Positions 1-64,000 of a stretch of DNA of 64,000 nucleotides are shown one piece after another. Source of the stretch: a virus; the IMG/VR virus record IMGVR_UViG_3300032516_000004, positions 62,001-126,000 of that record, one strand, 5' to 3'. The notes below the pieces were generated by a model. The model was not told where the DNA came from. It did no database searches and saw nothing but the letters and a program-made list of their open reading frames with translations. Within the stretch, counting starts at the first letter, position 1. Each line of letters starts with the position of its first letter. A program made the translations under genes and the position numbers.

Positions 1-394
1 AATCCAAATATGGGTGCCGATTCTTTTGGAATAAGTATATAACGATCATATGACCCATATAGGTAACATAAAACAGTAGACCTAACCACAACCATTGCCA
101 ACAATGTGTGCCCTCGTGAACCACTATTCTAGCAACCGATGCATCATCTTCTGGTCCAACTTCATCACGATAAACCATAAATAAGAATAATCCAACTCCC
201 GCCCAATCCTTCCAGAGTTTATCATGCCACTTCTTCATCCGATAAGATAAACGAAATTTTACAAACGCACCACATCTACCAGTGTGAATGAAATCACCAG
301 ACCAATACCCACATAGGGCATAGATCCAACATATCACGAGCGGAGCCACCCAATTAAATGATATGATAAAAAGAGTTGTTTGCCACCAATTCAT
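1..394 (-). CDS. Membrane protein with HExxH motif, 3' end outside window
   Basis: The frame is open from the ATG at 394 to the window edge, so only the first 131 residues are visible. Hydrophobic segments lie at about residues 6-30, 64-75 and 103-122, which suggests an integral membrane protein. Residues 93-97 read HEGTH, followed by Q at 100; HExxH is the zinc-binding signature of many metallopeptidases and also occurs in inactive membrane proteins. The start lies 2 bp downstream of the stop of the methyltransferase gene, so it is the last visible member of a leftward operon beginning near 1935. Peptidase activity is an inference from one motif; the downstream third zinc ligand would lie outside the window. 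Confidence 0.6.
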   Translation of the reverse strand, partial: MNWWQTTLFIISFNWVAPLVICWIYALCGYWSGDFIHTGRCGAFVKFRLSYRMKKWHDKLWKDWAGVGLFLFMVYRDEVGPEDDASVARIVVHEGTHCWQWLWLGLLFYVTYMGHMIVIYLFQKNRHPYLD

Positions 395-396
395 TG

Positions 397-927
397 TTAT
401 ACCTCATTACCCCAGTGATCCCAGTTTGAGCGTATTTCCCTTGCGAACATCTCAAGTCTAGGACTTGGACTTATACTTTCAAAATAAGCAAATGCCTCAT
501 CGGGTTTCTTGCTATGTCGAGTTCTTGTGGCAAATACCACTGATGGCTTTCTATTTATTGGTTTTGGCACCATCGCGGCACCACGTGTACCCAATAGACA
601 CAGTTCGTGAGATCCCATGATGTATCGACCAAGACCTTTTTGCAATTTCCCATTAGCGCCCATCTTGACCCACGCGATATGAGTTACATACCTAAACCCA
701 ATGTCTTTCATCACTACCAAGGCATCAGGAAGATGATTTAAGGTCACCCACATCCACAGATGGGCGTCCACATCAACGAAGTCCCAACACGGCGAATTTA
801 GAATGACACGTACAACGTCTGGGGTACGTAGAAGGTTGTAGTGCTTGTCAGAACCACGTTTTATTTTACCACCACCTGGTTCCCACCACGGTGGATCAAC
901 TACAACACATTTATACATAATTATCAT
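397..927 (-). CDS. MT-A70 family adenine methyltransferase
   Basis: A 176-residue protein with the DPPW catalytic motif at residues 11-14 near the N terminus, the hallmark of the MT-A70 class of SAM-dependent N6-adenine methyltransferases. The later WMWVT and HIAWVKMG segments fit the core strands of this fold. Phage members usually methylate adenine in the phage DNA, often giving protection from restriction. The start overlaps the upstream stop as ATGA; an alternative start at 918 (residue 4) would place the DPPW motif even closer to the N terminus. It is encoded with zinc-finger proteins on a leftward operon. Target sequence cannot be predicted. Confidence 0.85.
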   Translation of the reverse strand: MIIMYKCVVVDPPWWEPGGGKIKRGSDKHYNLLRTPDVVRVILNSPCWDFVDVDAHLWMWVTLNHLPDALVVMKDIGFRYVTHIAWVKMGANGKLQKGLGRYIMGSHELCLLGTRGAAMVPKPINRKPSVVFATRTRHSKKPDEAFAYFESISPSPRLEMFAREIRSNWDHWGNEV

Positions 928-1199
928 CCACGTTTAAGCTCATCTATTGCTGGATAAGCTTTACCACGTCCTGGTTTTCTAAACCATCCTTTCAAACCAT
1001 CTCTTGGTATATAAGTACCAAAACATCCTTGACCACATATGTCTTCAACATTACGTAATTTACGTGCGGCGTCTATTGTGATTTTACCACAAGCATTACA
1101 AAGCGAAGCCATTACCACCTTATTTTTAATGTGGACATGACCAGATTCATATTCGACGATAGATGACCCACATACCACACAATTTACTGTACTAGCCAT
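924..1199 (-). CDS. Small zinc-binding protein
   Basis: A 91-residue protein of unknown function. Two CxxC pairs (CVVCG near residues 7-10 and CNACG near 34-37) form a treble-clef or zinc-ribbon pattern, and a third Cys-rich stretch (CGQGCFG) follows around residue 53. I chose ATG 1199 because the region upstream of it overlaps the previous gene's end and the protein begins immediately before the first Cys pair. A longer open frame to 1253 exists but would overlap the upstream gene by about 60 bp. Its stop overlaps the methyltransferase start (ATGA), indicating translational coupling. Confidence 0.65.
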   Translation of the reverse strand: MASTVNCVVCGSSIVEYESGHVHIKNKVVMASLCNACGKITIDAARKLRNVEDICGQGCFGTYIPRDGLKGWFRKPGRGKAYPAIDELKRG

Positions 1200-1686
1200 T
1201 TTGCATCCCCGCTCTCTCACCAAGTTCCTTCCTCCACCAATATTGCCCTTCACCTTCTTGGCGAGCCCTAAAATTGGTATATCCTAGAGCCCAACGAATT
1301 GCATTCTTGAGCTGTTTGATTTGTTTCTTATATTCTTTAAGCCTTTTGGTTAAATACAAGTTATCAAATGGTTTTCCTTTGCCATAGAATACTTTGAAGA
1401 ATTCCTGGGCCGACAATTTACCATTATTATCAAATGTGAGGAATGGGACATCAATAAAATAGTCTGATTTTATGGTTGGCAAAATGTCATAGACACACCG
1501 CCATGAACATAGATGTAAATGCTTACATGCGTGATCCTGGGTAAACACTTTGATCTCTAAGTATTCTCGATCATCCTTATTGAAGTCAATTAGTTGCTTA
1601 CACCAATCGCAACCATATGTGGCCTCAGACATGATTTTACGACTTCCACACTTACATGTTTTATATTTTGCCTCTTTTATAAGCAT
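1192..1686 (-). CDS. Hypothetical zinc-binding protein
   Basis: A 164-residue protein I cannot assign. The N terminus carries CKCG and CDWC pairs about 15 residues apart, suggesting one zinc site, and further Cys/His residues (HACKHLHLCSWRC) follow around residue 55, a pattern seen in small nucleic-acid-binding phage proteins. The C-terminal third is basic and probably helical. The start at 1686 is supported by GGAGGT three bases upstream of the ATG; the open frame continues to 1713 without a better site. It lies in the leftward operon with a methyltransferase gene. Confidence 0.6.
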   Translation of the reverse strand: MLIKEAKYKTCKCGSRKIMSEATYGCDWCKQLIDFNKDDREYLEIKVFTQDHACKHLHLCSWRCVYDILPTIKSDYFIDVPFLTFDNNGKLSAQEFFKVFYGKGKPFDNLYLTKRLKEYKKQIKQLKNAIRWALGYTNFRARQEGEGQYWWRKELGERAGMQNG

Positions 1687-1722
1687 ATGACCTCCAAATA
1701 TAGGGAATTGCAAATTTTGTGC

Positions 1723-1935
1723 CTATGTCTCCCTATCATATTTCTTACAAGTATGGATTCGACCGTTTTGGTTAGCTAATCTCCAACCTCGTTCAGTTAC
1801 CACCCACTTTAAATATTTATGACCACAATATCTACATGTAAATGACCGTGGATATTGATCTTCTTGTTCACATTCCCATTCATTGTCCCAATTGTCCAGG
1901 GCATCATTGATAGCGTCGTCTGCCATATCGCCCAT
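1723..1935 (-). CDS. Small zinc-finger protein
   Basis: A 70-residue acidic protein with CRYCG near residue 34, a WVVTERGWRL segment and HTC near the C terminus. This arrangement (CxxC, conserved Trp, then H-x-C) is common in short phage proteins annotated only as zinc-finger-like. It is the first gene of the leftward operon; a second in-frame ATG at 1926 has a GGGCG just before it and is an equally possible start. Function is unknown. Confidence 0.6.
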   Translation of the reverse strand: MGDMADDAINDALDNWDNEWECEQEDQYPRSFTCRYCGHKYLKWVVTERGWRLANQNGRIHTCKKYDRET

Positions 1936-1968
1936 ATCCAGATATAGTTCTCCAGTAATTCTAATATA

Positions 1969-1996
1969 TTGCTAGCATGCCTGTAAGCTCTACTAT
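1969..1996 (+). promoter_or_regulatory. Candidate sigma70-type promoter for structured RNA and PLMP gene
   Basis: TTGCTA at 1969-1974 and TACTAT at 1991-1996 are separated by 16 bp and resemble -35 and -10 elements. Transcription would begin near 2003, just before the structured RNA at 2003-2173. It lies in the divergent gap between the leftward operon start at 1935 and the rightward unit. Judged by eye only. Confidence 0.4.
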
Positions 1997-2002
1997 TTTA
2001 TG

Positions 2003-2173
2003 CTTGATGGTTTAGTGCCACCGCTAGACTATTTAGTTTCACCCCCACTTGGTGGGGCGGCTGCTTCGGCAGTATATAAACTGTTCCCAGCCCGCAATTT
2101 CGCGAGCTGTAGAACAAGGTGGGATAACACCCGTACCCTTGGCATAGGGTACAAACGATCGAGGGGCTGCTCG
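2003..2173 (+). ncRNA. Omega-RNA-like (HEARO-like) structured RNA
   Basis: GC-rich, strongly self-complementary segment directly before an IscB-type PLMP coding region. Helices seen by eye: P1 2035-2039/2078-2082 enclosing P2 2043-2048/2052-2057 and P3 2061-2064/2069-2072 closed by a UUCG tetraloop; P4 2083-2086/2112-2115 with an inner 2093-2095/2102-2104; P5 2118-2121/2128-2131; P6 2133-2138/2147-2152; P7 2160-2163/2170-2173. The six-base P7 loop GGGCTG (2164-2169) is perfectly complementary to CAGCCC at 2088-2093, giving a pseudoknot. IscB genes are preceded by omega RNAs of similar size with pseudoknots that end at the start codon; here the RNA ends 3 bases before ATG 2177. Family assignment rests on position and fold, not on an alignment. 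Confidence 0.7.
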
Positions 2174-2176
2174 TGT

Positions 2177-3109
2177 ATGGGCCGGTCTCAGGAAATTATC
2201 GTCCTCGATTCGGAGCGACGATTTCTCGAGTATACGCGACCTGGGACTGCGAGATTGTTGCTAAAAGAAGGCAAAGCACGTGTTTTCTCTAGGCAACCAT
2301 TCGCAATAATGCTCTTACGCACGGTGTCAGCTGCCGAGATTAGAAGGAGAATAGTCATGCCAGCACCCCGTAATTTTACTGAGTATTTCCGTAACGAGAA
2401 GGATGTGTACGTTCAGAATCTTGCGAACGCACAGGTATCCTGTGAATTCCCTATTGGGCCTAATAGGGTCGAGGGATTCACGTTCCCACACAATCGGGAC
2501 CCCATCAATCTGACTCAACATATTCCATTTCATGCTATTAAAGATTCCATGGACTTTCGTAAAATGTTGAGCCGTAGACCCCCAGCCCTTCAACTTTTGA
2601 ATGAAGAAGAATATAATGCTTATTTTGAGAAAAGAGCATCACAACAGGGATTAAAAGATAGATCTGGGAAATTAGATATTGATGCGGCTATTGACTCGAG
2701 TGAGGAAAAGCGTCGTCGAACCGCAGATAAAAATCTTCGTGAGAATGTAACTGATAAAGACCCAGAACCCATACATGAAGTTATTGAAAGCGGTACCGGT
2801 CCCAAGGGTGCTACTCATTTTGGGGAACGTAACCGCGTAATGCCAAAAGAAGTTGTAGCAGAAGACGATATTATTAACCCTCGAGTTCTTCATCTTTGCA
2901 ATCAGGTAAAGAATGAGATTCCTGAAGAAGAAAGAATGCCTGCCAAAGACCTGCTTGATGAACTCCAGGGACTTCCAGATTTGAAACTTGATGATCTTGA
3001 GCATATTCGTGCTCATGGATTTTACAAAAGCGTGAAAAAATGGAGTAAACAGAAAATGTCTGAAATATCAGACAGTGAAGAAGCTGAAAACACTTCAGCT
3101 GACGAGTAA
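2177..3109 (+). CDS. IscB PLMP (RRXRR) domain fused to phage protein, long form
   Basis: A 310-residue reading. Residues 7-49 match the N-terminal PLMP/RRXRR domain of IscB: IIVLD, then ARLLLKEGKARV (25-36), then a PFAI segment (41-44) before the domain end; the PLMP tetrapeptide itself is replaced. In IscB this domain contacts the omega RNA. The RuvC, bridge-helix and HNH parts of IscB are absent: after residue 60 the chain continues in frame into a hydrophilic phage protein. ATG 2177 was chosen because the frame upstream to 2000 merely reads through the structured RNA. GAGGGG inside hairpin P7 could act as ribosome binding site, so folding may control translation. Whether the fusion is made, or only the short form from 2357, is unknown. 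Confidence 0.65.
   Translation: MGRSQEIIVLDSERRFLEYTRPGTARLLLKEGKARVFSRQPFAIMLLRTVSAAEIRRRIVMPAPRNFTEYFRNEKDVYVQNLANAQVSCEFPIGPNRVEGFTFPHNRDPINLTQHIPFHAIKDSMDFRKMLSRRPPALQLLNEEEYNAYFEKRASQQGLKDRSGKLDIDAAIDSSEEKRRRTADKNLRENVTDKDPEPIHEVIESGTGPKGATHFGERNRVMPKEVVAEDDIINPRVLHLCNQVKNEIPEEERMPAKDLLDELQGLPDLKLDDLEHIRAHGFYKSVKKWSKQKMSEISDSEEAENTSADE
2342..2356 (+). promoter_or_regulatory. Strong internal ribosome binding site
   Basis: AAGGAGA at 2344-2350 lies 6 bases before ATG 2357, the best Shine-Dalgarno match in this part of the window. It is read in frame as part of an Ile-Arg-Arg-Arg stretch linking the PLMP domain to the phage protein, so the same bases serve as linker codons and as an internal translation start. 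Confidence 0.7.
2357..3109 (+). CDS. Phage protein of unknown function, short form of the PLMP fusion
   Basis: A 250-residue protein beginning MPAPRNFTEYF with an excellent ribosome binding site. The N-terminal 110 residues look folded (VYVQNLANAQVSC, then FPHNRDPINLTQHIPFHAIKDSMDF), while the rest is rich in Lys, Glu and Asp and probably extended or helical (EEKRRR, EEERMP, SDSEEAE). I do not recognise the family; its position ahead of small envelope and virion genes suggests a structural or head-associated protein but nothing proves it. It shares its frame and stop with the PLMP fusion form, so two nested products are possible. Confidence 0.7.
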   Translation: MPAPRNFTEYFRNEKDVYVQNLANAQVSCEFPIGPNRVEGFTFPHNRDPINLTQHIPFHAIKDSMDFRKMLSRRPPALQLLNEEEYNAYFEKRASQQGLKDRSGKLDIDAAIDSSEEKRRRTADKNLRENVTDKDPEPIHEVIESGTGPKGATHFGERNRVMPKEVVAEDDIINPRVLHLCNQVKNEIPEEERMPAKDLLDELQGLPDLKLDDLEHIRAHGFYKSVKKWSKQKMSEISDSEEAENTSADE

Positions 3110-3113
3110 TACC

Positions 3114-3476
3114 ATGAATGAATTTACATGTCTTAGTAAAAAGTTAACTATTGCAGCGGCTGGTATTGAAACCATCGGATTAGAAACTGGATATCCATAT
3201 AGGAACTATACCGCTTGGGTATCTATTCCTACACTTGGTATTCTCAATGTGTCGGTTCAGCCAATGTTTGGTGGTTTTACTGATGGTGCCGCCACAACAT
3301 TTACGGCTGCAGGTGTAAAGAAGGCAAAACAAGCGACAACCGATGAGTTGCGACCATCTACTAGAGGCTATCAGTCAACTGATGGCGTTTTACCATTAAA
3401 GAGTGAAATAGTAATTACTAATAGTGGTGGAAGTCCAATCGAAGCCAATATATATTTATTGGCGTCACAAGGATAA
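3114..3476 (+). CDS. Hypothetical small protein, possibly virion surface
   Basis: A 120-residue protein starting 4 bp after the previous stop. Composition is rich in Thr, Ser, Gly and hydrophobic residues in alternating beta-strand-like patterns (LTIAAAGIETIGLETG, AWVSIPTLGILNVSV), and it ends in a strand-like ANIYLLASQG. This resembles small beta-rich decoration or fibre-type virion proteins but no family is recognised. ATG 3114 was chosen over the 3075 start, which lies inside the preceding gene in another frame. Confidence 0.55.
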   Translation: MNEFTCLSKKLTIAAAGIETIGLETGYPYRNYTAWVSIPTLGILNVSVQPMFGGFTDGAATTFTAAGVKKAKQATTDELRPSTRGYQSTDGVLPLKSEIVITNSGGSPIEANIYLLASQG

Positions 3477-3486
3477 GGAGATTGTT

Positions 3487-3837
3487 ATGACCGAGGAAAC
3501 TAAGAAGTCCACATTTAAGGAAATTGTTCAATTTGTTTATGGGTGGTTGAAGAAGATTAGTTTGCAAATATTTGGCGGCTTATTCATGGAACAGAAAAAC
3601 GGCGAGAAGCTGTGGGTTGCGTCCATGGGTAAGGTATCATTCTGGATTGTATTTGGACACTGTTTGTATATTTGGAATACTACCACCGAAGCCGTAATTG
3701 AAGGCGTAAATACTATTATGCGTGGTAATGTTAGTGACGGTGAACTTTATATTTTGATGACCCTAGTTGGATATCAGGGCGCTAAGCTTGGTAAAGCCAC
3801 TATCGTAGAAGGTATTGCAGCATTTAAAGGTAAGTAG
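3487..3837 (+). CDS. Membrane protein, holin-like
   Basis: A 116-residue protein with AAGGAG six bases before ATG 3487. Two hydrophobic segments (about residues 46-64, VSFWIVFGHCLYIW, and about 84-98, ELYILMTLVGYQ) and an amphipathic N terminus are consistent with a small membrane protein such as a holin. It is followed within 3 bp by a membrane-anchored coiled-coil protein and then an exported protein, an order seen in lysis cassettes; however, the endolysin gene is about 29 kb away at 32912. Holin function is inference from size, topology and neighbours. Confidence 0.5.
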   Translation: MTEETKKSTFKEIVQFVYGWLKKISLQIFGGLFMEQKNGEKLWVASMGKVSFWIVFGHCLYIWNTTTEAVIEGVNTIMRGNVSDGELYILMTLVGYQGAKLGKATIVEGIAAFKGK

Positions 3838-3839
3838 TC

Positions 3840-4178
3840 TTGAAAAACTACGGTCGCTGGATTGTTTTCGGTCTAGTAGCGGTGGGGATCATTACCCTAC
3901 TGCTACTAGTTGGGGTTAACAAGGACCTTAGACAACGCTTGATAGCATTGTTACTCGAACGTAAAGTTAAAACAGCAATTCAAGGCCTTCAAGAACAGGC
4001 CACAACTGCTAAAGCAAAGGCACAAGCTAATCAGATGAGTGCTGAAGAAGCCGAACGAGCTGCTAGAGTTACTGCGGACGCGATTGCTGAACAAAAGCTG
4101 GCCCTTCAATCAGAGTATAAGCAACAAGGATTAACTGCCAATGAGATTGCTGAGCGTTTTCGCGGTCTTGGTATTTAG
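3840..4178 (+). CDS. Single-span membrane protein with coiled coil, i-spanin-like
   Basis: A 112-residue protein with a TTG start 2 bp after the preceding stop. Residues 8-25 form one transmembrane helix with the N terminus presumably cytoplasmic, followed by a long Ala/Glu/Gln/Lys-rich segment typical of a periplasmic coiled coil. This is the architecture of an inner-membrane spanin or of phage structural anchors. The 3' end overlaps the next gene, which encodes an exported protein, by 38 bp; overlapping i-spanin/o-spanin pairs are known in phages. The next protein lacks an obvious lipobox, so the pairing is uncertain. Confidence 0.5.
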   Translation: MKNYGRWIVFGLVAVGIITLLLLVGVNKDLRQRLIALLLERKVKTAIQGLQEQATTAKAKAQANQMSAEEAERAARVTADAIAEQKLALQSEYKQQGLTANEIAERFRGLGI

Positions 4179-4608
4179 TTCTTCTGTTTATGCGCAGAAG
4201 ATCGATCGTGCTGAGATCACAAAGGCTGTTAAGGACCTAAAACCCGTTGTTGTTAAGAACCAGGGTGCTGATGGTATTTGGTTCTCTACTGGAGATGCTG
4301 AAAAATTGCTAAATCTAGTAGAGAAGAAATTACCACTAGCTTTAGACATTATTGACGCACAAGACCAGCAAATAACATCTTTAAATACTGCTATTAACCT
4401 TTATAAGCTTACCATCCAATCGTATAATGAATACGCAAATTATAATAAAGATATGTTAAATACTGCTCTTAAATACTTCCCGGAGCTTAGACCCCCAGAA
4501 CCACCATTTTATAAACAACCAGTAGTGGTGTATATTGGTGGTGTTCTTACAGGCGCTGCTATCATTGTGGTTTCTGCATACGTGTTAGACAAAACACACG
4601 TAAAATAA
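4141..4608 (+). CDS. Exported protein with C-terminal membrane segment
   Basis: A 155-residue protein whose first 18 residues form a Sec-type signal peptide (hydrophobic core LLSVFAVLVF, then SSVYA before the likely cleavage site). A helical middle region with heptad-like spacing follows, then a C-terminal transmembrane helix at about residues 128-147 (VVVYIGGVLTGAAIIVVSAYV). It would therefore span the periplasm and be anchored in a membrane. It overlaps the coiled-coil membrane protein gene; a lysis or spanin-like role is plausible but unproven. Confidence 0.55.
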   Translation: MRLLSVFAVLVFSSSVYAQKIDRAEITKAVKDLKPVVVKNQGADGIWFSTGDAEKLLNLVEKKLPLALDIIDAQDQQITSLNTAINLYKLTIQSYNEYANYNKDMLNTALKYFPELRPPEPPFYKQPVVVYIGGVLTGAAIIVVSAYVLDKTHVK

Positions 4609-4622
4609 TATAGCAAAAGTAT

Positions 4623-4651
4623 TTAAAGATATGATTATTTTGTGGTATTAT
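4623..4651 (+). promoter_or_regulatory. Candidate promoter before virion gene block
   Basis: Extended -10 element TGGTATTAT (TATTAT at 4646-4651) with a weak -35-like TTAAAG 17 bp upstream. It lies in the 60-bp gap before the structural gene at 4669. Eye judgement only. Confidence 0.3.
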
Positions 4652-4668
4652 TTGCCTAAGGACTGTCC

Positions 4669-5895
4669 ATGACTATCATAGGAGATATTGCGCAGGGTGA
4701 TACTGAGTTGGTATTAGAAAATACAGTCCAGAACATTAATGCAACATTTCAAACAGACAGTGATCCACCAACGCCAATAACTCCTCAAGCACTTTCTTTA
4801 CAGGTTACGGATCTTGGTGGTAATACACTGGTTGATGATATCTATTTACCACTTGCTCAAAGAGATCCAAGTCCACCACGAATTCTTAATCCATCATCGG
4901 GAAAATTCGCGTTTCCATTTGGTCTAGATAATGGTTCAACAGATCCACTAAAATATAATAAAACAGACCAGCATCTTGAATATTTATTTACTTGGCGGGC
5001 CGCTGTGATAGCGACTGTAAGAGCTACTGCAACTATACTACCATTAGATTGGGCTGCGGTACCTATTGGAACACCGGGTAATTTCATAACTATTGAATAT
5101 GTCAATCCTGGATTACCAAATCAGTCTTTAACACTAGTACGTGTTGGCTCAGCAATTCAGGTAAAATTGGCAACAAATGGTGTTGGGGCAATAACAACCA
5201 CTGCAAGTGATGTCATAACTGCAGTTCCGCTTGATGCATCAATTGCAGAAATAGTTACTGTAACACTCAATTCAGGACATTTACCACCGGATCCAGTTCC
5301 AGTTGCGGGGGCAACACCTTTAACTGGTGGTGTTGACGAAGATGGAAGTAGCACTGTCTGTGTGAGTGTTAAAGTTATTCCGCATCGACTATGTGCCCTC
5401 CTTAATAAATTCCGATTGATGATTGATAAGACACATAAATTTGTTGACAGTAATCCAAATGATCCTTGTTATTTGGGATATTCAAATGGACAATTGTGGC
5501 AATATTTATCAGGCGGCATGCAAATTATAAATTCATATCAACCATATGTATCATTTTCATTTAGTACATTCCCATATGGAACGTATGATTTTATATTATT
5601 AGAAACATCACTACTTGCTGGTTTACTCTCACAACAATTATTTGCCGTGGATACCGATATACCCCAATGGAACGACTCTGGGAATGCTTTCGTCTTATCA
5701 CATAGTCCCCAAATAGCTCAATATGTTAATTTCTTGTCTCAAAGGCTAGACAAATTAATACCTCAATTTAAGCTACATTTTGTAAACTCTGGTAGCATAC
5801 ACGTGCAAATGGGTCCCAACTATCGTCTTCAACAACTTATTGACGCCGCTCCTGGAGGCGCACTATTTAGGAATTTATACGCTAAGGTAATATGA
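4669..5895 (+). CDS. Virion structural protein
   Basis: A 408-residue protein in the structural block. A central stretch (about residues 125-225) has the GTPGNFITIEYV...LTGGVDE pattern that recurs in insertion domains of phage sheath and other virion proteins, and the C-terminal half contains aromatic, beta-rich sequence. I infer a head-tail or tail component but cannot name a specific role. Its stop overlaps the start of a 22-codon ORF (ATGA at 5892). Confidence 0.6.
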   Translation: MTIIGDIAQGDTELVLENTVQNINATFQTDSDPPTPITPQALSLQVTDLGGNTLVDDIYLPLAQRDPSPPRILNPSSGKFAFPFGLDNGSTDPLKYNKTDQHLEYLFTWRAAVIATVRATATILPLDWAAVPIGTPGNFITIEYVNPGLPNQSLTLVRVGSAIQVKLATNGVGAITTTASDVITAVPLDASIAEIVTVTLNSGHLPPDPVPVAGATPLTGGVDEDGSSTVCVSVKVIPHRLCALLNKFRLMIDKTHKFVDSNPNDPCYLGYSNGQLWQYLSGGMQIINSYQPYVSFSFSTFPYGTYDFILLETSLLAGLLSQQLFAVDTDIPQWNDSGNAFVLSHSPQIAQYVNFLSQRLDKLIPQFKLHFVNSGSIHVQMGPNYRLQQLIDAAPGGALFRNLYAKVI

Positions 5896-5960
5896 GCCTA
5901 CAAACTAAAAAGTGTGTATTGTATGATAAACGTAAACCATGGTTAAAGAAGGCGGCGTAG
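5892..5960 (+). CDS. Possible 22-residue peptide
   Basis: ATG 5892 overlaps the previous stop as ATGA and the frame ends with TAG at 5960, one base before the next start, so it exactly fills the intergenic space. The peptide (MSLQTKKCVLYDKRKPWLKKAA) is strongly basic. Tight coupling supports translation; it may equally be a spacer that keeps ribosomes moving to the next gene. Confidence 0.35.
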   Translation: MSLQTKKCVLYDKRKPWLKKAA

Positions 5961-5961
5961 C

Positions 5962-7698
5962 ATGCCTGTTATTAAGTTAATAAATAACACTCTTTATCAA
6001 ATATCAACCACCATTGGTACTGTGGCTCCTGGTATAGGTCAAGAATTAATAGTCCAATATGATACGGTACCAATTCCCATCCAATTATACATTGAATTAG
6101 AAGCTCTAAGACTATATAACCGTATTGAGTATTATGTTAATGAAGATCCAGGGATGCGAGACGAGATTGAGTTAGCACCATATATCCTTGGTTTAATACA
6201 ATATTTCAACAAAATTGGCGAACCAACAGACGGAAGTTTTGCCGATGGATTTTTCAATTACTGGACACAAAACACTTTAATAGCGGATTCAGTAGACCAG
6301 ATATCAGAGCTTTTACTCCAGATCGCACCAACAAGTCCAGGAACCTTAACTGGACTGCAACTAGGCATATCTGGTGTTATCCAGTATTCTGCTAAGATAC
6401 CAAACGGTAATGTTGGTGCTTGGCCAACGCCAGGAACCACCATTTCAAATTTAATAGTAACTAATTTATATAATATATACTCTCCAGATCCACTTACCAG
6501 ATTTAAAGCTGGTAAAGCTAGTGATCCATCTACGGCTGGTTTATTGGAACATTTAGTTAATGGATCTGTAACAGAGAGCTACGACATTGGTGTACATGGT
6601 GTTGGCACTATTGGTAATATAACAATAAATTCTTTGATAGTATATAATGTAATCTGGTTAAAAGCAAACGCAACCATTGCCGTTATACAGCTTACACCAG
6701 GTAGACAGATTCATGTATTAAGACACTCTGAGTCGGGTCAATCGGCAAATACAGAGCTTGTGTATGACGACGTAAATACCATTCAATTATTTTCTGGTGT
6801 ACCAACCGCTGTGTTAAACACTAAAGTATCAAAATGGCTGTCCGGTATTGAGGCCTGGGGGCTAAACACAACCATTGATATTGCCTATATTGCTGCTGCT
6901 GGTATTTTCACTAAGACTTATCACCCCACAGCCGTGGGACTAGTTGAGTGTCCTGGCCATTCGTCTACTGATAATCCAGTTGGTGTGCCGAATGTTAGTG
7001 ACACACTACCGGTATCAAGAACTGTAACATTAGACATTAGTGATGAATCATCTATTGCACCATCTATGAAGTATACGCTTCAAAAGCCAGCTAGAACACC
7101 AGTTATTAATAACGTTGCACTACCACAGCCAATTAATACATACGGTGTTGTTTCAACACCTAAAACCGACGTATTTTTTGATGAGGCTCGACGTGTTGTA
7201 TTGGGAAGCGGCACATTTTCTGGAAATGCAACACCATTTGATTCTACGGTGCCGCTTGTAAATGGTAATGCACAACAAAGACACAACGGTGTTTTACAAT
7301 ATCCAAATCCAACAGATTATCCAGGATTTGTTGGGGCACAACAATATGAAAGATTTATCACTAAGATTGCGGCATCTACTGGACAGCTTACACTCGCAAA
7401 TCTTACTAATCTAACACAGGTATCACCGTATGGTACCGGTGATTTAAATATTTTGATTCATTTAAGCACTACTGGTAAATATTTTGATTTAGGTAAACCG
7501 GTTGGTGCCTTTAATGGCACTGGGTCTGGGAATAGTATGGCGAACTCCATTGGTGCTAGAAATCAAACTTTAAGTCATAATAATGTGTTTGCCTGGAGTG
7601 TTGGAACACACACCACAGCGCTTAACAATAGTGAATATCGACTAATTGTTATTTTTAGAAGTGGCTCCTTAACACTTACTGGCATCACAGAGATATAA
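5962..7698 (+). CDS. Virion structural protein
   Basis: A 578-residue protein rich in Thr, Asn, Gly and hydrophobic residues in beta-type patterns. An N-terminal helical segment around residues 40-80 (YIELEALRLYNRIEYY) precedes a long beta-rich region. It is immediately followed by the next structural gene with no gap. No family is recognised; its position between other virion genes suggests a neck, tail or decoration component. Confidence 0.55.
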   Translation: MPVIKLINNTLYQISTTIGTVAPGIGQELIVQYDTVPIPIQLYIELEALRLYNRIEYYVNEDPGMRDEIELAPYILGLIQYFNKIGEPTDGSFADGFFNYWTQNTLIADSVDQISELLLQIAPTSPGTLTGLQLGISGVIQYSAKIPNGNVGAWPTPGTTISNLIVTNLYNIYSPDPLTRFKAGKASDPSTAGLLEHLVNGSVTESYDIGVHGVGTIGNITINSLIVYNVIWLKANATIAVIQLTPGRQIHVLRHSESGQSANTELVYDDVNTIQLFSGVPTAVLNTKVSKWLSGIEAWGLNTTIDIAYIAAAGIFTKTYHPTAVGLVECPGHSSTDNPVGVPNVSDTLPVSRTVTLDISDESSIAPSMKYTLQKPARTPVINNVALPQPINTYGVVSTPKTDVFFDEARRVVLGSGTFSGNATPFDSTVPLVNGNAQQRHNGVLQYPNPTDYPGFVGAQQYERFITKIAASTGQLTLANLTNLTQVSPYGTGDLNILIHLSTTGKYFDLGKPVGAFNGTGSGNSMANSIGARNQTLSHNNVFAWSVGTHTTALNNSEYRLIVIFRSGSLTLTGITEI

Positions 7699-8685
7699 AT
7701 GCCCTGTAAGAAAAATTACCCCAGTGGTGGTCAAAGTCCCGGTTGGTGGGGCAGGAATATTCATCAACGGATAGTAGCAGAGAATCTTACTAATAAAATA
7801 GAAACACTACTTATCGATAAATTGGAATCACTAGGTAAATGCGTATTTTTATGGCAACAGGTATATCCTAATACACCAAATGCTTTACAGTGTTCGTGTG
7901 TTAAAGATACCACAAAACGGCCAGACATTACTTGTAATAGTTGCTATGGCACGAATTTTATTCCAGGTTATATTAAGTTCTTACACAGTACGTTGTCATT
8001 TCCGTCTATAATAGCAGGCATAACGCTTACTAACATTCATCTTGACTCAAATATTAAACCACATAGATTATTATTAGATAATACGTTTCTTACTGGAACG
8101 ATTGACTTTGCATTAACGGCATTTACTAATTCTGGATACAACTGGGAATATAAACTTGACGCTCCAGTCATTAAAAGTACAAATAGTGTAACTGTTACAT
8201 TTTCTACAAATGGTGTTACATATAACCCGATTGCAAATATTAACAACGTGGGTATTAAACCAACCGGTATAGGTAATATTTATATTAGAGTTGTTCTTAC
8301 TAGAATTAGCGCAAACGATCGAAGCCCTGAATTTGAAGTTTTCCGATTAAGACACGCCAAAGTAGACGAGCCGTATATTAAAATTTTACGACCCCAGATT
8401 ACGGAAATTCCTACATGGCTACAATATGGTAAGAGAACAGAACAAATCGGAGAAACATACTGGACTGTTCCATTAGATTATTTTGATCCAAGCATACAGG
8501 CCGACACACCTGACGCGAGGATTTTAGAAAACTCAATCTATAGTAGAATTGATGGTATTGATGCTGGTAATCGATATGTAACTACAAAACTTTCGTATGA
8601 CGAACAGTTTGGCCAGATGACACAACAGTCATTTGTTCCACGACGTGTACAACCAGAAGAGGTATACACAAGGTTAATGTTTTAA
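7699..8685 (+). CDS. Virion structural protein with CxC/CxxC zinc motif
   Basis: A 328-residue protein. Residues about 65-82 contain CSC and CNSCYGT separated by about 13 residues, a zinc-knuckle arrangement found in some phage neck and tail-connector proteins. The remainder is beta-rich (KSTNSVTVTFSTNG, NIYIRVVLTRIS). Start and stop overlap neighbouring genes by a base or abut them, so it is translated as part of the structural operon. The exact role is unknown. Confidence 0.55.
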   Translation: MPCKKNYPSGGQSPGWWGRNIHQRIVAENLTNKIETLLIDKLESLGKCVFLWQQVYPNTPNALQCSCVKDTTKRPDITCNSCYGTNFIPGYIKFLHSTLSFPSIIAGITLTNIHLDSNIKPHRLLLDNTFLTGTIDFALTAFTNSGYNWEYKLDAPVIKSTNSVTVTFSTNGVTYNPIANINNVGIKPTGIGNIYIRVVLTRISANDRSPEFEVFRLRHAKVDEPYIKILRPQITEIPTWLQYGKRTEQIGETYWTVPLDYFDPSIQADTPDARILENSIYSRIDGIDAGNRYVTTKLSYDEQFGQMTQQSFVPRRVQPEEVYTRLMF

Positions 8686-9110
8686 TGTCAGATATAACTA
8701 TTAGTATTAAGGGTCCACTACTTAAGCCAGCGCATCAAGCTGCTAATAGTGTTGAAGAAGTAACTAATGATATTCTGCGTACTATTATCGACTCAACTAC
8801 TGATAAAATGGTAAAATATTTTAAGGATTTAATTATAACTAGGATCGAGAGATCTGTGGAGATAGCGGCTTTTGTTGGTCAGAATTCTGACCCAGAAGTT
8901 ATTAGGTCCATTATAAATGGTATTAAAGTAGAAAAGACGCCGACTCAACCACCATCCATATCAATAGAGTTTAAGAATGAATTTGGTGCATGGTATGGTG
9001 AGCCACCCAAAGAACTATTAGAAATGATTAAAGGGGTAATTGATTCGGCGCTCGGGCAGATGTCTGATATTGATATGAACAAAATGTGTGAAGAATTGGT
9101 GAAAGAATGA
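8685..9110 (+). CDS. Hypothetical structural-operon protein
   Basis: A 141-residue, largely helical protein starting at a TAATG overlap and ending in an ATGA overlap with the next gene. Its size, helical N terminus and place between a connector-like protein and a tail-like protein resemble tail-completion or head-closure proteins, but no diagnostic motif is visible. Confidence 0.5.
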   Translation: MSDITISIKGPLLKPAHQAANSVEEVTNDILRTIIDSTTDKMVKYFKDLIITRIERSVEIAAFVGQNSDPEVIRSIINGIKVEKTPTQPPSISIEFKNEFGAWYGEPPKELLEMIKGVIDSALGQMSDIDMNKMCEELVKE

Positions 9111-10204
9111 TTCGCGATAGTCTGTCAAGACGACCAATACCTACGGTCCCCGATGATTTGACGGATCCAGTTCGTTTCGGACAGCCCATGGAAACTACCA
9201 AAGATGTGTTTATTATTGAGTTTCGTAAATTTTTCAATAGATCCAACCAAACCGCCAGTATGCTCGAGGAACTACCTACTATTAGAAAATTCGATATATC
9301 ATTTAATCCCACGGAATCATCTCAAGAGACTGCTGTAAATTTAATCCAGAAATACCCAGACATTACAGAACACCTACCGTTGATCGCGGTATTGGGGGCT
9401 ACAGGTCGTAACTATCCCATGAGTATGGGTTTGGGTGGATCATTTGTTGATCGTGTAATGGATCCCCCCACCATAATTTCTACTAATGCTGAACCATATG
9501 CGTTGATAGATGGACAAACTATAATATATAAAACAACATCATTTAAAGGCGTTATTAACCAAAGCACCATTATATTGCGTGCTTCTCGATTTGCTAATAT
9601 TGCACAGGCAACAGCCGAGGAAGTAATCGAAGAAGTAAATTTTCAAGCACTATATGCGTCTGGGGCCGCATCGAATGGTAAGGTTGCCCTATCGTACGGT
9701 GGTCCTTCTACATCTGGTGTTAAAGGTAATATAGAAATAGTTGGTGGAACCGCTCTAACAGCTTTAGGATTTACTGTTGGACAAAAGGCAGAATACAAAA
9801 ACTTTACATCATATAATCGATATATTCAATCTACTTCAGTCGATGTGGCGTTAGAAGTAGTATCTGAAGATCATAATATTAGAACAGAACTTACAGATTT
9901 ACTTTGGAATTTCTTCACATATCAAATGAATGATAGAAGTTATATGTTTCTTGGTAGAAGCACGTTCGATACAAATATCAAGAACGAAACATATCAAATA
10001 GTTCTTAAACCAGATCCATCAATGTCGGGCGAGCAAGAAATACCTAGGCCAGGAGATGAAAGCGATAAGTTATATGTAAATAGGGTTAACGTGTCTGTAA
10101 CCACCATGCAGTTTATAGATAAAGCCGTCCTGAAACCAGGCACAACTACCCCTATGTATCTAGGTATTGTAGAGCCCGATGATGGGATTCCTCAAAAGAA
10201 TTGA
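9107..10204 (+). CDS. Virion protein, probably tail-related
   Basis: A 365-residue protein. It contains a segment (about residues 205-225, GGTALTALGFTVGQ) that resembles Ala/Gly-rich repeats within phage sheath and sheath-like proteins, followed by VDVALEVVSEDHN and a run that reads like a tail-terminator or sheath-initiation protein. It is the last gene before the inserted HNH endonuclease and the tail sheath. Function is inferred from position only. Confidence 0.5.
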   Translation: MIRDSLSRRPIPTVPDDLTDPVRFGQPMETTKDVFIIEFRKFFNRSNQTASMLEELPTIRKFDISFNPTESSQETAVNLIQKYPDITEHLPLIAVLGATGRNYPMSMGLGGSFVDRVMDPPTIISTNAEPYALIDGQTIIYKTTSFKGVINQSTIILRASRFANIAQATAEEVIEEVNFQALYASGAASNGKVALSYGGPSTSGVKGNIEIVGGTALTALGFTVGQKAEYKNFTSYNRYIQSTSVDVALEVVSEDHNIRTELTDLLWNFFTYQMNDRSYMFLGRSTFDTNIKNETYQIVLKPDPSMSGEQEIPRPGDESDKLYVNRVNVSVTTMQFIDKAVLKPGTTTPMYLGIVEPDDGIPQKN

Positions 10205-10269
10205 ATAATTTCTAAAGATACCTTAAACACTACTATTTTGAGTAATGGATAAAGCTGTCTGAGTAATAT

Positions 10270-11142
10270 ATGTTATTGGAAGATACCATCGTTATTGGAA
10301 AGACCTGTAGTAAATGTGGGATTTATAAACCATATTCGGAATTTCATAAAAATACTAGAACCAAAGATGGATGTGTAATTTATTGTAAAGAATGCAATAA
10401 AGAACATAGTAGAACATGGTACCACGCAAACCCAGAAAAACGTAATAACCGGGCTACACGGCTTGCTGGTAAATATGAAGGTATAACGAATAAAATTTGT
10501 GCCAAATGTAATAAGTTAAAGCCATTTTCAGAATTCTATAAATCATCTAATAATGCTAGTGGACATAAGCCAACATGTAAGGCGTGTGTTTGTGTGGAAG
10601 AAACTAAAAGAGCTAGCAATCGCACGTTGTCCATTACACATAAAATCTGTAGTACCTGCGGTATTGATAAACCGGTAACTGATTTTGTGAAGGACAAATA
10701 TAAGAGTGATGGATATCATCAAGAATGTAGAGCATGTAAAGCGATTTACAAAAAAGAGTACTATAAAAAGAATAGAGAATGGCTAATTAAACAAGGCGCA
10801 CAAAGATTACACACCAGCATTCAGTCACGATTATCACATTTATTGCGCACTAGAATTACCGGCCTTGTTAGAAGCGGTACAAAAGCAGGATCTGCGGTTC
10901 GTGATCTGGGTTGCTCAATTATTTTCTTGAAAGAATACCTTGAGCAAAAATTTTATAATCATCCAACGACTAATGAGCCAATGACTTGGAAGAACCGTGG
11001 GCAGTATGGTTGGCATGTTGATCATATTAAGCCATTGGTTCAATTTGATCTTACTAATCGTGAACAGTTTTTACAGGCTTGCCACTACACCAACTTGCAA
11101 CCTTTATGGTGCATGGATAATTTACGTAAAGGAGCGCTCTAA
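10270..11142 (+). CDS. HNH homing endonuclease with three zinc ribbons
   Basis: A 290-residue protein. Three repeats of the pattern CxxCG-x-x-K-P-x-x-(E/D)-F ... CxxC lie at Cys 13/16/39/42, 77/80/103/106 and 127/130/153/156; these modules are typical DNA-binding parts of phage HNH endonucleases. The C terminus has the HNH core WHVDHIKPL with a downstream NLQPLW and DN. Such freestanding enzymes cut alleles lacking the gene and spread it. The gene sits between two virion genes, and its last codons supply the Shine-Dalgarno AAAGGAG used by the tail sheath gene, whose ATG overlaps its stop. Confidence 0.9.
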   Translation: MLLEDTIVIGKTCSKCGIYKPYSEFHKNTRTKDGCVIYCKECNKEHSRTWYHANPEKRNNRATRLAGKYEGITNKICAKCNKLKPFSEFYKSSNNASGHKPTCKACVCVEETKRASNRTLSITHKICSTCGIDKPVTDFVKDKYKSDGYHQECRACKAIYKKEYYKKNREWLIKQGAQRLHTSIQSRLSHLLRTRITGLVRSGTKAGSAVRDLGCSIIFLKEYLEQKFYNHPTTNEPMTWKNRGQYGWHVDHIKPLVQFDLTNREQFLQACHYTNLQPLWCMDNLRKGAL

Positions 11143-13625
11143 TGGCACTCGAACTATCGGGCTATCAAGACCCAGGCACATACATTGGCGAAGTAGTTAA
11201 CCCGGCTCAAATTTCATTAGCTACGGTCCCAGATGTTCTCGCCATTGTTGCTCATGGTAATCGTAGCAAGCGTTCGACTAATGAAGCGGTAAAGCGTGGT
11301 CAGGTATTTAGTGAAACTCTCACTGTTGCTGGTGTCGCGCCACATACGGCTACTTTAGGTAGCCGTGGTGATCGTAGAGTATCAAACACCACGGTTCGTA
11401 GAACATTGTCTGGTGAAACGATCGAGCTGCCTGATTCTGCGATTAGTTTTGGTTTTGCGGTGTTAACTGGCAGCGTCCTTACTACAGTTGACATTAGTAC
11501 GGCTAAAGCATTTGGTTTCAAGATGGATAATGGACAAGAAATTACTATCCAGCTTGAATATAATATGGCCGCAAGTACAACAATCTCAGGATCGTTGGTT
11601 ATTTCAAAACACCCATTTAGTGGGGTTGCTGGTGCTTCGGCAACACCAGCTGAGATTGCAACGGCTATTAATGCCGCGTTAGTTGCCGCGACTACGCTCG
11701 GATATGGTACAACATACGCAGCCGCCGTAACTGTTTCAACCAATAAATTGGTGTTTACCAGTATTCTTACTACCCCATATTCTGATGTATATATTGTTGC
11801 TCCATTTGCAAATAGCGGAACGGCTGTTTTAGGCTTTACAGTTCCAGCATATGCTTCAACAATTGTCACTATTGCCACCGTATATTACAATGTATCTGCT
11901 ACATATGAAATCGATTATGTGGCGGTGAATACATCTCTTGATCCGCTTACAAACACCGCAACCAAGATTACGCGAACTGGTTCATTTGCCAATGTGACAA
12001 GTTTTTACGAGAATACCGATTATTTACTAACTACTGGTGATATTGACTGGTCGCCAGATACAGCGGCTTCATTTACTGGCTCACCATCTGAAAATTTTGA
12101 TCTCAGCACCAATGATAATATTAGGGTGGCGTTTGATGGTAAAGCTGCAGTAACGATTGATCTTAATAATGGTGCGTTAGCTGGTGTAGTGCCGGGCTAT
12201 GCGGTTCCAGTTGCACCTGCAGCCACTACTGCTGAAGAAGTCGTTAATAATATTAATGCTGTAATAGCTATTGCAGCTAACTATGGACCAAAATACCGGG
12301 CATGTGCTGTAACAGCGGCTACTGGTACTAAGGTCAAGTTGGTGAGTCCGACCGAAGGTATTGCATCTAGCATTGAGCTTTCTGCTCCGACATCATTGAA
12401 TGCGACCGCTGCTATTTTTGGTTTAATTCCTTCACAACTTCCTTATACAGTGCTTGGTCTTGGTTCTAAGCCAGGAATTGGGGTCATTTATTTTATTACG
12501 TACGACTATGATAGACCAACAGCGGATTACAATAATCCTAAGAGATATTTCAGCGAAGATCAGATGACCGCTGATCTTACGCCAGTGTCTATGGCTAATA
12601 TACTGTCAACATATGGACAGATTACATTTGAAAATGGTGCTCCATCGGTAGTGTGTTGCCAAGTTAACGACCTAACACTCCCCGGATTCCCAACCGTCAA
12701 TGAGATTAAATCGGCAATTGATGCGCTGGCGATATCATCTGTCACCACTGATGTGGTGGTAGCTGATACTAGACTTAATGTTCAGACTTACCTAGTGAAC
12801 CATATTGAAGTTCAGAGCTCGCCTACGGAAAAGAATTATCGATCCGGTTGGTTTGGCATGCCGACCAGCACATTGGTTGGTGATAAAGATACCCCAGACA
12901 CATTCGTCTATCGAGCGGCTGTTACACTGCAGGTTGCTCCTGATAGTCCAGCTCGAGGCCGCATGATTCTTGTTGCCCCGTCTGGTGTTGATAGAACAAT
13001 TAGTCTTGAGGATGGTTCGCAGCTCACACTTACCATGAATTCAACAGCATTGTGCTGCGCTATCGCGGCTAGACACACAAGCTTTACATCACCGGCCATT
13101 TCATTAGCCAATAAGACTATCACGGGATTCGACGCCACGACATTCCCCATCTATTTAAAGGCTGAAAGAGCACAACTGGCATCGAACGGTGTTATGGTTG
13201 TGACGATGGATGGTGGAAACCTTCGAATTTTAGATCCAGTTACAACTGAAGCTGGTGGTGGCGCGGCATCCAAGTTTATGTATCGGGAGACCGCATCACA
13301 AAAAGATAATGTCAGCAGGTTAATGGATCAGATAATTTCTAATAATCTGCAGGGTGTTGTGCCTACAGATTTGTCAGATTTCGTGTTCGATATTAAGGTA
13401 TTTGTTGCGGCGGTGTTAACGTCACTTATTGAGACAGGTGCTATTGGTCCATTCAGAGATGCTAATGGCGTGTCACGGGATATTGATCTTTCTAAGGATG
13501 TTCAAGCAGAACAAAGCAAGAATGATCCTACGAAATTCAACTTCCGTTATTGGTTCTTCTTGAGATATCCAGCATTACGATTTATGGGTCAGTTCTCAAC
13601 GGACAACCCATTCTTCAACGCATAA
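11142..13625 (+). CDS. Tail sheath protein
   Basis: An 827-residue protein with the classical sheath N terminus (LSGYQDPGTYIGEVV at about residues 4-18) and the conserved C-terminal end (RYWFFLRYPALRFMGQF). The long middle contains two Ala/Thr-rich insertion domains (about residues 80-240 and 250-440), making it larger than the T4 protein. It forms the contractile outer tube around the tail tube, whose genes follow directly. It starts at TAATG overlapping the HNH gene. Assignment is secure from both ends and from context. Confidence 0.93.
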   Translation: MALELSGYQDPGTYIGEVVNPAQISLATVPDVLAIVAHGNRSKRSTNEAVKRGQVFSETLTVAGVAPHTATLGSRGDRRVSNTTVRRTLSGETIELPDSAISFGFAVLTGSVLTTVDISTAKAFGFKMDNGQEITIQLEYNMAASTTISGSLVISKHPFSGVAGASATPAEIATAINAALVAATTLGYGTTYAAAVTVSTNKLVFTSILTTPYSDVYIVAPFANSGTAVLGFTVPAYASTIVTIATVYYNVSATYEIDYVAVNTSLDPLTNTATKITRTGSFANVTSFYENTDYLLTTGDIDWSPDTAASFTGSPSENFDLSTNDNIRVAFDGKAAVTIDLNNGALAGVVPGYAVPVAPAATTAEEVVNNINAVIAIAANYGPKYRACAVTAATGTKVKLVSPTEGIASSIELSAPTSLNATAAIFGLIPSQLPYTVLGLGSKPGIGVIYFITYDYDRPTADYNNPKRYFSEDQMTADLTPVSMANILSTYGQITFENGAPSVVCCQVNDLTLPGFPTVNEIKSAIDALAISSVTTDVVVADTRLNVQTYLVNHIEVQSSPTEKNYRSGWFGMPTSTLVGDKDTPDTFVYRAAVTLQVAPDSPARGRMILVAPSGVDRTISLEDGSQLTLTMNSTALCCAIAARHTSFTSPAISLANKTITGFDATTFPIYLKAERAQLASNGVMVVTMDGGNLRILDPVTTEAGGGAASKFMYRETASQKDNVSRLMDQIISNNLQGVVPTDLSDFVFDIKVFVAAVLTSLIETGAIGPFRDANGVSRDIDLSKDVQAEQSKNDPTKFNFRYWFFLRYPALRFMGQFSTDNPFFNA

Positions 13626-13626
13626 C

Positions 13627-13652
13627 CCGATGATTGTCGGAGACCTTAAGGT
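13627..13652 (+). other. Small inverted repeats between sheath and tube genes
   Basis: CCGA (13627-13630) pairs with TCGG (13637-13640), and ACCTTAAGGT (13643-13652) is a perfect palindrome, both in the 45-bp gap before the first tail tube gene. No T-tract follows, so it is more likely an mRNA stability or processing element than a terminator. Confidence 0.3.
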
Positions 13653-13670
13653 TTAACAGGAGTTTTAGTC

Positions 13671-14162
13671 ATGGCAGACCCTTCACCGCCAGGAACATTA
13701 GTTCGCACGTCTCATTCCCTAACGATTAGAGTTAAAGGTGTTACCATTGGTCTTATCAATGGTTGGAACCCAACTCAAAGTAGAACCATTACCCCAATCT
13801 ATCAAATTGCGACATATGATCGACAGACCAGAAGCGGTGAGCCAGTAGAGAAGGTACCTGGCAACGTTACAGGTCAAACGATCGGCGTTCAGAGATATGA
13901 TATTTACACACAACGAATGGAAACAGCGTTTGGAACTACAGACCTGTCAATGTTGTCCATACAGATCGATCCATTCGATGTTGTAGAAAAGTGGATGTTC
14001 CCACAGACTGAACGTAGACCACAAGGTGGTACTGAATACGTAACATACACGGGTTGCTGGTTCTCAAATATTGGCAGAAATTTTCGATCTGATGGTGATC
14101 GAATTGTCAATGTTAATGCCACCCTCGAGTATGTACGTCGTTCGTTGGGACAAGTCTCGTAA
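13671..14162 (+). CDS. Tail tube protein, first paralogue
   Basis: A 163-residue protein following the sheath gene, with AGGAG before ATG 13671. It shares with the next two genes the framework LTI..G..IG.I.GW.P..(S/A)RT near residues 17-40, a central VPGNVTG (or VPQIQGT), a C-terminal GCWFSN(I/L)G and a final DR(I/V)VN.NATLEY. These features and the position after the sheath fit T4 gp19-like tube proteins, which stack as hexamers to form the tail's inner channel. The three copies probably differ in role. Confidence 0.85.
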   Translation: MADPSPPGTLVRTSHSLTIRVKGVTIGLINGWNPTQSRTITPIYQIATYDRQTRSGEPVEKVPGNVTGQTIGVQRYDIYTQRMETAFGTTDLSMLSIQIDPFDVVEKWMFPQTERRPQGGTEYVTYTGCWFSNIGRNFRSDGDRIVNVNATLEYVRRSLGQVS

Positions 14163-14181
14163 TAACCCGTAGAGGTTATCT

Positions 14182-14676
14182 ATGAGTTACGTTCCTGGCA
14201 CGCAAGTACGCACTAGTCACGCGCTTACCATTAAAGTTAGTGGCGTAACGGTTGGCCTTATTAATGGCTGGAATCCAACACAAGCCAGAACTGTAACACC
14301 AGTTTATGAAGTTGGTGAAGATGACTCTGGAAATCCTGTAGAAAGTGTACCAGGAAACGTCACTGGTCTTACAATTGCTGTTGGTAGATTTGATACATAT
14401 AAAAAGAGAATGGAAGAAGCATTCGGAACACCTGATTTAGTAATGCTAACCCGCCAAAACCAACCGTTTGATGTTATGGAGATCTGGGCATCTAGAAACT
14501 TTCAGGTTGATGAACGATTTATCTATCAGAAATGCTGGTTTAGTAACCTTGGTAGAACGCTACGATCAGATGACAATAGAGTCGTAAATGTAAATGCAAC
14601 GTTAGTATACACCAAAAAATTAAAGGTAAGTGGCGTTATTGGGGACGTACTATCATTTAGTAGTTTTATACAATGA
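14182..14676 (+). CDS. Tail tube protein, second paralogue
   Basis: A 164-residue paralogue of the preceding protein and its closest relative, sharing VRTSH.LTI, GLINGWNPTQ.RT, VPGNVTG and CWFSN(I/L)GR. It differs mainly in the loop after residue 48 and in the segment around residues 105-115. It lies 19 bp downstream of the first copy, with AGAGGT before the ATG, and overlaps the third copy by 4 bp. It may be an alternative tube subunit or a tube initiator or terminator. Confidence 0.82.
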   Translation: MSYVPGTQVRTSHALTIKVSGVTVGLINGWNPTQARTVTPVYEVGEDDSGNPVESVPGNVTGLTIAVGRFDTYKKRMEEAFGTPDLVMLTRQNQPFDVMEIWASRNFQVDERFIYQKCWFSNLGRTLRSDDNRVVNVNATLVYTKKLKVSGVIGDVLSFSSFIQ

Positions 14677-15206
14677 GTTTTCAATCATTCATACAGGGTG
14701 CAAGTGATTGGTTAAATGCCCAAGATACCGGTGGATTTGTAAAGGGGCCACCGATGACACAGACCGCACTATCCCATGCTATAACCATTAAATCACAACG
14801 CGGTCTTAGAATAGGTAGAATACAAGCTTGGTCACCAAATATGTCTAGAACTGTTGATACTGTGTTTGAAGTACAGGCGGCCAACACTGGTGAACCTCTT
14901 GAAAGAGTGCCACAAATACAAGGAACTAATAGTATATCGATAGATAGGTATGAATTGTATACCGCACATATGGGTGAGGCATTTAATGTTACTATACAAA
15001 ATGGATCGGATATGTTTTCACTAGTACAACAGATCAATCCAATCTACGTAAGAGAAGTATGGCGAGACCCATTTGGTGGCATGATAGCATATGTTTATGT
15101 TGGGTGCTGGTTTTCCTCTTTAGGTCACACTATAAGTGCAACAGATGATAGAATAGTCAAAGCTCGAGCAACATTAGAATTTACACGTAGGCTTAGATTA
15201 GCGTAG
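14673..15206 (+). CDS. Tail tube-like protein, third paralogue
   Basis: A 177-residue, more diverged copy with an N-terminal extension of about 28 residues before the shared core (HAITIKSQRGLRIGRIQAWSP). It keeps the MSRTV, the VPQIQGT equivalent of VPGNVTG, GCWFSSLG and DDRIVKARATLEF motifs. The ATGA overlap with the second copy suggests coupled translation. Divergence and extension fit a specialised ring at one tail end (tube initiator or baseplate-proximal tube protein) rather than the main tube. Confidence 0.78.
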   Translation: MSFQSFIQGASDWLNAQDTGGFVKGPPMTQTALSHAITIKSQRGLRIGRIQAWSPNMSRTVDTVFEVQAANTGEPLERVPQIQGTNSISIDRYELYTAHMGEAFNVTIQNGSDMFSLVQQINPIYVREVWRDPFGGMIAYVYVGCWFSSLGHTISATDDRIVKARATLEFTRRLRLA

Positions 15207-15211
15207 GGGGA

Positions 15212-15240
15212 TTGAAATAAAACAGTTTTTGATGTAAAAT
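15212..15240 (+). promoter_or_regulatory. Sigma70-type promoter before tail assembly chaperone
   Basis: TTGAAA at 15212-15217 and TAAAAT at 15235-15240 are separated by exactly 17 bp, close to the bacterial consensus. The downstream gap to ATG 15274 contains the Shine-Dalgarno AGAGGAGG. It would allow separate expression of the chaperone and tape measure genes. Confidence 0.6.
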
Positions 15241-15273
15241 GTAGTTTAACCACCCTCAACAGAGGAGGCCACC

Positions 15274-15831
15274 ATGGCTGACAACGAAGAAGTTAAGAAA
15301 ATCGGTATTTCAGTAGCAAATCGACATCAAATATTGGAAGATATTGCAACTCAGACAAGGGGGGCTGAGATTAGTACTGTTGCTACGGTAGCAGGACATA
15401 AATACCTACTTCATACACTAAGTGCTGATGAAGAGGTGTGGGCTGATGGTTATGTTAGTTCCAACAGTGCAATGGCAGCGATTACATCAATGAAACTACC
15501 AACCTTAGCCGCATCTATTAGAGCAATTGATGACATTACGGTAGATAAGCTATTTGATTTTTCAAACCAAAATTCAAACGAAGCATTCCACACGCAAAGT
15601 AGTTGGCATAGACATTATTGGGAAATGTCTCAAATGCTTTTGTGGCTCGGTGATAGACCCAATCCACTTATTATCGAGTTATGGAAAGAATATGTTGCTT
15701 TAACTGAACGTCGTGACAAGTCATGGGATGAATTAAAAAAATCGTGTGCGGGGACTCCTTATGGCGAATCAAAAGTTACGTGCTCGCCAGAAAAGGTGTC
15801 CTCGCCAGTAACCCAGACGTCCAACGTATGA
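15274..15831 (+). CDS. Tail assembly chaperone, short form
   Basis: A 185-residue protein in the position of lambda gpG, between tail tube and tape measure genes. The last 30 residues after the slippery site (Ser/Thr/Pro-rich, ending VSSPVTQTSNV) look unlike folded protein, as expected when the main role of this frame's end is to stop ribosomes that did not shift. The body is helical with several Trp residues around 110-150. By analogy with lambda G it coats the tape measure protein during tail assembly. Confidence 0.8.
   Translation: MADNEEVKKIGISVANRHQILEDIATQTRGAEISTVATVAGHKYLLHTLSADEEVWADGYVSSNSAMAAITSMKLPTLAASIRAIDDITVDKLFDFSNQNSNEAFHTQSSWHRHYWEMSQMLLWLGDRPNPLIIELWKEYVALTERRDKSWDELKKSCAGTPYGESKVTCSPEKVSSPVTQTSNV
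15735..15741 (+). promoter_or_regulatory. Programmed -1 ribosomal frameshift site (A AAA AAA)
   Basis: Seven consecutive A residues lie as A-AAA-AAA in the frame of the upstream ORF (codons TTA 15733, AAA 15736, AAA 15739). A -1 slip moves ribosomes into the open frame ending at 16412 and yields a 379-residue fusion. This position matches the conserved G/GT frameshift of tailed phages. Confidence 0.85.
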
Positions 15832-16412
15832 CAACGGCTCAATGGTTGTGGGAGTTTGAGGCATTAGTTCAAAAGGAAAAAAATGATGTAGAACGACAAC
15901 TTGAATTTTTTAAATTAATTAAGAGACAAGTGATTGGTATGCTAGGGCTTAATCTTATTTGTAAAAAAGAAGATTTAGAAAAAAATCCTGAAATATTTAT
16001 ACCATGGGCAATATTAGGTGGTAGAAGAGAAGTTGTACAAGAAATATTTGATCACATGGAAAAAGAAACAAATATAAAGAGCGTAACTCAGGATGAGGAA
16101 TTTGAAAAATTATCATCCGCCATAGCAAGTGGTGACATAGGTGACATGGATCCTATCTTAGATATTTCTGATTTAAAGTTGGATGAAATCAAAAAATCAG
16201 CACAGGAAGAAGATTTAAAGAAAGCCGGTATAAAATTAGTTGATAAAATTGAACCATCTATACATATTTCATTTGATAAAAGTAAAACGTGGGAAAAAAC
16301 AAAAGAAGGAATAAAAGACATTCAAGCGGCAAGGCAACAGGTTGATAAAGAGTTAGAAAGTGAAAGGAAACAAGTACACGGATTATCGGTACTGTTTGAT
16401 GACGATGCCTGA
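15744..16412 (+). CDS. Tail assembly chaperone, frameshift extension (T domain)
   Basis: An open frame -1 relative to the upstream chaperone, without a convincing start of its own (first possible codon is GTG 15744 with no Shine-Dalgarno). The frameshift product joins residues 1-156 of the short form to 223 residues here. This extension carries a Trp-rich segment (AQWLWEFEAL), a helical middle and a highly charged C terminus (ELESERKQ). In lambda the T domain recruits the tail tube protein to the tape-measure complex; the same role is inferred. Confidence 0.75.
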   Translation: MCGDSLWRIKSYVLARKGVLASNPDVQRMTTAQWLWEFEALVQKEKNDVERQLEFFKLIKRQVIGMLGLNLICKKEDLEKNPEIFIPWAILGGRREVVQEIFDHMEKETNIKSVTQDEEFEKLSSAIASGDIGDMDPILDISDLKLDEIKKSAQEEDLKKAGIKLVDKIEPSIHISFDKSKTWEKTKEGIKDIQAARQQVDKELESERKQVHGLSVLFDDDA

Positions 16413-18435
16413 ACTAAAATATGTCATATCTGTAGATTTTGATAAGGTTAAGCAGGAATTATCTACTGTTGTTAAGCATGCGGACGCTTTAAAGGAAAGC
16501 ATAACGTCTAATAAGGAGGAAACAGAAGACGCCTCAAAACGCGCACAAGACGAGATGAAAGGACTTGAAGCAAGTCTATCGGCACTACATAAAAATGCTG
16601 ACACAATGACACTTACGACAAAGGATAAGGTAGCTGGTTTATTAACATATTATATCGAATGGTCACAGATAACTAGAACCAGGTTAGTAGAAGCCCACGG
16701 CGAACTTGGTAGAGTGGTTGGTGAATTTATACCCAGGCAAATGTCAGGTGTGAGTTCTGCTGTTAGCCAATTAAGAGGCTCAATACTAGGAGAACTACCA
16801 TTTGGTGGGCTTATTGGTCTCATGTTATTGGGTGGGCAGCGATTTGAACAGATACGCTCACAGAGCGCAGAAGCCGTTCGAATGATGCAGCAGACAGGAC
16901 ACGTCGGTAAAGAAGCTATAGGTGAACTTGGCCATGAGGCATATAGACTAGGTATTTATTTGGGTAAAGGCCCTGGTGGGATGCAAAATGAATTAGCTGC
17001 CGCAGCGTCTGGTTTTGCACAATTTGGAGCCAAAGTAGATGAGTTACGACAAAAAAGTTTTATTACTCCCATGCAGTTGGTAGACCCAGAAATAGGCGAT
17101 AATCTTACTATAATTGATGAGTCTATTGCTAAAACCTCAATGCGTTTAGATTCATTATTTAAATTACCAGCTGGTGCAGCGGCCATGGCAGCTGGTCAAA
17201 TAATGAAAAATTTTGCAACAGGAATAGTTGAGTCACAAGACCTATTTACTAAATTGGGATCTGCTGCTCAAAACACATATCAAAATGTTCAAGTATTTAC
17301 ACAATCCGTAATGGCGTCTGGTGCTGTGTTAAGATTACAGCGGATTGATCTTAATGAAGTGGCTGAGTCACAGTTAAAATTACAACGCGCTATTGCTGGC
17401 ACTATTGCACCAGGAAAAACCGAAAAGGAACAGATGCGATGGGCTGGTGGATATGCCGAACAAGGAATGGCTCAAATTACGCAGGGTATTCAAGGAATGA
17501 GTCTTGGTTGGTCAGCCGTTATCGGTCAGATGATGAAACAACAAGGACAGTTGACCACAACTACTGCTGATCCTTTAGAAGTTATTTTTAGATTCAAGGA
17601 GGGATTACTTAAAGATACTAGAAAACCAGCAGATCAAGAGTATTTAACTAACGTTATTCTTAGGTCTGTTGAACTTGCACAAAAGAACGCGCCGGGGAAT
17701 GAATATGCGCAACGTATGATTTTAGGCGCTCAGATGGGAATGGACCCAACTGGACCTGGTACCAGGGCATTATTAGAAATAGCAAAACATCAAAAAGACC
17801 CAAAGGCCCTTGAACAAGCACTCAAAGAAAATCAAGAACATATAGCAAGTGCTTTCGTAGATAGGGGACAAGAAACATCTAATTTTCAACGCGCATTAAT
17901 GCTTGCACAAGACGGCATAGCACAATTAGGGAAAGGAATACTTGGTGCTGTGGTGTCTGCCGGGGCCGCGATAATACAAGCAATAAAATGGGTATATTAT
18001 TCATGGATTTCTAAAGACGACGCTAGGGCTAAAGTCGCTGAAATGGGAATGGAGCATTATCGTGGGGTAACTGATAAAGCATGGAAATCAGTTGATACAG
18101 CGTTTGATGAAATTCGCAGGGCAGCTAAATTAACAGGATCAACTTTAGCTGATGCTCCTGGTATGGGTGGAATGGCATGGGATGAAAAAGCAGCCTACGC
18201 TGATGTACTAAAAAGGGGGCATAGAAAGAAGAGTGGACCAGAAGGCATAGGAGACGTTGTTAAAGGGGTTGGTAAATTTGCTATGTACGCTCCAGAAGAA
18301 GCGCTGGGTGAAGTGATTGAGTTTGGGACACGTGCACTTGAATCAGCCGGTATAATTCGTAGAAGGACCAAAATCACGGAAGTAACAGAGGACTTTATAC
18401 CTGGGGACGTAGCGGCAGCAAAAGTAGGTGAATAA
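16399..18435 (+). CDS. Tape measure protein
   Basis: A 678-residue protein following the frameshifted chaperone pair, where the tape measure gene is expected. It has an N-terminal coiled-coil region (about residues 10-70), an extended Ala/Gln-rich helical body, and hydrophobic stretches (LPFGGLIGLMLLGG near 130 and GKGILGAVVSAGAAIIQAI near 515) typical of proteins that set tail length and later insert into the host membrane. ATG 16399 and ATG 16405 are both possible starts; both overlap the end of the chaperone extension. No lytic domain is apparent. Confidence 0.75.
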   Translation: MTMPELKYVISVDFDKVKQELSTVVKHADALKESITSNKEETEDASKRAQDEMKGLEASLSALHKNADTMTLTTKDKVAGLLTYYIEWSQITRTRLVEAHGELGRVVGEFIPRQMSGVSSAVSQLRGSILGELPFGGLIGLMLLGGQRFEQIRSQSAEAVRMMQQTGHVGKEAIGELGHEAYRLGIYLGKGPGGMQNELAAAASGFAQFGAKVDELRQKSFITPMQLVDPEIGDNLTIIDESIAKTSMRLDSLFKLPAGAAAMAAGQIMKNFATGIVESQDLFTKLGSAAQNTYQNVQVFTQSVMASGAVLRLQRIDLNEVAESQLKLQRAIAGTIAPGKTEKEQMRWAGGYAEQGMAQITQGIQGMSLGWSAVIGQMMKQQGQLTTTTADPLEVIFRFKEGLLKDTRKPADQEYLTNVILRSVELAQKNAPGNEYAQRMILGAQMGMDPTGPGTRALLEIAKHQKDPKALEQALKENQEHIASAFVDRGQETSNFQRALMLAQDGIAQLGKGILGAVVSAGAAIIQAIKWVYYSWISKDDARAKVAEMGMEHYRGVTDKAWKSVDTAFDEIRRAAKLTGSTLADAPGMGGMAWDEKAAYADVLKRGHRKKSGPEGIGDVVKGVGKFAMYAPEEALGEVIEFGTRALESAGIIRRRTKITEVTEDFIPGDVAAAKVGE

Positions 18436-19211
18436 TGGGAATTTTATCTAGTGCTAACATAGCATCAGCTTTGTCACAAACAATATTTGGTGGCACACCA
18501 TACGCTAATACCACTAGAGTTCCGATGCTATTTACATCAACTCGTAGGTTAAGATTGGCTGATCCGGGCTTCAAAAGCATTTCTACGTTTTTATCCCCAA
18601 CCGAGTCATCACAAAAAGCCACAGCTAATTTAGAATTTGCTTTTAATGCCACAAATTATACTTTTACTGGTGGCACTGGTGAGTTTCCTGTAATTGAAAT
18701 GGCCGTTAATCCAAATAGTATAAGTTGGAAGCAACCAAAGCGTTTTACTAAGAGAGATACACAAGAAGGTAGTATATTTTTCCATTTTACCAATAGTAAG
18801 GGGCAAAATAACGATATTCTAACGATGGATTTTAGAGGAAATACCGGCAATATTAACTTAGTAAGTAGCATGCTTACTGGTTCCAATAAACAAGCTGGTG
18901 ATACAGGGGCCGCTAAAAAGTCATTAATATGGCATAATCTTTGGAGCCTAACAAGAGAGCCAATACTGCTGAACGACAACACTATCAACGAGTTTATGGT
19001 CATATACAGTTCAATAATTATTCCAGAAGAAATAATGTTGGTTGGTTTCTTCAGTAGTGTACTTGAATGGACAGACTCGGCAGATAAACCATTTTCAAAA
19101 GATTACTCAATGTCATTTACGGTACAACAAGTAGTGCCACCCTTGGAAGATTTAATGACAACCATAAGTAATGTTGTGTTTAATCCAGATGAAGCCGGAA
19201 ATTTAATATGA
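18435..19211 (+). CDS. Tail/baseplate protein
   Basis: A 258-residue protein starting at a TAATG overlap with the tape measure gene and ending in an ATGA overlap with the hub gene. It has a central segment of beta character (VIEMAVNPNSISWKQPKRFTKRD, then GSIFFHFTN) that resembles tail proteins linking tube and hub, such as the gp53/DNA-circularisation-like components of other myoviruses. The function is inferred from order and pattern only. Confidence 0.6.
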   Translation: MGILSSANIASALSQTIFGGTPYANTTRVPMLFTSTRRLRLADPGFKSISTFLSPTESSQKATANLEFAFNATNYTFTGGTGEFPVIEMAVNPNSISWKQPKRFTKRDTQEGSIFFHFTNSKGQNNDILTMDFRGNTGNINLVSSMLTGSNKQAGDTGAAKKSLIWHNLWSLTREPILLNDNTINEFMVIYSSIIIPEEIMLVGFFSSVLEWTDSADKPFSKDYSMSFTVQQVVPPLEDLMTTISNVVFNPDEAGNLI

Positions 19212-21442
19212 CAACGACCGGTCAAGTCAGACACGCGTTCCCAGCATTTAAAGTTTATATATTCGGTGTAGATGTAACAGAAGATGTATTAAATGTTGAA
19301 ATTAAATATCATACTGGTAAATCACCAAATATTTGTACAGTAACTCTTGCTAATGATTTAGATAAATATATACTAACTACAAAAGAAATGGTTTTGTTCT
19401 TTGGTTCAAAGGTTAGAGAAGCCATTGAAAATAAATATATGAAATTAATAGAACAAACCCGTGGACAACTTAATGATGAACAAACAATGGAGCAAATAAC
19501 TGAAAGTGAAATATTGCAACAATTAGATCATATTCAATTTCCTAATAAACGTTTAGTATTATTATCTAAACTTTTAGAAAAATTAGACGATATTGAGGCC
19601 CCCGACATAAATGATAAAACAGATGGGTCTCATGTAAGACAATTAACTGGCCATGTGTTTAGATATCCATTCCATGCTGAAGATCCAATTTTTCATGCCA
19701 ATGATCCAATAAGAGTATTTCTTAGGGACCCATTTAACCCGTCACGATGGTATCATGGGTTTACTGGGTTCTTGAGTGATTTTGATGATCATGTTGATGA
19801 AAATAATCAAAAAATATTAACAATAGTGGCAGAAGGGCCAACTAAAATTCTTAGATACGCAAGAATGGCTACTAATCCTGGCATCGTTGACATGGGTGCT
19901 ATTCAAGTTGCGAAATTGGACGCTATTGATCGTAGTTTCTGGGAAGAGGGCTTTTATGATATTACACTTCCAGAATATATGTTTGCTCTTATATTTGGTA
20001 ATGATCCAAATGGTGACATAGCGCAACCAACAGGTGAAAGTAGCGGCAAATTTAGCATACGAAGTAAAGACGCGGCTGGTAATGCTCGTGCTAGTCAAAT
20101 AAGATTTGCTGCCGCTGGGAGATTCAATTATGGTAGATCTACGGTAATTGAATATGGACCAAAAACAACAACAAAAATTAATGAAGATCAACTTGATATG
20201 GGTGCTACACCATATTGTAGTGTGTCTACTCTAGAAGAATACCAATCAATTATTGACCATGAATTAAAAGAGAGTGATCTATATGATTTGTTAGACGAAA
20301 ATGTGGGCTGGACAGCAACTAAAACATCTGGTACACGCACACAAGTATTAAATGAAGTTAATGATTATATGAAAAATTTACCACGAAAGGCTGATGGTAC
20401 ACCTGACCCACATGGTCTAATGGATTTTCTTGGTAAAAGAACGGATTTGTACCCACCAGATAGTGGTGCTCTTATTATTCTTATTCCAGCGTCATTTCAT
20501 CCAGAAACAAATAGAAATATATTAATGAAAGACTTAATACAATCTCCAGGAATGACGACAACATTTAGAAGTAGATTGTCAATGATATATGAAACTATCG
20601 AGCGTATAGAATTTGTATTTTATGAGTCTCCTAAAGGTGATTTGATTTGCGAATTTCCGTTGTATGATTTTGATCCAGATGACTGGGGATTTAATGAAGT
20701 TAAAAAGAATATCGTTAATGGTCTACCTGGGGCTACTGATCGTAGTGTGATACCAATTAGCTATAAATCAGAATTTGAATCTAAAGATATTAAATGTGGT
20801 CCATTTGCTCCTAGGTGGATAATAGAAAAACGAGACACTATAAATTTTAGTAAAGGCATTACAGATGAAAAAGTTAGAACTGAACTAGCGTGTGATTGGA
20901 ATCTTGTAACCGGTTGGCGGAAAGCGGTGGGGTTATCTACTGGAATACTTCCACCAGCAGTTGTGCAATTAAAACATCTAATTCCATTATATTGGGCTCG
21001 TTTAGAGCAAGCTGATCCAAAGGGTCATATATCAAGTGCCGAGGCAGCACACGCCTATGCCCATATCACATTAAATAAAATGAATGCAGACGCCAAAAAT
21101 TTAGGTATAAACACAGTACCAAATTTGGGTACATGGTTAAATAGGCCGATGTATTTTTTACCACGTAATTGTATTGGAACTCTTACTAGTATCACTCATT
21201 CGGTTAAATGGGGAATGGGTGGTAGTATGGACACTAGATTAAACATAAATTACATAAGAGGATGGGATGGTTTATTAGACATACACAATAACCCGGTATA
21301 TACCACCATAGGTGGTCTTCCAAGCAGACCACTTAATTATAAGTTGTTATTTAACTTATTAGAAGATGTTACTAGTGGCAATGCCTCACCGTCTGGTGAA
21401 TCAGAGGCATCACGTCCAACAATAACAGAGGCAGAAGCATGA
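19208..21442 (+). CDS. Baseplate hub protein
   Basis: A 744-residue protein beginning with AFPAFKVYIFGVDVTEDVL and TVTLANDLDKY, the pattern of the first beta barrel of phage hub proteins (gp27 / gpD class), with a long charged insertion at about residues 60-130. C-terminal sequence around residues 640-700 (RPMYFLPRNCIGTLTSITHSVKWG) resembles the second barrel. It is followed, with ATGA overlap, by a spike gene, the standard hub-spike order. It would form the trimeric hub at the tail tip. Confidence 0.7.
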   Translation: MTTTGQVRHAFPAFKVYIFGVDVTEDVLNVEIKYHTGKSPNICTVTLANDLDKYILTTKEMVLFFGSKVREAIENKYMKLIEQTRGQLNDEQTMEQITESEILQQLDHIQFPNKRLVLLSKLLEKLDDIEAPDINDKTDGSHVRQLTGHVFRYPFHAEDPIFHANDPIRVFLRDPFNPSRWYHGFTGFLSDFDDHVDENNQKILTIVAEGPTKILRYARMATNPGIVDMGAIQVAKLDAIDRSFWEEGFYDITLPEYMFALIFGNDPNGDIAQPTGESSGKFSIRSKDAAGNARASQIRFAAAGRFNYGRSTVIEYGPKTTTKINEDQLDMGATPYCSVSTLEEYQSIIDHELKESDLYDLLDENVGWTATKTSGTRTQVLNEVNDYMKNLPRKADGTPDPHGLMDFLGKRTDLYPPDSGALIILIPASFHPETNRNILMKDLIQSPGMTTTFRSRLSMIYETIERIEFVFYESPKGDLICEFPLYDFDPDDWGFNEVKKNIVNGLPGATDRSVIPISYKSEFESKDIKCGPFAPRWIIEKRDTINFSKGITDEKVRTELACDWNLVTGWRKAVGLSTGILPPAVVQLKHLIPLYWARLEQADPKGHISSAEAAHAYAHITLNKMNADAKNLGINTVPNLGTWLNRPMYFLPRNCIGTLTSITHSVKWGMGGSMDTRLNINYIRGWDGLLDIHNNPVYTTIGGLPSRPLNYKLLFNLLEDVTSGNASPSGESEASRPTITEAEA

Positions 21443-22632
21443 GGATTGGTAGGGATAAAAATCCTGGTGAGCGTGGGTCCCACGGTGATTTAAGAGATCA
21501 TGAACAGTATCTTAATAGGCCTGAGCGTGGTATCATATCTTCTGTAAATACAGAAGAGGGAAAATTACAAATATTTGGTGACACAATTATAGGTAAAAGG
21601 GACGTCACAGCACCAGTATTATGGTTATCAATCAATGGGCGTCAATCTGCGTGGGGACGATATATGCCGATGGGGAATGAGCGTGTCCACATGGCATATA
21701 GAAATGACAATACAGCAATATTTTATGGATATGACGCAACATTAACTAAAGATGACAGGCCGGGGTGGACTGAGTTATCACAAGCATATAAAGAAAAAAA
21801 TGTGCCTGGTTTCTCAACATTTAAAGTATTAAAACGTGGTGAGTTTGACTTCAAATCGAGTGGCAATGCCTATATATTTGGATCAAACGCCGGAACATTG
21901 CTTCTAGCTGGCGGTCAATCTTTTATTAAGTTAGACGGCCAAGCATACAGAATGGAATCAAAAGCCTCTGAGTTTCACCAGACATCTGATGCCTGTGAGA
22001 CTAGATGTGGAACGATATTTAGAAAACTTAAACCAACTGATTTTTCAGAAGGAGTAGTGAATCCTGGTGGTAAAGAGTTCTTAATTAATCTTAATGACGC
22101 AAACCCAGCCACAGGAGCACCACTAACAGGTCAACCAAAAGCTAAATTACACTTTGGTGATATAGTTAATGATACCACATTGGTAGCTGAAATCGGTGAG
22201 TTTGGTTCTAATTTGAGGGGACTTATTAGTCTAGGCGATTCCACAAGTACCACTGAAATATTTCGATTTGAAGTGGATCAACTTGGCAATGTATCTTGGA
22301 CACAAGGAAACACAGGTACCAGTGGATTCAAAATGCGAGCCCAGGCATTTGATATGGAAGCTACCCAAGACGCCCGATTTAATGGTAATACCATCACATT
22401 AGGTAAAGTCGGGGCTAATGAGCCGCTGGTATGTGGTAATCTGCTAAAGGATACATTCTCACAATTCATTCAACAGGTGTTCATCGCTAACGCTAATTTC
22501 TGGGGAGTGGGAAATTTAGGGAATGCTGTGCCTCTTAATCCAGCGGTTACAGCGTCAATTCAAGCCTGGCTGGCAGCATACGTGTCTAATAATTATTTTA
22601 ATTCTACCAAAGCCAACACTGAAAAGGCATAA
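21439..22632 (+). CDS. Baseplate spike protein (gpV/gp5-like)
   Basis: A 397-residue protein. Residues about 32-100 (RGIISSVNTEEGKLQIFGD, then NERVHMAYRNDNTAIFYGYD) form the OB-fold of phage central spike proteins, followed by a beta-rich, Gly/Asn-rich region typical of the trimeric beta helix. No lysozyme insert is visible. It follows the hub gene by ATGA overlap. The spike punctures the host outer membrane when the tail contracts. Confidence 0.7.
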   Translation: MRIGRDKNPGERGSHGDLRDHEQYLNRPERGIISSVNTEEGKLQIFGDTIIGKRDVTAPVLWLSINGRQSAWGRYMPMGNERVHMAYRNDNTAIFYGYDATLTKDDRPGWTELSQAYKEKNVPGFSTFKVLKRGEFDFKSSGNAYIFGSNAGTLLLAGGQSFIKLDGQAYRMESKASEFHQTSDACETRCGTIFRKLKPTDFSEGVVNPGGKEFLINLNDANPATGAPLTGQPKAKLHFGDIVNDTTLVAEIGEFGSNLRGLISLGDSTSTTEIFRFEVDQLGNVSWTQGNTGTSGFKMRAQAFDMEATQDARFNGNTITLGKVGANEPLVCGNLLKDTFSQFIQQVFIANANFWGVGNLGNAVPLNPAVTASIQAWLAAYVSNNYFNSTKANTEKA

Positions 22633-22634
22633 CT

Positions 22635-22928
22635 ATGGCAATGAATGGCATAGCGCTAAAGGCAACGGCTAAAACCACGATTTTTAGTAAATTACAAGCC
22701 GAATTTGAACCGGACATCCCCAGTGATTTAGATGTGGCGTCAAAAGCTAAAATACAAGATGCTTGGAATCGAATTGCTGAGGCGGTTTCAGACGCCATGA
22801 TTGATATAGTAACCCACATACAAACTAATGCTCAGGTTACTACCACTGACGTAGTAACTGTTACTACGGTCATGCCTGGTACGGGCACTGCCCCAGGAAC
22901 TGGCACTGGAACAGGAACGGTTGCGTAA
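22635..22928 (+). CDS. Small baseplate-region protein
   Basis: A 97-residue protein starting 2 bp after the spike stop. A helical body is followed by a low-complexity C terminus alternating Gly and Thr with Pro (GTGTAPGTGTGTGTVA). The N-terminal 70 residues resemble small hypothetical proteins found beside spike genes, with a possible role in assembly of the spike or baseplate. The stop codon overlaps the next ATG as TAATG. Confidence 0.5.
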   Translation: MAMNGIALKATAKTTIFSKLQAEFEPDIPSDLDVASKAKIQDAWNRIAEAVSDAMIDIVTHIQTNAQVTTTDVVTVTTVMPGTGTAPGTGTGTGTVA

Positions 22929-23377
22929 TGGCTGATCTTCACCCATGTGTACGTCAAATACTTTGCGGGCTTTCAGAAGCTATTCTGAATTCATTGCAGG
23001 CCATTATTGATGGACAGATTGCCTTATTACAGGCTCAAATTGTTGCTATTCAAACTCAGTTGCTTCAATATGATATTCTTGCTATTCCCATTGAAACAGC
23101 ACGGGCAGTAGCTCAAACCTATGTTGATAAGGTGCGCGGATCTGCGATGCTGGTTCCACTTAATTTAATATCCGAATGTGTTGATCTTGGTCAATTTAAT
23201 CTTAACTTACAACAGTCGATAGATGCTGCTCTTGCGGTTGCGGATGATCTTACATATGAAGCGACTAGACTATTGAGTTATAGAGATGATTTGAATGCCT
23301 TGGTAACTGAACTCAATGGGGCAATTTCACAATTTACTAATATTAAAAACGTAATTAGTGGGTGTACAGGAGCATAA
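22928..23377 (+). CDS. Hypothetical baseplate-region protein, helical
   Basis: A 149-residue, almost entirely helical protein (long Gln/Ile/Leu-rich stretch at about residues 20-65 and another at 95-140) with Cys at residues 8, 13, 79 and 146. It lies between the spike and gp25-like genes and is probably an assembly or baseplate component. No family recognised. Confidence 0.5.
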   Translation: MADLHPCVRQILCGLSEAILNSLQAIIDGQIALLQAQIVAIQTQLLQYDILAIPIETARAVAQTYVDKVRGSAMLVPLNLISECVDLGQFNLNLQQSIDAALAVADDLTYEATRLLSYRDDLNALVTELNGAISQFTNIKNVISGCTGA

Positions 23378-23378
23378 T

Positions 23379-23822
23379 ATGGCCACAACATTCGAAATAC
23401 AAAATGGTGATGTGATGATTAGTAATATAACTGGTAGGCCAATAATGATCGGAAATGAGTTTGGTGAAAGTGATGTTGGTAAAGCACATGAAAAATGTGT
23501 CCAGGATCTACAAAGAAGTCTGTCAATAGTTAGATTAAGAGATGGGTCTGGAGCTGGAATAAGCGAATTGATTGGAACATTAGAAGGCAGTGGATTTGGA
23601 TCTGTTTCTATTCTTATCAAAAGTCGTGTTAGGAGCATGTTTACGGCGATACAGAATTTACAACGGAAAAGATTGTCAGCTAGACCGTTATTTGAACAGT
23701 TTGCTAATATTACTAATTTAATGGTTACACAAAATACAGATCGTACTTCGTATAGGTTTAGGGTAGATACTAAGACTACTGCTGGTAAGATTATTTCTCA
23801 ATCAGGTCAAATAACGCCTTAG
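23379..23822 (+). CDS. Baseplate wedge protein, gp25/gpW-like
   Basis: A 147-residue protein with the size and place of the gp25-like lysozyme-fold wedge protein that nucleates sheath polymerisation. It has an N-terminal beta segment (TFEIQNGDVMI), a GNEFGESDVGKA helix start, the EKCVQDLQRSL helix, and a conserved-looking ISELIG. It directly precedes the J-like protein, the usual order. ATG 23379 was preferred over 23358 because the latter lies inside the previous gene. Confidence 0.6.
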   Translation: MATTFEIQNGDVMISNITGRPIMIGNEFGESDVGKAHEKCVQDLQRSLSIVRLRDGSGAGISELIGTLEGSGFGSVSILIKSRVRSMFTAIQNLQRKRLSARPLFEQFANITNLMVTQNTDRTSYRFRVDTKTTAGKIISQSGQITP

Positions 23823-23830
23823 GAAATACG

Positions 23831-25255
23831 ATGCCAATCCCAAAAATCACAGCAGATCAGTTTACTACAAACCTAAATTTAGGTATTCAAAATAGAGATG
23901 CTGGTGCCGATGTTGAAATTGGTCCCATTCCGGATATAGTTATTCAACCAACTGCCCAGGTGTTGGAAAACCAAAATGATAGAATTAGACAAGTATCACA
24001 GCTAATATTATTGGATCAATCAGCAACATTTACCGACACTGACGTTGATGATTTTGTGTTTAATGAAGATATGCTTAGAAATACCGGTGGTAGATCCACT
24101 AGTACAGTAACATTTTCTCGAGCAACTATTCCTACAATAGATATTCCTGTACAACGTGGTTTTCCAATCGCAACAATGCCAGATGAAGCTACTGGTCAAA
24201 CGGTTGTGTTTGTTACCACCGAACAAAAGACTATGGTAGCGGCACAAGCCGCGTCATATTTTAATATAACAACTGGACGATACGAACTTGAAGTAGCGGT
24301 TCAAGCCACAATCTCTGGTAAAATTGGAGAAGTTGGTCCAAATAGAATTAATAGACCTCTTAGACCTTTGGCCGGATTTGATACCGTTACAAATGTTGGT
24401 AGAACGTCTACTGTCGTAGACCGAGAAATTAATGATAGATTAATTGAACGATATAAGATTGCAATACAAGGAACACAGCTAGCCACCAACAAGGGATTAA
24501 GATTATTTATTGTAAGTCAATATATAGATGTTGGTGGCGTATTAATAATTAATTCTGGTGATCCACTGGTAACTAGAACTGGTACTAGTGGAAATGCAGT
24601 TGACGTATTTATTACTGGATCACAGGCGTCATCAAGAGTAGATAACCAGATATTTTTAGGTGTGGGACAACTAATAATTTTAGATCATCAACCTGTTACA
24701 CAAGTTGTTAGTGTTATTAACCCAATCGGACCAGTAACATATGTAGTGGGTACTGATTATGAGATTGTTTCAGACACCAGCGGTGTATCTGGAAGTAATC
24801 AGGCTCAAGATGCCATTAGATTTATTCCTGGCGGTACATTCCCAGCCGTTGGAGACACAATACAAATAACTTATACACAAAACAGTCTGGTGGACACAAT
24901 CCAAAATGATTTCACTGATCCAGATCGTATTGTTGGCGGTCAGGATATCTTAATTAGAACTGGCACACAAATAGACATCACTTTAGCTGCCAGGTTAATT
25001 GTCTTGGGTGGGTTCTCGTGGTCTACGGTCGCCACGGCAGTAACAAACGCTATTTTAAATTGGATTAATGCCCTATCTCTTGATGCGGACGTAGAACAAA
25101 GTGATATTCAAGGAGAGGTAAGAAATATATCTGGTGTTGATAATTTCATCTTTACAAAACTTGATGTAAAACCTGGCACAGGTAATGCCGATGTTGTGGT
25201 TGGCAAAAATGAATTTGCCAGAATAGATGTTACCGACATTGCATTAACAACATGA
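23831..25255 (+). CDS. Baseplate J-like wedge protein
   Basis: A 474-residue protein with the baseplate_J pattern: an N-terminal helical region, then TIDIPVQRGFPIAT and VVFVTTEQKTMV, followed by a GEVGPNRINR segment and DREINDRLIERYK, all typical of gpJ/gp6 family members. It forms the wedge ring around the hub. The ATGA overlap with the next, very large, gene indicates coupled expression. Confidence 0.82.
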   Translation: MPIPKITADQFTTNLNLGIQNRDAGADVEIGPIPDIVIQPTAQVLENQNDRIRQVSQLILLDQSATFTDTDVDDFVFNEDMLRNTGGRSTSTVTFSRATIPTIDIPVQRGFPIATMPDEATGQTVVFVTTEQKTMVAAQAASYFNITTGRYELEVAVQATISGKIGEVGPNRINRPLRPLAGFDTVTNVGRTSTVVDREINDRLIERYKIAIQGTQLATNKGLRLFIVSQYIDVGGVLIINSGDPLVTRTGTSGNAVDVFITGSQASSRVDNQIFLGVGQLIILDHQPVTQVVSVINPIGPVTYVVGTDYEIVSDTSGVSGSNQAQDAIRFIPGGTFPAVGDTIQITYTQNSLVDTIQNDFTDPDRIVGGQDILIRTGTQIDITLAARLIVLGGFSWSTVATAVTNAILNWINALSLDADVEQSDIQGEVRNISGVDNFIFTKLDVKPGTGNADVVVGKNEFARIDVTDIALTT

Positions 25256-28200
25256 CGATAAAACTAACATTAAATACACCAGAAGACGGTGACCGTTTCA
25301 ATCAACTAACTAGTCTGATTCCGGGTGGTACATTTTACGCGTCTAGTGGGTTAGTAATTCCATTTAGAAGTGCACCAACACCATTTACTCTTGAAACATC
25401 ATTTTCAAACACTAGATTTTTAGTATTGGTCAATGGTGCTCAGACAACATTTATTACAACAGATGGGTCTGGTAACGCGAGTTTTGGTATACAGCTACCA
25501 CTTGGTGACTGTACAATAGAAATTCAAAGGGAATTTAGTACCGACAACGTACTTGCGTATTGTACGACTCGAATATACGGCGATTGGTTGGCAGCGATTG
25601 GAGATCAATTAAAGGTAATCGACGACTACACAGAAGACACACTAGATGCATTTTATTTGGCCAAAGCAAAGTCTACTGACATAGATTTGGCACACGGGGT
25701 ACCACTTAATACCGCCAACGAATCTGGTGCTGAATTAGAGGCATATCGAAACATGCTTCAAATGATTCACCAGGCACTACGCCAATACGTTGGTATGGAA
25801 GCTGGGAAATTTGAAGCAATAGCGGCAATCACAGGTGTCGATCCGCTTATTTTTTATCGATATAAAGATGGTAAAAGATGGATCCTTGGGTATGATTATC
25901 TATATGGGTATGGTCGAAGAATTGTAGATTGTACTAGAATTCCGTCAGGAACATTACCAAATATTAATGTGAATGGCCAATTTATAACGCTAAAATCTGC
26001 TGACAATTTTACGCTACCTGGAACGGGCTCGTTATATTATTATCAAAAATTTAAACGATTAAAGTGGCAACCACCAGCCGGTACAGCATGGCCACTATTA
26101 ATGGAAATGGAACCATTATTAGCTGATGGCACATATTCATTGCAAACCGCTAGAACAATGGCTGTTCTTGAGTCATTACATTTTCCTAAAAACTGGGTAG
26201 CTGGCACATATGATCATCTCCATCTTAATATAGATGGTATTGGTGTCGTAGATATAAATTTTGATCTTACTACCGGAATCGCATACGATGTAGTTATTAA
26301 TTCATTTTTTAGTGCAAATACGGCCTATCACTATAAGCGCGTTGTTGAAGTTCAACCAGCCGGACAATTAGCTGGTTTACTTGAAATATATAATATTAGC
26401 GATGGTGATTATACTAACAATACAGGAAGTATTATAGTTGATGCGTCTGGTAATGTGGGATATAAAGATCCTCTAAATATCGTACCTGGCACATTTGTTT
26501 CTGTAACACCTGGAAGTACAGCCAGATTGGTATCAGCAACCAGTAAATATTGGGTGGATGTACTTATTAATTATGGTGGTCTGGGCATAAATAAGTCTGA
26601 CACATTTATTGCAAAACAACGATACTTTAGGGCTGCTAACTTTGGTGTTGCGACACTAGTGGCAAACGACCAAGTAAAACTTTGGTCAAATACTGAATGG
26701 CCAATCCAGGGATTAAGTAATATTAAGGTGATGGATGGGCCATGTAATTTTGCCAGCATATTGTATGGTTTTCCTAGAAATAAGGCTACGCTATCTGCTG
26801 TGGTTTCATCTGGACAAACATCCATACAAGTGCCTAATGGAACGTGGAATCAGTTCCACGACACACAGATACCATTTGATGTAATGGTCGGTTACGGACC
26901 AAAGGCATTAGTGGCTGGTACGTACGCAATAACAGTGGCCGTAGCGAATGCAGATCAAGCAACCATAACCACTAGCGTTCCATTCTTTGCTGTTGGTGAT
27001 ACACATGTGAATGTATATGGTTTAACACTTGGACAGACCCAATTAATGGGTGCTCATGAAATTGTTCAAATTATTAGTAACACGGTTGCAATAGTTAAGT
27101 ATAAGGGCTGTGGCGCGTCTGATTTTGTTGGTGGTTCATTAAATGGCGCTGTTATTGTGGTGGGGATAGATCCAAAATCATTGTATGGGATTGGAACAAT
27201 TGAACATCAATTAATTGCTGGTTTCGACTATCTAAGATTCAAGGGGGTAGGCGAAGCAGTATATGGAGCATCACAGTTAGTAAATGGTCTTGGTGATTCA
27301 TTCTATCGTTTATTTGCTAACTCTGGTGTGTATGTTGACGTTATATCACGCGGTCCATCACTTCCAGCTGTACCACTAACAGTAGACACATTCAATATTG
27401 GCAAATTTTATAATCGGGCCGGAATTAATTTAAATAATTTGGTTAAATGGTCCATGGGCGAGAAAGTAACAGTTACTAGTGTAACACCTGGAGCCCCCGA
27501 AATATTCAATTTAAATCGACAAATTACTGGAAATTATGAAACCACACAATCAGTATATCTTATTAATGATAAATGGCCATATATAACAGAGGGTGTTGAC
27601 ACATTTGGAAACCTAGATGTTGAGGCTGACATAAGCCTTGTTCCAGCGGCAGATAAAAATGATAGTGTTACAATCAATGGGTCAACACTGCCAGATGGCT
27701 GGCAGTATACCGGCTCTGGTTCACCGACCTATGGAATTAGTAACGACGCGATGCTGGCTGAGTCTTCATTATATAACGACACTAATAGTATAGATGCGTC
27801 ATTCGTAATCGACATACCACTTAAAGATTCAATGCTAGGATATCAGCATGAAATAGATGTTTGGGTTAGGAATCTAGCTTTAAGCGAGTTTAATACTCAA
27901 GAATTTAAGATAGGGTCAAATTTTGGTTTTGGGTGGACAGAAACTACTTATACATTGACTGTTCCTGATTCTAATAGATTTAAGCCTATGTTCATGTACC
28001 ATAGGCCAATCGTTCCTCATAATGCTACACAATTTCAAGTTAGGATTAGACGAACCACAAACGCCACACCCAATAAATTTATTATTGATTATGTATTGGT
28101 TAGGAAGAGATATTTTGATGGATTATTTCTTGGTGACGGCACGATACCACGTTCTCCCGGTAGGGAAACCTATAGCGAATTAATGTGTGTCTGGTCACCA

Positions 28201-29235
28201 GATGTCTTGACTAATACAGAGATGCAATTAATAGGTCTAAATGATACTATACGTCGTGCTGGTACACCGGCAGACGGTAAAATTTTAGATACCAGCAATG
28301 CTATGGAGTTAACTGACGCATTTGATGTTTCAGAAATAAGTGGCCCAAATGTTCTTAATGTTCTTGGTGCCATTAAAGGTGGCTGGTCTGGGGCTAGTTT
28401 AGTAAATATGCAGCTAATAACTAGGTCTCCAACTAGATTCAATCACGTTGTTCCAACGCTTCCTAATATGATTTATGGTGAAATATTAACATTTACTGGT
28501 TCTCCACCATACCAGGCCAATTTAGCTCATACTAGTGATAGTGACCAAACGGTCATGATCCTTTACGAAAATGGTGTGCCGGTTCCTCAAGATCAATGGC
28601 AAGTAAATTCGTCGACTCAAATTCAGGTAAATACCGGGTTTAACACATCAGCGGTATATACACTAGACTATCAACTATTAATAATGGCAACCTCCCCGGT
28701 AATAGATCTTGTTGGTGCTGGAAGTAGTTCAACATATTGGTTTGCTGATGTTGTTGTGTGGAATAGACATACAAGTGATATAACAACATACCGTGAAAAC
28801 ATATCGATTATATTTGGTGCTGATTTTACGGCCACATTATCACAAAGATCTGATCAAAACAAATTGTTATCAGTGCTGACTGAAGACACTGGGATAACAA
28901 AACGAACTATACCCACAATAAATTGGGATTATATCGACTCTAACAATATCCGTATTAACGGGTCAGAGTTTAATGCTAACGCAATTTATACATTTGAATA
29001 TAATGCAAGAATTCTTGATTTATTTAGGGCCGCAACCATAACGCGTGAAATTAGAAGTGGAGCCACAAATCCACCAGTAACAGCATATACCGCATTTGAT
29101 ATAAATGATATGATAGATAGTACGTTGCGATATCATCAAATTCGTGTTAAAATTACCAATATAAAGGATGTTAGAGACGTACGTATTCACAGCATGGTGC
29201 TCAAAGGATTGGTATTCCCGTCACCGGGATTTTAG
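25252..29235 (+). CDS. Large baseplate/tail protein
   Basis: A 1327-residue protein. The N-terminal 200 residues (ending near AVIVAITGVDP-like text, LQMIHQALRQYVGMEAGKFEAIAAI) are helical and probably anchor it to the wedge; the remainder is Asn/Thr/Gly-rich and beta-dominated, with several repeated strand-rich domains such as might form a jelly-roll or carbohydrate-contacting module around residues 810-940. It is positioned after the J-like protein, where baseplate I or fibre-attachment proteins lie. No enzymatic motif was found. Confidence 0.6.
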   Translation: MTIKLTLNTPEDGDRFNQLTSLIPGGTFYASSGLVIPFRSAPTPFTLETSFSNTRFLVLVNGAQTTFITTDGSGNASFGIQLPLGDCTIEIQREFSTDNVLAYCTTRIYGDWLAAIGDQLKVIDDYTEDTLDAFYLAKAKSTDIDLAHGVPLNTANESGAELEAYRNMLQMIHQALRQYVGMEAGKFEAIAAITGVDPLIFYRYKDGKRWILGYDYLYGYGRRIVDCTRIPSGTLPNINVNGQFITLKSADNFTLPGTGSLYYYQKFKRLKWQPPAGTAWPLLMEMEPLLADGTYSLQTARTMAVLESLHFPKNWVAGTYDHLHLNIDGIGVVDINFDLTTGIAYDVVINSFFSANTAYHYKRVVEVQPAGQLAGLLEIYNISDGDYTNNTGSIIVDASGNVGYKDPLNIVPGTFVSVTPGSTARLVSATSKYWVDVLINYGGLGINKSDTFIAKQRYFRAANFGVATLVANDQVKLWSNTEWPIQGLSNIKVMDGPCNFASILYGFPRNKATLSAVVSSGQTSIQVPNGTWNQFHDTQIPFDVMVGYGPKALVAGTYAITVAVANADQATITTSVPFFAVGDTHVNVYGLTLGQTQLMGAHEIVQIISNTVAIVKYKGCGASDFVGGSLNGAVIVVGIDPKSLYGIGTIEHQLIAGFDYLRFKGVGEAVYGASQLVNGLGDSFYRLFANSGVYVDVISRGPSLPAVPLTVDTFNIGKFYNRAGINLNNLVKWSMGEKVTVTSVTPGAPEIFNLNRQITGNYETTQSVYLINDKWPYITEGVDTFGNLDVEADISLVPAADKNDSVTINGSTLPDGWQYTGSGSPTYGISNDAMLAESSLYNDTNSIDASFVIDIPLKDSMLGYQHEIDVWVRNLALSEFNTQEFKIGSNFGFGWTETTYTLTVPDSNRFKPMFMYHRPIVPHNATQFQVRIRRTTNATPNKFIIDYVLVRKRYFDGLFLGDGTIPRSPGRETYSELMCVWSPDVLTNTEMQLIGLNDTIRRAGTPADGKILDTSNAMELTDAFDVSEISGPNVLNVLGAIKGGWSGASLVNMQLITRSPTRFNHVVPTLPNMIYGEILTFTGSPPYQANLAHTSDSDQTVMILYENGVPVPQDQWQVNSSTQIQVNTGFNTSAVYTLDYQLLIMATSPVIDLVGAGSSSTYWFADVVVWNRHTSDITTYRENISIIFGADFTATLSQRSDQNKLLSVLTEDTGITKRTIPTINWDYIDSNNIRINGSEFNANAIYTFEYNARILDLFRAATITREIRSGATNPPVTAYTAFDINDMIDSTLRYHQIRVKITNIKDVRDVRIHSMVLKGLVFPSPGF

Positions 29236-29244
29236 AGGTTGATT

Positions 29245-32200
29245 ATGGATCATAGCATTTATACTGATGGTGTGGTTGTTGGTCAGGTTGATCTTGAACG
29301 AACCGAGACCACCAAGAAATTTCATATAAATCAACGTCACGACGACGCATCTGTTTTAGGTGTCACCTCTGGACAGGTAACTGTAAACACACTTAATAAT
29401 ACTTTAATTGATATTAGTGCATTTACGGGATATACACCGAACGGTGAATATATTGAGTCAACCACTGCTGAAACCGCTAGACAGCTAGCTGACTATACAA
29501 ACGGCACCATTAATTATGTGTTGGGGATGTATACTGAAACCAATACGCTATTAAAACCACATGAAACTAATGGAAATAGTTACCCGACAGCCGCAGCTAG
29601 AAGTTATCGAATTGTAATTGTCACTGAAGCACAATACAACGCACTACCAACCACAGATGACAACTTAAACAATAACGCTAAAGATCGTGCACTTATTATT
29701 GGTAAAGTTACTGCTCGAGGAGTTGGTGTAGCGCTAACTAGTTCAGACATTACAAATGCTACTACGTTCGGAAGTGCGATCTCAGCAGTTAAAACGTCAA
29801 ACATTGCTGGTGTGCAAATTTACAATGTTGACAGAACCACCATGGCGGGTACGGGTTCTTTAAGTTATGCGGCTGGTGGTCAACAGCTCACCTGGAAATC
29901 ACCAGATCCGCTTGATACTTATGGAGCAGCAGTAACAGTTTCAACCAGTGGTATATATGAAGTTAAAAGTGGAACATTTCTTAAATCACTCTATGTTATT
30001 GTAACAAGCCCATCTTTGCCTGGAACTAATCAAACAGACACTGTTACTATCACAAACATTTATTCACAAAGTGTGTCTCGATATACCGCAGAAGATATTC
30101 ACCATAGGTCTCTAATTGGTAGTGGTATTCCAACTACTCTTAATCCCCACGGCTTAACCATAGAAGATCTTGGAGTCTCATCGGGCATTGTTGAAATACA
30201 CCAAGACTTATTTCATAGCAATGGTGTTCTTAGAACGTCTGCCACCAATTTATTTACACTATCAGTAAATACCACGGCACCACATTCATTAAATGTTGTG
30301 GCCCCCATTTCTGGAGACGCGTTCTATCTTAATGGTCGAGAACACAATCTATTGGCAAGCTCAAATATACAGTTTGGCGGGGCATTGCCCAATTATCAGT
30401 CACTATATGATATATATGTTCTTGAAGGATCTAACAAAATTGCGACATTGGAAAAGAAAGAGCGAGCAAGATATGCGACCACGCCACCACCCGCGATGGC
30501 AACATATGTTCAATTACGAAACATAGATAGAAGATTTGCTAGAACATCTGACGCCACGGTTAAAATTAAATTTGATACTGCGGTTGATAAGATCTATTTT
30601 GATTCCACGGGAACTGGTGGTAGTTATGGTATTGGTGTTGCGGTTCCTGGGGCCGGTAATTCAACGATTAGAGTATTCGATAGTACTGAAGAATACTATA
30701 TTGATCTACACGTAAATTCTACAATAGCCGCACAAGCTAACATGGAAGAAATTGTAACTGTATATAAAATAATTTCTTCCACAGAGACATACCATGTTTT
30801 CATGGAGCCAAGAATACATGCTGGTACCATTATGTATTCCGGTACTGCGTCTGCGTTCTTAGGTAATGGTTTTGCCCTTGGATACAATTCACCAAATAAC
30901 CCATATAACTACCGTAGAATTTTTGGTATTACAGGACCAGACGATATTAGAGATGACGGTGGAACATTTGAAGATACTGTTGACACTATACCAGAAACTA
31001 GTCCGGCACTCTATACTAATAAATGGGTTGGTATTGGACTTGGTGCTAGATACCCACTATCACAACTACATCTTAGTAATTTAAATGGGTCTGTGGCGTT
31101 TACCATAGTTAGTAAACCTGCAAGTCTTGCCTACATAAATTTTCGAGATGGACGTAATGGTGATTATTGGGCGGTTGGGAAAGGCACTGATAATCGTTTT
31201 TATGTTTGGGATACTGTTAGAAATACTAATGTAATTCGTATAACTTCTAATGGTAACATGAATTTAATGGAATCTATCGGATCTGGTGCCGCTGCTAATA
31301 TAGCAATCGGCACAACAGTTCATTCAGCCTCAGCCCTTACACTTCAAGATAACACAAACCCCACGTCTGATTATCAACGTGTAGTTCAAATATTCACACC
31401 CAACGTTGCTAATACCCACCATCAATTATTTCAATTTGGGAAAGCTGATAGTGCGGGTAATTGTGCCGAAATGATGTATTACCATGCCGCAGATGGTAGT
31501 ACTGCTAATAGTTTTATACTAGGAGTGCAAGGAAGTCAAATTGTTAACATTACTAAACGCGGCACGCTTTGTCTTTGTAGTATTGTTGATAACACAGCAT
31601 ATGGTGTTTTTGGGAGTAATAGTGGAACTGGATATGGAGTAATCGCAGAGGCACAATCAACCGTTAGATCATCATTGCGAATCGTACCACAAAGCTCGGC
31701 ACCTAATGGACAACGAGGCGATATTTGTATACTTAATAATAGTGGAAGAGAAATAATATATAATGGGGTTGAGTGGTGTGGTACTGTAGGTTGTCCATTT
31801 TCTCATTTGTCTATTTTAGATAGCGTTACTGTTAATAACTCTTCCAACATTTTCAGTCAATCTTATACCATCCCCGCAGCCACACTAAATACAGGATCAA
31901 CGATTAGAATAAAAGCATCATGCATTATCACGGCTGCTGCTGGCTCTCCGACGTGGTTTTGGATTTCTATTAATGTTGGTGGAAATGTATATGTGGTCGC
32001 CATTACACCACAAAAAGCAGCGGCAGTTAATGACATGGCTGATTTAACAGCATGTGTGGTGATAAAGACTATGACCGCAATTTCTGTTGGGGGTATTGGG
32101 GCTATTGGTGGCCCACCAGCAGGAGTACCATTAATATCACCAGCAGGTTCGATTGCTCCATATTCTAATACATTTAACCCGACCCTCAATTTAAACGTCA

Positions 32201-32298
32201 ATACTGTTATTATTAATGTTTGGATGGGAAGTGCTCCTGCGGGCGCTGGCGTGACTGGAAGATTAGACACATTAACAGTAGACATTAGTGAGTCTTAG
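29245..32298 (+). CDS. Tail fibre / baseplate-fibre protein
   Basis: A 1017-residue protein starting at ATG 29245, with AGAGGT six bases upstream. The N-terminal 200 residues (SIYTDGVVVGQVDLERTE and NTLIDISAFTGYTPNGE) look like a fibre attachment domain, the middle is beta-rich, and the C-terminal 150 residues (SVTVNNSSNIFSQSYTIPAATLN, then GSTIRIKASCIITAAAGSPTW) resemble a knob or tip domain for receptor contact. Function by composition and position. Confidence 0.65.
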   Translation: MDHSIYTDGVVVGQVDLERTETTKKFHINQRHDDASVLGVTSGQVTVNTLNNTLIDISAFTGYTPNGEYIESTTAETARQLADYTNGTINYVLGMYTETNTLLKPHETNGNSYPTAAARSYRIVIVTEAQYNALPTTDDNLNNNAKDRALIIGKVTARGVGVALTSSDITNATTFGSAISAVKTSNIAGVQIYNVDRTTMAGTGSLSYAAGGQQLTWKSPDPLDTYGAAVTVSTSGIYEVKSGTFLKSLYVIVTSPSLPGTNQTDTVTITNIYSQSVSRYTAEDIHHRSLIGSGIPTTLNPHGLTIEDLGVSSGIVEIHQDLFHSNGVLRTSATNLFTLSVNTTAPHSLNVVAPISGDAFYLNGREHNLLASSNIQFGGALPNYQSLYDIYVLEGSNKIATLEKKERARYATTPPPAMATYVQLRNIDRRFARTSDATVKIKFDTAVDKIYFDSTGTGGSYGIGVAVPGAGNSTIRVFDSTEEYYIDLHVNSTIAAQANMEEIVTVYKIISSTETYHVFMEPRIHAGTIMYSGTASAFLGNGFALGYNSPNNPYNYRRIFGITGPDDIRDDGGTFEDTVDTIPETSPALYTNKWVGIGLGARYPLSQLHLSNLNGSVAFTIVSKPASLAYINFRDGRNGDYWAVGKGTDNRFYVWDTVRNTNVIRITSNGNMNLMESIGSGAAANIAIGTTVHSASALTLQDNTNPTSDYQRVVQIFTPNVANTHHQLFQFGKADSAGNCAEMMYYHAADGSTANSFILGVQGSQIVNITKRGTLCLCSIVDNTAYGVFGSNSGTGYGVIAEAQSTVRSSLRIVPQSSAPNGQRGDICILNNSGREIIYNGVEWCGTVGCPFSHLSILDSVTVNNSSNIFSQSYTIPAATLNTGSTIRIKASCIITAAAGSPTWFWISINVGGNVYVVAITPQKAAAVNDMADLTACVVIKTMTAISVGGIGAIGGPPAGVPLISPAGSIAPYSNTFNPTLNLNVNTVIINVWMGSAPAGAGVTGRLDTLTVDISES

Positions 32299-32319
32299 CA
32301 AATATCTAAGGAGAACGAC

Positions 32320-32664
32320 ATGCCGATTCAATTAACGACAGCACTTCAAACAGGTGTAATTGATCCAAGTGGTCCATACACACAGGTAAAAATTATTACA
32401 TTTACACTTAATACTATTAGAAAATTCATTGAGGTTAATTGTCAGTATGGTAATACGGTAAATAATGAGTGGGTTCCCGGCATAGCTACTGGGTCAGCAT
32501 CAAACCAGACACTTATCATTCAAGACAGTGGTGAAGCAACAGATTATACTGATATGATAACCGCCGAGTCAGCCGCTGAAGGCGAAGTATACTACGATAA
32601 AGTTAAAGAAATACTTTATCAATGGTTAATAGATAATGAATATTACGACGGTACTATTGTATAA
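32320..32664 (+). CDS. Small hypothetical protein
   Basis: A 114-residue protein with AAGGAG ten bases before its ATG. It has a beta-rich N-terminal half (VKIITFTLNTIRKFIEVNCQYGN) and an acidic helical C terminus (VYYDKVKEILYQWLIDNEYY). Located between fibre and lysis genes; it might be a fibre-associated or chaperone protein, but nothing identifies it. Confidence 0.5.
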   Translation: MPIQLTTALQTGVIDPSGPYTQVKIITFTLNTIRKFIEVNCQYGNTVNNEWVPGIATGSASNQTLIIQDSGEATDYTDMITAESAAEGEVYYDKVKEILYQWLIDNEYYDGTIV

Positions 32665-32687
32665 GTATACTTTGATAGGAGTGTCTC

Positions 32688-32912
32688 ATGCAAGATGGTT
32701 CGTCACCAGACAAAGTTATGTTGAGCCCAGTTGAGCTTCTTGAACTAAAGAACATCCAATTACAAAAGAAAATATGTAATATGGAAATGGACAAGGTGAT
32801 GATACAGGAAAGAGTATTTACGGCCAAAGTAAATGAACGGGCACAAATTGACTTGAAAATGTACGCGATTGATATTGAAACCGGTGAGTGTGTACTAAGG
32901 AAAGCTGACTAA
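32688..32912 (+). CDS. Small coiled-coil protein
   Basis: A 74-residue protein, predicted mostly coiled coil (LLELKNIQLQKKICNMEMDK), with AGGAG before the ATG and a TAATG overlap with the amidase gene. The tight coupling suggests joint expression with the endolysin, but no lysis role is evident. Confidence 0.5.
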   Translation: MQDGSSPDKVMLSPVELLELKNIQLQKKICNMEMDKVMIQERVFTAKVNERAQIDLKMYAIDIETGECVLRKAD

Positions 32913-33526
32913 TGGATTGGATAGTTCCAGACTGTTATAAAAAATTAACGCCGAACAGGTATTTCTCAGAATACAAACCTGAGAAAATAGAGCCTATAGA
33001 GGCAATAGTCTACCATTACACGGCTTCACTAGGCACATCTGGAACATTAGGTTGGCTTACCGATTCGACCGCGAAAGTATCAGCACATTTTCTGATTTCT
33101 CGGGATGGAACCTGCTATCAACTAGCACCATTGTGTGATAGAACATGGCATGCTGGTGGTGCCACGTCTAATCTGTTCAACAGATCAAATGTGAATGGTC
33201 GCACACTTGGTATTGAAATTATGAACGTCGGTCCGTTGGTTGAGGTTGCTGGCAAGATATTTGCTACTATCGACATGGCTCGAGAATTCAAAGGCCCGAT
33301 TTACAAATATGGTGGTAGTGAATATAAATATTCACTTTGGGAAGAATATCCACAAACACAACTTGATGCTGTTTTAGACATCACGCGTCAGTTGGTAAAT
33401 GAATTTCCTATAATTAAAGAATCACCAATGACTCGTTTAATTGGACATGAAGACGTAGACCCGTCCCGCAAACTTGACCCCGGCCCAGCATATCCGTGGG
33501 ACATTGTTAGGGCGTTTGCTGCCTAA
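32912..33526 (+). CDS. N-acetylmuramoyl-L-alanine amidase endolysin
   Basis: A 204-residue Amidase_2 family protein. Expected zinc ligands are visible: His 35 in VYHYTA, His 179 in IGHEDVDPSRK and Asp 189 in LDPGP; WHAGG at 79-83 is also typical. It cleaves the bond between N-acetylmuramic acid and L-alanine in peptidoglycan. There is no signal peptide, so it would need a holin (perhaps 3487-3837) to reach the cell wall, or it could act from the virion. It is single-domain with no separate wall-binding module. Confidence 0.92.
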   Translation: MDWIVPDCYKKLTPNRYFSEYKPEKIEPIEAIVYHYTASLGTSGTLGWLTDSTAKVSAHFLISRDGTCYQLAPLCDRTWHAGGATSNLFNRSNVNGRTLGIEIMNVGPLVEVAGKIFATIDMAREFKGPIYKYGGSEYKYSLWEEYPQTQLDAVLDITRQLVNEFPIIKESPMTRLIGHEDVDPSRKLDPGPAYPWDIVRAFAA

Positions 33527-33562
33527 TAATTACTAGAAGAAATTCGAATATTATTATTTATC

Positions 33563-33716
33563 TGTCAGCAGAAGATTGCGAGAACCATAATGGGCATGTT
33601 AAAATGTCGTTCATAAATTTGCCGCCCGCGCATGCTCATATGGGTGCTTCTGCTGACAAAGAAGCGGTGCGGCAAACTACACATCAATACAACCCAGCGC
33701 ACTACAAATGCGCTGG
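33563..33716 (+). promoter_or_regulatory. Highly structured, pseudoknot-capable leader region
   Basis: TGTCAGCAGAAG at 33563-33574 is perfectly complementary to CTTCTGCTGACA at 33647-33658. Inside it, 33585-33598 pairs with 33631-33643 (13 pairs, one bulged A). The remaining loop contains TTTGCCGC (33618-33625), complementary to GCGGCAAA at 33669-33676, which would form a pseudoknot. A perfect 8-bp hairpin (33694-33701/33709-33716) follows. The annotated start codon 33604 lies in the loop. AT-rich inverted repeats (33524-33530/33550-33556) lie just upstream. It may be a cis-regulatory RNA or a replication origin. Confidence 0.6.
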
Positions 33717-34833
33717 TTCAATTATCTATTGGGCATTAGCCAACAAACTCCATGACGCATTTATGGTGTGGATGCTAGCACAAAAGTATGACCGCACAAA
33801 ACACCGTGGAAAAACCACGGGGCGTATAACGTCAATATATTTTATTGACTGGCTATCTAAAAATATGTCAGTAGACAAGAAAACAGCCAAGAAACGCCTC
33901 CAAAGGGCTCTAAGATATGGTTTCTTAGATTATTTGTCTACTGGATATACGATTACTAGTCATCGACGAATGGTCGAAGTAGCAATGGACGACCAATATA
34001 GAAGACATTCAGATGATCAGGGAGTTAATCCTGTAGTGTTATTAGATGCGGACCGTGAATTCACCAGGCCATTTAATGGGTGGGTGATGCCTACTAGTAT
34101 GTATACTACCAAGGCATTGATGTCTGGCCGATTAATGCAGCAGGGCACCATATTAGCTCGAGGTCGTGAGCGCCAGGGAAATTTAGCGGGGTGTTCTAGT
34201 CGCACGATGATCCGGCGCACTGAAGACGCCGATGTGGTGGTTCAACCAAGATACATACGTCTAGACCCAAACAAGATGCTGGTTGAGGCCACCTGTACAA
34301 CCACAGATGCTATTGACGCTTTTACGGCAGCGGAAGATATGTATAGATCAAAGGGGGGTCAACTCCCCGGCTGCAAATTCTTGCATAAGAAATATATTTC
34401 TTCTGCTCATAGAACATGTTTGGTAATTCAAATTGCCAATGCCTATTGTAGTAAATCAGATGTAAAAGAGGTTCCAGCGAAGCACAAACGCCATAGTTGG
34501 ATACGCAAGTCGAGTGATCCCCACCCTCGCCGTCCAATCGAGAAGGCCGGGGATTCTCTTCGGCAACTGCCGAACTCGTATACTACGTGGAAGACTGGCG
34601 CATTTGTGAAATCGGTGGATTGGGGTGACATTCATGTGCCAGAAAATGTCCTACAATCAATGATGCGGTATTTACAGGACATCACACATGATCCGGACTG
34701 TGCCGAATTGATCATGTTGAAAACTGGTGCAACAGCCATAAAATCTGTCTATATGGCAGAACCTCGTGGTTGGAAAACTAGAACTTACGGTGTCACCCCC
34801 TGCTTGACCGGTCGGGAAATCTATTTTTCTTGA
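33604..34833 (+). CDS. Putative DNA-binding protein (helix-turn-helix)
   Basis: A 409-residue basic protein that I cannot assign to a family. Two helix-turn-helix-like segments are visible: around residues 80-105 (FIDWLSKNMSVDKKTAKKRL) and around 194-210 (LAGCSSRTMIRRTED). These resemble winged-helix domains of plasmid and phage replication initiators, so an initiator or regulator role is possible. The start is uncertain: the first 37 codons lie within a strongly self-complementary region and its ribosome binding site is weak, so translation may begin later. The AT-rich and inverted-repeat sequence around the start could equally be an origin bound by this protein. Confidence 0.5.
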   Translation: MSFINLPPAHAHMGASADKEAVRQTTHQYNPAHYKCAGSIIYWALANKLHDAFMVWMLAQKYDRTKHRGKTTGRITSIYFIDWLSKNMSVDKKTAKKRLQRALRYGFLDYLSTGYTITSHRRMVEVAMDDQYRRHSDDQGVNPVVLLDADREFTRPFNGWVMPTSMYTTKALMSGRLMQQGTILARGRERQGNLAGCSSRTMIRRTEDADVVVQPRYIRLDPNKMLVEATCTTTDAIDAFTAAEDMYRSKGGQLPGCKFLHKKYISSAHRTCLVIQIANAYCSKSDVKEVPAKHKRHSWIRKSSDPHPRRPIEKAGDSLRQLPNSYTTWKTGAFVKSVDWGDIHVPENVLQSMMRYLQDITHDPDCAELIMLKTGATAIKSVYMAEPRGWKTRTYGVTPCLTGREIYFS

Positions 34834-34903
34834 TCTGTTGGGAAAATGAACGTAATGAGATTGGGCGGTTTAAAATGAAGGTATGACATTAAATGATATA
34901 GAA

Positions 34904-35191
34904 TTAAGATCTTTCTTCCTTTTTCTCCATTCTTCGTAGTCGTCTTTTCATGTTATGTAAATATTTAATACAGGCTTTACATTGTTTAACTTGACTTGCA
35001 TCTTGAATATTAATAATTCTAGTTTTTCTACACGTCGTGATAGCGCCGTCTGTTGCGCATTTAATTACACAGATTACACCCTTACTTATTAGGATATCAT
35101 CTTTCCCACATAAAATTTTAGTGCCAGGCGGGATTTTCTCTATTGATCCGGGCACTATATATGGATATTTGGTGTAGATGTTGTTATACAT
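34904..35191 (-). CDS. Small zinc-binding protein, paralogue of its neighbour
   Basis: A 95-residue basic protein. Its C-terminal half shares with the neighbouring protein the pattern IKC..D.....CRKTR.I.IQDASQVKQCKAC, i.e. four Cys residues flanking an IQDA motif, suggesting a zinc site. Both also share VIPGSI/IVPGSI near the start of the common part. It overlaps the upstream gene by 8 bp. The repeated HNH-less zinc module is like those of phage-encoded restriction or homing enzymes but no catalytic residues are present. Confidence 0.55.
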   Translation of the reverse strand: MYNNIYTKYPYIVPGSIEKIPPGTKILCGKDDILISKGVICVIKCATDGAITTCRKTRIINIQDASQVKQCKACIKYLHNMKRRLRRMEKKEERS

Positions 35192-35705
35192 TTTTCTTAT
35201 GTTTTAGAAATGTTTTTAAGTATTCTCGCTTTTTTGCTTTCCTACATTCTTCACAGAATTTTACAGACCATGCATCCTGAATTTTTATGTCTCGAGTGTT
35301 TTTACACTTTGGTGTTTGACATTTAATTTTACATCTAGTGGCACTCGCTGTACTAGTCTTTATTGTTTTTACTCGTGTTTTCCCGTCTACTTTAAATACC
35401 TTTTCTTTTACACTTTTATTGGTGCTTTGAACTTTATAAATAGATCCAGGAATAACGTGTTTATATTTTTTGTATAAGTCGAAGTATTCATTTTTTTCTT
35501 CACTATTGATTATTTGTAGGGCTGTTCCAATAGGAGTGTTTGGTTCGTGGGTTTCTTTTAGATACTTTACTTCTTCAGCATGTAATTTTACCTTGTTTCC
35601 TGTATAGTGGCTAGTTACTGTAACGGATCCGTCTTGATGTAATAGCTCGGCACGGCACAAGTGCCCCCTTTTAGAATGATACCATTTTCCTACATCGATT
35701 GACAT
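35184..35705 (-). CDS. Zinc-binding protein, paralogue of its neighbour
   Basis: A 173-residue protein with a strong ribosome binding site (AGGAGGT six bases before the ATG). It has an N-terminal domain of about 60 residues (KWYHSKRGHLCRAELL, then a DGSVTVTSHY strand pair) and a C-terminal zinc module with IKC, CKNTRDIKIQDAWSVKFCEEC, matching the smaller downstream protein. It probably arose by duplication and partial loss. Function unknown. Confidence 0.6.
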   Translation of the reverse strand: MSIDVGKWYHSKRGHLCRAELLHQDGSVTVTSHYTGNKVKLHAEEVKYLKETHEPNTPIGTALQIINSEEKNEYFDLYKKYKHVIPGSIYKVQSTNKSVKEKVFKVDGKTRVKTIKTSTASATRCKIKCQTPKCKNTRDIKIQDAWSVKFCEECRKAKKREYLKTFLKHKKNV

Positions 35706-35772
35706 ATACTACCTCCTACAATAGTAAATGTGCATGATACGTGCCATCATAAATATAGTCATCAGAGGTTTC

Positions 35773-35781
35773 TGGTATAAT
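35773..35781 (+). promoter_or_regulatory. Extended -10 promoter
   Basis: TGGTATAAT (TATAAT at 35776-35781 preceded by TG) forms a consensus extended -10 element recognised by sigma70-type RNA polymerase without a good -35. It lies in the divergent gap between 35705 and 35829 and would drive the rightward gene cluster 35829-37846. Confidence 0.55.
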
Positions 35782-35828
35782 ATTGTTTGGCATGGGACCT
35801 GCAACGATCAATTGGTAGGAGGTGCGCT

Positions 35829-36098
35829 ATGTTGATTGTAGGTTCTTTGCTAATGTTTGGTATTGGCTGGTGGATGCATGGTTTATATGGGGATAATAGA
35901 TGTAGAGCTTATAAGAAGAGGATGAAGGAAGTTTTAACCTTTAGTGACACGATGAGAGACATGAATGAAATTTTAACTAAGAAATTGAAGAGGTTGGAAG
36001 GTATGGGGCATGTGGAAGATGAAAATAGCCTTGAATGTAAAATTGATAACGGAATATTGAACGCAATTGTGAATATGCAATCGCGTTCGGTACACTAG
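35829..36098 (+). CDS. Small membrane-anchored protein
   Basis: An 89-residue protein whose N terminus (LIVGSLLMFGIGWWMHGLY, residues 2-20) is one transmembrane helix; the rest is helical and charged, possibly coiled coil. AGGAGGT lies 5 bases upstream of ATG 35829, so this start is preferred over the open frame from 35787. It leads the rightward regulatory cluster. Function unknown. Confidence 0.6.
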   Translation: MLIVGSLLMFGIGWWMHGLYGDNRCRAYKKRMKEVLTFSDTMRDMNEILTKKLKRLEGMGHVEDENSLECKIDNGILNAIVNMQSRSVH

Positions 36099-36115
36099 AC
36101 AAAATAGGCCCATTT

Positions 36116-36514
36116 ATGTTAGTAATGCGTTTTCCACATTTTCCGAAAGTAACCATGCGAGCGTTATGTGCTTCTGGAATGAATCGTAATGAGGTTAACA
36201 ACCTGATTTATATGTTTTTGAGATATGGATTTAAGTTTGATGGGGAGTATCACGCTGAGCCAGAGAATCGAGAGATTGCGGAAATTATGACTACGGTTGG
36301 TGAGCCAGCTTCCAGATTGAAATTAATTGATGAAACGGTTAAATTTGTAATTAATAATCATGGATTAGAATATTTAGAAAAGTATAATACCAATTTGAGT
36401 GAAGTTATTACCAAATTGGGGACAATCTATAACGAGTTTTTGATGTTACCATACAATTTACGTAATGATTTGGGAGAGGATGTTGATGCAAATGATTTTC
36501 TTGATAAAAATTAA
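36116..36514 (+). CDS. Hypothetical protein
   Basis: A 132-residue, mostly helical protein with no recognisable motif, 17 bp after the previous stop. A second in-frame ATG at 36125 is an alternative start. It ends just 4 bp before the structured RNA that precedes the putative sigma-like gene, so it is likely co-transcribed with that element. Confidence 0.5.
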   Translation: MLVMRFPHFPKVTMRALCASGMNRNEVNNLIYMFLRYGFKFDGEYHAEPENREIAEIMTTVGEPASRLKLIDETVKFVINNHGLEYLEKYNTNLSEVITKLGTIYNEFLMLPYNLRNDLGEDVDANDFLDKN

Positions 36515-36518
36515 GAGT

Positions 36519-36618
36519 GGGTGCCAGGCAGGCGCGCACCTGGATACGCTTGGTCCTCCGAACAAGTGTTCCTGGCACCCCTATTTATGCAATCGGAGAA
36601 CAACATGCTTTCGGAGGA
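36519..36618 (+). promoter_or_regulatory. Three-way-junction riboregulator with anti-Shine-Dalgarno loop
   Basis: P1 is a perfect 10-bp helix (36519-36528/36571-36580). It encloses P2 (36529-36532/36539-36542) and P3 (36546-36552/36563-36569, one G-U). The 10-base P3 loop contains TCCTCCGAA (36554-36562), perfectly complementary over 9 bases to TTCGGAGGA at 36610-36618, the Shine-Dalgarno of ATG 36623, and over 6 bases to TCGGAG at 36593-36598, the Shine-Dalgarno of ATG 36605. This is a riboswitch-like design: loop pairing would block translation, and release would permit it. GC content is far above the surroundings. Confidence 0.75.
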
Positions 36619-37498
36619 TAAAATGTGGGTTGACAATGCGATAGCTAATGAACTTTTATTGGCGGCACGTAAGGGTAAACGTATTCAAGATTTTATGGAT
36701 GCTGTCTCCGGGATTGAAGGATATAAGTTAGATAATCATGATCGTCAGGGCCATATTCGAAGTAGTTTTGCTAAAGAGTTAATTTCAGAACAATTTCTGC
36801 TTTATTTTGATGACATTATTGCAATGTTTTGGTGGGGTGTATTTGAGCAGTTAGATAAAGCTAAGTTGTACGGTGAGATTGTTGAGATAAAAGCCCCCGG
36901 TCTAAAGAGAGAATATAGGCCGACAAGTAATAACCCAATCCATTTTCTTAGATATCATGGGAAGATGGCGGTCAGAAATTACATCACATCATTATATCGA
37001 AAGAATTTGGAGTATGGATGTCCGACATGTGGACGACGCGCCTCCGTAAAGAATAATAAGGTTTGTACAAAATGTGGCGACATCATGATTACTGTTTATA
37101 AATATGTTGAAGAAGATGGGTCAATTGCTGCTGAAGATCAATATTCAAAATTAGATGATTTTGACATGTTTACTAAAGCTCGTAAATTATTGTTTGAATT
37201 TGCAGAAACTGTTCTTGGCAGTGGCACTAGAGCATATCAAATAATGCAGATTCTAATAAATCCAGATGCGTCCAAGGAAATGTGTGCGTCATGTAATTTA
37301 TGTGATTGCACAACTTTTGACATTAACATATGCACAAACTATAATGCTAACATCGGTAAATATCTAAATATCAACAAGACCATGTGTGCGAATAAGATGC
37401 GTAGGATTAGATATGGTTTAATTAAATGGTTAGAGGGGCAAACGTCTGATGAAGCGCAATACCTACTTCAGATAATTCCAGCCAGATTCAAGTGTTAA
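36605..37498 (+). CDS. Putative sigma-like transcription factor with zinc ribbon
   Basis: A 297-residue protein from ATG 36605 (291 from the equally good ATG 36623). The segment IHFLRYHGKMAVRNYITSLYRKNLEYGCPTCG resembles region 2 of phage sigma-like factors followed by an inserted zinc ribbon (CPTCG ... CTKCG), and the C-terminal NIGKYLNINKTMCANKMRRIRYG looks like a helix-turn-helix, as in region 4. A Cys-rich segment (CASCNLCDC) lies around residue 230. A late-transcription sigma role is plausible for a large phage but rests on pattern similarity only. Its translation seems controlled by the upstream anti-Shine-Dalgarno RNA. Confidence 0.45.
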   Translation: MLSEDKMWVDNAIANELLLAARKGKRIQDFMDAVSGIEGYKLDNHDRQGHIRSSFAKELISEQFLLYFDDIIAMFWWGVFEQLDKAKLYGEIVEIKAPGLKREYRPTSNNPIHFLRYHGKMAVRNYITSLYRKNLEYGCPTCGRRASVKNNKVCTKCGDIMITVYKYVEEDGSIAAEDQYSKLDDFDMFTKARKLLFEFAETVLGSGTRAYQIMQILINPDASKEMCASCNLCDCTTFDINICTNYNANIGKYLNINKTMCANKMRRIRYGLIKWLEGQTSDEAQYLLQIIPARFKC

Positions 37499-37540
37499 AA
37501 TAATTGACGGTAGACATTGTTGTATTATATTTTAGGATGT

Positions 37541-37846
37541 ATGAGCAGTCAGTGTAAAGTGGTGTTTGAGCGCGGCAGGTTCTTCATAGAAACAGGAACG
37601 GCTAGGGGGTTTGGGGTATTTTATACCCATAACTATGGAATAGTTAAATATATTCCATTCTTTATGTTAAAGAAAATTGAAAGTTTAATTAATGAAAATA
37701 ATAAGGAGGCTGCTGTTGCTTTGTGGTTTCACGCTTGTGAAATAGCAGATAGAGTTCCCAGGATATTGTTTAAAAGATTAGTGTGTGTTTTTCTTCATGC
37801 TATCGCCATAGCCAGTCTGTGTATCTTCTTTTACTTTCTTCGTTAA
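37541..37846 (+). CDS. Small membrane protein
   Basis: A 101-residue protein with a C-terminal hydrophobic helix (residues about 78-99, RLVCVFLHAIAIASLCIFFYF). The N-terminal part contains ETGTARGFGVFYTHNYGIVKY. ATG 37541 with AGGA nearby is preferred over an upstream TTG at 37517. It closes the regulatory cluster just before the collagen-like fibre gene. Function unknown. Confidence 0.5.
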   Translation: MSSQCKVVFERGRFFIETGTARGFGVFYTHNYGIVKYIPFFMLKKIESLINENNKEAAVALWFHACEIADRVPRILFKRLVCVFLHAIAIASLCIFFYFLR

Positions 37847-37859
37847 TTGCCACTCTTAG

Positions 37860-42278
<4,419 letters not shown>

Positions 42279-42288
42279 TAGGTAAAAT

Positions 42289-45162
42289 ATGGCAGATCCT
42301 AATATCTTTGGTAGTGTTATACTTGATTCAGTATCAACTGATCCAAGTTCCTCGGAAGATGGGGAGATGTGGTATAATTCTAGTCAGAGTAGATTTAAGA
42401 GAAAACGTGGTGGTGCCATTAAAGAATCTGCCGACACCGATGATGTTACTGATAGAGCAGTTGCTGTGTCGGGTAATGATACTACACCAGGCAGCATAGA
42501 AGCTAAAGTTGTTGCTGGCACAGCTGTTTCATTAGCTACTTTAAATGAAGGTGCAGACGAGACAAGGCAGATATCTGTTTCATTTGGTGCTACAGGATCT
42601 ACAGCATGTGTAGGTAATGATTCGCGGTTGAGTGATAATCGAACAGACAGCAACGCCATCCATAAGGCAACTTCTGGTGAGATTGCGGGTATGACTGAGA
42701 AAGGCACGCCAGTCGGTGCTGACCTGATTGTCATTGAGGATAGTGCGGCCAGTAACGCCAAGAAAAAGGTTCAGATTAGTAATTTGCCGAGTAGTAGCTC
42801 CGATACGAACGCAATCCATAAAAATGCCGCCAACGAAATCAGTACCATTACTGAGAAGACCACAATGGCAGATGCCGATCTGTTCATTCTTGAGGACAGC
42901 GCGGCAAGTGGGGTTAAGAAAAAAGTCCAGTTTGCCAATCTCAAGGGTACAGCATCGGCGGCGGGCGCTAAGGACAACATACAGTTCCGGGGGAGTCAAG
43001 CAGGGTCATTCGCGTCCGATGACTTATTCAAATGGGATGCTGTTGGCCATTACCTGATTGTCGGACCTACAAACCCAAGTCTAAACGGCATTCTGGAGTA
43101 TCTCGAAAAGAACCTGAATACCTACATCCAGGTTTGCCTCACGAACGTGAGTGGTGCGCCTCAGGCATCTACTGACGTTTGTGTTGGCAATGATCTCAGC
43201 ACAGATTTGAATTATTATGGTGATTTTGGGATCAATAGCTCGGGTAATACAGATCCGGCATATCCTCTCCTGTTGACCAACGACGTCTATCTCTACTGCA
43301 TGGATGGCCAGTTTGTCCTGGGCACGGGAACAGCCAACAAGGACGTGGTATTCCATAGTGGTGGTTTTGCGCTTGCCAACGAGCGACTACGAATCACTGG
43401 TGCTGGTAGCGTTGATATTAGTAGTGCATTCTCACTGAGGGGCGCTATCACTCCAACGTCTATTGGAGCCAACCAAAACAACTACGATCCTACAGGGCTG
43501 TCGACCGCCACATTCTTGCGCCTATCATCCAGCGGCTCATACAACATCACGGGATTGGCGGGTGGTACATCGGGTCGTGTCGTTATTATTCACAACATTG
43601 GGGCCAACAACCTAACCTTGAAGGATGAGAGCGCATCTAGCACGGCAGCAAATAGATTTGCCCTACCAAGCACCGATGATTTTGTGCTTTGGCCTGATCA
43701 GACCGTGATTCTCCACTATGATGCCACAACTACAAGATGGCGTGTCATCGGGTGTTCTCGCACACCCTATGGAAATCAGGCGAACACGATTTGCCAAGGC
43801 AATGATTCTCGATTGTCTGATTCTCGTGCCCCCACAGGTACGGCAAGCGGTGATCTGGCTGATACATACCCTAGTCCTACGGTTGCAAAAGCCAGCAAGT
43901 CATTTGCTTTGACCGGTGGCATTGCTCCTGCTTCCATCGGTGCAGACCAAAACGATTACAGCCCAACAGGCTTGGCCGATGCTACTTCGATTCGTCTGAC
44001 TGCCAGTGGTGCATACAACATCACGGGACTTGCCGGTGGTGTTGGTGGCAGGATGATGATCCTGCACAACGCCAGTGCGTTCAAACTCACGATTGTTAAT
44101 GAAAGTTCTGCCAGTACAGCAGCCAACAGATTCCTGCACACGTCAGCACAGAATCTCGTGCTGAACCCAGACCAGAACTGTGAGTTACAGTATTGTGGCG
44201 TATGCTCTCGCTGGCGAGTTACTGGAGCTTCGCGTGCCCCTTATGGCACAACTGTGGATTCAATTTGCCAGGGTAACGATTCCAGACTTTCAGATGCTCG
44301 TACACCAACTAGCCACGCATCGTCACATAACGCGGGTGGTGGTGATGCACTTGCCATTGACGCAGCGGCAGGTACGGGTTCTCTACGAACGCTCGGTACT
44401 GCGGCAACAGCGGCGTGCGCTGGTAATGATTCGCGGTTGAGCGACTCTCGTACACCTACCAGCCATGCGTCGTCGCATAATGCGGGTGGCGGTGATGCGC
44501 TTGCTATTGACGCGGCGGCAGGCACAGGTTCTCTCAGAACACTTGGTACTGGGGCAACAGCGGCATGTGCTGGTAACGACTCGCGGTTGAGTGATTCTCG
44601 TGCACCCACCAGCCACGCGACCAGTCATAAGAGCGCGGGTGGTGACAGCATCAAATTAGATGAGCTGGCCGCACCTACAGACGTTACAACACTCAATGCC
44701 ACCACAGGACAGCACGGTCTCTTGCCGAAGCTCGGTGGTGGGACAGCCAACTTCCTGCGAGCAGATGGTGCATGGGCTGCACCTTCGAGCAGTGGTGTTG
44801 TCCCCAGTGAAGCTACGGCAACCGGCACAACGACTACGACCTCGGCTACAGACGTGCAGATGGACAGCATGACCCTGACGCCAGGTGCTGGGACGTATCT
44901 GGTGATGTTCAGTACATCGGCCGCACATTCAGACGCGGCGGGCGCACTTTACGTGTCGATCTATGCCAACAGCGTACAAGTCGCGGCATCAGAGCGACGT
45001 AGAACAGCCGCCGATTTGAAACAGATCGGCATGGTGGTGCCGCTAGCAACCCAAGCGGTCGTGACGGTTTCAGCCGCACAAGTCATTGAAGTAAAATGGC
45101 GCACAAGCGTGGCAACCGCCACCGCATACCAACGGACCATGACGTTGCTCAAGATTGGGTAG
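42289..45162 (+). CDS. Tail fibre protein with repeated modules
   Basis: A 957-residue protein. The N terminus (FGSVILDSVSTDPSSSEDGEMWYN) is typical of fibre proteins. Two copies of a domain of about 115 residues (starting ITPTSIGANQNNYDPTG and IAPASIGADQNDYSPTG) and several copies of CAGNDSRLSDSRTPTSHASSH ... AGGGDALAIDAAAGTGSLRTLGT follow; similar repeats occur in many bacterial and phage fibres. The C terminus (GTYLVMFSTSAAHSDAAGALYVSIY) looks like a TNF/C1q-like tip. GC content rises from about 42780 on, unlike the AT-rich first 400 bases, so the gene looks mosaic. Confidence 0.8.
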   Translation: MADPNIFGSVILDSVSTDPSSSEDGEMWYNSSQSRFKRKRGGAIKESADTDDVTDRAVAVSGNDTTPGSIEAKVVAGTAVSLATLNEGADETRQISVSFGATGSTACVGNDSRLSDNRTDSNAIHKATSGEIAGMTEKGTPVGADLIVIEDSAASNAKKKVQISNLPSSSSDTNAIHKNAANEISTITEKTTMADADLFILEDSAASGVKKKVQFANLKGTASAAGAKDNIQFRGSQAGSFASDDLFKWDAVGHYLIVGPTNPSLNGILEYLEKNLNTYIQVCLTNVSGAPQASTDVCVGNDLSTDLNYYGDFGINSSGNTDPAYPLLLTNDVYLYCMDGQFVLGTGTANKDVVFHSGGFALANERLRITGAGSVDISSAFSLRGAITPTSIGANQNNYDPTGLSTATFLRLSSSGSYNITGLAGGTSGRVVIIHNIGANNLTLKDESASSTAANRFALPSTDDFVLWPDQTVILHYDATTTRWRVIGCSRTPYGNQANTICQGNDSRLSDSRAPTGTASGDLADTYPSPTVAKASKSFALTGGIAPASIGADQNDYSPTGLADATSIRLTASGAYNITGLAGGVGGRMMILHNASAFKLTIVNESSASTAANRFLHTSAQNLVLNPDQNCELQYCGVCSRWRVTGASRAPYGTTVDSICQGNDSRLSDARTPTSHASSHNAGGGDALAIDAAAGTGSLRTLGTAATAACAGNDSRLSDSRTPTSHASSHNAGGGDALAIDAAAGTGSLRTLGTGATAACAGNDSRLSDSRAPTSHATSHKSAGGDSIKLDELAAPTDVTTLNATTGQHGLLPKLGGGTANFLRADGAWAAPSSSGVVPSEATATGTTTTTSATDVQMDSMTLTPGAGTYLVMFSTSAAHSDAAGALYVSIYANSVQVAASERRRTAADLKQIGMVVPLATQAVVTVSAAQVIEVKWRTSVATATAYQRTMTLLKIG

Positions 45163-45172
45163 GAGATTCGAT

Positions 45173-46144
45173 ATGGTGGCCACAAAATACATATACTCGA
45201 TTCAAACAGATTTCCCGAATCACAAGGTCGACAGCACGACGCTGACAACCGAGATCGGACTGTCTGCCATCACGGTCGCGTTGGATCATATTGATACTGC
45301 TGGAGATAACTGCGACATCTGGTTCAAAGCCGCATTGTCCGGTGGCGAAGAGACCATGTTGAATGGAGTTGTGGCCGTGCATCAGGGCATTGCGCCAAGT
45401 CCAGGGATATCCCTGGTTCAGTTGTCTTCTCCGAAGATGACCGACAACAAGCCCTTCTTTACCCCAGACATGTTCCCTGCAGGCACTATCGCGGTGTTTG
45501 CCGATTGCGCCGATAACGCTACAACGGGTGTCCGTTGGGCCGGAGATCGGTTTCAAGTCTCTGCTAATTCCGAAGGTGACACTGTTTTTGAAGCTCAGTT
45601 CATCGATTTATTGTATCTGGTCGGCGGCGATATGGTGCGAAAGAACGGGACTATTGGAGACTACGCAAAACACAAAATCTATTGTCCAGCTACGGCAGGC
45701 ACCGAGAATGTGGGTGCGGGAGATTTCGACAAGTTCCAAGTAGCCACAAGCTGCAATATGTACGTCTACGTCTCGACAGGAGATGGTGACTGGGACTTGA
45801 ACCTGACTGAGAAACTGAACGCCAACGTGAATTTCACCAAGGCTGTTCCAGTGCCATGTGTTCCAGGGACTGGCTGGTTTGATTACAATCCTACGACCGA
45901 CACGCTGGTTGTGAACCCAGACCATGCTGGTAGTTACAATCTGTTCGATTTCGACGTGTATTTGCCGCCACACCTTCCGGTGCTGGGCCTGCTAGGTGAC
46001 GGTACTAGAGACTTGAGGCCATTTGCTGCGAGTCCGAAAGCGTTACTGCCCCATTGGATTCACGAGGTCACTGTTCACCACGGCACCGGCACGCATCAGT
46101 TGGATGTGACGTGGACCCTAATTGTAGGAAGGTATCCATTCTGA
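45173..46144 (+). CDS. Fibre-associated virion protein
   Basis: A 323-residue beta-rich protein with TAGGAG before ATG 45173. It has an N-terminal segment (YIYSIQTDFPNHKVDSTTLTTEIG) and a C-terminal VTVHHGTGTHQLDVTWTLIVG. Together with the preceding tail fibre it is part of a GC-rich block and probably a receptor-binding or fibre-tip component. No family is recognised. Confidence 0.6.
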   Translation: MVATKYIYSIQTDFPNHKVDSTTLTTEIGLSAITVALDHIDTAGDNCDIWFKAALSGGEETMLNGVVAVHQGIAPSPGISLVQLSSPKMTDNKPFFTPDMFPAGTIAVFADCADNATTGVRWAGDRFQVSANSEGDTVFEAQFIDLLYLVGGDMVRKNGTIGDYAKHKIYCPATAGTENVGAGDFDKFQVATSCNMYVYVSTGDGDWDLNLTEKLNANVNFTKAVPVPCVPGTGWFDYNPTTDTLVVNPDHAGSYNLFDFDVYLPPHLPVLGLLGDGTRDLRPFAASPKALLPHWIHEVTVHHGTGTHQLDVTWTLIVGRYPF

Positions 46145-46449
46145 TGAACCGATTCATAGGCAAGACAGGTTACTCGTTCTTGGATGTGTGGACACTACCG
46201 CATCTGGGGTTCTGGGTGTTTATTGGCTCATCCCTGTGGGCCTTGGGCGCAAATCGTTGGTGGGCGTTGCTGGGTTGTATGGTTGCTGCGTATGGCTGGG
46301 AAGCCTTTGAGCATTTCATCGCGTTCAAGCGCTGGCCAGATCGATGGAAGAAACCCGAGAGCTGGTGGAATAGTTTGATCTCGGACCCGTTGACCACGGT
46401 AACCGGTGTCTTGGGCATCTATTGGCTGCTCGACAAGTTTGCTATATAA
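46144..46449 (+). CDS. Small multi-span membrane protein
   Basis: A 101-residue protein starting in a TGATG overlap with the previous gene. Three hydrophobic segments (about residues 20-35, 38-53 and 82-97) are separated by a Trp-rich loop (FIAFKRWPDRWKKPESWW). The EAFEHFIA motif resembles small VanZ- or DUF2238-like membrane proteins, but the match is weak. It is the last gene of the GC-rich block. Confidence 0.55.
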   Translation: MNRFIGKTGYSFLDVWTLPHLGFWVFIGSSLWALGANRWWALLGCMVAAYGWEAFEHFIAFKRWPDRWKKPESWWNSLISDPLTTVTGVLGIYWLLDKFAI

Positions 46450-46460
46450 AGAGGTGGTAA

Positions 46461-46979
46461 GTGGTTCGGCTAGTTTTTACTGCTACTCATAAGATTATTC
46501 CACGACTGATTCGTGCCATTACTAAAAGTGATGTGAGTCACGGCATGATCCAATTTACGTCTAGTTTATGGCCCGAGGATTTAATTGTTGAAGCCACTTT
46601 TCCAAAAGCACATTTAACACCGGTTCACATAGCTAGACATGATGTGGTTTGTGAATTTACTTGTAATTTTGATACAACCGACTCATTTAAAGTTGTTAAT
46701 AATTTAATTGGACAATGGTTTGATGTTCGTGGGCTATTAATTGTTGGTTGGATTAGAATATTATGGATGTTATTTCGTCGTAGAATTAAAGTATGGCATA
46801 CTAGCACAGGTCAACAATTTTGTACAGAATTGGTGGCACGTTTCGTTATAGCAGGAAAGATTCATGGTACTGGCGCACAATTGCCGGATGTTGAAGCATG
46901 GAATCCAGAACGTATACGGCCAGATCATCTTAAGAAATATTGTTTAGAACACCCTAATTTATTCTCACGCATAACATGA
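46461..46979 (+). CDS. Permuted NlpC/P60-like (YiiX-type) protein
   Basis: A 172-residue protein with GTG start and GAGGTGG upstream. The N-terminal DVSHGMIQFTSS and VEATF segment and the later QQFCTELVARFV match circularly permuted NlpC/P60 (papain-like) proteins, in which the catalytic His comes first and the nucleophile Cys later. Such proteins can be amide hydrolases or lipid-linked enzymes, for example acting on cell wall or modified lipids. A membrane-proximal hydrophobic part lies around 88-105 (LLIVGWIRILWMLF). Confidence 0.6.
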   Translation: MVRLVFTATHKIIPRLIRAITKSDVSHGMIQFTSSLWPEDLIVEATFPKAHLTPVHIARHDVVCEFTCNFDTTDSFKVVNNLIGQWFDVRGLLIVGWIRILWMLFRRRIKVWHTSTGQQFCTELVARFVIAGKIHGTGAQLPDVEAWNPERIRPDHLKKYCLEHPNLFSRIT

Positions 46980-47068
46980 CTCGTGATGCTGTTATTGCCG
47001 CTGTTCTCTTATTGTTGTTGGTAGTGGCGGCAATATGGGACATATTATCTCATAATAATAAATCTTAG
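46976..47068 (+). CDS. 30-residue single-span membrane peptide
   Basis: ATG 46976 overlaps the preceding stop (ATGA). The peptide begins MTRDAVIAAVLLLLLVVAAI and is one transmembrane helix with a short polar tail. Translational coupling and a typical membrane-peptide composition support it as a real gene. Function unknown. Confidence 0.5.
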   Translation: MTRDAVIAAVLLLLLVVAAIWDILSHNNKS

Positions 47069-47091
47069 TATCTTAAGCAATATACTTAGAT

Positions 47092-49170
47092 ATGAACATC
47101 GCTATTGTTGACAAGTTTCACGATAATCACAATGCGTTTTCTCGACAAATTAAACTTCCAGACCACAACATAGAATATCTTAACAGTCTTTTCGATTTAG
47201 GTAAATACGATTTAGTTCATTTTGATTGGTGTGACGACCTGGCGGTTGCAGGCGTTAGAGTGTTAGAATCTTATAAATCGAGACCCCGAATAACTATCAG
47301 ATTGCATGCTTATGAAGCCCATGAAGATTGGATTAAGCGACTTAATTGGAAAGTTGTTGACGCCTTAATTTTTGTAAGTGAACACTATCGTGAAATTTTT
47401 AATAAGCATGTAACGATGGATAAAACCAAGCAACATGTTATTCATCATGGAATTGATCTTAATCGATATAAACTGGCAGAACATCCAGGTACAGATATTC
47501 TTTATGTGGGGTCCCTTAATTTCAAGAAGGGGCCACAATTATTAGCCCAAGCAGCCATAGCTTTACCAAACCATCAATTTCGTGTTTATGGTGATATACA
47601 GTGTGATCGATCACAAATTTACTTCGATCATTTGGCGTTATCAAATCTTGGATTTTCCGCACACAGTGAACATATTGAACAAATAATGCAACAACCCAAC
47701 TATCGATATATACTTAGCACATCTTTGGGGGAATCTTTTCACTTAGCGGTGGCTGAGGGGATGGCCTGTGGTCTAAAACCATTGGTTCATGATTGGTATG
47801 GTGCAAATAAATTATGGCCTTATACTTGGAGAGCTATATCTTCCTTGGTGGATATTGTTGAATCTTATACAGATGATACCCCTAAAAGTTGTAGACAGTG
47901 GATTGAAGATCATTACAGCGCCACAACACAAGCTGTTAAACTTAATAATACTATTCTCGGAGACGTCATGACTAGAAAACACAAGTCTAAGTCCGGTGTT
48001 TTGGCTAAAATAGATTGTGGGTCTCTAGCCATTTGCATGATTACTAAAGATAATTTCAAAGGGGTAGAACGGGCTGTTCGTAGTTGTGCTAAATATTTGG
48101 ATGCTCTTTATGTAGCGGTGGATGATCGAGATACTGATGATACGGTTAATAAAGTTAAGGGTTTAACGAAAGAACTGAAATTACGTGGACAGGTTACATC
48201 GTTTAAGGCCCCGGATCCTTGGGATTTTAGTTATGCGCGTAATATTGCTCATTCGATGAATGACTGTATGTGGGCTTTAGTATTAGATGATGATGAATAT
48301 GTATTACATCCAGAAGAAATCCCTGAATTGTTAGAGAATTGTAAAGATAAAGATGTCGTGGATGTTACGTGTGGTATGGGGGTTGATAAATATGGGAATG
48401 TATCTCATGCCTGGAAATTTTCTCGATTTATGAAGAATAAAGTTCGATGGATTAATGCACGACATAATATACCCGACGCCACGACATATTCAAGTAGTAC
48501 CATTTGGACAGGTGATATTGTGGTGGTGGATGATAAATCTATACGACCAACTGATATACGCGCTGCCAGAAATGAGCAACGTGAGACTAACGTTGAGATA
48601 TTTAGAAAGAAAGTAGATCAGAATCCAAATGATACTAGATCACTTTTTTATCTAGCAACAGCACACAAAGAATCTGGAAAATATTGGGAAGCAATACTCT
48701 GGTATCAACAATATCTTAAAACTGGTGGGTGGGATGAAGAGCGTTGGCAGGCGTATTATGATATGGCAGAATGTCAGATTAACCTTCGTCGATACACAGA
48801 AGCTAGAGAAAGTTTGTATAACGCCATTAAGGAAAAATATGATAGGGCAGAGGCATTCATACTAATGGGTGACGTTTTTTATGAGTGTGAAAGTTTTTAT
48901 GATGCTATGATATGGTATGAACTCGGCTGTGCGTTACCATACCCGCACGACGCACGATTATTTATTCAACGCAGCATCTATGATTGGGAAAGGTACGATA
49001 AGTTGTCAATGGCTCATCACCACCTAGAAAATTGGTCTAGAGCAATCGAAAATGCTAAAAAGGCATTAGAAAAAGTACCGGGTGATGATCGTATAAATAA
49101 AAACGTTCAATTATGGACAGAACACTTAGTTAAGGAGTCTACCGATGCCACCGAAGAGAAAGATGTCTAA
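47092..49170 (+). CDS. Two-domain glycosyltransferase with TPR region
   Basis: A 692-residue protein. Residues 1-290 resemble a GT-B (GT4-like) enzyme (ILYVGSLNFKKGPQLL, then a GESFHLAVAEGMACG donor-site motif). Residues about 310-500 resemble a GT-A (GT2-like) enzyme (LAICMITKDN, VAVDDRDTDDT and the acidic LDDDEYVL, a probable metal-binding DxD). Residues about 515-680 contain TPR-like repeats (SLFYLATAHKESGKYWEAILWYQQYL). Such enzymes add sugars to proteins or glycans; being close to the Thr-rich collagen-like fibre it may glycosylate it, or modify host surface sugars. Confidence 0.8.
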   Translation: MNIAIVDKFHDNHNAFSRQIKLPDHNIEYLNSLFDLGKYDLVHFDWCDDLAVAGVRVLESYKSRPRITIRLHAYEAHEDWIKRLNWKVVDALIFVSEHYREIFNKHVTMDKTKQHVIHHGIDLNRYKLAEHPGTDILYVGSLNFKKGPQLLAQAAIALPNHQFRVYGDIQCDRSQIYFDHLALSNLGFSAHSEHIEQIMQQPNYRYILSTSLGESFHLAVAEGMACGLKPLVHDWYGANKLWPYTWRAISSLVDIVESYTDDTPKSCRQWIEDHYSATTQAVKLNNTILGDVMTRKHKSKSGVLAKIDCGSLAICMITKDNFKGVERAVRSCAKYLDALYVAVDDRDTDDTVNKVKGLTKELKLRGQVTSFKAPDPWDFSYARNIAHSMNDCMWALVLDDDEYVLHPEEIPELLENCKDKDVVDVTCGMGVDKYGNVSHAWKFSRFMKNKVRWINARHNIPDATTYSSSTIWTGDIVVVDDKSIRPTDIRAARNEQRETNVEIFRKKVDQNPNDTRSLFYLATAHKESGKYWEAILWYQQYLKTGGWDEERWQAYYDMAECQINLRRYTEARESLYNAIKEKYDRAEAFILMGDVFYECESFYDAMIWYELGCALPYPHDARLFIQRSIYDWERYDKLSMAHHHLENWSRAIENAKKALEKVPGDDRINKNVQLWTEHLVKESTDATEEKDV

Positions 49171-49429
49171 ACACGACGACCCTAACAGTGAGTTAGTGTT
49201 TCGCAATTGGTCTAAAGAGCTTGATGAACTTATTGGTACACTTCCAAAAGGCGTAGAGTGTGTCGCTATTGGTTGTGGAAATAAATCGTCCAACCGTGGT
49301 GCATTTTTGTGTGTTGAATGTGGTAAGAAATACCTGGATTCATATAAGAATGTTGTTAGTGTCACAGAAATTGCTAGAGCACAGTTTGGTTGGATCATGC
49401 ACAATGTGCTTGCTCAAGATCCAGAGTAG
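49145..49429 (+). CDS. Small hypothetical protein with CxxC
   Basis: A 94-residue protein overlapping the glycosyltransferase end by 26 bp, with AAGGAG eight bases before ATG 49145. Cys residues (AIGCGNKSSNRGAFLCVECGKKY) suggest one zinc site. It abuts the next gene directly. Function unknown. Confidence 0.5.
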   Translation: MPPKRKMSKHDDPNSELVFRNWSKELDELIGTLPKGVECVAIGCGNKSSNRGAFLCVECGKKYLDSYKNVVSVTEIARAQFGWIMHNVLAQDPE

Positions 49430-49960
49430 ATGCCTACCAGTCATTGGCAGCAGTTAAATGAAATTGTTGGTTTAATTATATCGATTAAACCTAAATCCAT
49501 ATTAGACATAGGTGTTGGGTTTGGTAAGTATGGCATGCTGGCTCGAGAGTATCTTGAGCTATGGGATGGAAGAAATATTTATAATGAGTGGAAAGTTAAA
49601 ATAGATGGAATAGAGGTTTTCTCGCAGTATAAGAACCCAATATATGATTATATATATAACAACATTTATTTTGGTAATGCTTCTGAAATTGTGTCGTTAT
49701 TAGGAAATAAGTATGATTTAGCACTCATGATTGATGTGATAGAACATTTTGATAAAGATGTTGGATTACAATTAATAAAAGACTGTTTGAATATATCAAA
49801 CAATGTTATCGTATCGACCCCCTTATCTGTTACAGATCAAAAGTCTGCTTTTAATAATCAGCATGAGACACACAGGTCGTCGTTTGTAGCTGGTGATTTT
49901 CCAAACTGTAAAACAGTTGTCCCAAATTCAAAATCGCTAATTTGTGTTCTGAGCTGTTAA
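49430..49960 (+). CDS. SAM-dependent methyltransferase
   Basis: A 176-residue class I methyltransferase: SILDIGVGFGKYGML (residues about 24-38) is the glycine-rich SAM-binding motif, and LALMIDVIEHF (about 100-110) is motif III. Together with the adjoining glycosyltransferase it could methylate a sugar or surface component. The C-terminal half is short for the class and may be truncated, but no frameshift is evident. Confidence 0.75.
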   Translation: MPTSHWQQLNEIVGLIISIKPKSILDIGVGFGKYGMLAREYLELWDGRNIYNEWKVKIDGIEVFSQYKNPIYDYIYNNIYFGNASEIVSLLGNKYDLALMIDVIEHFDKDVGLQLIKDCLNISNNVIVSTPLSVTDQKSAFNNQHETHRSSFVAGDFPNCKTVVPNSKSLICVLSC

Positions 49961-49996
49961 AACCGAACACCATTTCGTAGCACAAATTTGTGTTCT
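49939..49996 (+). repeat. Direct 12-bp repeat in intergenic region
   Basis: AATTTGTGTTCT occurs at 49939-49950 (end of the methyltransferase gene) and at 49985-49996, with a perfect palindrome CACAAATTTGTG at 49981-49992. Together with GAACAC at 49975-49980 it can fold with GTGTTC. It may mark a small duplication or a regulatory site. Confidence 0.4.
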
Positions 49997-50097
49997 TTCC
50001 ACGCATTTTAAATAATGTACACCTGTACATGGTTGTTGGTATTGGGTTAATTACTAAGACTAACTTTAATATTGAATATTCTTGGTAAGAGATAAAA

Positions 50098-50226
50098 ATG
50101 ACGTTTAAGAAAACAAGTAAGGGTATCACGATGGGCGTTATTGAACAGCCAAAACCAGTTCAAGAGTCCACCGTTGAAGTACAGCAGCCAAATAAAGATA
50201 AGCTTGAAGAGAAAAATAAAAAATGA
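50098..50226 (+). CDS. 42-residue protein
   Basis: The ORF starts at ATG 50098 (GGTAAGAG upstream) and its stop overlaps the next ATG as ATGA. The peptide (starting MTFKKTSKGITMGVIEQPKP) is Lys/Glu/Gln-rich and unstructured. Its tight coupling to the scaffold-like gene suggests a real small protein, perhaps a head-assembly cofactor. Confidence 0.5.
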   Translation: MTFKKTSKGITMGVIEQPKPVQESTVEVQQPNKDKLEEKNKK

Positions 50227-52877
50227 GTTCTAAAGGTTTTATTAAGACGGCCTCCGTCTCCACAATAGCGGTTGCTATTAGTGATGGTAAAATTTTTCAG
50301 AAGTCCGCTGCATACAAAGACGAACAGGGCAGCGCATATCTAAGCGGCTCACGTACAATTGATATTAAAGCGGCTCTGGATATTGTGGCCTCTGAATATA
50401 ATATCTCGCCAAATCCAGAAGATTACGTATTTGAAGCAATTCGTGGTAACACTGCTAACATTCCTAATGAAAATCATGACGCATTTCATAAGAATGAATT
50501 ATTGCGATTCGATCACCGATTGGGCAAGCAAGTTTATCGTACGTATGAGCTTAAGCCACACCATGTACAACATCGAGCAAGTGACCCTAAGGCCGCTCGT
50601 GGCTTTATTGTTGATGCCCACTATAACGACTCAGCAGGGCCACTAGATGAGTGTCCTAATTGTGGTCATAAGACCGCTAGCAAAGAGGGCCGTGATCAAA
50701 GCGGTATTCATTGTGCTAGCTGTGGGTCTGTGGTTAAAGACGAATATGTAGAACTTCTCATAGCCATTGATAAGACTAAAGACCCCACATTTGCCCAGGG
50801 TGTAATGAGTGGTGTTCTTAAGCATGGATCGATGGGATGCAGTTGTCTTCGTACTCGTTGCAATGTTTGTGGTAAAGTCGCGTATACTAGAAGTGAGTTT
50901 TGTGGACATATTGCTCGCGGTAAGGGCAAAGAATATGACGAATCAGAACCTGGTTTTAATCCGATAGCTTTTGTTGTAAAAGGGTCGAAGGATAAGCGAG
51001 CTAGTAAACCCAAAAAGATAGCTAAGTCATTTGAGTGGTGTGAGGGTGTAATTTACGACGAATTTAGTCGTGTTCATGATCCAGCAGATCCTAAAGCAGA
51101 GCAGTATGAGATTCTTAAACTCACGGCTAAGGTAGCTGAACTTGAACATACTGATAAATTACGAAACGAATCAGAAATTCTTACTCTTCAGGCTAGAGTA
51201 GCTGAACTTGAGCGAAAGTTGGGTGAGAAATTGAATAAGATAGCACAAGTAGTTCCTCCGGTAGATCCTATGATGGCTCCCCCGGTGGATCCCATGATGG
51301 CTCCTCCGGTGGATCCAGCAGCGGCTCCTTCCAGTGTTCTTCCCTCTTCAGCTGCTGGACAACCACCGGTTGTTATTAATATTAATGCTCCTGGTGTTGG
51401 TGTTGATTCTGAGCAACCTCTTGAAGAGGTTCCAGCGCCACCTAAGATCCCTATTGAAGAAATGACCCCCGAGAGTGAAGGAATGACCCCCGCTGGACCA
51501 GGTGAAGCTTTAACGCCTGCGGCCATGGGTATTGAAGAAGAGAAGGAAGCCCCAGCCGCTCCAAAACGTGGAGCAAGTGTTGATAGGGCATTGAGAGAAA
51601 TGATTAACAATTTAGGAGGCCCATCCATGCTCCGTTTTGCACAATCTTATAAGCATATTAAGGCAGAAATTACCAGTGCTGGTAATGTTAGAATTTTTGA
51701 TTCAGAGGGAACACTCTTTGTAGTTAAACCAGATCGACTTGATTCGAACATTAAGATAGCGGCCAAGAATCCAGAAGAGCTGGCCAAGTCAGTTTTGACC
51801 ATGGTTGCTGATTTTGGTATTGGCGGCGCTATTAAACGAACCAATGCTATTGTTGGTCCACGTTTGGCTCAGGTTCTTGAGTACGCAACTGACGACATTG
51901 AGGATGAGGATCGTATCAAGACTGATTCTATTAAGGATAAAGAAGATTCTGACATGACACAGGAGCGCGCTAAGCCAGAAGATAGCGCCACTGAGGCTGG
52001 TGAGTCGGCTGATCGTCAAGAGACTCAGGAAGTTAAGGGTCTTGGTGATAATGTTCTTGTGGATCGTGAAGTTGATGTAGAGGATGAGAAACATACTCGT
52101 GAGCCTGGTAAGGATCAATGGGGTGGCTTCAATATTCTTGAGATGCAGGATGCCGACACTAAAGAGAAGCGGGAAAAGAAAGATGTTGGCAAGGATACGG
52201 TCGTGAAGAACATTCAAACAGACCATAAAGAGAAGGTAGCTGAAAAGACAGAATCTAAGAAATATGATAATCAAGTTCACGCTGCCCGCTTAGAGGGTAT
52301 TTACAAGGCACGACTGGAACGGAAGATTGCTGATTTGACCAAAGAGAAGGAAGATTTCAAAAATAATCTTGTGGCTCGAGTTACCCGTGCTATGAAGCTG
52401 GTTGCTCATCGTCAAGCGCTGAATCTTGAATATTCGCCGCTTAAGTTGGCTATGGGTGTTGCGCTTTGTAATAAGCGTGCCCTGAATGATAAAGAGTTTT
52501 ATAATCCCATGGATCAGGGGACCGCAGTTCAGTTGATTGAGGCGGCGTTCAGTGAGCCTATTATTGAGGGTGTGGATAAGGCGGCTTGGGAACACCATAT
52601 CGATTCATTGATTGAACGCGCCGCGTCTGTAATGCAGATGAACGATGAAGCGCTTATGCAGGTGGAGACTGATCTTAGAAATATTAAGACAGCCACTATT
52701 CCGTTTGATGAAGCGGTTGTTAATACGGATGGTGATTTTGAGTTGAAGCAGGCTGCTAAGCAGGGTAATTTGCAGCTTGCACCGAAGCCAGTTGATGACG
52801 CGCCAGCTATTAACAACAAGCGTGAAGCGATTCGACGTGCAGTTGGTACAACTAAAGTGGCTAGTTTAGCGAGGTAA
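50223..52877 (+). CDS. Head morphogenesis protein, protease/scaffold-like
   Basis: An 884-residue protein before the capsid genes. The N-terminal part (NENHDAFHKNELL, GKQVYRTYELKPHHVQHRASDPKAARGFIVDAHYN, later EYVELLIAIDKTKDP) resembles phage prohead protease/core proteins and includes two zinc-finger-like Cys clusters (CPNCG ... CASCG; CNVCG). A coiled coil follows around residues 290-340, then Pro-rich repeats (VDPMMAPP), then a charged, helical scaffold-like part. The C terminus (IRRAVGTTKVAS) matches a motif in the capsid protein N terminus. It probably directs head assembly. Confidence 0.6.
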   Translation: MSSKGFIKTASVSTIAVAISDGKIFQKSAAYKDEQGSAYLSGSRTIDIKAALDIVASEYNISPNPEDYVFEAIRGNTANIPNENHDAFHKNELLRFDHRLGKQVYRTYELKPHHVQHRASDPKAARGFIVDAHYNDSAGPLDECPNCGHKTASKEGRDQSGIHCASCGSVVKDEYVELLIAIDKTKDPTFAQGVMSGVLKHGSMGCSCLRTRCNVCGKVAYTRSEFCGHIARGKGKEYDESEPGFNPIAFVVKGSKDKRASKPKKIAKSFEWCEGVIYDEFSRVHDPADPKAEQYEILKLTAKVAELEHTDKLRNESEILTLQARVAELERKLGEKLNKIAQVVPPVDPMMAPPVDPMMAPPVDPAAAPSSVLPSSAAGQPPVVININAPGVGVDSEQPLEEVPAPPKIPIEEMTPESEGMTPAGPGEALTPAAMGIEEEKEAPAAPKRGASVDRALREMINNLGGPSMLRFAQSYKHIKAEITSAGNVRIFDSEGTLFVVKPDRLDSNIKIAAKNPEELAKSVLTMVADFGIGGAIKRTNAIVGPRLAQVLEYATDDIEDEDRIKTDSIKDKEDSDMTQERAKPEDSATEAGESADRQETQEVKGLGDNVLVDREVDVEDEKHTREPGKDQWGGFNILEMQDADTKEKREKKDVGKDTVVKNIQTDHKEKVAEKTESKKYDNQVHAARLEGIYKARLERKIADLTKEKEDFKNNLVARVTRAMKLVAHRQALNLEYSPLKLAMGVALCNKRALNDKEFYNPMDQGTAVQLIEAAFSEPIIEGVDKAAWEHHIDSLIERAASVMQMNDEALMQVETDLRNIKTATIPFDEAVVNTDGDFELKQAAKQGNLQLAPKPVDDAPAINNKREAIRRAVGTTKVASLAR

Positions 52878-52956
52878 GATTGCCTTCCTAGGACAAATGC
52901 ATTGTGCATGAATCTAGAGAAGGTGTTTTGGCAAACCAATTTAAAGGAGAAAAACA

Positions 52957-53754
52957 ATGGGTTCTACAGGTTTGGCCAGTCCTAGGTTAGGCGCATTTCA
53001 GAATGCCGTCTTCCCGCGAGGACTAGATTTGGGTCGGTGTGTGATTCTTCAGGATCTTGGTGTCTTCCGCGCAGCATCAGCCGCCAGTTTCGAAGCTGGT
53101 ATGTTGGTACGGCAAGACGCTACCGGTAACATTGAAAAATGTGCTGGTAAGTCAGTTCTCGGTGTGGCAAAGTGGAACAAATCTGTCGTTTTCACGGCAG
53201 CGTCGGTGGATGAGCCGATTTCGTTCCCAACCGCAACGGCAGCTGTGGCCTTGAAGCATCCAAATGTTAGCAACTTCCAATTGCGTAGTGCTGTGAGTCT
53301 TGGTGGTGTTAAGTACGTGCTCACAAACGATTACACCATTAATACGACCAATGGTATTGTTACCCGAGTGAATCCGGGTACAACACCAATTCCGCTCAGC
53401 ACAACGGTATATACAACATATACCTATGAGTTGGCTTCGGCGGATCTGGACTTCCAGGGTCGTAACTTCTGGAATTTCACGGACGATGTTACCATTCAGG
53501 ATAACAGAATTACGGTTATCACCGATGCATCAGCTCTGTTTACCTCAATGTATGACACATCTCGTGATGATTACGCGCTTACGGGTGCAGGGAAGAACCT
53601 GTACTGTGGTGGTGGCGTTACGGCAGCTCTGGCTGGTTTGTTCACGACAGACAGTGCTGAAGGTGAGTTCGTTGGACACGTTATCCAACCTCCGACAGCC
53701 GATGACCCGTTCCTCGGCGTTCGGTTGGGTGGCGATCCAGTGAAGTATGCATAA
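52957..53754 (+). CDS. Capsid decoration-like protein
   Basis: A 265-residue beta-rich protein between the scaffold and major capsid genes, with AAAGGAGAA before the ATG. Segments such as AGMLVRQDATGNIEKCAGKSVLGVAKWNK are typical of head-fibre or decoration proteins with a DUF2190-like N-terminal half. It is separated from the capsid gene by a strong hairpin. The GC-rich codon use, like that of the capsid gene, fits a highly expressed virion protein. Confidence 0.6.
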   Translation: MGSTGLASPRLGAFQNAVFPRGLDLGRCVILQDLGVFRAASAASFEAGMLVRQDATGNIEKCAGKSVLGVAKWNKSVVFTAASVDEPISFPTATAAVALKHPNVSNFQLRSAVSLGGVKYVLTNDYTINTTNGIVTRVNPGTTPIPLSTTVYTTYTYELASADLDFQGRNFWNFTDDVTIQDNRITVITDASALFTSMYDTSRDDYALTGAGKNLYCGGGVTAALAGLFTTDSAEGEFVGHVIQPPTADDPFLGVRLGGDPVKYA

Positions 53755-53768
53755 TTAACCCGGTGAAT

Positions 53769-53793
53769 GGGGTGGGACATTTTGTCCCACCCC
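53769..53793 (+). terminator. Strong hairpin between decoration and capsid genes
   Basis: GGGGTGGGACA (53769-53779) and TGTCCCACCCC (53783-53793) form an 11-bp perfect stem with a 3-base loop. It is followed by TTCTCCC rather than a pure T-tract, so it may be an attenuating terminator or an RNA processing/stability element ahead of the capsid mRNA. Confidence 0.6.
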
Positions 53794-53834
53794 TTCTCCC
53801 ACAAGGAAAGTTTATTAACTAGGAGGATTGGAAA

Positions 53835-55097
53835 ATGAGTGCAGTTATTAATCCGTACAAGCGTCTTGCTGCAGCCGGGGCGGCAAAGCCTACCAGCGAG
53901 CAACGTAAAATGGTTGCAAGTTCTGCCACGCCGAAGGCTGTTGAGCAACATAGGACAAAGGCGGCAGAAAACACTCATCTGGCTTCTCGTGAAGATGAGA
54001 AGGTATGGGATGAGAGTGGAACATTTAACCCCACCGCGTATGCCGGTGAGACGACCCGCGATGGTATTCGTCAAGCGGTTGGCAACACCAAGCTGTCAGA
54101 GCGTATGTTCGACAAGCGTGGTGAAGTTAACGCGTATGATGACAAGGACGCCCTGCAACAGATTGCCTACTTGCTCCAAAGTGTAACCAAGAAGGCATCT
54201 CCTGGCACCTTCTATCGTGAAGCGTCTACTGATATGCCAGCTGAGGAGCGCCGCAAGGTTCTCGCAGCCGCCATGCAGGATCCCTCGGGTGAGGGTTTCG
54301 CGATTGTTGGTCAGGAGTTGTTGCTCCCGATCAAGGACATCATCGATTACGAAGGTTGGGCTCGGAAGATCTATCGGGTTCGGCCACTCGCTCAGGGTGA
54401 GTTGTTCCGTATCGCGAAGGATGTTCGTGCAACGGCTTGGGTTGTGGGACAAGATGGTCAGTCGATTGAGAGCCGTTTGTTCGGTCGTTTCATTCAGCCG
54501 TCAGAGTTCAAAGTTACGGCATTCCCGACCGTCGACATCGAAGACATCTATCAGATGAACTATGATGTTTTGGATCGCGCTCAGGATACCGCTCGTCAAG
54601 AGATCGAGTTGGAAGAGGACAAGCGAGGCTTGGCTCTTCTAGATCGAGCTGCTTTGACCGTGAATTCGGTTACGATTTTCGCGACTCTTGGAATTTCGGC
54701 GTTTGAAGACGTTCGATACCAGGTTGAGCGGCATCGTCTGATGGTTGAGAAGTTCTTGATCAACCGTGCCGAGCTTTCTGATATCGTGAAGACCATGAGT
54801 ACTCAGGTGGATCCGGTGACCGAGCGCGAGTTGATCCTCGCCGGTTATATTGGTAACATCTTGAATGCTCAGATCATCACGGCCGCTGGTACTGGAGTTG
54901 AGGAAGTGGTACCGAGAGGGACATTCTACGCAGCCACCGGTAGTGAGTATCTTGGCGAGATGGGTGTAAGGGTGGAACTGTTTTCTGAGCCCTTCAACAT
55001 GTTTTCGCACCGTCGATTAACGAAGGGTTGGGCGTTTGGCGAGATCGTTGGGTTCGGTATTCCGAACCCACGTAGTGTCAGCAAGGGACACAAATAA
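53835..55097 (+). CDS. Major capsid protein
   Basis: A 420-residue protein with AGGAGG before the ATG. Residues about 145-170 (GFAIVGQELLLPIKDIIDYEGWARKIYRVRP) and the later FGRFIQPSEFKVTAFPT and YQMNYDVLDRAQDTARQEIELEEDKRGLALLDRA segments correspond to the HK97-fold A and P domains. An N-terminal region of about 100 residues (with IRQAVGNTK at 74-82) is probably removed or used for scaffolding. It is the main shell subunit and a highly expressed gene, consistent with its GC-rich codon use. Confidence 0.85.
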   Translation: MSAVINPYKRLAAAGAAKPTSEQRKMVASSATPKAVEQHRTKAAENTHLASREDEKVWDESGTFNPTAYAGETTRDGIRQAVGNTKLSERMFDKRGEVNAYDDKDALQQIAYLLQSVTKKASPGTFYREASTDMPAEERRKVLAAAMQDPSGEGFAIVGQELLLPIKDIIDYEGWARKIYRVRPLAQGELFRIAKDVRATAWVVGQDGQSIESRLFGRFIQPSEFKVTAFPTVDIEDIYQMNYDVLDRAQDTARQEIELEEDKRGLALLDRAALTVNSVTIFATLGISAFEDVRYQVERHRLMVEKFLINRAELSDIVKTMSTQVDPVTERELILAGYIGNILNAQIITAAGTGVEEVVPRGTFYAATGSEYLGEMGVRVELFSEPFNMFSHRRLTKGWAFGEIVGFGIPNPRSVSKGHK

Positions 55098-55126
55098 CGC
55101 AACGCGTTATGATTAAGTGATGATTT

Positions 55127-55147
55127 GTGGGGCGCTCGTCGCCCCAC
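55127..55147 (+). terminator. Hairpin terminator after capsid gene
   Basis: GTGGGGCG (55127-55134) pairs with CGCCCCAC (55140-55147) around a 5-base loop, extended by T-A at the ends. It follows the capsid stop by 30 bp. The downstream bases are AT-rich without a clean T-run; termination is likely but could be partial. Confidence 0.6.
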
Positions 55148-55199
55148 ATTCATATTAAATCTTACATAATTGGTATATTTTATGCAACTATAGAATAAT

Positions 55200-56621
55200 G
55201 TGGCTCAGCGCATTGATATATCTGAAGATGCTTTAATACAAGATTGTGAAAACGGTCTTTTACAATCTGAAATGGCCCGAAAGTATAATGTGAGCAAAAC
55301 CACTATTAGTCAAAAGATTAAATTATATGGTATAAAATATACACCACGTTCTCAAAATCCAAGATATAGTGCTTTAATGTCTCAAGCATCTAATAAAATG
55401 TGGGACAATCAGGAATTACGACAACAGACTGGCAATCGAGCTAAGCAGCGCTGGGCCACAGAGCAATATCGTGAGAAGATTCAAGAAACTTACCAGAAGA
55501 CAGATTACGCGAAGCGTCAGGGTGAAATATCAAAGTTGGCGTGGCAGGATGATAAATATAGAAATCACTTAGTGTTATTATTTACATCTAATGAATTTAG
55601 AAATAAACAGCGTCAAAAATCTAATGATTGGTGGAATGATCCAAATAGAAGGCAGCAAGCTAGTAAAAGGACAAAACAAAATTGGACTAATGAAGAATTT
55701 CAACATAAGGTAGCAGTTGGTCAGAGTAAAGTTCCAAGAACAATGACCACCCCACATAGGCAGGTATGTAATTTACTTGATGCTATGGGCATAGAATATC
55801 AAACAGAGGTTCCAATAGCTAAGTATAGATTTGATATTTTGATACCTTCTCATAAGCTTTTTATTGAAACACAAGGTGATTATTGGCATGGTGAAAAGAA
55901 AAATGTAATCTGGCGAGATAGGGCTAAAGGATCATACATAGCCAACAATTTTCCGCAGTATAGGTATAAAGAATTATGGGAACATGAATGTGAGACCGAA
56001 GATTATGTTAGACATAAGCTAGAATATTGGCTTGGTGCTAAAATAAATCTTAAAGATTACAATTTTGACGATATACAAATTAAAACTGTAGATCGTGATG
56101 TGGCTAGTAAGTTTATTCGTGATTGGCACTATTTACATAAAGGCAGATTTGGTCTAGATATAGGTGGCTTTATAAGTGATCAGCTGGTTGTGTTGACTCG
56201 TTTTACGTCTGTTACTCGTCTCGAAATGGCTACAACAATAGGCTACCATCATAAAGAGGTATTGGAATTATCTAGATTATGTATCCATCCAGCATATCAG
56301 AAGAAGAATCTGGGTTCTTGGTTTTTGTCACGAGTTGAGGGTGTCATTAGACATTTAAGACCAGACATTAAGTGTTTGGTATCGTTTGCTGATATGACAT
56401 ATGGACATACGGGGGCAGTTTATAAGGCATCAAATTGGCAGTTAATATCAGAAACTAAACCAGATTATTGGTATGTGAAAGAGGATGGTTGGGTAATGCA
56501 TAAGAAAACATTATGGAATAAGGCTAAGGATGTTGGATTAACTGAAAACGATTTTGCTGCTAGATTTGGATATGTTAAAGTGTGGGGTAAAGAAAAATTT
56601 AAGTTTATTAAGAAACTGTAG
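55200..56621 (+). CDS. Vsr-like homing endonuclease with Mom-like acyltransferase domain
   Basis: A 473-residue protein with a GTG start. Residues 1-45 contain a helix-turn-helix (QSEMARKYNVSKTTISQKIKLYG). Residues about 55-175 carry four to five short W-containing modules (MWDNQELRQQ, AWQDDKYRN, WWNDPNRRQ, NWTNEEFQ), DNA-recognition repeats like those of phage homing nucleases. Residues 190-280 form a Vsr/PD-(D/E)XK-like nuclease (YRFDILIP, FIETQGDYWHG). Residues 295-450 resemble a GNAT fold of the Mom type (HKGRFGLDIGGFI ... LELSRLCIHPAYQKKNLGSWFL). It is a mobile element between capsid and early genes. Confidence 0.75.
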   Translation: MAQRIDISEDALIQDCENGLLQSEMARKYNVSKTTISQKIKLYGIKYTPRSQNPRYSALMSQASNKMWDNQELRQQTGNRAKQRWATEQYREKIQETYQKTDYAKRQGEISKLAWQDDKYRNHLVLLFTSNEFRNKQRQKSNDWWNDPNRRQQASKRTKQNWTNEEFQHKVAVGQSKVPRTMTTPHRQVCNLLDAMGIEYQTEVPIAKYRFDILIPSHKLFIETQGDYWHGEKKNVIWRDRAKGSYIANNFPQYRYKELWEHECETEDYVRHKLEYWLGAKINLKDYNFDDIQIKTVDRDVASKFIRDWHYLHKGRFGLDIGGFISDQLVVLTRFTSVTRLEMATTIGYHHKEVLELSRLCIHPAYQKKNLGSWFLSRVEGVIRHLRPDIKCLVSFADMTYGHTGAVYKASNWQLISETKPDYWYVKEDGWVMHKKTLWNKAKDVGLTENDFAARFGYVKVWGKEKFKFIKKL

Positions 56622-56658
56622 AGGCTGACGAGGTAGAGCCTACACCCATTAAGTCTGT

Positions 56659-56874
56659 TTACTGATGTTCTACAAGCACGACACGTATATCACTAGGTAG
56701 ATTACTTGCAGAAGTTAGGTATAGCTTTGCTTTACAGTCTGGACAATGTACAATTACACCAGCGCTGTGTGACTGGCTTGCTCCCAAAGCACACTCTAAA
56801 TTTAGTATTCTTTGGTTCTGCTGCCTCAAATCTTTGAGCATCAATTCAATCGTGGCTGTTGGGTCAAGGGTCAT
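56659..56874 (-). CDS. Small zinc-binding protein
   Basis: A 71-residue protein with HCPDCKAKLYL (one CxxC) and a helical N-terminal half (LMLKDLRQQNQRIL), which may be coiled coil. It ends the leftward cluster, convergent with the endonuclease gene. Its start overlaps the upstream stop as ATGA. Confidence 0.5.
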   Translation of the reverse strand: MTLDPTATIELMLKDLRQQNQRILNLECALGASQSHSAGVIVHCPDCKAKLYLTSASNLPSDIRVVLVEHQ

Positions 56875-56999
56875 TTGTTATCCTTTTGTTTTCTCAGACA
56901 CCCATCCTCTGGGGTTAATGCTGTAGTTTTAGTATCGGGACACCCATAGTATCCACAGTATTGATTCATTGAGTAATCAGTCAGAATGTTGGTTTTCAT
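56871..56999 (-). CDS. 42-residue small protein
   Basis: The ORF runs from ATG 56999 to TGA overlapping the next start (ATGA at 56871-56874) and overlaps its upstream neighbour by 23 bp. The peptide (beginning MKTNILTDYSMNQYCGYYGC) has three Cys residues and may bind metal. The perfect overlap at its 3' end supports translation. Confidence 0.45.
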   Translation of the reverse strand: MKTNILTDYSMNQYCGYYGCPDTKTTALTPEDGCLRKQKDNK

Positions 57000-57126
57000 G
57001 GGCTACTTTCAAACATAAATCCAGATGATCGTCATCAACGCTGCCGTCGTCTAATGTAATGTGAAGACAACACCCCGCACAGTGTCGATCATAAATTTGA
57101 TCAACTAATTGTTTGATTTCACTCAT
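56977..57126 (-). CDS. 49-residue small protein
   Basis: ATG 57126 with GGGA upstream; the peptide contains DRHCAGCCLHITLDDGSVDDD. Before the 41-bp duplication in the next upstream gene, that gene would have ended at 57126 in a TAATG overlap with this start, which supports it as a genuine coupled gene. Confidence 0.5.
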   Translation of the reverse strand: MSEIKQLVDQIYDRHCAGCCLHITLDDGSVDDDHLDLCLKVAHENQHSD

Positions 57127-57202
57127 TAGTATGTCCCTTTAAGGAAGGTGACGGGATAGAGCATATGTTCATCAGGTCTGTTCATTGGGGGTTTCATTTG
57201 TA

Positions 57203-57553
57203 CTAGCGCAGCCATTGCGCTAACTTTATGTAAACAATTACCGTGAAAGTTAGGTGAATCACTATGGACCGGCTTAATTCTCCAGGAAAGTTAGGTGAAT
57301 CACTATGGACCGGCTTAATTCTCCAGTAGATGTCTGTTATACCATGTGATTCAGCGAGTTTTACAATTTGTTGATACAGGGTCTCAATATCAACATTGTT
57401 ATCGCCAAAGTATATATTTTCTGGATATCTAGTCTGAACCATCAAGTATTTATCATCAATGCGTTGTATGCTCGCAATACCTTCAACCATTTTTAATATT
57501 TCACCCTGTTCTAGAGTGTGTTCACGTAGATGGTAGCTTTCAGTCGTTGTCAT
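57203..57553 (-). pseudogene. Hypothetical protein frameshifted by a 41-bp duplication
   Basis: As sequenced it encodes 116 residues from ATG 57553 to TAG 57203. A 41-bp tandem duplication near the 3' end (57245-57326) shifts the frame; the last 24 residues (ELSRSIVIHLTFTVIV...) are out-of-frame. Removing one copy restores a frame that continues HGNCLHKVSAMAALVQMK and ends with TAA at 57126, overlapping the next gene's start. Function unknown; it has a QTRYPENIYFGDNN segment. It overlaps the upstream gene by 14 bp. A sequencing or assembly error cannot be excluded. Confidence 0.6.
57245..57326. repeat. 41-bp perfect tandem duplication
   Basis: Bases 57245-57285 and 57286-57326 are identical, starting GAAAGTTAGG and ending TTCTCCAG. 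The unit length is not a multiple of three, so it breaks the frame of the overlapping leftward gene. Confidence 0.97.
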
Positions 57554-57818
57554 CTTTTGGTTCCTCGGTAATAGCACGCTCTTGAACCACGAATTGTCTT
57601 TGATGGTTAAACATGCCATTAGCATCGAAGACAGGAGCAATTGCGGTATAGGCAGCAATTCGCATTCCACGTGGGACTTCGAACACCATCAGCTCTCTCG
57701 TGTGTTGATCTAGCATATTATCAATAGTTCGCCACCGATAAGTGGCGTCGAAACTTGACCAGTTATTGACACCGAACTTTGCCAATCGCTCTCCCACGAT
57801 ATCCATAATAGTTTTCAT
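57540..57818 (-). CDS. Hypothetical protein
   Basis: A 92-residue protein with a YRWRTIDNMLDQHTRELMVFEV core. The start overlaps the previous stop as ATGA. It belongs to the leftward early-type cluster. No motif recognised. Confidence 0.5.
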   Translation of the reverse strand: MKTIMDIVGERLAKFGVNNWSSFDATYRWRTIDNMLDQHTRELMVFEVPRGMRIAAYTAIAPVFDANGMFNHQRQFVVQERAITEEPKDDND

Positions 57819-58051
57819 GGTTGTTCTGCAATCGCCCCGATTTCGTGGATGGTTTTAATTAGACTATTAATCAAATCTTTATGTTGATCGTCGTACATTA
57901 AGTCAAGGGAGACAGTTAGCCGTACCTCGGGTGAGCAGTCCATAGCAATTGGACGTCCCCAATTCTCGGTTGTCATTTCATGGGGCTCCGCGTATCGGGG
58001 CTTTACGTCTCGTGATTGGGATAGCTTAAATGGTGTTACACAATGAATCAT
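57815..58051 (-). CDS. Hypothetical protein
   Basis: A 78-residue protein; AAGGAG seven bases before ATG 58051 favours this start over the longer frame to 58096, which would overlap the NADAR gene. The LTVSLDLMYDDQHKDLINSL segment suggests an alpha/beta fold. Function unknown. Confidence 0.5.
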   Translation of the reverse strand: MIHCVTPFKLSQSRDVKPRYAEPHEMTTENWGRPIAMDCSPEVRLTVSLDLMYDDQHKDLINSLIKTIHEIGAIAEQP

Positions 58052-58061
58052 TGGATTCTCC

Positions 58062-58511
58062 TTAGATTTTTTGGTCCCAGTACATACGACCTTCAATAAT
58101 TTCTTGTCTTACACGCATTAGTATCTTACCCAGATGATTTTGTCCTTTGCCGCCACATACACCCCAGAACTTATCACCCCAGGTATTACCTTCGATCAAT
58201 TCTACATTACCGGTTCCTAATAGATCTAGGGTCAACGATGGGCTGTTAGCAAACTTATTACGAACCAAATATTCCATGAGCGGTATTTTGATTTTGCTGA
58301 AGTCAGCACGCATGGTGACCTGTCTACCTAGAATCCTCGCATCTCCTGGTGAATAAGTGTTTCGTATCGCCTCACTGGCCTGTGGATTAAACGTTTTGGT
58401 TGCTTGATATGCATGTTCTACAGATTTATATTCAATACCATTTAAGTATACCGGTGATTCATAAAAATTAGACAGGAATCGATAAATACCTGTGAACCTA
58501 TTAATTGCCAT
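58062..58511 (-). CDS. NADAR (YbiA-like) domain protein
   Basis: A 149-residue protein that is a single NADAR domain: FLSNFYESPVYLNG and YKSVEHAYQATK near the N terminus and WGDKFWGVCGGKGQNHLGKILMRVR near the C terminus are its family signature. NADAR proteins act on N-glycosidic bonds of nucleotides or ADP-ribose; some reverse ADP-ribosylation of DNA by DarT-type toxins, so a phage copy may counter host defence, or salvage NAD. It is the first gene of this leftward group and is divergent from the phosphoesterase. Confidence 0.88.
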   Translation of the reverse strand: MAINRFTGIYRFLSNFYESPVYLNGIEYKSVEHAYQATKTFNPQASEAIRNTYSPGDARILGRQVTMRADFSKIKIPLMEYLVRNKFANSPSLTLDLLGTGNVELIEGNTWGDKFWGVCGGKGQNHLGKILMRVRQEIIEGRMYWDQKI

Positions 58512-58555
58512 GTAGCGATATATAAATTTGATGTTCTATTAATTTATAGTTAGAC
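58512..58555. promoter_or_regulatory. Divergent promoter region with TATAAAT-like boxes
   Basis: This 44-bp gap separates NADAR (left) and phosphoesterase (right). It holds TATATAAAT on the + strand and TATAAAT on the - strand, both resembling T4-type late -10 elements or host AT-rich -10 boxes. Assignment is tentative. Confidence 0.3.
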
Positions 58556-59128
58556 ATGGCGATTTGGTTTACATCGGACACACATTTCAAACACGCTAAC
58601 ATCCTTAAGTATTGTGGTCGTCCATTTGACAATATTGGGACTCATGATCAGACGCTAATTAAACGTTGGAATAATAAAGTTCAGCCAGATGATGTGGTAT
58701 ATCATTTGGGTGATTTTGCGTTTGGTAGATCAGAAGATTGGATGACGATTATTAGACAATTAAATGGTTGTATTAATCTGATCAAGGGCAACCATGATCA
58801 TAGTGATAAATTGAAGAAACTCAAGGAATTACCAGGCAAGAATCTCAATTTCTTGGGTCACTATCACGAGGTAAAGGTTGACGATGAAGAAATGGATGTT
58901 ACTCAGGTAATTGTGCTATTTCATTACCCGATTGAGTCATGGAATAAGCGACATCATGGGTCTTGGCACCTACACGGCCATACGCACAATAATCTTATGT
59001 CACCAGAGTATCAGGCTAGGCTGGATGTTAGCGTTGACAGTCACGATTATTCGCCGATTTCTTATGATGACGTGAAAACACTGATGACCCGAAAGGTATT
59101 CAAGGTAATCGATCACCACGGGTCATAG
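58556..59128 (+). CDS. Calcineurin-like metallophosphoesterase
   Basis: A 190-residue protein with the full set of motifs: SDTHFKH (7-13), GDFAFG (about 52-57), GNHDHS (about 78-83), HYP at about 122-124 and HGHTHNN (about 139-145). These bind two metals for phosphodiester hydrolysis. Substrate unknown; phage homologues act on nucleic acids or cyclic nucleotides. It is the only rightward gene in an otherwise leftward stretch and its 3' end overlaps the convergent gene by 6 bp. Confidence 0.88.
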   Translation: MAIWFTSDTHFKHANILKYCGRPFDNIGTHDQTLIKRWNNKVQPDDVVYHLGDFAFGRSEDWMTIIRQLNGCINLIKGNHDHSDKLKKLKELPGKNLNFLGHYHEVKVDDEEMDVTQVIVLFHYPIESWNKRHHGSWHLHGHTHNNLMSPEYQARLDVSVDSHDYSPISYDDVKTLMTRKVFKVIDHHGS

Positions 59129-59353
59129 TGTATATTTACCAGTTTCCTGATATTGTTTTCTTAATTCTCGAATATCTTGTTCATTTAGGTAATGAATAAA
59201 AGTTTGCCATGGTTTTGGCTCTTGTCCAAATTCCCATATGAGGTTATATTTATTTCGTATGGCAAATCTTATTAACATGTGTTGTTTGTGGTTGGATAAG
59301 ACCAACACTTCAAATGTGTCGTCGTCCATAGTTATTAAGGCATTTAGGTCCAT
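59123..59353 (-). CDS. Hypothetical protein
   Basis: A 76-residue protein, 1 bp downstream of the preceding leftward stop. Contains an alpha/beta-like pattern (DDDTFEVLVLSNHKQHMLIRF) and a helical C terminus. No assignment. Confidence 0.45.
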   Translation of the reverse strand: MDLNALITMDDDTFEVLVLSNHKQHMLIRFAIRNKYNLIWEFGQEPKPWQTFIHYLNEQDIRELRKQYQETGKYTL

Positions 59354-59354
59354 G

Positions 59355-59960
59355 TTATTTCTTAACCGAGTTCATATAGAACCATCGATTCGGCGCATAG
59401 ATGACCCATTGTTCACCGTCCCATCGTTTGAACACGTCATCGCCGGGATTGTAGTAACAATCACCAGTTGTGGGTGATTCTGGGCATTTGTCTTCCGCTT
59501 GTAACAGCATGCCGCTTCGGTCCACAGAGTTTTCTCGATGGATCTTGATTGTTTCCCGATCGCTATTGATTAGTGCTAGAATTAATACAGAAACATGTGG
59601 GTCTTCACACGGTTTCCACATATTGTTACCTAACATGTCTTTACTTAGAAATTCACATTTAAGTTCGTAGTTCGAGGTATCATACGACTTTGGTACCCAG
59701 GCGGCTCGCCAAGTGTTTTCTTGATTTGTCCATTCCACATATTGGGGTTTCTTATCACATCTACACCCAACATCTTTACAAGTAAGTTCTTTAGCCATTG
59801 ATAGCTCCTCACAGCATTTTTGACAATCTCGATTGTCGTTTGCAATTAAATATAGGTTAATCGGCGATCCACCATTAAAGAAATGATTATTAATAGTATG
59901 GTCCAAATCTGGTAAAATGTCTTTCCAGTTTTGGAGTGACACAACAGTTACTTTATTCAT
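59355..59960 (-). CDS. Hypothetical Cys-rich protein
   Basis: A 201-residue protein beginning MNKVTVVSLQNWKDILP. A Cys-rich segment (DCQKCCEELSM...CKDVGCRCDKK, about residues 44-69) suggests metal binding, and the C terminus contains NPGDDVFKRWDGEQWVIYAPN, a Trp-rich motif like those in small phage or tail-associated domains. Its ATG lies within the end of the HNH gene, 8 bp overlap; the larger open frame to 60104 is inside that gene. Confidence 0.5.
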   Translation of the reverse strand: MNKVTVVSLQNWKDILPDLDHTINNHFFNGGSPINLYLIANDNRDCQKCCEELSMAKELTCKDVGCRCDKKPQYVEWTNQENTWRAAWVPKSYDTSNYELKCEFLSKDMLGNNMWKPCEDPHVSVLILALINSDRETIKIHRENSVDRSGMLLQAEDKCPESPTTGDCYYNPGDDVFKRWDGEQWVIYAPNRWFYMNSVKK

Positions 59961-60501
59961 TTTTGGTACTCTTGGCCCTTTTGGCTGCAAGCTTGGCAGT
60001 TTCTTGTTTGTGGCACTGGCAACATAGGGTTCTATAATTGTCGAGCCCACATTCGCCACCACCTTCAATGACCGGTATAATATGGTCAGCATCCCAAATT
60101 CCATACCAGGGTCTGGATCGATACCGATGAACCGGTATTTTGAGTTCTTGGAGCTTTGTCATTAGCTTAACGTTTTTGAGAATATTGTTTTCATATTCCC
60201 AGGTGTATTGATTCTTTGGGCCGTTTTTATCTTCAAGCTTTTCTAGTTTTTTGACCAGGGCTTTGCAATCTATACCACATATGGTACAAACACCGTGGTC
60301 TCGAGCATATAACTTGGTTCTTACATATGTAGGATTTGTTTTGATTTTCCAACGATCTACACATTGATCGCCACAAAATGATCGGCGACCCACTGGTACT
60401 TCAGCGTTACATTGCCGACATAAGGCTCTATCATTGGGTCCACGAGGTAAAGCCTTGGGATTAACCCAGCCCCGCTGTCCGCTAACTCGCTGAGTGCTCA
60501 T
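59953..60501 (-). CDS. HNH endonuclease
   Basis: A 182-residue protein. An N-terminal zinc ribbon (CRQCNAEV ... FCGDQC) precedes CTICGIDC and the HNH core DADHIIPVIEGGG ... LDNYRTLCCQCHKQET. This is the McrA-like HNH fold of phage homing or restriction enzymes. Unlike a freestanding homing gene it is embedded between small genes with coupled overlaps (1 bp and 8 bp), which may mean it belongs to the operon. Confidence 0.85.
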   Translation of the reverse strand: MSTQRVSGQRGWVNPKALPRGPNDRALCRQCNAEVPVGRRSFCGDQCVDRWKIKTNPTYVRTKLYARDHGVCTICGIDCKALVKKLEKLEDKNGPKNQYTWEYENNILKNVKLMTKLQELKIPVHRYRSRPWYGIWDADHIIPVIEGGGECGLDNYRTLCCQCHKQETAKLAAKRAKSTKNE

Positions 60502-60770
60502 TAGATACCATATCTAAATTTTTCATTGTGGAATTTTACTTGGCACTCTCTGTCGTCTCTTTTAATTACCACACCAAATGATTCTGAGTGCCCCATCATC
60601 GACACACTATCGCCCACCTTATAGTAATGAGAGGGATCAGGTATTGAAATTACTTCGGGATACATGTCATTTAAATATTCTTCTACTTCTTTCATCCATG
60701 GTTCTATAATCTCGGTTCTTTCAAAATTCTTCATGGCCTGGTACAATAACACGTCAGCGTTTGATCTCAT
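60501..60770 (-). CDS. Hypothetical protein, SH3-like
   Basis: An 89-residue protein. Residues about 50-85 (YKVGDSVSMMGHSESFGVVIKRDDRECQVKFHNEKF) form a small beta barrel pattern like SH3/KOW-type modules used in RNA polymerase or ribosome binding. The N-terminal half is helical. It overlaps the HNH gene start by one base. Confidence 0.5.
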   Translation of the reverse strand: MRSNADVLLYQAMKNFERTEIIEPWMKEVEEYLNDMYPEVISIPDPSHYYKVGDSVSMMGHSESFGVVIKRDDRECQVKFHNEKFRYGI

Positions 60771-60780
60771 ATATATTCAC

Positions 60781-61152
60781 CTACTTCCACAATTTAATAT
60801 CTTCCCATTGTTGTATGGTTAAGTAGTGGACTTCAGGCGCTAATCGTCCAAATTCAAGTAGAACCCTATACACTCTTACAAACTCTGTTAGTGGTTCACC
60901 GAGGAGTTGAACATTGCCACCTTGTAAAGCATCAAAACCTTTGGGAGAATTGATAAATTTATGAAATACTTCTATATCTTCTCGTCGTTTTTCTTTGGCT
61001 AACTCTTCAATAATCTGTGTGTTAGACCAATCCCGAAGACAACGCATGGATTTTAAATCTTCAAACGATTCTTTAATACGTCCACCAACTTCAATCCCAC
61101 GTGGTGTGATTGAATATTCGGTAAACTCTGCGTTTTTGATTATTCGAGTCAT
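60781..61152 (-). CDS. Hypothetical protein
   Basis: A 123-residue, mostly helical protein; TGGAG seven bases upstream and an ATGA overlap with the preceding stop support ATG 61152. The N-terminal EYSITPRGIEVGGRI strand pair precedes helices. No motif. Confidence 0.5.
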   Translation of the reverse strand: MTRIIKNAEFTEYSITPRGIEVGGRIKESFEDLKSMRCLRDWSNTQIIEELAKEKRREDIEVFHKFINSPKGFDALQGGNVQLLGEPLTEFVRVYRVLLEFGRLAPEVHYLTIQQWEDIKLWK

Positions 61153-61622
61153 AAGTTTACTCCAGCTAACGCTATCTGATAGGCTTTGTGAATTGGTGGC
61201 CATTCCAATTCTATACCAACCTGACGCATGGTCTGGGTAATATTTACCCCCATGGCTTCAGGACAGGTAGTTATTCCATATAGGGTTGGATGTGTTCTGG
61301 TAGATAAAAATAATTTGATTTCGTTTTTCAATTGTTTTCTAGCGGTTCCTTGCCAGTATAAACAGTTAACTAGTTGTCGCCATGACCAATTTGGATGCTT
61401 TTGCTTCATCTTATTAACATGTTGTTCTAAATCAAAAATATTATAAATAGCAAACACGTCATTTCTATGCGTGTCAAACATAGAATCATATACAGGCATA
61501 TGTGGCGGGCAGGTAAGTTTCCTATTAAAATTTGGGCATCCCCGTGGATGTCCTGGATATGGCGCAGTACATAACCCGATAACATTTGGCTGTAAAATTG
61601 GTTTTATGGGCATAAATGGCAT
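61149..61622 (-). CDS. DUF2284-like predicted metal-binding protein
   Basis: A 157-residue protein with the characteristic C..YPGHPRGCPNFNRKLTCPP segment (Cys residues at about 18, 29 and 38) seen in DUF2284-type proteins of unknown function, thought to bind a metal or iron-sulfur cluster. The C-terminal ITTCPEAMG holds another Cys. The start is coupled to the upstream stop by TAATG. Confidence 0.6.
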   Translation of the reverse strand: MPFMPIKPILQPNVIGLCTAPYPGHPRGCPNFNRKLTCPPHMPVYDSMFDTHRNDVFAIYNIFDLEQHVNKMKQKHPNWSWRQLVNCLYWQGTARKQLKNEIKLFLSTRTHPTLYGITTCPEAMGVNITQTMRQVGIELEWPPIHKAYQIALAGVNL

Positions 61623-61915
61623 TATGCTTTTACCACGATATGGCACCCATCTTTTAAGTGGGCGTAAGATTCTTCGCGTAGTTTCAGATGATCTTTATAA
61701 TTATTGATTGTAGCTTCTTCTTTTGTTGGCCAAAGGGCACGATACCACCAAGTCAAAGTATCAGGGTCTACATCACGACCAAACTGCATATTAGCCATAC
61801 CAAAAGACACCACGGCATCTCGAAAAGTTGTGCCATAGGCTTTTCCTGCTAGATGTACAGGACCGGGAGCATAACCACCGATGTCCTTGCTTACCCAGAT
61901 TTCGTATTCCTTCAT
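61622..61915 (-). CDS. Hypothetical protein
   Basis: A 97-residue protein with a beta-rich N terminus (YEIWVSKDIGGYAPGPVHLAGKAYGTTF) and a WWYRALWPTKEEA stretch. Small phage protein of unknown role in the leftward cluster. Confidence 0.5.
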   Translation of the reverse strand: MKEYEIWVSKDIGGYAPGPVHLAGKAYGTTFRDAVVSFGMANMQFGRDVDPDTLTWWYRALWPTKEEATINNYKDHLKLREESYAHLKDGCHIVVKA

Positions 61916-61958
61916 TTTTTGCTTTCTGGTTGTATAACCGGTTTTATGGGTATAAAGG

Positions 61959-62186
61959 TCATTTTAATGAGTTTCTAAACGCTTTCCATTGTTTGATCAT
62001 ATAGTTGGCAATTTCTAATCGCTCTTCAACGGTGAAGTGATAGTCTCGATCCAAACAATCATCATATCCCGCCATAATTTTATCGATACGTCTAGGATTC
62101 ATACATAACCCGATAGTATCTTCACAGGCTATAAGTTCCCGGTCAGAGCATTTAAGTTCAAAATTACCATTTTTAAGTAACTTCAT
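61959..62186 (-). CDS. Hypothetical protein
   Basis: A 75-residue protein, mostly helical with three Cys residues (KCSDRELIAC, GLC) and a C-terminal helix (EERLEIANYMIKQWKAF). It overlaps the previous gene end by 4 bp. Function unknown. Confidence 0.5.
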   Translation of the reverse strand: MKLLKNGNFELKCSDRELIACEDTIGLCMNPRRIDKIMAGYDDCLDRDYHFTVEERLEIANYMIKQWKAFRNSLK

Positions 62187-62434
62187 GATTCTTCTCGTGG
62201 TGGAACTGGTGATAGTCCTTGTTCAGCTCTTCTCATACATATTCGACAGATTCCAAGCCCCGTGTTATTGCGCCAGATTGAGTAAGCGGTTCCCTGGTCT
62301 CGATTCCAACCACGTCGGCACATTGGCCATCCGGGATCACTAAAAGTACCCCGATATAGGTGGGCTCTGAACCGTTCGTCGGCCCGATAATCTCGGTCTA
62401 GACCCGGCATATATTCTTGTCCACCAATAATCAT
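62183..62434 (-). CDS. Hypothetical Arg-rich protein with CxxC
   Basis: An 83-residue basic protein with many Arg residues and CRRGW plus CRICMRR (one CxxC), consistent with a nucleic-acid-binding zinc module. ATGA overlaps link it to both neighbours. Confidence 0.5.
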   Translation of the reverse strand: MIIGGQEYMPGLDRDYRADERFRAHLYRGTFSDPGWPMCRRGWNRDQGTAYSIWRNNTGLGICRICMRRAEQGLSPVPPREES

Positions 62435-62682
62435 TTACTATCTATTGTGTGAATTCGTATTACAGAACCGTCGTGGCCATGTATTACTTGTGGATAACAC
62501 TTTAAGCACAACATTTTACCATCTGAACCACGATACATTCCAGTTGCTGCTATCACACCATGAACAGGACATTTAATTAAGTGTTCTAACGCATGTCCAA
62601 CAATTTCTTCCATATACCAACCAGTTACTTGGTCTTTATTAACCAATTCACCATTACGAACCACGTATTTGGTGCCCTTCAT
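62431..62682 (-). CDS. Hypothetical zinc-binding protein
   Basis: An 83-residue protein with CPVHG and CLKCYP, which together form a Cys/His zinc-binding pattern. Part of the overlapping leftward cluster. Function unknown. Confidence 0.5.
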   Translation of the reverse strand: MKGTKYVVRNGELVNKDQVTGWYMEEIVGHALEHLIKCPVHGVIAATGMYRGSDGKMLCLKCYPQVIHGHDGSVIRIHTIDSK

Positions 62683-62715
62683 TTTACAATGCTCTTCAGT
62701 GCTTTTGAACTGTTC

Positions 62716-62943
62716 TCATTTTGTGACCCTGGTATTTATGTATAGACCAATAATAAGCTGGTGATTTTTAAATCTTTGGTACGGCACTATCGTAGTATTT
62801 TCTGGTAGCATCCTGACCCCCAGATCATGAGACTGTGATATTAAGTGTTGAATTCCTAGTTTTGCTGCCCGCCGAATTAGAATCTCTTCAGTTGATGGGT
62901 TTTCTAATTCCTTCTTAGTCATGTTTCTATATAGTAATCTCAT
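62716..62943 (-). CDS. Hypothetical protein
   Basis: A 75-residue helical protein; the second in-frame ATG at 62922 (MTKKELENPS) is an alternative start. It begins the leftward cluster and is divergent from the 62961 gene with only 17 bp between them. Confidence 0.45.
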   Translation of the reverse strand: MRLLYRNMTKKELENPSTEEILIRRAAKLGIQHLISQSHDLGVRMLPENTTIVPYQRFKNHQLIIGLYINTRVTK

Positions 62944-62944
62944 G

Positions 62945-62960
62945 TGGTGCCGGTTATTAT
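62945..62960 (+). promoter_or_regulatory. TGGTGCC-N-GTTAT motif, copy 1
   Basis: TGGTGCCGGTTAT occurs directly before ATG 62961; a near-identical TGGTGCCAGTTAT occurs at 63227-63239 upstream of the reductase gene. It could be a phage promoter or operator element. Confidence 0.3.
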
Positions 62961-63188
62961 ATGACGGGTATGGAACCCTTCAAACTGACCCCTGAAGAGA
63001 TTAATGAGTTTTTGTTGATAGAGGCCGATGAGCGATGGCTACGCGCTGAACATGAAAAGCTAGCATTACGTAAGCAGAATATATTTCTAAAATTATCTTT
63101 TCGTGTGAAAACAGAATTGGATAATTGGGGAGTTGATTTGTCTCGGGGCATGTGTGTTCCACCATTGCAGAACAAAAATCAAGAGTGA
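62961..63188 (+). CDS. Hypothetical protein
   Basis: A 75-residue protein with a helical, charged body (PEEINEFLLIEADERWLRAEHEKLALRK) and no recognisable motif. It starts the rightward unit that continues with the reductase gene. The ribosome binding site is not strong. Confidence 0.45.
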   Translation: MTGMEPFKLTPEEINEFLLIEADERWLRAEHEKLALRKQNIFLKLSFRVKTELDNWGVDLSRGMCVPPLQNKNQE

Positions 63189-63226
63189 CCATATTTCTGT
63201 GTTTTCATGCTAATATGACTATTTGC

Positions 63227-63243
63227 TGGTGCCAGTTATAAAT
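63227..63243 (+). promoter_or_regulatory. TGGTGCC-N-GTTAT motif, copy 2, with TATAAAT
   Basis: Second copy of the motif seen at 62945, immediately continuing into TATAAAT. A TATAAT box also occurs at 63263-63268. The reductase mRNA probably starts near here. Confidence 0.3.
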
Positions 63244-63286
63244 TCTTTGTTAGTACACATCATATAATCTCTACAGGAGAACAAAC

Positions 63287-64000
63287 GTGCAGCAAATGAG
63301 TGTGTCCGTGTCTGATGTAACGCTCAACATGATGAAGAAGAGGATTTTATTCAAAAAGGAAAATGGTGAACATGAAACACCATTAGATGCGTATAAAAGA
63401 GTCGCCAAATTTGTCGCTACCGGTCATCGAGTATTTACTGACGATAAAGAAGCAAAGAAATTTGAAGAGAAGACGATAGAAATGATGGGTGAGGGTAAAT
63501 TCATGCCCAACACACCCATCATAGTTAATGCTGGTTTCTCGAACGCTCAGTGCTCGGCATGTTTTATTTTGCCAACTGAAGACACATTACAGTCTATTTA
63601 TCAGACCCACTACAATCAGGGGGTAATTCAAGCGAGTGGTGGGGGTACAGGTATTTATTTGGGTAATATTCGATCTGCTGGAACCAAGGCATCACATGAT
63701 AGATTCGTCACCAAGGGACCGATTAGCTGGCTTAAGATGTTCAATGAGAATGCTAGCCATGTTGTGCAGGGAATGCGTGACGGTGCCAACATGGCAATGC
63801 TTAATATTGGACATCCAGACATAGTTGACTTTATTACATGTAAAAATTCTGGATACAAATTAATAGATGAGGAATTGGCTGAGCAATTTGAAGTTTCACT
63901 AGAAGAAGCAAAACGTATTAAGTCGATAATTGGTATTGAGAAATTTAATACCTCAGTATCTATTACAGACAAATTTATGAACGCAGTGGAGAATGATGAG
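63287..64000 (+). CDS. nrdJ: Class II ribonucleotide reductase, 5' part
   Basis: Open from GTG 63287 to the window end (238 codons seen). AGGAG lies 7 bases upstream of the GTG; ATG 63296 is an alternative start. Residues about 71-97 (KFMPNTPIIVNAG ... QCSACFILP) and SGGGTGIYLG (117-126) are typical of the adenosylcobalamin-dependent (class II) enzyme, in which a Cys of the QCSAC motif is part of the redox-active set. The enzyme makes deoxyribonucleotides for phage DNA without needing oxygen or a separate radical-generating subunit. Confidence 0.88.
   Translation, partial: MQQMSVSVSDVTLNMMKKRILFKKENGEHETPLDAYKRVAKFVATGHRVFTDDKEAKKFEEKTIEMMGEGKFMPNTPIIVNAGFSNAQCSACFILPTEDTLQSIYQTHYNQGVIQASGGGTGIYLGNIRSAGTKASHDRFVTKGPISWLKMFNENASHVVQGMRDGANMAMLNIGHPDIVDFITCKNSGYKLIDEELAEQFEVSLEEAKRIKSIIGIEKFNTSVSITDKFMNAVENDE

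What the first reader, a model, noticed from the sequence alone, without database searches (positions are those of the whole stretch)
2003..2356. Nuclease-free IscB remnant: omega-RNA-like fold plus PLMP domain in a phage
Seen: a 170-nt segment with seven helices and a six-base pseudoknot (2088-2093 with 2164-2169) ends 3 bases before an ORF whose first 49 residues match the IscB N-terminal PLMP/RRXRR domain (LLKEGKARV core). Known: IscB uses this domain to bind its omega RNA, which lies directly upstream of iscB. Here RuvC, bridge helix and HNH are gone and no IS200/IS605 transposase is nearby. Inference: an RNA and its cognate RNA-binding domain were kept by the phage for a purpose other than cleavage, such as translational control, RNA-directed DNA binding, or carrying RNA into a particle.
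Basis: partly seen in the sequence, partly recalled or inferred. Interest (0 to 1): 0.92.

Follow-up and report, generated by a model that had tools for sequence, protein, structure and literature searches.

The report
Phage gene borrowing IscB's RNA-binding domain
A group of large phages carries a gene next to the capsid genes that begins with the small RNA-binding domain of the transposon nuclease IscB and is preceded by a conserved, folded RNA that is not IscB's guide RNA; most likely the pair controls how much of the protein is made.

Summary
Window 2003-2176 is a conserved structured RNA: in 8 related phages 29 of 40 base pairs show compensatory changes, with 0/500 shuffles as good. The ORF starting at 2177 carries an IscB N-terminal PLMP/RRXRR domain (Pfam E=2e-9; Foldseek top hits are IscB structures).

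The interpretation needs changing. (1) It is not a remnant. The PLMP domain is fused in frame to a 250-aa phage protein, 'X', in all relatives found, under purifying selection. (2) The RNA is not detectably an omega/HEARO RNA. Rfam HEARO finds 11 of 11 comparison IscB loci but none of the 9 phage records searched, and reciprocal covariance models do not cross-match. (4) X has its own internal start (ATG 2357) with a selected Shine-Dalgarno, so two products are likely. PLMP-less X homologues exist in PaBG-type jumbo phages.

Best explanation (0.45): an exapted PLMP domain that binds its own mRNA leader and controls translation. In IsrB this domain contacts the RNA hairpin holding the Shine-Dalgarno. 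RNA binding itself is not shown. Not an IscB/OMEGA system; an undescribed fusion with a new leader-RNA family.

The parts
2003..2036 (+). P1, a 12-14 bp hairpin with a conserved loop that contains invariant CCACC (2018-2022)
   Evidence: 13 of 14 pairs have compensatory changes in 8 phages, 98% of cells paired
2037..2057 (+). single-stranded UUUCACC (UUUACC in the others) followed by hairpin P2
   Evidence: consensus fold; P2 2 of 5 pairs with double changes, 85% cells paired
2060..2072 (+). hairpin P3
   Evidence: sequence inspection and single-sequence folds; not in the consensus fold
2082..2116 (+). P4 long hairpin (outer 2082-2086/2112-2116, inner 2088-2095/2102-2109)
   Evidence: 6 of 8 tested pairs with compensatory changes
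2118..2132 (+). GGUGGG...CCC element (P5); GGUGG could pair with the P1 loop CCACC as a pseudoknot
   Evidence: invariant in all 8, so no covariation test is possible
2133..2152 (+). P6 terminal hairpin
   Evidence: 6 of 7 pairs with compensatory changes
2161..2166 (+). Shine-Dalgarno-like GAGGGG of the PLMP ORF
   Evidence: sequence; purine run GAGG in 7 of 8 leaders, AAGGGA in L003
2169..2182 (+). P7 short hairpin with the AUG start codon at the loop/3' arm
   Evidence: 2 of 3 pairs with compensatory changes; broken in L009 (and inspection)
2177..3109 (+). long ORF, PLMP-X fusion, 310 aa
   Evidence: in frame in all 10 aligned members plus L059
2195..2338 (+). PLMP/RRXRR domain of the IscB/IsrB type (residues 7-54); the PLMP motif itself is replaced by FLEY
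   Evidence: PF14239 E=2.2e-9; NF040563 IscB domain hit 1.6e-8; Foldseek IscB 5e-5; A8
2342..2350 (+). internal Shine-Dalgarno AGAAGGAGA, inside the PLMP-linker coding sequence
   Evidence: AGA/AGG arginine codons 22/25 here versus 66/236 elsewhere in the gene, Fisher p=5e-9
2357..3109 (+). X protein (short form, 250 aa) from the internal ATG; distant homologue of PaBG gp154 / Yoloswag gp221 (phrog_17686)
   Evidence: ATG conserved 9/9; hhalign E=4.5e-6 over 180 columns; PHROG match in 7 of 10 members

Best explanation
A lineage of large tailed phages fused the PLMP domain of an IscB-like protein to the N-terminus of a phage protein (X) that is usually encoded just after the major capsid gene. 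It is preceded by a dedicated ~175-nt structured leader RNA that ends at the Shine-Dalgarno and start codon. Most likely the PLMP domain of the long product binds the 3' part of its own leader (terminal hairpin P6 and the SD/start region) and controls translation from the first start, an autogenous feedback. X alone is made from the separate internal SD-ATG. Shown: the conserved RNA fold, the PLMP match, the in-frame fusion, purifying selection, the selected internal SD, PLMP-less X homologues. Inferred: that PLMP binds this RNA, that binding affects translation, and that both forms are made.
For: RNA: covariation 29/40 pairs, 0/500 shuffles. The leader is single-copy per genome and stays directly upstream of PLMP-X even where the capsid gene lies ~52 kb away (window) or another gene intervenes (L008, L010). 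All true leader matches in the viral collection precede a PLMP-X ORF. PLMP: profile and fold matches; pN 0.04-0.43 versus pS 0.40-1.03. Mechanism precedent: in the IsrB structure the PLMP domain binds the tandem 3' hairpins, the terminal one contains the Shine-Dalgarno, and the authors suggest expression control (PMC9581776); in OgeuIscB the terminal hairpins are recognised by PLMP (PMC9640706). Internal SD selection. L014 and L059, whose leaders do not match the main-group model, share a conserved block just before the start that can form a short hairpin next to an SD-like GAGG (inspection).
Against: The leader is not detectably an omega RNA, so binding by PLMP cannot be assumed. The RNA-contacting PLMP motif has become FLEY. 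L013 keeps PLMP but has no strong leader structure (z about -1). Predicted accessibility of the first SD varies among phages.
Confidence: 0.45

Rival explanations
1. The leader acts without PLMP (for example as a processing, stability or ribosome-spacing element, or a ligand or temperature sensor of a late operon), and the PLMP domain does something else, such as binding ribosome or other RNA like the structurally similar IF3 N-domain.
For: L013, L014 and L059 keep PLMP with different leaders. PLMP resembles the IF3 N-domain (PMC9581776; weak Foldseek hits).
Against: In the main group leader and PLMP are never found apart and stayed together in the rearranged window genome.
Confidence: 0.28
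2. The PLMP-X/leader RNA pair is a structural or assembly RNP: the leader, as an RNA, is held by the PLMP-X long form in or near the capsid (assembly or packaging role).
For: Position next to the major capsid gene in most relatives; an X-type domain is fused to repeats of Ig-like appearance in Yoloswag gp220.
Against: PLMP-less X homologues lie by primase/RuvC genes and PaBG gp154 is not among its 14 identified virion bands (PMC7412058). No evidence that the leader accumulates as a separate RNA.
Confidence: 0.13
3. RNA-guided DNA binding by a minimal OMEGA system.
For: The PLMP domain comes from an RNA-guided nuclease family.
Against: No RuvC, bridge helix, WED or TAM-interacting domain; not an omega RNA; the 5' flank is unconserved and abuts the upstream gene; no convincing target in the own genome (one 14/16 match).
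Confidence: 0.03
4. A decaying IscB remnant without function.
For: Only the first ~50 residues of IscB are present.
Against: Purifying selection on the PLMP part, conserved in all relatives found down to ~30% protein identity; covarying RNA.
Confidence: 0.02

Closest known systems
IscB / HEARO (omega RNA) OMEGA systems
   Same: N-terminal PLMP domain of the same family; a structured RNA directly upstream of the ORF, ending near SD/start
   Different: No RuvC, bridge helix, HNH, WED or TI; leader not a HEARO RNA; no guide; PLMP motif lost; fused to a phage protein
IsrB (PLMP-RuvC nickase) and IshB (PLMP-HNH, from own knowledge)
   Same: PLMP used in reduced architectures; in IsrB, PLMP contacts the SD-bearing hairpin
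   Different: No nuclease domain at all here; partner is an unrelated phage protein
TldR (nuclease-dead TnpB in phages; PMC13418256)
   Same: Phage exaptation of a transposon RNA-guided nuclease for gene control
   Different: TldR keeps the whole RNA-guided fold and its guide RNA (own knowledge); here only the PLMP domain and no guide
Autogenous translational repressors such as ribosomal-protein leaders (own knowledge)
   Same: Protein likely binds a structured leader of its own mRNA at the initiation site
   Different: RNA and protein families are unrelated; control not demonstrated
phrog_17686 proteins (PaBG gp154, Yoloswag gp221)
   Same: Homologous to the X domain
   Different: No PLMP domain and different genomic place

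Membership tests
IscB (OMEGA) | N-terminal PLMP/RRXRR domain | tested here: met
   PF14239 E=2.2e-9; Foldseek IscB hits
IscB (OMEGA) | RuvC, bridge helix and HNH domains | tested here: not met
   Only residues 7-54 match; the NF040563 score 34 is far under its cut-off of 175; the rest is domain X
IscB (OMEGA) | PLxP/PLMP motif | tested here: not met
   FLEY in the main phage group and L013, FVGY in L014, AVGY in L059
HEARO / omega RNA (RF02033) | match to the covariance model | tested here: not met
   No match at E<=10 in 9 phage records or the window leader; 11 of 11 comparison IscB loci match, though IscB locus L015 missed the gathering threshold
HEARO / omega RNA | match to an IscB omega-RNA model built here | tested here: not met
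   R2 finds held-out IscB loci L015, L041, L047, L048 but no phage leader; R1 finds no IscB locus
HEARO / omega RNA | 5' guide segment with a target | tested here: inconclusive
   5' flanks unconserved; one 2-mismatch match in own genome; host targets not testable
IS200/IS605 element | Y1 transposase nearby | tested here: not met
   None in the 178-kb record
Autogenous translational operator | protein binds its own leader and lowers translation | not testable with these tools
   Needs EMSA and reporters
phrog_17686 (X domain) | profile match along the protein | tested here: met
   7 of 10 members match; hhalign 4.5e-6

The most novel reading that the evidence does not exclude
The phages have converted the RNA-reading domain of an RNA-guided nuclease into the regulator of a phage gene located beside the capsid genes, with a newly evolved structured leader RNA replacing the omega RNA and a dual-start gene that makes PLMP-tagged and untagged versions of the same protein.
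Probability: 0.4. Interest if true: 0.85.

Novelty: new variant of a known kind. Interest (0 to 1): 0.72.

Why it matters
It shows an OMEGA RNA-binding domain living without any nuclease, fused to an unrelated phage protein and paired with a structured RNA outside Rfam. This would separate the RNA-binding job of the PLMP domain from cleavage, and it gives a direct test of the suggestion, made from the IsrB structure, that PLMP contacts at the Shine-Dalgarno control expression.

Tried and rejected
Rfam scan of the region and HEARO searches of phage records: no match. An alternative anti-SD pairing (for example UCCUC/GAGGA) exists in several but not all leaders and competes with P4; not claimed. 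CCACC/GGUGG loop pairing: invariant, so untestable. Guide-target search in own genome: one 14/16 match, not convincing. Leader pattern scan of the viral collection: the other hits are unrelated by inspection. No relative in cellular genomes. Genes after the capsid gene in PaBG-type phages are not X. Pseudomonas phage ZY21 hit lies antisense inside a tail gene.

Full report
OBSERVATION. The window is part of a 177,941-bp virus record. At 2003-2176 there is a stable RNA fold (-68.6 kcal/mol, z -3.8). The ORF with ATG at 2177 has an RRXRR (PLMP) domain at residues 7-54 (PF14239, E=2.2e-9 for the first 60 residues) and matches the first 48 positions of the NCBI IscB model. It is the only RRXRR domain in the record, and there is no Y1 transposase. 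AlphaFold2 gives a beta-beta-alpha-beta-beta domain at pLDDT about 74-87 for residues 11-50, and Foldseek's best PDB hits are IscB structures. The rest of the model is mostly of lower confidence.

RELATIVES. Protein searches found relatives L001, L002, L003, L004/L007, L008, L009, L010 and L013 in IMG/VR, Virus Rctr197k, from a methane-oxidising enrichment, at 29% identity (L014), and L059, a relative of Rctr197k. In all of them the PLMP domain is fused in frame to the same protein, here called X. None was found in cellular genomes, so these look like lytic phages. The upstream gene is the HK97-fold major capsid protein in most. In L008 and L010 one gene lies between, and in the window genome the capsid gene is at 53844-55097, far away. 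The RNA stays attached to PLMP-X in these cases, so it belongs to that gene and is not a capsid-gene terminator.

THE RNA. Eight leaders align over their length. RNAalifold predicts 40 pairs, 29 with double changes that keep pairing. Against 500 shuffles none reached the observed pairing (94.6%), double-change counts or covariation score; slid controls fall to 37-50% paired. Eight sequences is a small set, and MAFFT misaligns P3, P7 and the SD region, so support is strongest for P1, P4 and P6. The P1 loop always contains CCACC and a downstream GGUGGG is invariant. These could pair, but invariance cannot test this. The covariance model R1 finds one leader per genome in the main group and nothing in L013, L014 or any IscB locus.

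NOT AN OMEGA RNA. Rfam HEARO matched all 11 comparison IscB loci, which were picked from the tblastn hits to the phage PLMP domain (E 1e-9 to 1e-36), one of them (L041) below its gathering score; another IscB locus, L015, also missed the gathering score. The same model gave nothing at E<=10 in 9 phage records. A model built here from IscB omega RNAs found held-out IscB loci but no phage leader. Absence of a match does not exclude a very diverged common origin. One weak lead: a UUACC motif followed by a hairpin occurs near the 3' end of omega RNAs (A9) and before P2 here (UUUACC).

THE PROTEIN. In the PLMP part nonsynonymous differences (pN 0.04-0.43) are well below synonymous ones (pS 0.40-1.03), as in the X part. 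The PLMP motif is FLEY in the main group and L013, FVGY in L014 and AVGY in L059; in IscB this motif touches RuvC and the RNA (PMC9640706). At residue 61 every member of the main group and L013 has an ATG. In the last 8 codons before it, 22 of 25 arginine codons are AGA/AGG, against 66 of 236 elsewhere in the gene (Fisher p=5e-9), making an AGGAGA-like Shine-Dalgarno. This test counts sequences that share ancestry, so the p-value is optimistic. L014 and L059 also have an in-frame ATG after a purine-rich stretch. Two products, PLMP-X and X, are therefore likely.

WHAT X IS. X matches phrog_17686. Strong members of that family are Yoloswag gp221 and PaBG gp154, and profile comparison aligns X with them over 180 columns (E=4.5e-6). 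They have no PLMP domain, and none was found in those genomes. There they sit near RuvC, primase and a CRISPR/Cas-associated gene, and PaBG gp154 is not among the 14 identified virion bands (PMC7412058). So X's function is open; its position beside capsid genes is only suggestive.

MECHANISM. In IsrB the PLMP domain binds the tandem hairpins at the 3' end of its RNA; the terminal one holds the Shine-Dalgarno, and the authors suggest a role in expression control (PMC9581776). In OgeuIscB the terminal hairpins are recognised by PLMP. Here a PLMP protein is encoded directly after an RNA whose 3' end is a conserved hairpin, an SD and a start codon in a short hairpin. Feedback control of translation is the simplest reading (0.45). 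L014 and L059, whose leaders do not match the main-group model, share a conserved block just before the start. Against it: L013 keeps PLMP with no clear leader structure, and RNA binding is untested.

NOVELTY. The open-access papers searched describe no PLMP-only fusion or this RNA, as far as titles, abstracts and the passages read show; most subscription papers and bioRxiv preprints are not in that library. It is not an IscB, IsrB or HEARO member. It is filed as a new variant of a known kind: exaptation of an OMEGA component by a phage, with a new leader-RNA family.

Noticed in passing
L035:2767-4278 (Microcoleus phage My-WqHQDG, WOL31453.1): An intact-length IscB (425 aa) with HEARO RNA (129 bits) annotated only as hypothetical protein in a phage record.
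   Followed up: partly
L047:1528-1926 (MT835856.1, faecal phage contig): Unannotated HEARO RNA (139 bits) directly before an RRXRR-like coding stretch.
   Followed up: no
window 53844-55700: The major capsid gene lies ~52 kb from PLMP-X and is followed by a hairpin terminator and a gene with a helix-turn-helix-like start; in L013 foreign genes also lie between capsid gene and PLMP-X, suggesting insertions at this site.
   Followed up: partly
window 10270-11142: Endonuclease VII/HNH-like gene with repeated CxxC motifs inserted among structural genes.
   Followed up: no
L004:4660-4697: The UUUACC plus P2 unit of the leader is tandemly duplicated in this phage.
   Followed up: no
L007:6956-7760 and L010:6367-7178: The ~133-aa gene after PLMP-X is tandemly duplicated in two phages.
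   Followed up: no
window 13671-15206: Three adjacent paralogous genes of 160-180 aa.
   Followed up: no
L071:1668-3398 (Yoloswag gp220): An X-type domain (phrog_17686) is fused to a series of repeats that look Ig-like, next to the stand-alone homologue gp221.
   Followed up: no
Omega RNAs (A9) and phage leaders (window 2037-2057): Both carry a UUACC-type motif followed directly by a hairpin; possibly a shared PLMP-recognised element, not tested.
   Followed up: no
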